From Cytophagales bacterium (lineage in GTDB: Bacteria; Bacteroidota; Bacteroidia; Cytophagales; Microscillaceae): 33,579 nucleotides of DNA. The notes beneath the pieces are model-generated. The model saw nothing but the letters and a program-made list of their open reading frames with translations, did not search any database and was not told the DNA's origin. The position numbers and the translations under genes are program-made. Below are positions 1 to 33,579 of this stretch, piece after piece (the first letter of the stretch is position 1; each line of letters opens with the position of its first letter). The stretch is taken from contig JAAFIN010000010.1 of the NCBI GenBank assembly GCA_013297825.1, positions 1 through 33,579 of the forward strand, written 5' to 3'.

Positions 1-66
1 CGGATTGCTAGGGGATTTAGATACACTAAAAATTTTATGAAAATGATAAGATTTGCTTTCCTTTAA
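1..66 (+). CDS. C-terminal tail of a gene entering from the left, possibly a transposase
   Basis: Frame 1 is open from the window edge to a TAA at 64-66 and encodes 21 residues containing IARGFRYTKNF. A basic xRGFRxxxNF-type motif near the C-terminus resembles the tails of ISL3-like transposases, but this is recalled family resemblance on very few residues. No inverted repeat can be tested because the body of the gene is outside the window. It could equally be an unrelated protein end or a chance open stretch. Confidence 0.3.
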   Translation, partial: RIARGFRYTKNFMKMIRFAFL

Positions 67-173
67 GTTTTTTTATTATCCCAAATTTTTTAAAAATCCT
101 CTTTTCAAGTAAATTCACTTAGAACCTGTTTTTTTTGTATTTTCTAATTTTATTTTTAAGAAAAATAAAAAAA

Positions 174-326
174 TTATTTTCTTTTTCTTTCATTGCGAAT
201 CATACGTTTAAGTTGTCTTTTTTCCGCAGGATTTTGTTCAAAGTTAGATAATGCAAGTGAAAAACCTTGTACAAAATTGGTGTAATTCACATCAAAATAT
301 CTATGATTAAATAATATGTTGTCCAT
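174..326 (-). CDS. Small hypothetical protein, 50 aa
   Basis: An ATG at 326-324 opens a 50-codon frame ending at TAA 176-174. The product starts MDNILFNHRYFDVNYTNF and ends with a strongly basic tail (KRQLKRMIRNERKRK). The composition is mixed and protein-like (Gly, Pro, Val, Arg present), unlike the AT-rich noise around it, and most codons are ones used by its neighbours. No family is recognised. It stands alone, upstream of the edge gene and on the opposite strand. It could be a remnant of a larger gene. Confidence 0.45.
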   Translation of the reverse strand: MDNILFNHRYFDVNYTNFVQGFSLALSNFEQNPAEKRQLKRMIRNERKRK

Positions 327-574
327 GATAAAAATTTTTTAAGTGGGTTTTTAGAAATTTAAAAATAAAGTAAAAAATAAAAAAATATGAAAATAAAGGC
401 AATCCTTATAATTTTAAGGTGCTTTTCTTAAAAAATAACCTTTTTTTATTTATAAGACTTCATTTTTTCAGATGGTTGCCTACTTTTTTTAAGATTTTTT
501 AAAAATTTTTAAGATTTTTTATTTTTTTAATTTAAAAAATAAAAATTAGATAAAATACAATTTTATAATTTTCC
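327..574. other. AT-rich spacer with a long-range inverted repeat
   Basis: No convincing gene is seen. AGGCAATC near 396-403 can pair with GGTTGCCT near 474-481, enclosing a smaller CCTTA/TAAGG pairing. This could be a structured leader or an old terminator; I see no known riboswitch signature. Confidence 0.3.
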
Positions 575-623
575 AAAAAAAATGGTCAGACCTTCGTAAA
601 CTACGGTGCAGACCATTTTTTTT
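575..623. terminator. Hairpin copy 1 (A-tract, ATGGTC stem, T-tract)
   Basis: An A-run, a stem ATGGTC/GACCAT, an inner ACC...TACGGT pairing and a T-run form a symmetric terminator-like hairpin. It is the second of two near-identical hairpins downstream of the permease gene that ends at 762. Confidence 0.55.
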
Positions 624-650
624 GAAAAATATTTAAAATCTTAAATGTGT

Positions 651-698
651 AAAAAAATGGTCAGACCTTCATAAACTACGGTGCAGACCATTTTTTTT
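651..698. terminator. Hairpin copy 2, near-identical to copy 1
   Basis: This has the same stem, loop and flanks as 575-623, with one loop substitution (TTCATAAAC for TTCGTAAAC). Both copies are followed by TTTGAAAAATATTT. It is placed to terminate the minus-strand permease gene; the symmetric A and T tracts would let it act in both directions. Confidence 0.6.
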
Positions 699-761
699 GA
701 AAAATATTTCTATTTATTATTTTTTTAAAATCTAAATTCATTCATAATTCATAATTCATAA

Positions 762-1946
762 TTATTTATTGATTATTTTAAAAATCTCCACTTTATAAGC
801 CCTCCACGCAGGAAACACAGACGCAATTAACCCAATGAATAAGGTTCCTAAAAAAATATACAATTCTTCCCAAATAAACACAAAAGCAGAAATTTTGAGT
901 TGTGAAAAACCAATATTTTGTAACAAAAATATTCCAAAATGTCCTAAAAATATACCACAAATTGCCCCCAAAATACTCAAAATAACACCTTCCATTATTA
1001 CCTGACCGCATATATGCCACGCTGACGCACCCAACGCCCTCAACATAGCAAGGTCATAAATGCGTTCCCTAAAACTATTCAACAAAGCCAATCCCACACT
1101 CAAACCAGCCAAAAACACAAAAATTCCCCCTAAAATCTGCAAAAAAACACTTCCAAAACCAAAAAATTCTAATACTTGGTGTATTTCCAAAGCAGGTTGG
1201 GCAGATTGCAGATTTCCCTCTGCTTGCACTACACGAGGTAATTGAATGGCAGAATAATTATTGGCATATTGCAACACAAGCCACGCAGTTATTTGTTTGG
1301 GCGTATTTTCTTGGGTGTGATTTTCGTGAGATTTCCAAATGCTTTCTATATTGGTAAAAATTAATTTATCAATTACGCTATTTGTAACATTCAAAATTCC
1401 AACAACCACATATTTATTTTCAGCGTGTTGGTGGTCATTATTTTTTGCCAATCCGTGAGAACCCACAAAAGAATCACCTAATTTTAGGTTAAGTTTTTGG
1501 GCAACATCAGCCCCAAGCGTTGCCTCAAAAGGTTTATTTTCGTCCCAAAACTTTCCTTTTGCTAAAGTTGCTTTATAATGTTTTGGATAAAGATGGGTGG
1601 TGCCAACAATTCTAAAATTTTCGTAATTATCACCCAAAGCCAAAGGAACAGCTTTTTTTACGAGGCGTTTATTGTTAATAATTTTTTCAGAAAGCTCAAG
1701 GTCAATATTTCCTGTGGGATTTTGAAGATGATAAATATTGCAAAAAATAAGTTGTAAAGGGCTTCCTTTTGCTCCAATGACCATTTTGATACCTTGTAAA
1801 TCATTGTAAAGATTATTTTGTAATTGTTGGCTTACAAGCATCACAAGCACCACCAAACCAACACCAAAAGCCAAAAAAAGTACATTTAACAAGGTTGTAA
1901 ATGCTTTTTGGCGTAAATGCGAAAATATGAGTGTAAAAAAATTCAA
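762..1946 (-). CDS. FtsX/MacB-type ABC transporter permease
   Basis: This 394-residue inner-membrane protein has the FtsX-family layout. One membrane segment lies near residues 15-40, followed by a large periplasmic region with VIGAKGSPLQL and NPTGNIDL, and then three C-terminal membrane segments (about 268-292, 315-342 and 352-383) with the signature RERIYDLAMLRALGAS between the first two. Such permeases work with a LolD/MacB-like ATPase to move lipoproteins or lipophilic compounds, or for mechanotransmission. No ATPase gene is adjacent, so it must use one encoded elsewhere or be an orphan. The GAKGSPLQL...PTGNID region is reminiscent of permeases found near zinc-uptake genes, but that is only an impression. 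A TAnnTTTG-like box (TAAATTTG, 1982-1975 on the minus strand) lies just upstream of the start. Confidence 0.9.
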   Translation of the reverse strand: MNFFTLIFSHLRQKAFTTLLNVLFLAFGVGLVVLVMLVSQQLQNNLYNDLQGIKMVIGAKGSPLQLIFCNIYHLQNPTGNIDLELSEKIINNKRLVKKAVPLALGDNYENFRIVGTTHLYPKHYKATLAKGKFWDENKPFEATLGADVAQKLNLKLGDSFVGSHGLAKNNDHQHAENKYVVVGILNVTNSVIDKLIFTNIESIWKSHENHTQENTPKQITAWLVLQYANNYSAIQLPRVVQAEGNLQSAQPALEIHQVLEFFGFGSVFLQILGGIFVFLAGLSVGLALLNSFRERIYDLAMLRALGASAWHICGQVIMEGVILSILGAICGIFLGHFGIFLLQNIGFSQLKISAFVFIWEELYIFLGTLFIGLIASVFPAWRAYKVEIFKIINK

Positions 1947-2006
1947 AAGTTTAGCGTTTAAAGTTATTTTTGGGCAAATTTAGTATTTTTTGCAAAAATA
2001 AATGAT

Positions 2007-3353
2007 TTAATTATTTTTCAACCATTCCAAATAATCTTTGTCAGTTTTAAAATTTTGAAATTCCTCAAAATTATTATATATTTCTAATGCCCATTTTATG
2101 ATAGCAAAGGCTTCTTGTTTTTGGTTTAAAGCCAATAAAATTTTTGCTTTTATGCTATCCAATTTATCAGGTAAATTTTTTGTATTTATTTTTGTATTTA
2201 TTTTTGATTTATAAAAAAATGCCTTTTCCAATACTTTAAGGGCTTCTTTTGCATTTTCTTCAAGCGTACTTTTATTTCCCCAAAAAGCCATTTCGTAGGC
2301 ATAAGTTGTGTATTGTTCCATCAAATTGGCATCTGTGAAAGTTGGTTTTTTGTGCTGAAATTCCGTTTGAAACGCAGGAGAAAGTTCTTGAAAAACAAAT
2401 ATTTTTTCCCAATCCACACGATTTTGAAATTTTCTAATAAAATTTTCTGATAATGTTTGATACATTGAAATCATCCACCAAGTTACTTTATCTTGGTAAT
2501 CTTCAATAAAACTTTCTGAAAGTTGTTGTTTTTCTGAAAGATTTATCCAACCAATTTGATTAAATTTTTTGATGTATTTTCTTAAAAAACTTTCAGAAAC
2601 TCGCTGAAAATACGCTATATCGTGTTGCCATTGCCATTTTTTTGCAAATTCAATTAAAAAATCTTCTGAAAATCTTTTGTTGTAACCCAACACCATCCAA
2701 GTCCATTTATCTTGATGTTGTCTAATAAAATCTAAGGAAAAACTTTCAATGGTTGTCCTATTTGCTACATTTTTAAAATCAATTTTATGCTCAAAATCCA
2801 TTAAAAACTGTTCCGAAAAACTTTGACTTCTTGCCAAGAAAATCCAAATATCTGTTTGTTCTTGTTCATTGAAGGCATCAATTCTAAATAAATTTTTTCT
2901 TAAAAAATCCTCACTTTTTCGGTCATTTTTAAATACATATTTCCAATTAATATTATCTGAAAATTCTTCTAAAAAATCATTAGAAAGATAATTTGTCAAT
3001 ACAAAATGATAATCAATAAGGTGTTTATATTTACGCAAAAAATCTTCTGAAAAATGATTTCTCTCAACCATTTTATTCATATTTCCTTTGTATTTCGCAA
3101 GTAAATACGGATTATTATCAAGATTTGGATTAAAGTTTATTTTCGCCCATTTTATTTTTTTGGCACATTTTACCAATATTCCAATCGTTAATTTTTGATT
3201 TTCAGAAATAATATTCCAATCCAAAAAATCCGCATTTTCCAAGATAAAAATTTCAGAAAATTGGTAATTTTGGGCAAGGATTTTAAGGTCATTTTTGCCT
3301 TTTTCGGTGGCATCTATAACTTCGTTTTGGGCATTAAAAGTGAGGTTTTGCAT
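2007..3353 (-). CDS. Helical-repeat protein, paralog 1 (longest form, with C-terminal TPR-like tail)
   Basis: A 448-residue protein with no signal peptide, so probably cytoplasmic. It is built from an irregular ~23-residue repeat of the form LSExFIxxFxDKIxWxxISxYQ, for example LSENFIRKFQNRVDWEKIF. From about residue 340 it changes to an alpha-helical tail (YEMAFWGNKSTLEENAKEAL..., ALNQKQEAFAIIKWALEIY) that resembles a TPR-like solenoid. The first ~57 residues are almost identical to those of the two genes behind it at 3429-4850 and 4870-5337. No enzyme motif is visible. Similar aromatic/acidic repeats occur in uncharacterised proteins of bacteria and large DNA viruses (recalled, not checked). 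Function unknown; protein binding would be the obvious guess for a solenoid. It is the last gene of the three-gene array and the only one with the complete-looking tail. Confidence 0.85.
   Translation of the reverse strand: MQNLTFNAQNEVIDATEKGKNDLKILAQNYQFSEIFILENADFLDWNIISENQKLTIGILVKCAKKIKWAKINFNPNLDNNPYLLAKYKGNMNKMVERNHFSEDFLRKYKHLIDYHFVLTNYLSNDFLEEFSDNINWKYVFKNDRKSEDFLRKNLFRIDAFNEQEQTDIWIFLARSQSFSEQFLMDFEHKIDFKNVANRTTIESFSLDFIRQHQDKWTWMVLGYNKRFSEDFLIEFAKKWQWQHDIAYFQRVSESFLRKYIKKFNQIGWINLSEKQQLSESFIEDYQDKVTWWMISMYQTLSENFIRKFQNRVDWEKIFVFQELSPAFQTEFQHKKPTFTDANLMEQYTTYAYEMAFWGNKSTLEENAKEALKVLEKAFFYKSKINTKINTKNLPDKLDSIKAKILLALNQKQEAFAIIKWALEIYNNFEEFQNFKTDKDYLEWLKNN
3141..3353 (-). repeat. Conserved 5' cassette, copy 1
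   Basis: The 170 bp at 3184-3353 matches 4681-4850 with four substitutions and no gaps. Between paralogs 1 and 2 the near-identity extends to about 213 bp (3141-3353 and 4638-4850). Downstream of the block the genes diverge strongly. Confidence 0.9.
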
Positions 3354-3379
3354 TGGTTTTATTGAGATTTTAGTTTTTC

Positions 3380-3412
3380 AACTCTTGGAGGGTTTGAAAC
3401 ACTCCAAGAGTT
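3380..3412. terminator. Perfect 11-bp hairpin between paralogs 1 and 2
   Basis: AACTCTTGGAG pairs exactly with CTCCAAGAGTT around an 11-nt loop. It sits 17 bp after the stop of the gene at 3429-4850. It lacks a clean U-run, so it is either a weak terminator or a repeat element. A diverged relative with AAACCCTCCAAG occurs at 12406-12428. Confidence 0.45.
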
Positions 3413-3428
3413 AAGTCCAGAAATTTTG

Positions 3429-4850
3429 TTATAATTTATGTTTAAATTCTTGAATAAAATTTTCACTCATTTTTTGTTTTCTAAAAAGTGCTTTCCAATC
3501 TAATTTTTCTTCAAATTTTTGCATAAATTTCTCTGATAAAATTTGGGAATGTGAAATTATGTGCCAATAAATTTTATCTTCAAATTCTTGCATAAAATTT
3601 TCTGATAAAATTTGGTATTTGGAAACACGTTCCCAATTTATTTTATCTTGAAATTGCCTTATAAAGTTTTCTGACAAGGTTTGATATTGTATGAGGTCGT
3701 ACCAATCCCATTTTTCATTATGTTTTACCAAAAAATCGTGTGAAAATTTTTTTGCAGTCATCAACCCTTTCCAATTCCATTTGTCTTTGTATTTTTCAAT
3801 AAAACTTTCTGATAATGGGGCTATTACTTCTCGCAAATAATATAATTGCATAAAAGGATATTGTTTTTCGTATTCTTCAATAAACGTTTCAGAATATGGA
3901 AAATATCTAAAAATCCCTTCCCAATCATAATAATTTGTAATTTTAGGGGTTATTTTTCTAATAAAATCTTCAGAAAATCTTTGTTTTTTGGTTATTTTTA
4001 AAAAGTTTAATTTTTCAAAAAAATCAAAAATAAAATCTTCAGAAAGTGGTGTAAGTTTAGAAATAAGTCCCCAATCTAAACGGTGTGCAGGTTGCAATTT
4101 TATCCATTCCTCTGTGATATTTTGATAAAAATAATCAATATCAAATATTTTATATTCTTGTAAAAATGTTTTACTAAGATTATTTTTTTGCGTTTTTAGG
4201 ATATTATTTTTAGCCAAAATATATTTAAAATCTTCCACAAAAGCATCAGAAAGCACCACTTTATCCATCTTACTTGCTACACAATTAAAGTGGATTTTAT
4301 CCTCAAAATCTCTCAAAAACTGTTCTGAAATGCTTTGTTCCATAGAAATATACGACCAAGTTCTACTATCATTTTGTATTTTAGAAAGATTATTGCGTAC
4401 AAAATTTTCGTCTTTTCTATCCCAAAGAAACACACTTTTCCACTCAATTTTATCAGAAAATTCCGCCAAAAAATCATTAGACACAAGACGTGTATCCAAA
4501 TAAAACCATTCAAAAAGATGTGCATAAATACGCAAAAAATGTTCTCTATTATTTTCTTTTTTTACAAGCAAATCAAAATCTCCTTTGTATTGGGTAAATA
4601 TTTTTTCATCATTATTAAGTTTTGAATTATTGGAAACTTTCGCCCATTTTATTTTTTTGGCACATTTTACCAATATTTCAATCGTTAATTTTTGATTTTC
4701 AGAAATAATATTCCAATCCAAAAAATCAGCATTTTCCAAGATAAAACTTTCAGAAAATTGGTAATTTTGGGCAAGGATTTTAAGGTCATTTTTGCCTTTT
4801 TCGGTGGCATCTATGACTTCGTTTTGGGCATTAAAAGTGAGATTTTGCAT
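3429..4850 (-). CDS. Helical-repeat protein, paralog 2 (ends inside a repeat unit)
   Basis: This 473-residue paralog of the protein encoded at 2007-3353 has at least twelve ~23-residue repeats. The C-terminal ones are very regular: LSENFIRQFQDKINWERV, LSENFMQEFEDKIYWHII, LSEKFMQKFEEKLDWKAL, MSENFIQEFKHKL-stop. The consensus has LSE at the start, aromatics at positions 5 and 9, DK at 11-12 and W at 15. It stops in the middle of a repeat and lacks the TPR-like tail of paralog 1, which suggests either 3' truncation or a different natural architecture. The N-terminal ~57 residues are shared with both sister genes. There is no signal peptide, membrane segment or catalytic motif. The 19-bp gap to the gene behind it suggests co-transcription. 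Function unknown. Confidence 0.85.
   Translation of the reverse strand: MQNLTFNAQNEVIDATEKGKNDLKILAQNYQFSESFILENADFLDWNIISENQKLTIEILVKCAKKIKWAKVSNNSKLNNDEKIFTQYKGDFDLLVKKENNREHFLRIYAHLFEWFYLDTRLVSNDFLAEFSDKIEWKSVFLWDRKDENFVRNNLSKIQNDSRTWSYISMEQSISEQFLRDFEDKIHFNCVASKMDKVVLSDAFVEDFKYILAKNNILKTQKNNLSKTFLQEYKIFDIDYFYQNITEEWIKLQPAHRLDWGLISKLTPLSEDFIFDFFEKLNFLKITKKQRFSEDFIRKITPKITNYYDWEGIFRYFPYSETFIEEYEKQYPFMQLYYLREVIAPLSESFIEKYKDKWNWKGLMTAKKFSHDFLVKHNEKWDWYDLIQYQTLSENFIRQFQDKINWERVSKYQILSENFMQEFEDKIYWHIISHSQILSEKFMQKFEEKLDWKALFRKQKMSENFIQEFKHKL
4638..4850 (-). repeat. Conserved 5' cassette, copy 2
   Basis: Positions 4681-4850 differ from 5168-5337 at a single base over 170 bp and from 3184-3353 at four. 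The match to copy 1 begins at 4638, while the match to copy 3 begins near 4681. Confidence 0.9.
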
Positions 4851-4869
4851 TTTTATTTATAAAAAAATA

Positions 4870-5337
4870 TTAAAAATAATAACTGTCTTTATAGATTTTT
4901 GTAGAACCCATTTTTTTAAAAAAAGTTACAAGTTTTCTGTATCCAAAAGCATATTTCCAATCAAGTTTTTCGTGAAATTCCTCAATAAATCCTTCAAAAA
5001 AATCCATATATTTTAGTGCAAAATCTTCATCAAAAATTTCTTGTTGAAGCATTTTAAAAAAGTTTCCTTTGTATTTTTTTGCCAATAAAACCGCATCCTG
5101 ATGAATATTTGGATTATTAACTGCATTTTTCCATTTGATTTTCTTACCATATTTCATTATTATTTCAATCGTTAATTTTTGATTTTCAGAAATAATATTC
5201 CAATCCAAAAAATCAGCATTTTCCAAGATAAAACTTTCAGAAAATTGGTAATTTTGGGCAAGGATTTTAAGGTCATTTTTGCCTTTTTCGGTGGCATCTA
5301 TGACTTCATTTTGGGCATTAAAAGTGAGATTTTGCAT
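4870..5337 (-). CDS. Helical-repeat protein, paralog 3 (short form)
   Basis: At 155 residues this is the first and shortest gene of the array. It has the shared N-terminal cassette, then two or three repeat-like units (FDEDFALKYMDFFEGF, IEEFHEKLDWKYAF), and an unusual end RKLVTFFKKMGSTKIYKDSYYF. The ending aligns loosely with RKSEDFLRKNLF of paralog 1, so the protein seems to run out of frame homology or to have decayed there; no simple single-base frameshift restores a longer product. It may be a truncated relic or a functional short variant. It is preceded by the promoter that would serve the whole array. Confidence 0.75.
   Translation of the reverse strand: MQNLTFNAQNEVIDATEKGKNDLKILAQNYQFSESFILENADFLDWNIISENQKLTIEIIMKYGKKIKWKNAVNNPNIHQDAVLLAKKYKGNFFKMLQQEIFDEDFALKYMDFFEGFIEEFHEKLDWKYAFGYRKLVTFFKKMGSTKIYKDSYYF
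5168..5337 (-). repeat. Conserved 5' cassette, copy 3
   Basis: 169 of 170 bp match copy 2. The only difference is CATT for CGTT at about 5308. The near-identity stops abruptly at about codon 57, where the three genes diverge. Confidence 0.9.
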
Positions 5338-5409
5338 TTTAAATAAAAAAAATATATTTTAAAAATTTTTATGCAATTTGTATTTTTTTTCAAAAAAAAT
5401 TACTTTTTA

Positions 5410-5439
5410 CAAAGATAAGTTTTCTAATTTTGCACCAAA
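5410..5439 (-). promoter_or_regulatory. Putative promoter for the repeat-protein array
   Basis: On the minus strand TTTG (5439-5436) is followed after 18 nt by TATCTTTG (5417-5410). This fits the Bacteroidota TTTG/TAnnTTTG pattern. The start codon at 5337 would follow a leader of about 65 nt. Confidence 0.5.
5425..5432 (+). promoter_or_regulatory. Putative -7 box for murB
   Basis: TAATTTTG matches TAnnTTTG and lies about 54 bp before the murB start. No clear upstream TTTG box is visible at the usual distance. It overlaps the divergent promoter of the repeat-protein array, so the two could compete. Confidence 0.4.
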
Positions 5440-5485
5440 AACTAAAATATATTTCTCCTGACACCTTTCTCCTGACACCTTTTTT

Positions 5486-6502
5486 ATGAATATTCACGAA
5501 AATTTTTCATTAAAATCTTACAATTCTTTTGGTATAAATGCCAAATCACGTTATTTTGCCACATTTGACAATGTTGAAACATTGATAACTCTTTTGAATG
5601 AGTATAAAAATACACCTAAATTATTTTTGGGAGAAGGCAGTAATATTTTATTTACAAAAGATTTTGAAGGAATTATTTTAAAAAATGACATCAAAGGTAT
5701 TGAAATTGTTGAAGAAAATACTGAAAATATTATCCTAAATATAGGTGCAGGCGAAAATTGGGCGAGTTTTGTAGAATATTGTGTAAAAAATGGTTATTGT
5801 GGCATTGAAAATCTCGCACTAATTTATGGTGCGGTTGGTGCTTCGCCTATCCAAAATATTGGAGCTTATGGGGTGGAAGTAAAGGATTTTATCAAAGAGG
5901 TTTTTGTGTTAAATATTGAAACAAAAGAAAAATATTGGATTGCCAACAAAAACTGCGAATTTGGGTATAGAGATAGTATTTTTAAAAAGGAAAATCCAAA
6001 AAAACATATTATTTTACAAGTAAAATTCATTTTTTCAAAAATACCAAATGTAAAAATGGATTATGGCGATATTCGCAAGGTTTTGCAAGAAATGAATATT
6101 TTAGATGTTCCCACACCTGCACAAGTCTATGACGCAATTTGCAAAATACGCACCAGCAAACTTCCAAATCCTGCAGAAATAGGCAATGCAGGTAGTTTTT
6201 TTAAAAACCCTGAAATTGATTTTTCCCATTTTCAAAAATTACAAGAAAAATTTTCACAAATTCCAAATTATCCAACTGCTAACCCTCAAAAAATCAAAAT
6301 TCCTGCTGGTTGGCTCATTGAACAAGCGGGTTGGAAAGGCAAAAAATTAGGAAATGTAGGCGTACACGACAAACAAGCCCTTGTTTTGGTTAATTATGGG
6401 GAAGGAACAGGCAAAGAAATTTGGACGCTTGCTCAAGAAATTCAAAAATCAGTTTGGGAAAAATTTGAGGTTAAAATTGTACCAGAGGTAAATGTGGTTT
6501 GA
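5486..6502 (+). CDS. murB: UDP-N-acetylenolpyruvoylglucosamine reductase
   Basis: This cytoplasmic flavoenzyme performs the NADPH-dependent reduction that gives UDP-N-acetylmuramate, the second committed step of peptidoglycan synthesis. The 338 residues cover the full family length. The FAD-binding part has LGEGSNILF (48-56) and the IENLALIYGAVGASPIQNIGAYG stretch (about 107-129). YRDSIFK (161-167) carries the conserved Arg. The catalytic Ser is in GNAGSFFKNP (S237), the C-terminal acid is in VPEVNVV (E334), and AGWLIEQAGWKGKKLG (274-289) is also typical. The YRDS loop and length indicate the E. coli-like type I enzyme. It is transcribed away from the repeat-protein array. Two copies of CTCCTGACACC directly precede the start codon. 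Confidence 0.97.
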   Translation: MNIHENFSLKSYNSFGINAKSRYFATFDNVETLITLLNEYKNTPKLFLGEGSNILFTKDFEGIILKNDIKGIEIVEENTENIILNIGAGENWASFVEYCVKNGYCGIENLALIYGAVGASPIQNIGAYGVEVKDFIKEVFVLNIETKEKYWIANKNCEFGYRDSIFKKENPKKHIILQVKFIFSKIPNVKMDYGDIRKVLQEMNILDVPTPAQVYDAICKIRTSKLPNPAEIGNAGSFFKNPEIDFSHFQKLQEKFSQIPNYPTANPQKIKIPAGWLIEQAGWKGKKLGNVGVHDKQALVLVNYGEGTGKEIWTLAQEIQKSVWEKFEVKIVPEVNVV

Positions 6503-6515
6503 AAGTTTAAAAAGT

Positions 6516-7160
6516 TTAAGGTTGTTTTAAATATCTTTTTAAAGATGCAGAATTTGATACTTCACTTTTAAATTCAAATAAAACCGATATAATTTTTTTG
6601 TAAATTTCTTGAAAATCCTCAAAAGAAATTCTCAAATAATGACCGTGTGCAATGGTATTTCTGTGTTCTAATAAATCTTGAATAACTTGTTTTGGCAATT
6701 CCAATCTTTCAATATCAACCTGTGTCAATGCACAAACATCTTCAAGAACCTCATAATTAAGATTAGAGGTTTTTATGGGTGCTTTATTTGGAAAATGTGC
6801 TATTTCATCAAATTGATTGATAATTTTTTCAATTAATTCACTTTCTTTTGAATTTCGTTTATTTTCAATGATATTATTCAATTCGTATTTTAACAAAATA
6901 GCCACAAGATTATTTTGATAATCTTTAATTTTATGATTTTGATAACTCAAAAATTCGTAATAAGTATTAGCAGTTTTTTTAATAAAATCCTCCCAATGAG
7001 CATATAACAAAACAATACCTGCACGAATAGTTGCTTTTTGTATATCATTGCTTTGATTTGGCACCAAATTTTTAAATATAGCTAATTCTTTTCTTCTCCA
7101 CGAAAAATCAACATCAAGGATTTCATTCAATGAGGCTGGGGTTCTTGGTTGTTGATTCAT
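6516..7160 (-). CDS. MAE_28990/MAE_18760-type HEPN protein (probable RNase)
   Basis: The 214-residue protein has WRRKELAIFKNL near residues 21-32, VLLYAHWEDFIKK near 50-62, and LEHRNTIAHGH at 164-174. The last contains the HEPN catalytic motif RNxxxH (R167, N168, H172), which in active HEPN proteins cleaves RNA at the domain dimer interface. This combination fits the MAE_28990/MAE_18760 HEPN group as I recall it, often found next to DUF262 genes. Its start codon overlaps the stop of the DUF262 gene in an ATGA, so the two are translationally coupled. The likely role is a host-defence or toxin-like effector; this is inference from family and context. It is convergent with murB, with only 13 bp between stops. 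Confidence 0.8.
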   Translation of the reverse strand: MNQQPRTPASLNEILDVDFSWRRKELAIFKNLVPNQSNDIQKATIRAGIVLLYAHWEDFIKKTANTYYEFLSYQNHKIKDYQNNLVAILLKYELNNIIENKRNSKESELIEKIINQFDEIAHFPNKAPIKTSNLNYEVLEDVCALTQVDIERLELPKQVIQDLLEHRNTIAHGHYLRISFEDFQEIYKKIISVLFEFKSEVSNSASLKRYLKQP

Positions 7161-7672
7161 TTGTTTCTTAGACTTTGAAAAACCTCAAATTTTGCATTTT
7201 CATCAGATAAGTATCTAATTATTTTTATATCTAATCGTGACCTTTTGAAATCCAATTTTACTTGTATTGGAAATTTATCCCAACTCATTCCCTCCAAATC
7301 AGGTATTTTTTTTGTTTTTTCCAAAATAGTTTGTGGTAAGTTTTCATCAATTTCATTTTTTAAAATTCCTACAAATTGTAAAATAGTAGATATTCTTTGC
7401 GTACCATCTACGATTTCCCATTTTCCTATTTCATTTTGATATACGAAAATAGAATTAAGAGGAATGCCCATTAAAATGGATTCTATAAATTGAGTTTGCT
7501 TTGAAATTGACCAAACAAATGGATTTTTAAAATCAGGATTAAAAATAAGTTCTTTTTCTTTATACATACTTATAATCTCACCAATAGAAATTATATAACT
7601 ATCAGTAATAATTCTTTTTTTTATTGTATTGATTTTATCAACAATGCTTTCATTTATCATAATTTCTGCCAT
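7157..7672 (-). CDS. Short DUF262 (ParB/Srx-like, GmrS-type) protein
   Basis: This 171-residue protein matches the N-terminal part of DUF262. FNPDFKNPFVWSISKQTQFIESILMGIPLNSIFV (44-77) leads to the DGQQR-type motif as VDGTQRIST (88-96), which in related restriction proteins binds or hydrolyses nucleotide. It stops at KFEVFQSLRNK, just where a full DUF262 protein continues as FxxLNxGG and a helical domain; those proteins are usually over 300 residues. The ATGA overlap with the HEPN gene occurs at exactly this point. It is therefore either a natural minimal version whose missing half is supplied by the partner, or a truncation. A TAnnTTTG promoter lies upstream. The expected role is the sensor or regulator of a defence module (inference). 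Confidence 0.8.
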   Translation of the reverse strand: MAEIMINESIVDKINTIKKRIITDSYIISIGEIISMYKEKELIFNPDFKNPFVWSISKQTQFIESILMGIPLNSIFVYQNEIGKWEIVDGTQRISTILQFVGILKNEIDENLPQTILEKTKKIPDLEGMSWDKFPIQVKLDFKRSRLDIKIIRYLSDENAKFEVFQSLRNK

Positions 7673-7724
7673 GATTTTTATTTTTTTTTGTTTAAAGATT
7701 TTATTTTTATGAAAATTTTACATA

Positions 7725-7753
7725 CAAAATTACAATTTATTTCTAAAAACAAA
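7725..7753 (-). promoter_or_regulatory. Putative promoter for the DUF262/HEPN pair
   Basis: On the minus strand, TTTG (7753-7750) and TAATTTTG (7732-7725) are spaced 17 nt apart, slightly short. The start codon at 7672 would follow a ~45-nt leader. The upstream box overlaps the arm of the neighbouring terminator. Confidence 0.4.
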
Positions 7754-7789
7754 AAACACAGATTTTTTTAGGAAAAATCTGTGTTTTTT
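7751..7789. terminator. Strong bidirectional terminator
   Basis: A 17-bp perfect stem (AAAAAACACAGATTTTT with its complement) and a 5-nt loop end in T-runs on both strands. It lies three bases beyond the stop of the MBOAT gene and insulates it from the DUF262 promoter. Confidence 0.85.
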
Positions 7790-7791
7790 GC

Positions 7792-9321
7792 TTAAAACTG
7801 AAAATAAATAAAGGGCTGTATATCTGCGACTCTTACCTGAAATAACAAAAATACCACCACAAAAATAATCAATGCCTTTGCAATATCAGGCGTTTCTCCA
7901 AAACGCAACGCAAGTTCATCTTTCCAATATTTTGGTAAAATATGCCCTACATATCCCACTAACATTATTCCAAAAACTTGTGCATAACCCACCAAAACCT
8001 GCCCTGCAACTTGTGGATTAAATGCCATACCAATCTGATACAAAACTTTTCCTACAATTTCCATATTATCCGCCCTAAAAAATATCCAACAAAATGCTAC
8101 AAAATGAAAAGTAAATATTTGTCCTAAAAACCTGCGAAAACCTGTCGGATTATCTTTTGGATTGCGTAAAACATACTCTAACCAAACTTTGTGCAATGCT
8201 AACGCAATTCCGTGCAGGCTTCCCCAAATCACAAATTTCATACTCGCACCGTGCCACAATCCACCCAAAAACATTGTGAGAAACAAATTGATATATTGCC
8301 TTACTTTTCCGTGTCTATTGCCTCCCAAAGAAATATACAAATAATCTCTTAACCAACTTGATAAAGAAATATGCCATCTACGCCAAAAATCGGTAATACT
8401 TATTGCCAAATAAGGCGAATTAAAATTAACGCTTAATTTGAAACCCAACAAAAGCGACAAACCTATCGCAATATCACTATAACCCGAAAAATCGCAATAA
8501 ATTTGGATAGAATATCCATAAACCGCAAGCAGATTTTCAAAACCTGAAAATGAACTTGGACTATTAAAAACCCTATCCACGAAATTGGTGGAAATATAAT
8601 CCGAAATTAAAATTTTCTTAATTAAACCATTGATGATAAGAAAAATTGCTTGCCCATATTCTTTTTCTGAAAGCTGATAAGGCTCATAAATTTGTGGCAC
8701 AAATTCAGAAGCACGCACAATAGGCCCTGCAACAAGTTGCGGAAAAAAGCTCACAAAAAACGCAAAATCCCAAATATTTTTGACAGGTTTTAGTTCATTG
8801 CGATAAATATCAATAGAATAACTTAACGTTTGGAAAGTATAAAATGAAATTCCAACAGGCAAAATAATTTTGTCAATAGGTAAATTTGTACCCAAAATAT
8901 TATTACAACACAATGCCAAATAATCTATAACTTTGATATTGGTAGAAAATGTTTGGTTGAAAATATCAGTAAAAAAATACGTATATTTAAAATATACCAA
9001 TAAACCCAAATTGATAACCAAACTTGCGACTACAAGCCAATACCGTTTTTTTTCATTTTTGGAGGTGTATAAAGCATTACCAATATAATAATCTACCAAC
9101 GTAGAAAATACCAACAAAAAGAAAAACCAGCCTCCTGATTTATAATAAAAAAATAAACTTACAATTAACAGAAAAAAATTTCGCCAAAATATACGCTTGT
9201 ATATCAACGAAAAAACAGTCATCACAAACAAAAAAAAGCCCCAAAATATTGCTTGTGTGAATATCATTGGCTCTTTTTCGTTAAATAACAAAAAATCTTG
9301 TAGAAAATTTAAAAAGTTCAA
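7792..9321 (-). CDS. MBOAT-family O-acyltransferase (AlgI-like)
   Basis: This 509-residue polytopic membrane protein has about ten or more hydrophobic segments. The MBOAT core is clear: LPVGISFYTFQTLSYSIDIYR (154-174), FFPQLVAGPIVRASEFVPQ (192-210), DFSGYSDIAIGLS (277-289), FWRRWHISLSSWLRDYLYISLGGNR (312-336) and LGGLWHGASMKF (352-363) with the presumed catalytic His357. AlgI relatives move acyl groups, usually acetyl, across the inner membrane onto exopolysaccharide or other envelope glycans. The usual partner, an AlgJ/AlgX-like SGNH or DHHW protein, is not adjacent, so the acceptor cannot be named. It ends at a strong terminator; upstream is repeat-rich spacer without a recognisable promoter. 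Confidence 0.93.
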   Translation of the reverse strand: MNFLNFLQDFLLFNEKEPMIFTQAIFWGFFLFVMTVFSLIYKRIFWRNFFLLIVSLFFYYKSGGWFFFLLVFSTLVDYYIGNALYTSKNEKKRYWLVVASLVINLGLLVYFKYTYFFTDIFNQTFSTNIKVIDYLALCCNNILGTNLPIDKIILPVGISFYTFQTLSYSIDIYRNELKPVKNIWDFAFFVSFFPQLVAGPIVRASEFVPQIYEPYQLSEKEYGQAIFLIINGLIKKILISDYISTNFVDRVFNSPSSFSGFENLLAVYGYSIQIYCDFSGYSDIAIGLSLLLGFKLSVNFNSPYLAISITDFWRRWHISLSSWLRDYLYISLGGNRHGKVRQYINLFLTMFLGGLWHGASMKFVIWGSLHGIALALHKVWLEYVLRNPKDNPTGFRRFLGQIFTFHFVAFCWIFFRADNMEIVGKVLYQIGMAFNPQVAGQVLVGYAQVFGIMLVGYVGHILPKYWKDELALRFGETPDIAKALIIFVVVFLLFQVRVADIQPFIYFQF

Positions 9322-9457
9322 AGTTCAAGGTTTAAAGTTTAAGGTTCAAGGTTCAAGGTTCAAAGTTCAAGAAAATAAATAAATGTGTCATTCTGAAAGA
9401 ATCTGGCTGTTTTGTATTTGGCTGTTTCATTCCTAATTCCTAATTCCCAATTCCTAA
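9312..9457. repeat. Composite intergenic repeats
   Basis: From left to right it holds a degenerate TTCAAGGTTTAAAG array (about 9312-9372), a copy of TCATTCTGAAAGAATCTGG (about 9387-9405), GGCTGTTTCATTCC, and four CCTAATTC/CCCAATTC words. The same words recur at 10754-11012, 15023-15205, 21208-21400 and 27783-27822. No gene is seen. Confidence 0.8.
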
Positions 9458-10075
9458 TTATTTCACTATTCGCTTAATACACACCAATTTTTGGGTATAA
9501 TTTGGGTCAAAATGTATGCCTGTGATAGCCACACCTGATAAAATGGCGTGAATTACCCAAACACCATTTTTTTTGCTGTTGCTATGCACAATGGCAGTAT
9601 GCGTGTAAATATAACCTTTTCCATAAGGATAACCATAATACGCCAAATCACCTGTTTGAGCATCTTTTTCGCTTACAAAATCACCCAAAAGCACTTGGTC
9701 GCCTGACATACGTGGAATTTTATACCCAAAATTATTGAAAATATACAACGCATAACCTGAACAATCAAATCCTCCTGGCTGTGTGCCTCCCCACGCATAA
9801 CGAGTTCCCAAAAACTGTTCTGCAAATAACCTAATGCTATCTCTACGAGCTTCCATTTTGTCAGGAATAAGACGTGAAGGGTCTTTTCCCATAGACGCAG
9901 ATTGATGTTTGGGCTGTAAAGTATCTTTTTTAATACCTTTTTGAAGTAGGAAATTTTGGTTTAAAAAATTTGTTTTTTTTTCAATGGATTTTTTCCCTAT
10001 ATTTTTTGGAGAAAAATTAAAAAACATAAAGCTCAAAAAGAGCCATAAAAAAGAGGAACTTATATAATTTTTCAT
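9458..10075 (-). CDS. NlpC/P60 (C40) cell-wall peptidase
   Basis: The product is a secreted cysteine peptidase expected to cut peptidoglycan stem peptides. With the ATG at 10075 it has 205 residues and starts MKNYISSSFLWLFLSFMFF, a signal peptide. The catalytic domain contains FLGTRYAWGGTQPGGFDCSGY with the nucleophile Cys105, THTAIVH with His159, and a third polar residue His176 in VIHA. A GTG start at 10132 would add 19 residues, but it falls inside a TACTTTTG promoter box and would put a second hydrophobic stretch ahead of the signal peptide, so I prefer 10075. There is a single catalytic domain and no recognisable SH3 or LysM domain. It is monocistronic by appearance. Confidence 0.92.
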   Translation of the reverse strand: MKNYISSSFLWLFLSFMFFNFSPKNIGKKSIEKKTNFLNQNFLLQKGIKKDTLQPKHQSASMGKDPSRLIPDKMEARRDSIRLFAEQFLGTRYAWGGTQPGGFDCSGYALYIFNNFGYKIPRMSGDQVLLGDFVSEKDAQTGDLAYYGYPYGKGYIYTHTAIVHSNSKKNGVWVIHAILSGVAITGIHFDPNYTQKLVCIKRIVK

Positions 10076-10131
10076 TGGTGTAAAAGATGAAAGCAAGCGA
10101 GTAAAAAGATTTAAGATAAAAAAATAAGACA

Positions 10132-10139
10132 CAAAAGTA
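10132..10139 (-). promoter_or_regulatory. Putative -7 box for the NlpC/P60 gene
   Basis: TACTTTTG on the minus strand fits TAnnTTTG and would start transcription about 50 nt before the ATG at 10075. No good upstream TTTG box is seen. Confidence 0.4.
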
Positions 10140-10161
10140 AAGAAAAATTTATTAAAGTAAA

Positions 10162-10185
10162 AAATCTTTTTTTCAAAAAAGATTT
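10162..10185 (-). terminator. Terminator after the 2OG-Fe(II) oxygenase gene
   Basis: A perfect 11-bp AAATCTTTTTT/AAAAAAGATTT stem with a 2-nt spacer is followed on the minus strand by a T-rich stretch. It lies 11 bp past the oxygenase stop. Confidence 0.55.
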
Positions 10186-10195
10186 AATAATATGG

Positions 10196-10753
10196 TTAAA
10201 ATTGAAATTTTTTAAACATTACATCTGACCTAAGCACATATTTTACCCCACTAACAACAGGACAACCTTCGTGTTTTTGTTCGTGAACAAAACAAAGAGC
10301 ATTTCCTTTTTTGGGTATAATTTTAAGGTTATCAAAAGCAGTTTCACCACCTTCAAAATCATCATTGAGATAAATCATAAACGTAATTCTGCTTTCTTCT
10401 GTGTCATTTCGCTGAAATCGTCCATCAATATGCCTTTTAAAACGTTGATTAAGCTCATATTTATAAAATCTAAATTGTTCATTCAATCCAATCACGTGCA
10501 TATCTTCTATAAATAGAGGAGAAAAATTCTTTAATATCTCCCAATATTTTTGTGCTAATATTTCATTTTGATACAAAATACGATAATTATTGCGTATATT
10601 TTTCATCATTGTTGCACCAGAATTTAGGCTAACTTCTGCTTCAGTATAACCAATATTTTCGCTTAATTCAATCAAATCATTACATTCTTGTTCAGACAAA
10701 AAATTTTCTATTGTCCAAATATAAGGTGTGTGTTGCACAAGATTTTGTTGCAT
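10196..10753 (-). CDS. 2OG-Fe(II) oxygenase (prolyl 4-hydroxylase-like)
   Basis: The 185-residue cytoplasmic protein has the metal-binding triad HxD...H: RFKRHIDGRF (H108, D110) and HEGCPVVSGVKYVLRSDVMF (H161), with K171 or R175 placed to bind 2-oxoglutarate. FMIYLNDDFEGGETAF (125-140) and PKKGNALCF (147-155) are the usual core strands of P4H-type double-stranded beta-helix enzymes. These proteins hydroxylate a protein or small-molecule substrate using O2 and 2-oxoglutarate; the substrate here is unknown. The length is that of the stand-alone domain. Upstream is a long simple-repeat tract with no evident promoter; downstream is a hairpin terminator. Confidence 0.92.
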   Translation of the reverse strand: MQQNLVQHTPYIWTIENFLSEQECNDLIELSENIGYTEAEVSLNSGATMMKNIRNNYRILYQNEILAQKYWEILKNFSPLFIEDMHVIGLNEQFRFYKYELNQRFKRHIDGRFQRNDTEESRITFMIYLNDDFEGGETAFDNLKIIPKKGNALCFVHEQKHEGCPVVSGVKYVLRSDVMFKKFQF

Positions 10754-10940
10754 AAAGGTTTAAGGTTCAAAAGTTTAAGGTTCAAAAGTTCAAGGTTCAA
10801 AAGTTTAAGGTTCAAAAGTTCAAGGTTCAAAAAGTTTAAGGTTCAAAAGTTCAAGGTTCAAAAAGTTCAAGGTTCAAAAAGTTCAAGGTTCAAAAAGTTT
10901 AAGGTTCAAAAGGTTCAAAAAGTTCAAGGTTCAAAAAGTC
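10754..10940. repeat. TTCAAGGTTCAAAA tandem array
   Basis: At least ten degenerate units of about 17-18 bp of the form AAGTTYAAGGTTCAAAA. They vary mainly in the A-run length (AAAA or AAAAA) and in TTTAAG versus TTCAAG. It abuts the start codon of the oxygenase gene and would form its 5' leader. The same unit recurs at 9312-9372, 15531-15590, 21207-21250 and 29318-29371. Confidence 0.9.
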
Positions 10941-11012
10941 TAATAAAATCCTGTTAATCTTTAAATTCTGAAAATCCTGCTTTTATTTGGCTGTTTCATT
11001 CCTAATTCCTAA

Positions 11013-11897
11013 TTAAAATTTCAGTCTTCTCACCCTTTGTTTTGCTTTTTTGGTATCTAATCTAAAACCAACACCAACCCCTACAAAATTATAATAATCA
11101 GTAATATACCTACTTACACCGCCATTGATATCAAGTTGGATATAAGGTGTAACATTATAAAGTATGCCACCATCAAAACCAATTTCAGGCTCATTTTCTT
11201 GTGAAATATAATCAAAATTTTCTACGAAAATAGCCCATTTATCATTAAAAGTAATATCCAAACAAAAAGCATAAGACCATACATTTTCAAATTTATATTG
11301 GCTTCTTTGGTGTGCCACAAAATAATTAAACGAAAAAACTTTATTTATTTTTGTGTTACATTCCAACGCCCATTGTGTACTCCAATAAAAACGCCCCAAA
11401 TTTTCTACCTCGTTCAGATATGCAGACGAAACACTCACATCTCCCACAATCGCAGCATCAAAAATCCCTGTTTTACTTCTGTAAAAAGCATATTTAAAAC
11501 CTGTCATAAAATTTGCAATGTCATTTTTGCGGATAGGCTCATCAGGATTATCTGAAATATTAGAAGTAAGCCAATGTTTTGTGCCAAAATGAATTTCAAG
11601 ATTTTTGGCTAATCCTGTCCTAAGCAAAAAATTAGGTGTTTGCCATATACGATTATTTCCCCTAAAAATATAATCAAAACCAATTTCAAACTGATAATTT
11701 CCCCTTTGGATAGCATAAGGCAAATCCGCTAATCCTGGTCTATCCACCGTAAAAAAATCCAAAGGAAGTTCTTTATTTAAAGTGTCATTTTTTGGGTTAT
11801 TTTTTCCTAAATTATTGTTATTTTGGGCAATTAGAGTTGAAATTTTTAAATGAAAAATAATGATAAAAACATAGAAATACTGTTTTTTTAAGGGCAT
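11013..11897 (-). CDS. Outer-membrane beta-barrel, transporter-like (phenol MetA-type family)
   Basis: The 294-residue protein begins with a signal peptide (KKQYFYVFIIIFHLKISTLIAQ). After a short linker comes FFTVDRPGLADLPYAIQRGNYQFEIG, then alternating beta-strands with Tyr/Phe-rich ends (LLRTGLAKNLEIHFGTKHW, FMTGFKYAFYR, AIVGDVSVSS, WALECNTKINKVFSFNYF). The C-terminus is KAKQRVRRLKF. The DRPG...PYA..RGxxQFExG opening is typical of Bacteroidota proteins annotated as transporters of the MetA-pathway phenol-degradation family, whose real substrates are unknown. It is divergent from the metal-efflux cluster, with 154 bp between the starts and candidate promoter boxes in both directions. Confidence 0.82.
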   Translation of the reverse strand: MPLKKQYFYVFIIIFHLKISTLIAQNNNNLGKNNPKNDTLNKELPLDFFTVDRPGLADLPYAIQRGNYQFEIGFDYIFRGNNRIWQTPNFLLRTGLAKNLEIHFGTKHWLTSNISDNPDEPIRKNDIANFMTGFKYAFYRSKTGIFDAAIVGDVSVSSAYLNEVENLGRFYWSTQWALECNTKINKVFSFNYFVAHQRSQYKFENVWSYAFCLDITFNDKWAIFVENFDYISQENEPEIGFDGGILYNVTPYIQLDINGGVSRYITDYYNFVGVGVGFRLDTKKAKQRVRRLKF

Positions 11898-11945
11898 TTT
11901 TGAAAAATATTAAAAAAATTATAAAAAGTTGTGTAAAAATTATGG

Positions 11946-11953
11946 CAAATTTA
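11946..11953 (-). promoter_or_regulatory. Putative -7 box for the barrel gene
   Basis: TAAATTTG (minus strand) fits TAnnTTTG about 50 bp before the start at 11897. The upstream box is not clear. Confidence 0.35.
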
Positions 11954-12017
11954 TAAAAAAAAATAAAAAATATTTCTAATTCACATTATTAAAATATTTT
12001 ATATTAAAAAAAATATT

Positions 12018-12025
12018 TAGTTTTG
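12018..12025 (+). promoter_or_regulatory. Putative -7 box for the metal-efflux cluster
   Basis: TAGTTTTG fits TAnnTTTG and lies 27 bp before the small leader ORF at 12052. The expected upstream TTTG is degenerate (TTTT). Confidence 0.4.
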
Positions 12026-12051
12026 CGAAAATCTTTTATATAACATATTTT

Positions 12052-12390
12052 ATGTTGCTTTCTTTGTTGTATGTGTTATTCTTGGGAAATTTATTTGTAT
12101 TTGACAAAAATACAAATATCCAATTTACACCCATACACAAAGAAATATTCACAGAACAACAACTTTCTTTGCCTTCATCTATCAAAACAGATAAAAGAAA
12201 TGAACAAAGAAGTGTCCATGAAAGTAAAGAAACAACCACAAAATTATTAGACAAAAACAAAACTGATTTCAAAAAACTTGATTTCTGTTTTTTTGTTTTA
12301 TTTTGTCAATATTTTATCCCAAAAATACAAAATTTTGAAGTGCTTTTGCCACTTCCTATATATTTGTATTGGTGCAAAATGCTGATTTAG
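12052..12390 (+). CDS. Small hypothetical protein heading the efflux cluster
   Basis: This 112-residue ORF begins MLLSLLYVLFLGNLFVF, a hydrophobic signal or anchor, and continues with a polar Lys/Glu/Thr-rich middle (about residues 30-74). It ends with a hydrophobic, aromatic stretch (LDFCFFVLFCQYFIPKIQNF and then PLPIYLYW). It lies just behind a promoter-like box and 98 bp before the TolC-like gene in the same direction. Many Bacteroidota metal-efflux operons begin with a small secreted protein of this size, but those usually carry His/Cys-rich metal motifs that are absent here. The family is unrecognised; a chance ORF is possible. Confidence 0.5.
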   Translation: MLLSLLYVLFLGNLFVFDKNTNIQFTPIHKEIFTEQQLSLPSSIKTDKRNEQRSVHESKETTTKLLDKNKTDFKKLDFCFFVLFCQYFIPKIQNFEVLLPLPIYLYWCKMLI

Positions 12391-12405
12391 CCTTAAAATA
12401 ATTGA

Positions 12406-12428
12406 AGGGTTTTAAACCCTCCAAGCGT
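12406..12428. repeat. Short palindrome related to the element at 3380-3412
   Basis: AGGGTTT-T-AAACCCT is a perfect 7-bp stem, followed by CCAAGCGTT. The segment TTTAAACCCTCCAAG matches the reverse complement of the left half of 3380-3412, so the two are probably one repeat family. It lies between the leader ORF and the TolC-like gene and could attenuate readthrough. Confidence 0.45.
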
Positions 12429-12488
12429 TAAAATCTTAGTAAAATCTGTTTTTTTAATCTAAAAAACACTCTAATAACTTACTTTTTC

Positions 12489-13772
12489 ATGAAATTTTTT
12501 ACTTTATTATCCTTTTGGTTGATAAGTGTAAATGCTATTTTATTTGCCCAAAATAATAACCAAAATGAAAATGGTAAATTGGGAAAAATAGACACGCTTA
12601 CCTTGTCATATACAGAAGCAAAAAAAATATTTTTGCGTGATAATCTAATGCTTTTGTCCAAATATTATGATATTTCGTTGGCAGAAGCTGACCTCATTCA
12701 ATCAAAACTTTGGCGAAATCCTTATTTTATTTGGAATCAAGATATGTATAGCGTTAATCGCAATGAATATTTTAATTTCAAATTGCAAACATTAGTACAA
12801 GTTGAGCAAGTTTTTTCTATTTCAGGAAAACACATCAACAGTGTAAGACTCGCAAAAGCAGGTATCAAACAAACCAAAGCACAATTACAAGAGGTTTTGC
12901 GTGGATTGTTGTATGAATTTGGCACAATTTATATGGAATTATACACTTTTCAGAGAAAACAAAGTTTGTATAAAATTACCTTAGAAAAATATAAAACCCT
13001 TATAGAAAGTGCTGAAAATAAACTTCGTGTAGGTGCAATTTCTAAAAATGAAGTTCTACGCCTCAAATCCGAAGAATTAGCCATAAAAAGTGAAGCCCTC
13101 AAAAATCGTAATGAAGTGGTGGAAGATATGTCAAAATTAAGGCAATTACTTAATTTTAAGGAAAATGTCCATATCATTACCCAACCCAAAACTGATGTTG
13201 TAGCCAGCGAGCCAACTATCGCAGAACTCCTGCAAATGGCACAAAATCGCCCTGATATGGAACTTGCAGTTGCCAATTTGGAATATGCACGCACTAATCT
13301 ACGCCTCCAACGTTCTAATGCAGTTCCTGATGTAAAACTTGGCTACCAACCTGTTGATAGAGGAAGTAATTATGTGCGACCTTATTCTGGTTTGGTGTTT
13401 GAGATGAGCCTTCCTGTTTTTGACCGCAATCAAGGCAATATTAAATCTGCAAAAGCAAAAATTGACCAAGTAAGCGTACAACAGTTAGCCATTGATAACC
13501 AAATTCGCAACCAAGTTGCAGAGGCTTACGCCAAACTTATCAATACAAAAGAAGCATTAAGTCAATTTTCATCACAATTTTTGGAGGACATTGAGAATCT
13601 TAACAAAAATTCACAAACGAATTATGACCGCAAAAACATAAATCTTTTGGAATACATTGACCTACAAAGAATTTATTTACAAAATCAATTACAGTACATT
13701 GATTTTCAAAACGAATACCAAAAATCTATCAATCAACTTAATTTTTCGGTGGGGAAAGAGATTATTGAATAA
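12489..13772 (+). CDS. TolC-family outer-membrane efflux channel (CzcC/CusC-like)
   Basis: The 427-residue protein opens with a signal peptide (MKFFTLLSFWLISVNAILFAQ). It has the two-repeat helical layout of outer-membrane efflux proteins: LSYTEAKKIFLRDNLMLLSKYYDISLAEADLIQSKLWRNP in the first half, and a repeated equivalent later (TIAELLQMAQNRPDMELAVANLEYARTNLRLQRSNAVPDVKLG), with long coiled helices between. The SLPVFDRNQGNIKSAKAKI region is the conserved strand-helix junction before the last helix. It forms the outer-membrane duct for the RND pump encoded downstream. It is not lipid-modified, unlike CusC. The gene ends in a cluster of G/C-rich palindromes that separate it from the adaptor gene. 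Confidence 0.92.
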   Translation: MKFFTLLSFWLISVNAILFAQNNNQNENGKLGKIDTLTLSYTEAKKIFLRDNLMLLSKYYDISLAEADLIQSKLWRNPYFIWNQDMYSVNRNEYFNFKLQTLVQVEQVFSISGKHINSVRLAKAGIKQTKAQLQEVLRGLLYEFGTIYMELYTFQRKQSLYKITLEKYKTLIESAENKLRVGAISKNEVLRLKSEELAIKSEALKNRNEVVEDMSKLRQLLNFKENVHIITQPKTDVVASEPTIAELLQMAQNRPDMELAVANLEYARTNLRLQRSNAVPDVKLGYQPVDRGSNYVRPYSGLVFEMSLPVFDRNQGNIKSAKAKIDQVSVQQLAIDNQIRNQVAEAYAKLINTKEALSQFSSQFLEDIENLNKNSQTNYDRKNINLLEYIDLQRIYLQNQLQYIDFQNEYQKSINQLNFSVGKEIIE

Positions 13773-13774
13773 GA

Positions 13775-13919
13775 AGCCCCCCAACCCCCAAAGGGGGAGT
13801 AAAATACAAAGCCCCCTAACCCCCAAAGGGGGAACAAAAAACCCATTTTAATAAAATATTTTAAATCTTTTACCTTTCTATTTTGCCTTTTAGTTCCCCC
13901 TTCGGGGGTTAGGGGGCTT
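13775..13919. repeat. REP-like palindromes, three copies, two in inverted orientation
   Basis: AGCCCCCCAACCCCCAAAGGGGGA (13775-13798) and a second direct copy (13810-13834) are followed by an inverted copy at 13893-13919 whose core is CCCCCTTCGGGGG, a stem closed by a TTCG tetraloop. Copies 2 and 3 can pair with each other as one long hairpin. They lie between the channel and adaptor genes. Confidence 0.9.
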
Positions 13920-13930
13920 CTTTTTAAACA

Positions 13931-15022
13931 ATGAAACCACATATATCAATTTTATTATTATTATTTTCTTCATTTTTTTCCTGCCACACCGCACACGAAG
14001 AAAAACAGCCCATTGTCAATAAAAAAAATTATTGTTTGACAGATACCTTAGCTAAAAATGTTCAAATGGCAACCGCACAGCAGGAAATTGTGCATCACGA
14101 ACTTACTTTGAGCGGTAAAATAACTTTTGATGAGGATAAAGTAGCAAAAGTTTATCCCTTAGCTGGGGGATTTGTGCAAGAACTTAGGGCAAATTTGGGC
14201 GATTATGTCCAAAAAGGACAAGTTTTGGCGGTAATTCGTAGCCCTGAAATTGCAGGATTTAATAATCAATCCAATATCGCACAATCCAATTTGCGTGTTG
14301 CACAAAAAAATTATCAAATCGCACAAGAGCTTTTTAAAACAGGTAGCACCTCAGAAGTAGAACTTACCAATGCTAAAAAAGAATTGGAAAATGCCCAAAC
14401 AGAAGCTAACAGAAGCAAAGAGGTTTTGGAAATGTATAATACAGGAAAGCAATCTTTGTATAGTATTCTTGCACCTGCGTCTGGTTTTGTGGTGGATAAA
14501 GATATTGCTTTGAATATGGAATTGCGTACAGAGGATATTAGACCTATTTTTACCATTTCTAATATGGATAATATTTGGGTAATGGCTAATATTTATGAAA
14601 GTGATATTGCCAAAGTTCAAGAAGGTTATGAGGCTGATATTACAACAATTTCTTACCCTGACAAAATAATGAAAGGTACAGTTGATAAAATTTCACAAGT
14701 GGTGGATAATGATAGCAAAGTATTAAAAGCTCGCATTGTTATTCGCAATGAAGGTTACAAATTAAAACCTAATATGTACGCAAACGTGATTATCAAGCAC
14801 AAAGGCAATGATACCAAAATAGCCATTCCTTCAAAAGCAGTTATTTTTGATAAAAACCGTCATTTTGTAATGGTTTATAATGATAAATGCAAAATTGATA
14901 CTCGTGAAATACAAATCCACGAAGCTATGATGCTTAATACTTACCTTGAAGCAGGTCTAAAAGAAGGTGAAAAAGTAATTACAAAACATCAATTACTTAT
15001 TTATGATGCAATAAACGACTAA
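13931..15022 (+). CDS. RND efflux periplasmic adaptor lipoprotein (CzcB/CusB-like)
   Basis: This 363-residue membrane-fusion protein begins MKPHISILLLLFSSFFSC, a lipoprotein signal with Cys18 as the lipidated residue. The barrel-sandwich lipoyl-like half GGFVQELRANLGDYVQKGQVLAVIRSPEI (76-104) is followed by an alpha-hairpin (about 106-170). The other lipoyl half is YSILAPASGFVVDKDIALNMEL, then a beta-barrel domain (IWVMANIYESDIAKVQEGYEADI) and a membrane-proximal domain. It links the inner-membrane pump to the outer-membrane channel. It lacks the Met-rich N-terminal sites of CusB-type copper adaptors. The pump gene follows after a 570-bp repeat-filled gap, unusually long for such an operon. 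Confidence 0.93.
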   Translation: MKPHISILLLLFSSFFSCHTAHEEKQPIVNKKNYCLTDTLAKNVQMATAQQEIVHHELTLSGKITFDEDKVAKVYPLAGGFVQELRANLGDYVQKGQVLAVIRSPEIAGFNNQSNIAQSNLRVAQKNYQIAQELFKTGSTSEVELTNAKKELENAQTEANRSKEVLEMYNTGKQSLYSILAPASGFVVDKDIALNMELRTEDIRPIFTISNMDNIWVMANIYESDIAKVQEGYEADITTISYPDKIMKGTVDKISQVVDNDSKVLKARIVIRNEGYKLKPNMYANVIIKHKGNDTKIAIPSKAVIFDKNRHFVMVYNDKCKIDTREIQIHEAMMLNTYLEAGLKEGEKVITKHQLLIYDAIND

Positions 15023-15256
15023 AATAATGTTAAATGATAAATGTTGAATGCTAAATGAAACAGCCAAATTATTAAGAATTGGGAATTGGGAATTAAGAAT
15101 TAGAAATTAAAAATTAGAAATTAAACAATTTTGGTAGTTTGATAATTTTTATAAAACACTTTTTTTGTTTTAGGTGTCATTCTGAAAGAATCTGGCTGTT
15201 TGGCTGTTATTTCTTTTAGTTATTTTTTAAAAAATTATAGCTGTTATATTGTTTCT
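15023..15256. repeat. Composite intergenic repeats before the minisatellite
   Basis: This spacer holds ATGTTAAATGATAAATGTTGAATG words, then several AAGAATTGGGAATT/AGAAATTA words, then TCATTCTGAAAGAATCTGG with two GGCTGTT units. All recur in other spacers of the window. A copy very similar to 15171-15207 lies at 27783-27822. No gene is seen. Confidence 0.75.
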
Positions 15257-15508
15257 AACACTAACATCACCGATTTTAACACTAACATTACCGATTTTAA
15301 CGCTAACATCACCGATTTTAACGCTAACATTACCAATTTCAACGCTAACATCACCGATTTCAACGCTAACATTGGTGTTTTCAACGCTAACATTGGTGTT
15401 TTCAACGCTAACATTGGTGTTTTCAACGCTAACATCACCAATTTCAACACTAACATTACCGATTTTAACGCTAACATTGGTATTTTTAACGCTGACATCA
15501 CCAATTTT
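15257..15508. repeat. 21-bp minisatellite, 12 units
   Basis: Twelve exact-length 21-bp units, consensus AACGCTAACATYACCRATTTY. Four units (6-8 and 11) carry the alternative ATTGGTGTT core instead of ATCACCGAT. The alternative core contains ATTGGTG, the reverse complement of CACCAAT, so neighbouring units of the two classes can form hairpins. Because 21 is divisible by three and the unit has no stop, reading frames stay open on both strands: NANITDF/NANIGVF heptapeptides on plus and IGDVSVK/NTNVSVE on minus. Translation is not established; I treat it as a DNA repeat. Confidence 0.9.
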
Positions 15509-15530
15509 AATATTTAAAAGCATTATATTA

Positions 15531-15590
15531 AATTTTAAACCTTAAACTTTGAGCTTTTTGAACCTTAAACTTTGAACTTTTGAACCTTTG
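15531..15590. repeat. AACCTTAAACTTTGAA words before the pump gene
   Basis: This is the inverted form of the TTCAAGGTTTAAA family, with AAACCTTAAACTTTGAGC, GAACCTTAAACTTTGAAC and TTTTGAACC just before the pump start codon at 15593. Confidence 0.8.
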
Positions 15591-15592
15591 AA

Positions 15593-18500
15593 ATGAATAA
15601 ATTAATAAAAAACATCATTATATTTTCCCTCAAAAATAGGTTTATGGTATTCTTAATGACCTTTGTACTCGTATGTGCAGGAGTTTATAGTTACCTAAAA
15701 ACACCATTAGAGGCTTTTCCTGATGTAACCAATACCCAAATAATTGTTATTACACAATGGGGCGGAAGAAGTGCAGAAGAAGTAGAAAGATTTGTAACAA
15801 TTCCTGTAGAAGTAGCAATGAATGCAGTCCAACGCAAAACCAGCGTAAGGTCTGTATCAATGTTTGGGCTTTCAGTTATCAAAATCATATTTGATGATGG
15901 TGTAGAAGATTTCTTTGCACGCCAACAAGTCAATAATTTATTAAAAAATGTAAATCTACCTAATGGTGCTGACCCTGAAATTCAACCGCCTTATGGGCCT
16001 ACAGGCGAGATATTTCGTTATACACTTACAGGCAATAAACGTAATGTAGAAGATTTGCTTGCCATACAAGAATTTACCATTGACCGCAATATGCGTGCTG
16101 TTGCAGGTGTGGCTGATATTGTGTCATTTGGAGGTGCAAGAAAAGTATATGAAGTATCTGTAAATCCTTTGTTGCTTTCCAAATATGATATTACACCTTT
16201 AGAGGTGTATCAGGCAATAGAAAAAAGCAATATCAATGTAGGCGGTGATGTGATAGAACGCAATGGACAGGCGTATGTGGTACGTGGCATTGGACTTTTG
16301 GCAAGTATCAAAGACATAGAAAATATTATCATTGATGATGTAGGCGACCTTGCAATAAGGGTTAGAGATGTTGCAACCGTCCAACAAAGCACATTACCAC
16401 GTGTGGGAAAAGTAGGTTTGAATGAAAAAGATGATGTCATAGAAGGCATTATCGTAATGCGTAAAGGTGAAAATCCTGCTGATGTACTCAAACGTGTAAA
16501 AGCTAAAATCAATGACCTTAACGAAAAAATATTACCTTCTGACGTAAAAATGATAACTTTTTATGACAGAGATGTTTTGATGGAATTTTGTCAAGAAACC
16601 GTTTTACACAACCTTACAGAAGGAATTATATTTGTTACAGTGATTGTGTTGTTGTTTATGGCAGATTGGCGAACTACGTTTATCGTTTCTATTATTATTC
16701 CATTGGCGTTATTATTTGCGTTTATGTGTTTAAGATTGATGGGAATGTCTGCTAATTTGTTATCAATGGGAGCAATAGATTTTGGGATAATAATTGACGG
16801 TGCGGTGGTAATGGTAGAAGGTTTATTTGTGGTGTTGGCACACAGGGCTCACGATATTGGAATGTTGCCTTATAATCGCCTCACAAAATTAGGACTTATC
16901 AAAAAGACAAGTATTGAGATGGGAAAAGCGGTATTTTTTGCCAAACTTATTATTATTACAAGTCTTATTCCAATATTTTCTTTTGAAAAAGTAGAAGGAA
17001 AAATGTTTTCACCTTTGGCTTATACATTAAGTTTTGCGTTGTTGGGTGCCTTGCTTTATACGCTTACACTTGTGCCTGTTTTGGTAAGTTATTTATTAAA
17101 GAAAAACGTAAAAGAAGTTAATAATCCGATTGTTAATTTCTTTGATAAAATCGTAAGCAATGGATTTTATTACACCTCACGCAATCCAAAAGTCAGCATT
17201 ACTGCAAGTTTTGCATTTATGGCAGTAAGTTTATATTCGTTTGTATTTTTGGGAAGTGAATTTTTGCCAACTTTAAATGAAGGTGCTTTGTGGGTAACTG
17301 CGGAAATGCCAATGAGTATGTCCTTGCCTGAAACCGCTAAGATTGTAGAAAAATTTAGGAAAGAACTCAACACTTTTGAAGAAGTAAATGGCGTACTTTC
17401 GCAGATAGGGCGTTCAAATGACGGAACAGACCCAAATGGTTTTTATTTTTCTCAATTACAAGTCAATTTAAAACCCAAAAAACTTTGGAAAAGAGATATT
17501 TCTTATGACCAACTTATAGAAGAAATGGATAAAAAACTACGTCAATACTCTGGAATTGTATTTAATTATTCCCAGCCAATCATTGACAACGTTGCTGAAG
17601 CAGTGGCAGGTTTTAAAGCATCTTTTGGGATAAAAATTGTAGGAAATGATTTAAAAACCATTGACAAAATGGCAGATAGCGTTACTACAATTATGCAAAG
17701 CGTAAGAGGCGTAAAGGATTTGGGTATTTTGAGAAATATTGGACAACCAGAACTTTCTATCAAACTTGACCAAGAAAAAATGGCTCGTTATGGTGTAACC
17801 ATTGCAGACGCTGAAGCAGTGATTGAAATGGCAATCGGTGGAAAAACACCTACATTTTTTTACGAACAAGAAAAGAAATTTGATGTGCGTGTGCGTTATT
17901 TGCCTGAATATCGCAGAACAGAAGCAGACATTGACAACCTAAAAGTCCCAACCATCAAAAAAAACAAAGTTCCTTTGAAAGAAATTGCAGAAATTACCAA
18001 AAATACAGGTGGGGCTTTCGTGTATAGAGATAACAATGCTCGTTTTATTGGGATAAAATTTTCTATTCGTGAGCGTGATATGGGAACAACCATTGCAGAG
18101 GCACAACAAAAAGTAAATAAATCCATCAAATTACCAAAAGGTTATAAAATAGAATGGGTAGGTGAATTTGAAAATCAACAAAGAGCCTCTAATACACTTG
18201 TTCAAGTTGTTCCATTGTGTTTATTAGCAATATTTATGTTGTTATTTATGGCATTTGGCAATGCCAAAGATGCAGGGCTTGTGTTATTAAATGTACCTTT
18301 TGCGTTGATTGGTGGGGTTTTGGCGTTGCACATTACAGGAACATTATTTAGCATTTCTGCTGGAATTGGTTTTATTGCATTGTTTGGGGTTTGTATTCAA
18401 AATGGGGTAATTTTAATTTCAGTTTTTAAGAAAAACCTTGAATTAAAAATGCCACTTTTGGAGGCACTCAAAGATGGCGTAAAATCACGCACAAGGGCTG

Positions 18501-18703
18501 TGGTAATGACCGCTTTGATGGCTGCGATTGGACTTTTGCCCGCAGCAACCGCAACAGGCATTGGCTCTGAAACCCAAAAACCTTTGGCGATTGTGGTAAT
18601 TGGTGGAATGGTAAGTGCTACAATTCTTACGTTATTGATTTTTCCGTTGTTATTCGCTTTCTTTTATAAAAGCACCCCAAAACCCAAAGGGGGAACTGAA
18701 TAA
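15593..18703 (+). CDS. CzcA-type heavy-metal RND efflux pump
   Basis: This 1036-residue, twelve-helix proton-driven pump has the hallmarks of the heavy-metal group: PLEAFPDVTNTQIIVITQWGGRSAEEVERFVTIPVE (38-73), ARQQVNNLL, and IAVGF-like porter subdomains. In transmembrane helix 4 the sequence AIDFGIIIDGAVVMVE (394-409) carries acidic residues D396, D402 and E409. This pattern matches pumps for divalent cations (Zn, Co, Cd, Ni) rather than CusA-type Cu/Ag pumps, which have a different helix-4 motif. The metal remains inference. The last residues (STPKPKGGTE) are encoded by a degenerate copy of the CCCAAAGGGGGA repeat, so the original C-terminus may have been altered. It works with the channel and adaptor genes upstream. 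Confidence 0.95.
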   Translation: MNKLIKNIIIFSLKNRFMVFLMTFVLVCAGVYSYLKTPLEAFPDVTNTQIIVITQWGGRSAEEVERFVTIPVEVAMNAVQRKTSVRSVSMFGLSVIKIIFDDGVEDFFARQQVNNLLKNVNLPNGADPEIQPPYGPTGEIFRYTLTGNKRNVEDLLAIQEFTIDRNMRAVAGVADIVSFGGARKVYEVSVNPLLLSKYDITPLEVYQAIEKSNINVGGDVIERNGQAYVVRGIGLLASIKDIENIIIDDVGDLAIRVRDVATVQQSTLPRVGKVGLNEKDDVIEGIIVMRKGENPADVLKRVKAKINDLNEKILPSDVKMITFYDRDVLMEFCQETVLHNLTEGIIFVTVIVLLFMADWRTTFIVSIIIPLALLFAFMCLRLMGMSANLLSMGAIDFGIIIDGAVVMVEGLFVVLAHRAHDIGMLPYNRLTKLGLIKKTSIEMGKAVFFAKLIIITSLIPIFSFEKVEGKMFSPLAYTLSFALLGALLYTLTLVPVLVSYLLKKNVKEVNNPIVNFFDKIVSNGFYYTSRNPKVSITASFAFMAVSLYSFVFLGSEFLPTLNEGALWVTAEMPMSMSLPETAKIVEKFRKELNTFEEVNGVLSQIGRSNDGTDPNGFYFSQLQVNLKPKKLWKRDISYDQLIEEMDKKLRQYSGIVFNYSQPIIDNVAEAVAGFKASFGIKIVGNDLKTIDKMADSVTTIMQSVRGVKDLGILRNIGQPELSIKLDQEKMARYGVTIADAEAVIEMAIGGKTPTFFYEQEKKFDVRVRYLPEYRRTEADIDNLKVPTIKKNKVPLKEIAEITKNTGGAFVYRDNNARFIGIKFSIRERDMGTTIAEAQQKVNKSIKLPKGYKIEWVGEFENQQRASNTLVQVVPLCLLAIFMLLFMAFGNAKDAGLVLLNVPFALIGGVLALHITGTLFSISAGIGFIALFGVCIQNGVILISVFKKNLELKMPLLEALKDGVKSRTRAVVMTALMAAIGLLPAATATGIGSETQKPLAIVVIGGMVSATILTLLIFPLLFAFFYKSTPKPKGGTE

Positions 18704-18822
18704 CATTTTTTATTTTGTTTCTTTTTTGTTTTATATTCATTCATAGTTATTTTATGTTTAATTATTTATTTGCTTTTATTCCCTCTTTAAACTTACGCCC
18801 CCTTCGGGGGTTGGGGGGCTTT
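18672..18822. repeat. REP-like inverted pair overlapping two reading frames
   Basis: A degenerate direct copy (about 18672-18696) forms the last codons of the pump gene. An inverted copy, GCCCCCTTCGGGGGTTGGGGGGC (18797-18819), lies within the next ORF. Orientation resembles the pair at 13810-13919; spacing is about 100 bp against about 60 bp there. Confidence 0.75.
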
Positions 18823-19527
18823 GTTAAGGGGCTTCTTCTTTTGAGTATAATTTTTTTCAATAAAACATTTGCACAAAAATACGAATTGCCCACAAAACCT
18901 GTGTTAGACACCGCCCAAATACCAAATATTTTGGACAAAAAACAATATTTTGGTTTTGAATATAATAATTCTTGGACATCATTAAGTTTTGGCAATCAAG
19001 TTGAGCCTTATTTTTTTAAGCCAAGCTTGGGCGGACACTTTGTTTATAATCGTTTTTTTACCAAAAACTTAGGTTTTGGCATAGGATTAGGTTTTCAGCA
19101 AAGAGGTGCAGGCATTTTTTATCCTGACGAAACAGGGGATTCTACCACACGCTTTCGTTTGAGATTTAATCATTGGGAAATGCCTTTAAATCTTATTTGG
19201 CGAAGTAAATTTATTGGCAAAGGACAAGGCATAAAATGGTCAGGGAGTATTGGGTTAATTCCTTCTTATAATTTTTGGACAACACGAATTTATTTGGATT
19301 TGACAGGTTCAGGAAATCATATCAGAGATAACCAAAGCAATAATTTTAGACGATTTGATGCACTTATAAGTGGTAGTTTTGGGGTGGATATTGCAATGGC
19401 AAGTTATTCAGTTTTGCGTGTGCAGGCGTATGGAAATGCAGGGCTTTTGAATGTATATCGCAATGATTTAGCAAATTTTTCAGGGCATAATACCTTGTTT
19501 GGAATAAAAGTAGGTTTTTTGTTTTAG
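18715..19527 (+). CDS. Hypothetical outer-membrane beta-barrel protein
   Basis: The open frame has 270 codons. From QKYELPTKPVLD onward it looks like a small Bacteroidota barrel: YFGFEYNNSWTSLSFG, PSLGGHFVYNRFFTKNLGFGIGLGFQQRG, FNHWEMPLNLIWRSKF, WSGSIGLIPSYNFW, and a final aromatic strand FGIKVGFLF. The N-terminal RPLRGLGGFVKG is the translation of the REP-like repeat, so the given start is doubtful. Alternatives are ATG 18751 or a TTG at 18841 (LSIIFFNKTFAQ, which would give a short signal with cleavage after AQ). The gene is 11 bp behind the pump and probably co-transcribed. It has no recognised function and may be an accessory envelope protein of the efflux cluster (inference). Confidence 0.75.
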   Translation: MFLFCFIFIHSYFMFNYLFAFIPSLNLRPLRGLGGFVKGLLLLSIIFFNKTFAQKYELPTKPVLDTAQIPNILDKKQYFGFEYNNSWTSLSFGNQVEPYFFKPSLGGHFVYNRFFTKNLGFGIGLGFQQRGAGIFYPDETGDSTTRFRLRFNHWEMPLNLIWRSKFIGKGQGIKWSGSIGLIPSYNFWTTRIYLDLTGSGNHIRDNQSNNFRRFDALISGSFGVDIAMASYSVLRVQAYGNAGLLNVYRNDLANFSGHNTLFGIKVGFLF

Positions 19528-19570
19528 AATTTTTATTTTATAAAAAATCTTTTTTCAGAATTTTTTGTTT

Positions 19571-19578
19571 TAGTTTTG
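19571..19578 (+). promoter_or_regulatory. Possible -7 box for the small membrane protein
   Basis: TAGTTTTG fits TAnnTTTG and lies 57 bp before the start at 19636. The upstream box is poor. Confidence 0.3.
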
Positions 19579-19635
19579 AGAAATATCAATAAAATAGGGT
19601 TTTATACCCTGTTCAACAAAAAATAAAAAAATTTT

Positions 19636-19878
19636 ATGATAACAGTGCTTATAAGTATAGGTGTGATGATGCTTTTTGCGACATTGTTAAGTTTGGGCTT
19701 GCTTATCAAAGGTCAAGAACTCAAAGGAACCTGTGCATCTCGCAATGTATTACTCAATGGCGAGGGTGCAGTATGTGGATTGTGTGGCAAAATACCTGAT
19801 GGAAATTGTGATAACAACAATAAAACCAATCAAAATTCGGGAAATATGCCAGAAATTACGCCAAAAATTAAAAAATAA
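19636..19878 (+). CDS. Small Cys-rich membrane-anchored protein
   Basis: The 80-residue protein has one N-terminal membrane helix (ITVLISIGVMMLFATLLSLGLLIKG). It then has ELKGTCASRNVLLNGEGAVCGLCGKIPDGNC, with four Cys (C33, C47, C50, C58) in a KGTCAS...CxxC...C arrangement, and a polar Asn/Lys tail. Similar short proteins, annotated only as membrane or secreted proteins, occur in Bacteroidota. The KGTCAS and Cys spacing is faintly like NqrM (DUF539), which delivers iron to Na+-NQR, but there are no nqr genes here and I do not assign that role. The Cys set suggests metal or redox function. It lies downstream of the efflux cluster but is separated from it by 108 bp. Confidence 0.75.
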   Translation: MITVLISIGVMMLFATLLSLGLLIKGQELKGTCASRNVLLNGEGAVCGLCGKIPDGNCDNNNKTNQNSGNMPEITPKIKK

Positions 19879-19883
19879 TTTTT

Positions 19884-20039
19884 TACCAATAACACCCTTT
19901 TTCTACATTTTTAGCAAAAAGTGGTGTTTCTTCCTCACTTGGTTTTGCCCAATGTTCGTTAAATAAATTTTGAAAAAAAGGTTTTTCTTCCCATCTTTTG
20001 CCTTTTATACCAAATAATATTTGTAAAGCACCGCCCAAA
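19884..20039 (-). pseudogene. Duplicated 3' end of the GT-D-like gene
   Basis: These 156 bp match 20261-20416 with five substitutions, all transitions, and no gaps. On the minus strand they encode the same C-terminal ~50 residues (GGALQILFGIKGKRW ... NVEKGCYW-stop) with Tyr to His and Val to Ala changes. There is no start or upstream part of the gene, so it is a fragment. The match begins at the stop codon of the intact gene. Confidence 0.85.
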
Positions 20040-20053
20040 AGAAATTTTAGAAT

Positions 20054-20215
20054 ATGAAGACTGAAATTAAAAAAACATTACAGGAAAAAGATTTTGACAC
20101 AGTCAAAACTTTTAGAACCATCAAAGAAGACATATCTTTGAAAATGGCGGATATGAACTTTGAACAAATTAAGGAATATTTGAAAACAAATAGTGCGAAA
20201 CTCTACGCCAAATAA
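20054..20215 (+). CDS. Small hypothetical protein between the duplicated gene ends
   Basis: An ATG at 20054 opens a 53-residue frame that starts MKTEIKKTLQEKDFDTVK and ends EQIKEYLKTNSAKLYAK. It is helical and charged. The same frame continues after the TAA at 20213 with AQPIFEQQIKEIFKSYQ to a second stop at 20267-20269, so the first stop may be a premature one in a ~70-residue gene. The DFDTVKTFRTIKEDIS...MxFEQIKEYL pattern loosely recalls small antitoxin-like proteins, but no toxin gene is adjacent. Codons such as CTC, GCC, GCG and GTC stand out from the neighbours. Function unknown. Confidence 0.5.
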   Translation: MKTEIKKTLQEKDFDTVKTFRTIKEDISLKMADMNFEQIKEYLKTNSAKLYAK

Positions 20216-20259
20216 GCACAGCCCATATTTGAACAACAAATCAAAGAAATATTCAAATC

Positions 20260-21207
20260 CTACCAATAACACCCTTTTTCTACATTTTTAGCAAAAAGTG
20301 GTGTTTCTTCCTCACTTGGTTTTACCCAATATTCATTAAACAAATTTTGAAAAAAAGGCTTTTCTTCCCATCTTTTGCCTTTTATACCAAATAATATTTG
20401 TAAAGCACCGCCCAAATGAATTGCTTGTTTGCCCATATTTTTTATAAAATGCCCTAAGGGCAATCCATACGCACCTGCACCAATCAACGCAACATCAAAA
20501 TCACATTTTTGGATTTCATTTTGCATAAATTCCAATGCCTCAAACCACGAATTAAAAGGCGTTTTCGTGTGTGCAATGCTTTGAACAGCAGGCAAAACCT
20601 GCAAAGAAAATTCTGGTAAAATAAATTTATTTTCAAATAAATATTGTCTTTTTTCTGAATATTGCTTTTCTATGCTTTTTGCAAAAGGGTGAATTACAAG
20701 CACTTTTTTATGCTCTAAAATTCTACTCCACGCTTCATTGTGATAATAAGGTTCTAAGGAATTAAGCGTAACAAAATCAGCATTTTGAGCATAATTTTCA
20801 CACAAATATTTTTCGCCTTCATTAAACCAAACCCCCAAAATATCCACATTCTCAACACATTTTAGGTATAAATTCGCAAATTTCTCTAAATTTTGGTTGT
20901 TTACAGGAAAAAAACCTGCATTATTAGGCATATTTTGTAAAGTCTGTTTTGACCATTTTTTTTGAGCCAAAAATTCGTGTAAAACTTGTTGTTCCACACT
21001 TCCCAAACGACCAACCAAACAAGGTTTATTTTTTTGCAACACTTCAAAAGTCAAGTTATTTGCCTCCTCCCCTTTCAAAATTTCCTTTAAAATATTATTT
21101 TTTAAATTAAAATAGTTCGTATAAATAATTTTTTCAAAAGATTTTTCAGATTTATAATAAAGCATTTTTTTGATATAACCTTTTAATAAAGTCAAAAAAT
21201 TTAGCAT
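20260..21207 (-). CDS. GT-D fold glycosyltransferase-like protein
   Basis: The 315-residue protein has no signal peptide. Its centre and end are recognisable: KPCLVGRLGSVEQQVL (about 61-76), WSRILEHKKVLVIHPFAKSIEKQY (about 160-183), CDFDVALIGAGAYGLPLGHFIKNMGKQAIHLGGALQILFG (about 234-273) and KGKRWEE. This order (a G-R-x-G-S/D-x-E box, a VLVIHPF strand, and a GAGAYGLPLG...HLGGALQ end) resembles GT-D-type proteins of polysaccharide or glycoprotein biosynthesis regions. The glycosyltransferase reading is moderate, and substrates are unknown. It stands alone, not in a polysaccharide cluster. Its last ~50 codons are duplicated at 19884-20039. Confidence 0.75.
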   Translation of the reverse strand: MLNFLTLLKGYIKKMLYYKSEKSFEKIIYTNYFNLKNNILKEILKGEEANNLTFEVLQKNKPCLVGRLGSVEQQVLHEFLAQKKWSKQTLQNMPNNAGFFPVNNQNLEKFANLYLKCVENVDILGVWFNEGEKYLCENYAQNADFVTLNSLEPYYHNEAWSRILEHKKVLVIHPFAKSIEKQYSEKRQYLFENKFILPEFSLQVLPAVQSIAHTKTPFNSWFEALEFMQNEIQKCDFDVALIGAGAYGLPLGHFIKNMGKQAIHLGGALQILFGIKGKRWEEKPFFQNLFNEYWVKPSEEETPLFAKNVEKGCYW

Positions 21208-21400
21208 AAAAAAGTTTAAGGTTTAAAAGTTTAAGGTTTAAAGTTTAAGATAAAAAAAATCCTGCTCATCTTTAAATCCTAATTAAGACAGTTGGCTGTT
21301 TCATTCTTAATTCCTAATTCTTAATTCCTAATTCTTAATTCCTAATTCTTAATTCCTAATTCTTAATTCCTAATTCTTAATTCCTAATTATTCATCTGTT
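21208..21400. repeat. Composite intergenic repeats
   Basis: Three AAGTTTAAGGTTTAAA units abut the start of the GT-D-like gene. They are followed by AAATCCTAATTAAGACAG, TTGGCTGTTTCATTC, and about ten alternating TTAATTCC/TAATTCT words (about 21298-21390). No gene is seen. Confidence 0.85.
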
Positions 21401-21421
21401 TATTTTTTTAACTAAAAAATT

Positions 21422-21447
21422 AAAAATGTGTATAAATACGCATTTTT
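21422..21447. terminator. Hairpin with T-run upstream of recG
   Basis: AAAAATGTGTAT pairs with ATACGCATTTTT with one G-T wobble and a 2-nt loop, followed by a T-run. It sits five bases before the recG promoter box, where it could block incoming transcription. Confidence 0.45.
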
Positions 21448-21451
21448 TTTA

Positions 21452-21459
21452 TAATTTTG
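21452..21459 (+). promoter_or_regulatory. Putative -7 box for recG
   Basis: TAATTTTG matches TAnnTTTG. The leader to the ATG at 21563 would be about 95 nt and consists mostly of CATTTAACATT-type repeat words (21476-21556). Confidence 0.4.
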
Positions 21460-21562
21460 TAAAATAAAATGGCTGTTTCATTCATAATTCAACATTTATC
21501 ATTTAACATTGAATTTGGCTGTTTCATTCACCATTTAACATTTACCATTCAACATTATTGAA

Positions 21563-23659
21563 ATGTCTAATTTTTGGGAAACACGCATAGAATACCTAAA
21601 AGGTGTGGGTACGCAAAAAGCTGATTTATTGAACAAAGAACTCAAAATAATAGATTACAAAAGTCTTATTCAATATTTTCCGTTCAGACACGAAGACCGC
21701 ACCAAAATATATACCATCAACGAACTCACGCCTGATATGCCTTACGTACAACTCAGGGGAAAAGTAATGCAAATGGAAGTCATAGGCGAAGATGCCAAAA
21801 AACGACTTGTAGGAAATTTTGTGGATAATGAAGGCAATACAATGCAATTACTTTGGTTTCAAGGTGTGTCTTGGATAATGAAAACTTTGAAAGTAGAAAC
21901 CGAATATCTTGTATTTGGTGTGCCACAATTTTACAATGGCAGATATTCCATCGTGCATCCTGAATTGGAATTATTCACTTCCGCAGAAGAACAAACAGGT
22001 TTTCTGCAACCTATTTATAACCTCACCGAAAAACTCAAAAAAAGATTTATTACCAATAAAGTCTTAGCAACTTTTGTGCGTAATCTCATCAATATTGCGT
22101 ACAATCACATAGAAGAAAATCTACCAAATTGGATTATTCAAAAATATAGATTTGCTTCTCGCCAAAATGCCATTTATCAAATACATTTTCCACAAAGCCC
22201 AGAATGGCTCAACCACGCAAAAAGAAGATTAAAATTTGAAGAATTATTTTTTATTCAATTACGATTATTAAAACAAAATAAAGTTCAAAAAATTCAAAAT
22301 GCTGGACTTATTTGTGAAAAATTAGACCTTCTAACTGAATTTTATGCCAAATATCTCCCTTTTGAACTTACCAATGCCCAAAAACGTGTTTGTAAAGAAG
22401 TTCATCAAGATATGACATCAGGCAGACAAATGAATAGGCTAATTCAAGGTGATGTAGGAAGTGGTAAAACAATGGTAGCTTTTATTTGTATGCTAATGGT
22501 GGTGAGCAATGGCAGTCAGGCGTGTATGGTTGCCCCAACCGAGATATTAGCAGAACAACACTATGAAGGATTAAAAGTTTTTGCAGATAAATTAGGCGTT
22601 ACGATTGACCTTTTGACAGGTTCTACACGCCAACGTGATAGACGTGTAATGAATGAACGACTAATGAATGGCAATCTCAAAATTTTGATTGGCACACACG
22701 CACTTTTTGAGGATAAAGTCCAATTTGAAAATTTGGGGCTTTGTGTGATTGATGAACAGCATAGATTTGGCGTCCAACAACGTGCAAAACTTTGGCAAAA
22801 AAATCCTGTGCTTGCTCCGCATATTCTTGTAATGACCGCTACACCTATTCCTCGTACTTTGGCAATGACTTTGTACGGTGATTTGGACGTGTCTGTGATT
22901 GATGAATTGCCCGCAGGACGCAAGCCAATTATCACCGCTCACCGTTACGAAAGTGCCAGATTAAGGGTTTTTGAGTTTATGCGAGAAGAATTAAAAAAAG
23001 GCAGACAAATTTATATCGTGTATCCACTTATTGAAGAATCTGAAAAATTATCTTACAAAAATATAATGGACGGTTACGAATCCATATCTCGTGCATTTCC
23101 TGAATATTTTATTAGTATGGTACACGGACAACTTAGTAGCGTAGATAAAGATTTTGAAATGCAACGTTTTAAAAATATGGAAACGCAAATAATGGTAGCA
23201 ACTACCGTAATTGAGGTAGGCGTAAATGTGCCTAATGCCTCTGTAATGGTCATTGAAAATGCTGAAAAATTTGGACTTTCACAACTTCACCAATTACGTG
23301 GGCGTGTGGGACGTGGTGCAGAACAATCTTATTGCGTACTAATGACTGAATCCAAATTAAGTGCTGATGCACGTGTGCGTTTGGAAACAATGGAACGCAC
23401 AAATAATGGTTTTGAGATTGCAGATGTGGATTTGAGCCTCAGAGGTGCTGGTGATATCGCAGGCACACAACAAAGTGGCGTGATTGATTTGGTGATTGCT
23501 GATTTGGCAAAAGATGCGATTATTTTGCAAGAAGCACGCAAAACTGCTGATGAAATATTAGAAAAAGATACCTATTTAGAAAGCGAGGAAAATCTCCCAA
23601 TCAAAAATTATATTACCACCTATCAAAAACAAGCAAGTTTTTGGAGTAGAATTAGTTAA
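21563..23659 (+). CDS. recG: ATP-dependent DNA helicase RecG
   Basis: RecG is a monomeric superfamily 2 helicase that reverses stalled replication forks and processes branched intermediates. The 698 residues match the family length. An N-terminal wedge with an OB fold (about 60-140, YVQLRGKVMQMEVIG) precedes the helicase core: Walker A GDVGSGKT (296-303), VAPTEILAEQHY, DEQH box (397-400) in VIDEQHRFGVQQRAKL, MTATPIPRTLAMTLYGDLDVSVIDELPAGR, then ATTVIEVGVNVPNASVMVIENAEKFGLSQLHQLRGRVGRG. The closing TRG region (RLETMERTNNGFEIADVDLSLRGAGDIAGTQQSG) is present. The ATG at 21563 gives the expected N-terminus WETRIEYLKGVGTQKADLL. Confidence 0.98.
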   Translation: MSNFWETRIEYLKGVGTQKADLLNKELKIIDYKSLIQYFPFRHEDRTKIYTINELTPDMPYVQLRGKVMQMEVIGEDAKKRLVGNFVDNEGNTMQLLWFQGVSWIMKTLKVETEYLVFGVPQFYNGRYSIVHPELELFTSAEEQTGFLQPIYNLTEKLKKRFITNKVLATFVRNLINIAYNHIEENLPNWIIQKYRFASRQNAIYQIHFPQSPEWLNHAKRRLKFEELFFIQLRLLKQNKVQKIQNAGLICEKLDLLTEFYAKYLPFELTNAQKRVCKEVHQDMTSGRQMNRLIQGDVGSGKTMVAFICMLMVVSNGSQACMVAPTEILAEQHYEGLKVFADKLGVTIDLLTGSTRQRDRRVMNERLMNGNLKILIGTHALFEDKVQFENLGLCVIDEQHRFGVQQRAKLWQKNPVLAPHILVMTATPIPRTLAMTLYGDLDVSVIDELPAGRKPIITAHRYESARLRVFEFMREELKKGRQIYIVYPLIEESEKLSYKNIMDGYESISRAFPEYFISMVHGQLSSVDKDFEMQRFKNMETQIMVATTVIEVGVNVPNASVMVIENAEKFGLSQLHQLRGRVGRGAEQSYCVLMTESKLSADARVRLETMERTNNGFEIADVDLSLRGAGDIAGTQQSGVIDLVIADLAKDAIILQEARKTADEILEKDTYLESEENLPIKNYITTYQKQASFWSRIS

Positions 23660-23682
23660 AAATTTGGTAAGTTTGTTTTTTT

Positions 23683-23894
23683 TATATATAATTTAAGTTG
23701 CGTAAAATGAAAACACTTAAAATAGTATAAAATTTTGATGAAAATATCTACTTTCAAACCCCACCCCTTGCCCCTCCCCAGAGGGGAGGGGAATGTAACT
23801 CATTGATTATCAACGCTTTGCGAAAGCCCTCCCCTCTGGGGAGGGTTGGGTGGGGTTACAAAGACCAAATTTTACGCAACTCACATTATATATT
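23683..23894. mobile_element. MITE-like inverted-repeat element after recG
   Basis: Outer 26-bp arms (23683-23708 and 23869-23894), each ending in GTTGCGTAAAAT in its own orientation, match at 23 positions. Inside are nested inverted G/C-rich arms, CCCCACCCCTTGCCCCTCCCC...GAGGGGAGGGG and the opposing CCCTCCCCTCTGGGGAGGG...GGTGGGG. Total length is about 212 bp with no gene of its own. A non-autonomous transposon or large REP-type element is the best reading; I could not identify clear target-site duplications. Confidence 0.55.
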
Positions 23895-23928
23895 TAACTT
23901 TTACCTTACTTTTCACAAAAAAAACTTT

Positions 23929-24798
23929 ATGAAAACCCTAAAATCATTTTTTTTAAGCCTTTTTATACACATTATTTTGGGGCAATATGCCTTTTCACAA
24001 ATCACACCCAAAGACCCTGACACTTTTCTTATTCCTAACAAAGACAGTCTTCCACAGGTATTTTTGGTAGGTTGTTTTCATTTTGAATATTACAACAATG
24101 ATGCTTACAAAGTGGAAGAAGGCAATCAAATCAATATTTTATCTGAAAAAAAACAACAAGAACTCAAAGAACTTTTAGATTACATTGCTATTTTTAAACC
24201 AAATAAAATAATGATAGAAGCACTCCCACAATGGAATGCAATGAAAAAATACAAACAATTTCAATATGGTAAAATGGCTTTTTCCAAAGATGAAAGAGTA
24301 CAAATAGGTTTTAAATTGGCAAAAAGGTTTAATTTGGACACACTTTATTCCATAGATGCTTCTTCTGTGGCTGATGATTTGACAAGCAACAAAGATTCAC
24401 TCACAATTCGTCCATATTTTATGGAAATGGCAAAAGATTATAAATTTACTGCCAATGATAATTATAATAAATATTCAGATTACAGCACCAAGTTATCAAC
24501 TCAAATTCCTTTGTTGGATTATTTTAAATACCTAAATTCCCAAAAAGCACTTCAAAGAGATTATGGAGCATATTTATTAGGCGATTTCAAACTCGGTACT
24601 TATAGAGGTGCTGATGTGTTGGCTGTGGATTGGTATGACAGGAATCTTAGAATTTTTAGAAATATTCAAAGAGCAACCACTTCTCCCAAAGACAGAATTT
24701 TGGTATTATTTGGTTCTGGACACATTGCAATTCTTGACCAACTTTTTAAAGCAACACCTGAATATAATTATATAAAATTTGGGGAATTGAAAAAATAA
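23929..24798 (+). CDS. DUF5694-like secreted protein (TraB/Tiki-like fold)
   Basis: Starting at ATG 23929 the protein has 289 residues and a signal peptide MKTLKSFFLSLFIHIILGQYAFSQ. The frame is open back to 23803, but that part is the translated MITE-like element. The mature region has VFLVGCFHFEYYNNDAYKVEEG, LLDYIAIFKPNKIMIEALPQW and, near the end, RILVLFGSGHIAILDQLF. The GxFHF...IxxE...GSGHxxxL order corresponds to DUF5694 and the wider TraB/Tiki-like group of possible metal-dependent hydrolases. The activity is unproven. It is followed by a hairpin terminator and is probably monocistronic. Confidence 0.8.
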   Translation: MKTLKSFFLSLFIHIILGQYAFSQITPKDPDTFLIPNKDSLPQVFLVGCFHFEYYNNDAYKVEEGNQINILSEKKQQELKELLDYIAIFKPNKIMIEALPQWNAMKKYKQFQYGKMAFSKDERVQIGFKLAKRFNLDTLYSIDASSVADDLTSNKDSLTIRPYFMEMAKDYKFTANDNYNKYSDYSTKLSTQIPLLDYFKYLNSQKALQRDYGAYLLGDFKLGTYRGADVLAVDWYDRNLRIFRNIQRATTSPKDRILVLFGSGHIAILDQLFKATPEYNYIKFGELKK

Positions 24799-24849
24799 GA
24801 AGAAAAAGTAATCTTTTATAAAATTTTGAATTTGCATTTAAAAAAACAC

Positions 24850-24874
24850 AAAAACCAAAAAAAATTTGGTTTTT
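24850..24874 (+). terminator. Terminator after the DUF5694-like gene
   Basis: AAAAACCAAA pairs perfectly with TTTGGTTTTT around a 5-nt A loop, and T residues follow. It is 52 bp after the stop. Confidence 0.65.
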
Positions 24875-24888
24875 TTCATAAAAAAATT

Positions 24889-24919
24889 TTTGCAATCGTT
24901 TGAAATTTATATAACTTTG
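24889..24919 (+). promoter_or_regulatory. pckA promoter (TTTG-N19-TAACTTTG)
   Basis: TTTG at 24889-24892 and TAACTTTG at 24912-24919 are separated by exactly 19 nt, the textbook Bacteroidota primary-sigma arrangement. Transcription would start near 24926, giving a leader of about 75 nt that contains CAAAATAATA repeated once. Confidence 0.7.
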
Positions 24920-24999
24920 CAAAATAATAATATTTTGCAAAATAATAGTATAAAGTTCTCCTATTGCAAACCCTCAAAAAATTCTAAATTTATAGATTT

Positions 25000-26613
25000 A
25001 TGCAAATATCTGGCACTCCTTCTACTGCCCACTCACTTGATAAAATGGGCATCAATACCAATAAAACTGCTTTTTGGAATCTTAGTCCTGCTGAACTTGT
25101 GGAACACGCTTTGCAAAACAAAGAGGGTGTTTTGGCTGAAAATGGGGCTATTATGTGTGATACAGGCACTTTTACAGGGCGTTCTCCTAAGGATAAATTT
25201 GTGGTAAAAGATGAACATACTGAAAAAACAGTATGGTGGGGCGATATTAATTTTGAATTTTCTCCTGAAAAATTTGATGCGTTGCAGGCTAAAATGATAG
25301 CTTTTTTGCAAGATAAAAATCTTTATGTACGTGATGCCTACGCAGGTGCAAGCGACAATTATCGCCTAAAATTGCGTGTAGTGAATACCCAAGCGTGGCA
25401 AAATATGTTCTGCTACAATATGTTTATTCGCCCAGAAGCGTCAGAATTGGCAGGTTTTGAGCCTAATTTTACCATTATTTGCGTACCTGAATTTAAAGCA
25501 AATCCTGCAGAAGATGGCACAAAAAACGCTAATTTTACAATTCTTAACCTTACAAAAGGTGTTATTTTGATTGGTGGAACAGGTTATGCTGGTGAAATGA
25601 AAAAAGGTATTTTTTCAGTATTAAATTATACATTGCCACATCACCACAAAGTGCTTTCTATGCACTGCTCTGCTAATGTAGGTGCAGAAGGCGACACTGC
25701 GGTATTTTTTGGTTTGTCAGGAACAGGCAAAACCACACTTTCTGCTGATGCTTCACGCCAACTAATTGGTGATGATGAACACGGTTGGGCAAATGACCAT
25801 ATTTTTAACTTTGAAGGTGGTTGTTATGCCAAAGTTATTGACCTTACAAGAGAAAAAGAGCCAGAGATTTTTGATGCTATTAAATTTGGTGCAATCTTAG
25901 AAAATACAAGATTTACGCCTAATACACGCACACCTGATTATTTGAACAAATCAGTTACCGAAAATACACGTACCTCCTACCCTATTCATTTTATCCAAAA
26001 TGCCAAAGAAAAATCTGTTGCAGATATTCCTAAAAACATTTTTTTCTTAACTGCTGATGCTTTTGGGGTGTTGCCTCCTATTTCAAGATTGACCGCAGGA
26101 CAAGCAATGTATCATTTTATTTCAGGTTATACTGCCAAAGTTGCAGGTACTGAAGTAGGTGTATTAGAGCCACAAGCTACTTTTTCAGCGTGTTTTGGAC
26201 AAGCATTTTTGCCATTGCACCCTACACAATATGCGGAACTTTTGGGCGAAAAAATGAAAGCAAATAAAGTAAATGTTTGGCTTATCAATACAGGTTGGAC
26301 AGGTGGCTCTTATGGAACAGGCTCACGTATGAAACTTGGTTTTACACGTGCTATGATTAGAGAGGCATTGGCTGGTAATTTGGATAAAATTACTTTTGAA
26401 AAACACCCTATTTTTGGTGTTGAAATGCCAACAACTTGTAATAATGTTCCTGCTGAAATTCTTAATCCTCGCAACACTTGGGCAGATAAAAGTGCTTACG
26501 ACAAAAAAGCCCAACATTTAGCAGAATTGTTTAATAAAAACTTTACAAAATTTGCAAATTTTGCAAATGAAGAAATCCTTGCAGGCGCACCAAAAGTATT
26601 AGCAACGGTTTAA
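25000..26613 (+). CDS. pckA: Phosphoenolpyruvate carboxykinase (ATP)
   Basis: This cytosolic enzyme interconverts oxaloacetate plus ATP with phosphoenolpyruvate, CO2 and ADP, and is the entry to gluconeogenesis. The 537 residues are full length. Visible are TGRSPKDKF (59-67, substrate Arg61), GEMKKGIFSVLNY (198-210) and MHCSANVG (221-228) with the Mn2+ ligands, the P-loop GLSGTGKTT (238-246), the kinase-2 motif IGDDEHGW (256-263), FEGGCYAKVI, RTSYPIHFI, and GWTGGSYGTGSRMKLGFTRAMI near the end. The G-x-x-G-x-G-K-T loop marks it as the ATP- rather than the GTP-dependent type. It has its own promoter and is followed by a strong terminator. Confidence 0.98.
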   Translation: MQISGTPSTAHSLDKMGINTNKTAFWNLSPAELVEHALQNKEGVLAENGAIMCDTGTFTGRSPKDKFVVKDEHTEKTVWWGDINFEFSPEKFDALQAKMIAFLQDKNLYVRDAYAGASDNYRLKLRVVNTQAWQNMFCYNMFIRPEASELAGFEPNFTIICVPEFKANPAEDGTKNANFTILNLTKGVILIGGTGYAGEMKKGIFSVLNYTLPHHHKVLSMHCSANVGAEGDTAVFFGLSGTGKTTLSADASRQLIGDDEHGWANDHIFNFEGGCYAKVIDLTREKEPEIFDAIKFGAILENTRFTPNTRTPDYLNKSVTENTRTSYPIHFIQNAKEKSVADIPKNIFFLTADAFGVLPPISRLTAGQAMYHFISGYTAKVAGTEVGVLEPQATFSACFGQAFLPLHPTQYAELLGEKMKANKVNVWLINTGWTGGSYGTGSRMKLGFTRAMIREALAGNLDKITFEKHPIFGVEMPTTCNNVPAEILNPRNTWADKSAYDKKAQHLAELFNKNFTKFANFANEEILAGAPKVLATV

Positions 26614-26624
26614 AAAAAACGTAG

Positions 26625-26666
26625 GGGCAACCCTTGCGGTTGCCCAGAATATATGTGCGGTTGCCC
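26625..26666. repeat. GGGCAACC/GGTTGCCC palindrome with a duplicated right arm
   Basis: GGGCAACC (26625-26632) can pair with GGTTGCCC at 26638-26645 or at 26659-26666. The GCGGTTGCCCAxAATATAT unit occurs twice. It resembles a repeat seen in several Bacteroidota genomes (recalled). Confidence 0.6.
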
Positions 26667-26677
26667 AAAATATATAT

Positions 26678-26733
26678 AAAAACATCAACAAAAAACAAAT
26701 AACATTTGGGTTTTCTGTTGATGTTTTTGTTTT
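26678..26733 (+). terminator. Terminator after pckA
   Basis: AAAAACATCAACA pairs perfectly over 13 bp with TGTTGATGTTTTT (26716-26728) across a 25-nt loop, followed by GTTTTTC. Confidence 0.75.
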
Positions 26734-26769
26734 TCATAAAATTTGCATTTTTTTATAAAATTTTTGATT

Positions 26770-26777
26770 TATCTTTG
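26770..26777 (+). promoter_or_regulatory. Putative -7 box for the SurA-like lipoprotein gene
   Basis: TATCTTTG fits TAnnTTTG. A TTTG at 26742-26745 is 24 nt upstream, longer than usual. The leader to 26804 would be about 20 nt. Confidence 0.4.
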
Positions 26778-26803
26778 TCATTGAATTTTTTTTTACCTCA
26801 AAA

Positions 26804-27694
26804 ATGACCAACAACAAGCATCTGGAAGCGACTACTAAAACATTTACCAAAATACTTATCAAAAATTTTATTTTTGTTTTTATTACTATTTTTATTTTTT
26901 CTTGTGGAAAATCCAATCCACAACAAGAAAAAACACTTGCACGTGTGGGTGATAAAAAACTTTATGCAAAAGACCTCATAGGACTTGTAGGTATAGGAAC
27001 TAACAAAAAAGATAGCATTGAAATCATCAATCGTTATATGCAAACGTGGATTAGAAAACAACTACTTTTGCAACAAGCACAAAAAGATACCAAAATCAAT
27101 GAAAATGAAATAGAACGCAAACTTTTGGATTATCGTTATGATTTGTTGGCATACGAATTTGAAAAAGATTATGTCAAAAAAAACCTTGATACCAATGTAA
27201 AACAAACTGAAATAGATGATTATTATAAAAATAATCCTGCTAATTTTGAATTAAAACAAAATATTATAAAGGCTTTTTTGATAAAAACAACCAAAAACGA
27301 AGAAAAAAAAGATGAAATTCGTACTACTATCTCACAAGGCGATAACCAAAAAATAAAAGAACTTTGTGCAAAATCTTCTTTTCAAGCAATATTAAATGAT
27401 AGCACTTGGGTTGAGTTTGAACAAATGATAAAAAATACGCCTTTTCAACAAATTGCTAATAAAACAGACTTTTTGCGTGCCAATCGCTTTTCTGAAAGTT
27501 CTGATGATGTTTCTACCTATTATCTTTTGATAAAAGATTACAAAATTTCTAATCAACCTTCGCCTTTGGAATTTGTAAGAAATCGCATCAAACAAATGAT
27601 TGTTAATCAAAGAAAAGTACAACTTCTTCAAAAAATGGAAAAACAAATGTATGAAGATGCTAAAAAAAATAAAACTTTTGAAATATTTAAGTAA
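26804..27694 (+). CDS. SurA/PrsA-like periplasmic chaperone lipoprotein without a rotamase domain
   Basis: The 296-residue protein has a long N-region, a hydrophobic stretch and a lipobox ending FIFSCGKS (Cys at about 34), so it is a lipoprotein. The mature part begins LARVGDKKLYAKDL and contains NRYMQTWIRKQLLLQQAQKD and IERKLLDYRYDLLAYEFEKDYVKKNL...VKQTEIDDYYKNNPANF. This arrangement is the SurA_N-type helical chaperone domain, as in peptidylprolyl isomerases of this phylum. The region where a parvulin domain would follow is not recognisable, so it is probably a chaperone and not an active isomerase. In related genomes such genes often occur in clusters of two or three; here it is single. 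It may help fold outer-membrane proteins (inference). Confidence 0.8.
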   Translation: MTNNKHLEATTKTFTKILIKNFIFVFITIFIFSCGKSNPQQEKTLARVGDKKLYAKDLIGLVGIGTNKKDSIEIINRYMQTWIRKQLLLQQAQKDTKINENEIERKLLDYRYDLLAYEFEKDYVKKNLDTNVKQTEIDDYYKNNPANFELKQNIIKAFLIKTTKNEEKKDEIRTTISQGDNQKIKELCAKSSFQAILNDSTWVEFEQMIKNTPFQQIANKTDFLRANRFSESSDDVSTYYLLIKDYKISNQPSPLEFVRNRIKQMIVNQRKVQLLQKMEKQMYEDAKKNKTFEIFK

Positions 27695-27822
27695 ATGATG
27701 AATGATGAATTATGGATTATAAATTATGAATTATGAATGATGAATTATTCTCTAATAATTTTTGTGAAATGCTTTTTTTTATTTAGGTGTCATTCTGAAA
27801 GAATCTGGCTGTTTGGCTGTTC
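27695..27822. repeat. Composite intergenic repeats
   Basis: ATGATGAATTATGAATTATAAATT-type words (27695-27750) are followed by a copy of TAGGTGTCATTCTGAAAG...GGCTGTTTGGCTGTT that closely matches 15171-15207. No gene is seen up to the tandem array. Confidence 0.75.
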
Positions 27823-27922
27823 TTGGCAATAAAACGGTAATGTTTTTATATAATACAAAAATATTTCTTTATTTTTTTAATAAAAATTATTATATAGTTC
27901 ATTAAATTTAATAAATAGATAT

Positions 27923-28164
27923 TTTAATTTAATACTTAAATCATTTATTTTAATAAATAATAACTACAATTTAATATTTAAAGTATTTATTTTAATAAAT
28001 AACAATTACAATTTAACATTTAAAGCACTTATTTTAATAAATAACAATTACAATTTAATATTTAAAGCATTTATTTTAATAAATAACAATCACAATTTAA
28101 TATTTAAAGCATTTATTTTAATAAATAACAATTACAATTTAATACTTAAAGCATTTATTTTAAT
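27923..28164. repeat. 42-bp AT-rich tandem array, about six units
   Basis: Units begin near 27923, 27965, 28007, 28049, 28091 and 28133, an exact 42-bp period. The consensus includes ACAATTTAATATTTAAAGC and the imperfect palindrome ATTTATTTTAATAAAT. The unit is four helical turns, and the A/T tracts recur in phase, so the DNA is likely curved. It ends about 45 bp before the rluD-like start codon. The region 27823-28207 holds no gene. Confidence 0.9.
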
Positions 28165-28207
28165 ATTTTAAAAATACAATCTAATATTATAAAATAAAAA
28201 TACAATA

Positions 28208-29251
28208 ATGAATAACGACAATGAAGATGATTTTGTAGATGAGGAAGATGAAGAACAACATCTACAAGAATTATTTGAGCATTTTGCTATAATAGTAGAT
28301 AAAGGTCAAGAATTATTAAGAATTGATAAATACCTTTTGAATAGATTTAGCAAAATAAGCAGAAACAAAATACAAAATAGCATAGACGCAGGATTTATTA
28401 AGGTAAATGGTAGAGAAACAAAAGCCAATTATAAAGTAAAACCTTTTGACGATATACGAATATCTTTCCCAAAGCCACCACGCAACGGTGATATTATACC
28501 TGAAAACATACCACTTGATATAGTATATGAAGACAATGATATGCTTATTATCAACAAAAAACCAGGTATGGTTGTACACCCAGCGTTTAATAATTGGAAT
28601 GGTACTTTACTCAATGCACTTGCCTATCGTTTTGATAATCTTCCCAAAAATGCTGATGAAAGGTTAGGACTTGTGCATAGAATTGACAAAGATACCTCTG
28701 GACTTTTGGTCATAGCCAAAACAGATGAATCTTTAACTTATTTATGCAAGCAATTTTTTGACCACACTATAGAAAGAACCTATTATGCCCTCGTTTGGGG
28801 CGTTCCAAAAGAGAAAAAAGGAACGATAAATGTGCATATTGGCAGAAGTGCAAAGGATAGACGTGTGATGACCGCCTATCCAACAGGCGAATATGGCAAA
28901 CACGCCATCACACATTATGAAGTTTTAGAAACATTTGGCGATTATGTGTCTTTGGTAAAATGTAATCTTGAAACAGGTCGCACTCATCAGATAAGGGCAC
29001 ACTTTAAATACATTGGACACCCACTTTTTGGCGATATGACTTATGGAGGAGATGCCATACTTAGAGGACAACAAACCGCAAAGTATGTTCAATTTGTGCA
29101 AAATTGCTTTGAAATACTTCCACGCCAAGCATTACACGCCAAATCTTTGGGCGTTATCCACCCAACGACCAAAGAGTTTGCACAATTTAACTCTGAAATC
29201 CCTGAAGATTTGAAAGAAGTTATTGAAAAGTGGAGAAAATACACGAATTAA
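28208..29251 (+). CDS. rluD: RluA/RluD-family 23S rRNA pseudouridine synthase
   Basis: The 347-residue protein has an acidic N-terminal extension (NNDNEDDFVDEEDEEQ), an S4 RNA-binding domain (about 36-85, LLRIDKYLLNRFSKISRNKIQNSIDAGFIKVNG) and the catalytic domain. DIVYEDNDMLIINKKPGMVVHP precedes the active-site motif LGLVHRIDKDTSGLLVIAK, with catalytic Asp160. KCNLETGRTHQIRAHF and GHPLFGDMTYGG follow, as expected. RluD-type enzymes modify helix 69 of 23S rRNA; RluC/RluA-type targets cannot be excluded from sequence alone. It is behind the 42-bp array, and its 3' end runs into AGAATTAAGAATTAGG repeats. Confidence 0.93.
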   Translation: MNNDNEDDFVDEEDEEQHLQELFEHFAIIVDKGQELLRIDKYLLNRFSKISRNKIQNSIDAGFIKVNGRETKANYKVKPFDDIRISFPKPPRNGDIIPENIPLDIVYEDNDMLIINKKPGMVVHPAFNNWNGTLLNALAYRFDNLPKNADERLGLVHRIDKDTSGLLVIAKTDESLTYLCKQFFDHTIERTYYALVWGVPKEKKGTINVHIGRSAKDRRVMTAYPTGEYGKHAITHYEVLETFGDYVSLVKCNLETGRTHQIRAHFKYIGHPLFGDMTYGGDAILRGQQTAKYVQFVQNCFEILPRQALHAKSLGVIHPTTKEFAQFNSEIPEDLKEVIEKWRKYTN

Positions 29252-29371
29252 GAATTAAGAATTAGGAATTAGGAATGAAAATAGTCTTTTAGTGAGAAAT
29301 GGAACAACCAAATACATTTTTGAACCTTAAACTTTAAACCTTGAACCTTAAACCTTAAACTTTTAAACCTT
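29249..29371. repeat. Composite repeats between convergent genes
   Basis: AAGAATTAGGAATTAGGAAT words (29249-29276) and an inverted TTGAACCTTAAACTTTAAACC array (about 29318-29371) fill the gap between the rluD-like gene and the exonuclease gene. No clear terminator hairpin is present. Confidence 0.8.
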
Positions 29372-30115
29372 CTATTCCATCTCCACTTTTGCGAGGCTTG
29401 TATCAATATTATCTTGTGGCACAATATCAAAAAGACAAAATTTCAAAAAAACTTGAATGGTAGCTACAACGTCTTTTTCACAATAACGAGCAATGCGTTC
29501 AGAGTCTTTTTCTTCCCAAAAAACGTTTCCTACTTGACTACCATCAATATCATCTTTGGGCGTAGGCACACCAAAAAGCTGACAAAGAAGCTCTAATTTT
29601 GTAAAATTTTTGTAATCTCCAAATTTCCACATTTCTAAAGTATCCAAATGTGGCACTTCCCAAGGTTTTTTATTCTGAATTTGCAAAAGGCGAGGCATTG
29701 GTATTTGGTGAATAATCATACGCCTGCATAAATACGGAAAATCAAACTCTTTTCCATTGTGCGCTCCTAATTTCCAATCCGAAAATTTTTGGTCTAATAA
29801 ATTTGCAAAATCTATCAAAATTTGTCGTTCATCTTCCCCAAAAAAAGATTTTACTTTGATTTTTGTAACCCCATTTAGAAAATATGCAAAACCAAAACTT
29901 ATGCACACTACACGCCCAAATTCTGCAAAAATTCCTGCTCTGTCGTGGTATTTATAATGCGGATTATCTTGTTCAGGGTTTTCTACTTTGATGCTATTGG
30001 ATTTGTGTTTCCACATTTTTTGCATACCTTCTGAAAGGTCATCAAAAGAATAATGTCCTCTTACAGTTTCTATATCCAAAAAAAGGATTTTTGAAATTTC
30101 TGCTGGGCTATACAT
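29372..30115 (-). CDS. Predicted 3'-5' exonuclease related to the PolB exonuclease domain
   Basis: The 247-residue stand-alone nuclease shows the three Exo motifs of the DnaQ/RNase H-like fold: Exo I ILFLDIETV (10-18, D14 and E16), Exo II KLGAHNGKEFDFPYLCRR and Exo III RIARYCEKDVVATIQVF. Between them lies FAEFGRVVCISFGF, also typical of the PolB-exo-like family. It should use two metal ions to remove nucleotides from a DNA 3' end; no polymerase domain is attached. The role is likely repair or proofreading support (inference). A GTTTAAACT-free AT-rich leader with a perfect palindrome (30150-30190) precedes it. Confidence 0.92.
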   Translation of the reverse strand: MYSPAEISKILFLDIETVRGHYSFDDLSEGMQKMWKHKSNSIKVENPEQDNPHYKYHDRAGIFAEFGRVVCISFGFAYFLNGVTKIKVKSFFGEDERQILIDFANLLDQKFSDWKLGAHNGKEFDFPYLCRRMIIHQIPMPRLLQIQNKKPWEVPHLDTLEMWKFGDYKNFTKLELLCQLFGVPTPKDDIDGSQVGNVFWEEKDSERIARYCEKDVVATIQVFLKFCLFDIVPQDNIDTSLAKVEME

Positions 30116-30149
30116 ATATTTAATATTTTTAGTTTAAATTTTTGGTGTT

Positions 30150-30190
30150 TTTTTTATTCTTTTTTATTTTGAATAAAAAAGAATAAAAAA
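30150..30190. promoter_or_regulatory. Perfect 19-bp AT palindrome upstream of the exonuclease gene
   Basis: The 19-nt arm 30150-30168 pairs without mismatch with 30172-30190 across a 3-nt loop. It is nearly all A/T, lies 35 bp before the exonuclease start and about 210 bp beyond the VOC gene end. It could be an operator or a weak terminator. Confidence 0.4.
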
Positions 30191-30271
30191 TGTACTTTTA
30201 TTTAGCAAATTAAATATGTTTTTTTTATAATTCCAAATAATTAAACATTTTTTATATAAAGGTAAAAGTAG

Positions 30272-30392
30272 TAAGGTGTCAGGAATCAGGAATCAGGTGT
30301 CAGGAATTAGGTGTCAGGAATCAGGTGTCAGTACAACAGGCTGTTGTGTATTTTGTACTTTCTCCTGACTACTTTCCCCTTACACCTTTATA
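30272..30392. repeat. GGTGTCAGGAATCAGG words
   Basis: Five or more copies of GTGTCAGGAATCAG/GTGTCAGGAATTAG between about 30275 and 30331 are followed by the opposite-strand form CTCCTGACTACTTTCCCCTTACACC. The same word occurs at 5455-5482 and 31424-31450. Confidence 0.75.
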
Positions 30393-30397
30393 CTTTC

Positions 30398-30802
30398 TCA
30401 ATCATCACTTCCTACTTCGGTGCATATTTCCACCAAAAAACCGTCCAAATCTCTCACATAAGCTACCATTTGTCCCCAAGGCTTATTTTCAGGAGCAGAA
30501 ACCAATGTTGCACCCAAATCACGTGCTTTTTGGACGTACAAAATTACATCATCAGTTACAAAGCCTATTTCTATGCCAAAAGGAGGATTTTGGCGTGTGC
30601 TTTGTGTAAAACCACCATTAGAAAAATTGTTTTTTACAAATTCCACGCCTGCAAACGCAAGTGTGGTTTCGCCTGTCAATAATTCTCCATACAAACCGTC
30701 CTCTGTGATAAATTTGCGTTGGAAGCCAAATGCTTTTTCATAAAATTCAATCGCAAGCGTAACATTTGCTACATATAAAATTGTATAGCCTAATTTTACC
30801 AT
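30398..30802 (-). CDS. VOC (glyoxalase/bleomycin-resistance fold) protein
   Basis: The 134-residue protein is a single vicinal-oxygen-chelate domain pair: YTILYVANVTLAIEFYEKAFGFQRKF at the start, then GELLTGETTLAFAG, and PPFGIEIGFVTDDV...VQKARDLGATLVSAPENKPWGQMVAYVRDLDGFLVEI at the end. The WGQ...YVRDLDGFLVEI tail with the final Glu is the usual metal-ligand segment. The substrate is not predictable; these range from glyoxalase to drug-binding proteins. It has its own promoter-like pair upstream and no operon partner. Confidence 0.92.
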   Translation of the reverse strand: MVKLGYTILYVANVTLAIEFYEKAFGFQRKFITEDGLYGELLTGETTLAFAGVEFVKNNFSNGGFTQSTRQNPPFGIEIGFVTDDVILYVQKARDLGATLVSAPENKPWGQMVAYVRDLDGFLVEICTEVGSDD

Positions 30803-30894
30803 TTTTTTAAAATAAAATTTTTAAAAATAAAATACTGTGTTTGAAGTAAAAAATACAAGAAAAATGCTGTGAAAAAATAATATCATTTTATAGC

Positions 30895-30926
30895 CAAAAG
30901 TACATATTTTTTATAATGATTACAAA
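30895..30926 (-). promoter_or_regulatory. Putative promoter for the VOC gene
   Basis: On the minus strand TTTG (30926-30923) is followed after 20 nt by TACTTTTG (30902-30895). The leader to 30802 would be about 85 nt. Confidence 0.45.
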
Positions 30927-31103
30927 AAATAAAAATAAAATTTATTTTTTGTATAAAAAATTTGTTTTTCTAAAAACATAAAACTATATTAGGGCAATGT
31001 TAGAATAACATTATATAATTATGAAAAAAGATATTTTTTAGTATTTTTCATACTTTTAATATTTTTTTTATTCAATCTATTCACATTTTTTAGCTTTTTG
31101 CTT

Positions 31104-31415
31104 ATGGATATCCAAATTCATTCTATCCATTTTGACGCTGATGTCAAATTATTAGATTTTGTTCGTAAAAAAATTGAAAAATTACAAACTTTTTACGACC
31201 GTATGACTGATGTAGAGGTTTTTCTTAGATTGGAAAAAGGCGACAAAGAACATTCTGCACGTGAAAATAAAGCAGTAGAGATAAAAATCAATTTGCCTGG
31301 AACTTCTTTATTTGCAAAATCACACGAAAAAACATTTGAAATTGCTTGTGATGAAGCAACCGAAAACCTACGCACACAATTAACAAAACATAAGGAAAAG
31401 CAACAAGAAAAATAA
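31104..31415 (+). CDS. hpf: Ribosome hibernation-promoting factor, short form (HPF/RaiA family)
   Basis: The 103-residue protein starts MDIQIHSIHFDADVKLLDFVRKKIEKLQTFYDR and continues with VEVFLRLEKGDKEHSARENKAVEIKINLPGTSLFAKSHEKTFEIACDEATENLRTQL. This is the beta-alpha-beta-beta-beta-alpha fold of HPF/RaiA proteins, which bind the 30S decoding centre and promote dormant ribosomes. It lacks the C-terminal dimerisation domain of long HPF. The ATG at 31104 is preferred to an in-frame TTG two codons earlier. The basic tail KHKEKQQEK is longer than in some relatives. It is followed by a clear terminator. Confidence 0.93.
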   Translation: MDIQIHSIHFDADVKLLDFVRKKIEKLQTFYDRMTDVEVFLRLEKGDKEHSARENKAVEIKINLPGTSLFAKSHEKTFEIACDEATENLRTQLTKHKEKQQEK

Positions 31416-31512
31416 GTTCTATAGTAGTCAGGTGTCAGTAATTAGGTGTCAGGTATTAATAATTAAATATCAAATATCAACACAGATGACTAAAAAATTT
31501 ATTAAAAATTAA

Positions 31513-31560
31513 AAAAAAGCACCTTTTTTATATAATTTATAAAGAGGTGCTTTTTTATTT
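31513..31560 (+). terminator. Terminator after hpf
   Basis: AAAAAAGCACCT (31513-31524) pairs perfectly with AGGTGCTTTTTT (31545-31556), with a 20-nt AT-rich loop and a T-run. Confidence 0.85.
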
Positions 31561-31603
31561 TGCGTTTTTTGAGGTTGTTGTGTATTATTACAAAAAAATG
31601 AAA

Positions 31604-31680
31604 TTTTGGCGAACACCATTCACCATTTAAAATTCCCCCTTTGGGGGTTAGGGGGCTTCATTTAACATTCACCATTATTT
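31604..31680. repeat. REP-like palindrome within CATTCACCATT words
   Basis: A single inverted copy, TTCCCCCTTTGGGGGTTAGGGGGCT (31633-31657), is flanked by CACCATTCACCATTTAAA and TTTAACATTCACCATT words. It lies 30 bp before the following gene and would be part of its leader. Confidence 0.75.
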
Positions 31681-31686
31681 TAGAAT

Positions 31687-33579
31687 ATGACACAAAAATT
31701 ACTACTTTTAATAATTTCAATATTTATCAATGTTTTATTTTGTAAAAATTTATCTGCACAAGATATTTTAAACCAAAATCAAAAACATAAAATGCAATCT
31801 TTGGACGAAATCCTACATTTTGCCCAAATTCTGCAATCTTATCACCTCCAAGAAAGTCCTTTGCCTTTTTTGAAAGATGAAACAGGAAAACTCACAATTG
31901 AAGACATTAGCAAAGCAGAAATTCAATCTAAATTTACATTAAAAACCTATCACAATCACGAATTAGAGCCTTTTGCGACTTATTGGCTTCGCCTAAAAGT
32001 CCAAAATAATACACCTCAAGACGAAGATTGGATTTTGAGTTTGGGAAAAGTATCAAATGTAGAGGTTTATATGCCCCAAAATAACGGGAAATATGACCTT
32101 CACATTACAGGACAACTCGTAAAAACTTCTCAAAAAACCATAAAAACAGGTCGTTATAACATTGCAGAGATATTTTTGCCTGCTCAAAGCGGTGTAAAAA
32201 CACTTTTTATAAAATTTAAAAATAACATCAATCTCTCACCTGATTTGAATCTAAAAATTATTCCCAAAAGGCATTGGCAAGAAAATGCAATTTGGGAAAA
32301 TCTTATTCAAGGATTTTTTCAAGGGCTTTTGTGGATGATGCTTTTTTATAATCTTTTACTTTTTATTACATTAGCAGATAAAACTTACATTTATTATGTA
32401 TTGTATATTTTTACAACTTCTATTTATTTTCTAAGTTTTTATGGCTATATAAGTGAGTTTTTTTTAGGAGAATTTCCTGATTTTGATTTCTTTTATATTC
32501 CATTTTCTGCACATTTAGGATTTTTGGCGTATTTGTTTTTTATGCGAAATTACCTCCAAACTTGGCGAGAAATGCCTATTTGGGATATGGTAATTAAAAT
32601 AGTTTCGTTTGTTTTTGGTGGTTTATTGGTTGCTTTGGTGGTTTTAGTTTCCATAAGTTATTCGGATTATATGCAAATAGAACGCATATTCTTTGGTGGA
32701 ATACAAGCTATTTTACTGATTATTTTGCTTTTTATTTTGGCAATGGGCGAAAGACCTGCACGCTATTTTGCCATTGGAACAATCCTTATGATTGGCGGAG
32801 GGCTTTTGTTGTTTTTGGGTGCGTCAGGTGTTTTGAAACTTTATAATAACATTATTTATTATCAACTTGGTGTAATTGCCCAAATATTTACGTTTTCATT
32901 GGGACTAAGTGAAAGATACCGACAAATGGAAGATGACAAACACAATGCTCAACGTGATTTGATAATTCAACTACAAGAAAATGATGTTTTGCAACAAAAA
33001 GTTACATCAGAATTGGAGGAAAAAGTAAAACAGCGTACCATTGAAATTTCATTGAAAAATGACGAAATCACCGAAAAAAGTAATGAAATTCAAGCTAAAA
33101 GTGATGAAATCAATAAAAAAAATATTCAAGTAGAAAAAAGTCATCAAGAAATGCGTAATAGCATCAATTACGCAAGCAGGATTCAAAGCTCACTTTTTCA
33201 CGATATTACGCATATTGAGGAAAGTTTTCCAGAGGCGTTTGTATTTTTGAGGGCAAAAGATATTGTTTCAGGTGATTTTTATTGGTTTGGCGAAAAAAAT
33301 ATTTTTGAAAATAATCAAAATGCCAATCAAAAAAATATAAATAATGCCAATCAATTTGCCCAAAGTTTCTCAAAAACAAATTCTATTTTTCCATATCAAT
33401 ATGAAGTAGAAAAAGAAAATTCAAAAAATGATGTGGAATATTCCCCAAAAATTAAAATATTAGTTTGTGCAGACTGCACAGGACACGGTGTGCCTGGTGC
33501 GTTTATGACGGTGATGGGATATTCAATTTTGAATGAAATTATCAATGAGAAAAAAATTATTTCTCCTGACAGAATTTTG
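31687..33579 (+). CDS. 7TMR-DISM membrane sensor with coiled coil and SpoIIE-type phosphatase domain (3' end outside window)
   Basis: The frame starts at ATG 31687 with a signal peptide (MTQKLLLLIISIFINVLFC) and stays open for 631 codons to the window end. A periplasmic 7TMR-DISM extracellular domain (about 40-200) includes TYWLRLKVQNNTPQDEDW. Seven membrane helices follow (about 210-410, beginning IQGFFQGLLWMMLFYNLLLF and ending FTFSLGLSERYRQM). Next is a coiled coil (about 412-495, with EEKVKQRTIEISLKNDEI and repeated K-S-x-E-I), then a PP2C/SpoIIE domain with DIVSGDFYWF and CADCTGHGVPGAFMTVMGYSIL. The catalytic Asp residues of these metal-dependent Ser/Thr phosphatases are in GDFYW and ADCTGHG. 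It probably senses an external ligand and dephosphorylates a cytosolic partner, such as an anti-sigma antagonist (inference). Confidence 0.93.
   Translation, partial: MTQKLLLLIISIFINVLFCKNLSAQDILNQNQKHKMQSLDEILHFAQILQSYHLQESPLPFLKDETGKLTIEDISKAEIQSKFTLKTYHNHELEPFATYWLRLKVQNNTPQDEDWILSLGKVSNVEVYMPQNNGKYDLHITGQLVKTSQKTIKTGRYNIAEIFLPAQSGVKTLFIKFKNNINLSPDLNLKIIPKRHWQENAIWENLIQGFFQGLLWMMLFYNLLLFITLADKTYIYYVLYIFTTSIYFLSFYGYISEFFLGEFPDFDFFYIPFSAHLGFLAYLFFMRNYLQTWREMPIWDMVIKIVSFVFGGLLVALVVLVSISYSDYMQIERIFFGGIQAILLIILLFILAMGERPARYFAIGTILMIGGGLLLFLGASGVLKLYNNIIYYQLGVIAQIFTFSLGLSERYRQMEDDKHNAQRDLIIQLQENDVLQQKVTSELEEKVKQRTIEISLKNDEITEKSNEIQAKSDEINKKNIQVEKSHQEMRNSINYASRIQSSLFHDITHIEESFPEAFVFLRAKDIVSGDFYWFGEKNIFENNQNANQKNINNANQFAQSFSKTNSIFPYQYEVEKENSKNDVEYSPKIKILVCADCTGHGVPGAFMTVMGYSILNEIINEKKIISPDRIL

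Follow-up and report, generated by a model that had tools for sequence, protein, structure and literature searches.

The window analysed here, a stretch of 33,579 nucleotides, is part of contig JAAFIN010000010.1 of a Cytophagales bacterium (GCA_013297825.1). The genome is available as a draft assembly of 5.06 Mb in 362 contigs that is 95% complete and from which further copies of the genes described below may be missing. Open reading frame analysis confirmed the three tandem repeat-protein genes of 448, 473 and 155 residues that a preliminary description of this DNA had reported. They are transcribed along the minus strand in the order 155, 473 and 448 residues and are referred to as genes 1, 2 and 3 (Table 1). 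The array is flanked by a divergent murB gene on one side and by a gene for an FtsX-type permease on the other.

Table 1 Coordinates of the array genes and of features within and between them (positions of the window)
Feature	Position	Strand	Basis or description
Gene 1 (155 aa)	4870..5337	minus	ORF; head and short W-repeat stub
Gene 2 (473 aa)	3429..4850	minus	ORF; head and full W-repeat solenoid, tail-less
Gene 3 (448 aa)	2007..3353	minus	ORF; head, W-repeat solenoid minus middle block, helical tail
Homogenised head of gene 1	5161..5337	minus	177 bp, 1 mismatch to gene 2
Homogenised head of gene 2	4638..4850	minus	5 mismatches to gene 3 within 213 bp; initial 177 bp common with gene 1
Homogenised head of gene 3	3141..3353	minus	213 bp
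Middle block of gene 2 (~residues 195–345, approximate bounds)	3816..4268	minus	Protein alignments
Tandem unit duplication in gene 2	3502..3688	minus	TRF: 2.7 copies of a 69-bp (23-residue) unit, 79% alike
Helical C-terminal tail of gene 3 (~residues 340–448)	2007..2336	minus	Alignment, BLASTN
33-bp palindrome AACTCTTGGAGGGTTTGAAACACTCCAAGAGTT	3380..3412		Separates genes 2 and 3; one copy of a repeat dispersed in the genome

All three proteins contain tandem units of about 23 residues with the pattern LSExFIxxFxDKxxWxxIS, which is the hallmark of tryptophan-repeat (W-repeat) proteins. A hidden Markov model built from 490 viral units (consensus LSEDFIREFKDKVDWDYISKYQK) recognised gene 2 with an E-value of 3.4e-45, gene 3 with 1.5e-29 and gene 1 with 5.7e-12, so that the 23-residue LSExFIxxFxDKIxWxxIS repeat described before is real. 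The PHROG family phrog_3532 also matched all three proteins (E = 9.9e-71 for gene 2 to 4.6e-17). Sequence searches against Pfam, NCBIfam, PADLOC and the PDB gave no credible match; the best hit among the PADLOC anti-phage defence models had an E-value of 0.016, and a Death-domain match on gene 2 was rejected (17.9 bits, cut-off 22.6).

AlphaFold2 predicted a solenoid with two short helices per 23 residues for genes 3 and 2 (pLDDT 78.8 and 81.5, respectively), the per-residue confidence being mostly above 85 across the repeats of gene 3 and more mixed in gene 2. The shared head was modelled as a low-confidence beta hairpin followed by a helix and the first W unit. Foldseek against BFVD retrieved named proteins of the entomopoxvirus 'tryptophan repeat gene family' with E-values down to 1.4e-19 and also linked the solenoid to phage G and pithovirus proteins; the whole-length TM-scores were low (0.3–0.5 on the query), which probably reflects differences in how long solenoids bend. 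No solved structure was found below E = 0.05 in the PDB fold search. According to these models, the array encodes bacterial tryptophan-repeat proteins that form extended alpha-solenoids with a shared N-terminal cap. The literature searched reports no function for the tryptophan-repeat family. One member, AMV254, has been described as carrying an F-box (PMC7728225).

The heads were compared with positions numbered from the A of the ATG. Genes 1 and 2 show a single mismatch (position 30) ahead of position 178, genes 2 and 3 differ at positions 9, 36, 104, 123 and 173 ahead of position 214, and genes 1 and 3 have five mismatches within the first 170 positions. The 98–99% identity given earlier for a 170-bp head is therefore correct in substance, the value for genes 1 and 3 being slightly lower (97%). 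Overall, the heads are 97–99% identical across 177–213 bp and the bodies 57–63%. Identity starts at the ATG in all three genes, and the upstream sequences are unrelated. The abrupt collapse of identity that had been noted does not apply directly to genes 2 and 3, which are still 85% identical in codons 61–80 and collapse only after that. The head comprises the cap and the first W unit and is the most conserved part of the protein across genomes.

One further gene of this kind is present in the genome and is split by a contig break between the end of contig C275 and the start of contig C314. Both ends share an exact 126-bp overlap, from which we infer that these are neighbouring contigs, and the joined frame codes for 585 amino acids with no stops. 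No third assembly branch was detected at this break when one was sought. The W-repeat profile was detected in 11 of 390 genomes of the order and in 2 of 395 of the phylum, and the full head in 3 of the 390, each with different bodies. Thus, searching the genome and its relatives for the head cassette did not reveal a fixed domain linked to the same three bodies. None of the viral contigs searched carries the full bacterial head, and a plasmid search returned a single distant match, in Salinibacter ruber. In every relative holding both murB and the permease gene these lie on separate contigs, so no empty site could be defined in the relatives.

Two sets of relatives were informative for the comparisons below. 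G057 and G511 belong to a different family of the same order as the array genome and, judged by identical contig numbers and coordinates, appear to be the same genome. Their gene is split over two contigs (L030 5971–6774 and L031), and the contig with its first part ends in a sequence reading TTPNPSLGRRGI, which may be a dispersed repeat that has inserted into the gene or lies next to it. G488, from the same family as G511, carries five such genes on one contig, arranged in two groups.

Heads and bodies were contrasted by synonymous differences per site (Fisher test); NG86 synonymous rates are close to saturation and influenced by AT-rich codon use. For genes 2 and 3 the head had 0.09 differences per site and the body 0.54 (p = 2.5e-6), genes 2 and 1 showed 0.03 and 0.46 (p = 1.8e-5), and genes 3 and 1 showed 0.12 and 0.43 (p = 0.005). 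In comparisons with the dispersed fourth copy, the values for head and body were 0.58/0.58 (p = 1) and 0.65/0.61 (p = 0.85). The head and body are thus equally saturated in this comparison, which indicates that the synonymous sites of the head are under no special constraint and that the match between the heads reflects recent recombination. A stricter test that counts only codons coding for the same amino acid gave the same result for genes 2 and 3 (3/55 in the head versus 28/104 in the body, p = 0.0007) and was not significant for the pairs with gene 1 (1/57 versus 2/26 and 4/55 versus 5/33).

The age of the bodies follows from nucleotide identities. The bodies of genes 2 and 3 are 63% identical and their heads 97%; the G057/G511 gene has 65% body identity to gene 3 and 62% to gene 2, with heads at 71%. 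Since the two bodies are as distant from each other as from a gene of another family, they are old, and near-identical heads joined to old bodies mean that the heads of the three adjacent copies were homogenised recently, long after the bodies diverged. The dispersed fourth copy stayed outside this exchange. In G488 a tandem pair (25494–27167 and 27189–28922) has heads that are 89% identical over 120 codons and bodies at about 70%, with synonymous differences per site of 0.39 and 0.67, respectively (p = 2e-5); judged by these sequences, the pair is an older version of the head-limited homogenisation seen in the array. Gene conversion or recombination of the head, as proposed in the preliminary description, accordingly draws support from the synonymous-site tests, from the internal control that the fourth copy provides and from a second genome. 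The route would be gene conversion or unequal crossing-over, either of which leaves such a trace; the comparison covers the array genome plus relatives, with one genome per species.

Regarding the bodies, the second W-unit region and the later body are homologous and colinear in gene 2, gene 3, the fourth copy and G057, and an alignment places the body of gene 2 colinear with the fourth gene. The middle block of gene 2 is present in the fourth paralogue, partly present in the second contig of the relative and nearly absent from gene 3, which lacks roughly 150 residues there. The bodies are thus old colinear paralogues that differ through large block losses, not through unit shuffling. The tandem duplication near the 3′ end of gene 2 is the sole recognisable recent one, and BLASTN self matches agree with it.

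The tail of gene 3 is shared with the fourth paralogue (BLASTN 75% over 123 bp). Hence a TPR-like tail restricted to the last gene, as described before, holds among the three genes of the array and not for the genome, where the fourth gene has it too. Helices are predicted in this tail at low confidence (pLDDT below 50 beyond residue 380), and Pfam TPR models gave no match to it.

Gene 1 is probably a partly deleted copy. Compared with its paralogues it lacks about 11 residues near residue 115 and everything past about residue 150, and with a body dN/dS whose 95% range is about 0.4–1.1 it resembles a copy that has been shortened and has come under relaxed constraint. As the stricter codon test was not significant for this gene, rapid evolution of its body, instead of old age, may account for the divergence. 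Gene 2 looks intact and constrained, with body dN/dS values of 0.33–0.71 versus gene 3 and 0.33–0.61 versus the fourth copy. Its C-terminal end is the same final unit as in the tail-less genes of G488 and G511, and therefore it does not look truncated.

Other origins of the head identity were weighed against exchange between complete genes. A partial tandem duplication, in which a 5′ fragment containing the head was duplicated ahead of bodies of older or foreign origin, would account for an identity that has its start precisely at the ATG of every gene and ends variably (177 versus 213 bp), and also for gene 1 as a head with a short stub. We consider this unlikely, since every body is in register with its head and the bodies are homologous and colinear in gene 2, gene 3, the fourth copy and G057, so that each gene probably had its own head; the similar head-limited pattern in G488 also speaks against it. 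A view of genes 1 and 2 as degenerating duplicates of gene 3, their heads being remnants of a recent duplication, fits the short, internally deleted gene 1 with its dN/dS of up to about 1. This view is very improbable for the array as a whole: the open reading frame of gene 2 is intact, ends at its natural last unit and has a dN/dS below 1, and its body has diverged far more than a recent duplicate would and contains the middle block missing from gene 3. The question whether genes of the array are inactive degraded copies, raised at the outset, thus has a mixed answer, gene 2 being intact and constrained and gene 1 shortened and relaxed in appearance. The conservation of the head across genomes could raise the suspicion that the 5′ end is under strong selection for its protein or RNA sequence. 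Nevertheless, the head synonymous sites are saturated versus the fourth copy, no less than those of the body, and no Rfam family matched in the window; for the array genome the synonymous test already contradicts this idea, which we regard as extremely improbable.

Conserved-5′, variable-3′ gene families, in which a constant start is followed by a divergent remainder and homogenised by recombination, offer a further comparison. An antigenic-variation or recognition-repertoire locus with exchangeable solenoid bodies behind a constant head, as the preliminary description suggested, would suit the constant head and divergent solenoid bodies, the tandem arrays that also occur in G488 and many phages, and the one recent unit duplication. 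Unlike the conserved-5′, variable-3′ families, the array shows no sign of surface export or of a store of silent copies, and its bodies are old and not shuffled. The N-termini are polar, and among the window genes scanned none next to the array codes for an inversion system or a recombinase. No silent cassettes and no silent donor or promoterless copies were seen; beyond the array, only the fourth full gene occurs in the 95% complete genome. With bodies that are colinear and differ through block losses, the cassette-shuffling picture was not upheld, and we judge such a locus to be quite improbable here.

We favour, with moderate confidence, head exchange by recombination among tandem tryptophan-repeat genes with old bodies, combined with a function as cytoplasmic scaffolds. 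Ordinary homologous recombination between direct repeats (gene conversion or unequal crossing-over) would have homogenised the heads. The heads, as the best conserved part of the genes, would have favoured this process, and the exchange would have its 5′ border at the ATG, since the sequences ahead of it show no homology. The differences between the bodies would go back to old divergence, the loss of the middle block in gene 3, a large deletion that reduced gene 1 to a stub and the local unit duplication in gene 2. The constant cap might serve a common partner or nucleate folding, and the solenoid might provide a variable surface that binds variable ligands. The N-terminus MQNLTFNAQNEVIDATEKGKND is polar and has no signal-like segment, as judged by eye from the sequence; together with the solenoid and the lack of an enzyme domain this suggests that the proteins most likely act as binding scaffolds in the cytoplasm, their common N-cap being exchanged by gene conversion. 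As the family is patchily distributed and forms many arrays in jumbo phages, a role in phage–host interaction is plausible. There is a slight chance that the bacterial arrays are a recognition repertoire sharing binders with jumbo phages, whose recombination-uniform cap lets the array gain or lose bodies while ligands, perhaps phage or competitor proteins, turn over. The array would be a clean example of tandem paralogues in which gene conversion is restricted to one end. The tryptophan-repeat family, which occurs in insect poxviruses, giant viruses, jumbo phages and scattered bacteria, is poorly understood. A bacterial clade whose proteins have a defined cap and in some cases a tail, and whose concerted evolution is limited to the head, is a tractable non-viral system for finding the ligands of the solenoid.

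The predicted repeat fold is shared with the entomopoxvirus 'tryptophan repeat gene family' (for example MSV027 and MSV205; Mythimna separata and Choristoneura entomopoxviruses), which is likewise a multigene family in those viruses. The bacterial array differs from it in its distinct N-cap, in the homogenised heads of tandem copies and in the helical tail predicted in two bacterial copies. The 23-residue unit is also common to jumbo-phage proteins (PHROG 3532; Bacillus phage BpSp gp123–gp127, phage G gp558–gp563, Listeria phage LPJP1), whose genes are arranged in tandem arrays too; the family name has been used for a Bacillus jumbo phage as well as for entomopoxviruses. In contrast to the bacterial array, head-limited identity was weak or absent in most phage arrays tested: it was modest in L057 (p = 0.02), borderline in L061 and not significant in the remaining pairs tested. 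One viral contig carries eight overlapping W-repeat genes in a row with 3 to 10 units each (L050 2925–7534). In another (L067 3053–5300), a 630-aa W-repeat gene is followed by a 100-aa stub, the first 20 codons being 98% identical; the layout of this stub is similar to gene 1. A related repeat occurs in LPWS-type W-repeat proteins from the bacterial family of the array genome (G003, G004, G005, G012), which differ in their unit (LPWSxELLEKYxxKWDWxxLSxN) and have no common head and no tandem array that we could see. Two of them from one genus (L036 and L037, in G012 and G003) are 467 aa long and combine LPWS-type W-repeats in the N-terminal half with TPRs in the C-terminal half, the TPR region being based on Pfam matches in L036, the sole one scanned.

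Some further elements were observed around the genes. The 33-bp palindrome between genes 2 and 3 occurs at 26 sites in the genome, compared with none for a reversed-pattern control. A Bacteroidota-type promoter (TTTG-N-TAnnTTTG) considered upstream of gene 1 (5410–5439) was rejected, as the window contains 8 such sites versus 5.4 expected. Two perfect 14-bp copies of TTTCTCCTGACACC lie directly upstream of murB (5452–5482). About 1.2 kb from the array, across murB, a pair of minus-strand genes overlapping by 4 bp (6516–7672) encodes a protein similar to HEPN_MAE_28990 (E = 1.4e-29) and a short GmrSD_N (DUF262) protein with only 171 aa; the pair resembles defence-type gene pairs, and its G+C content is low (25–27%), as in the array.
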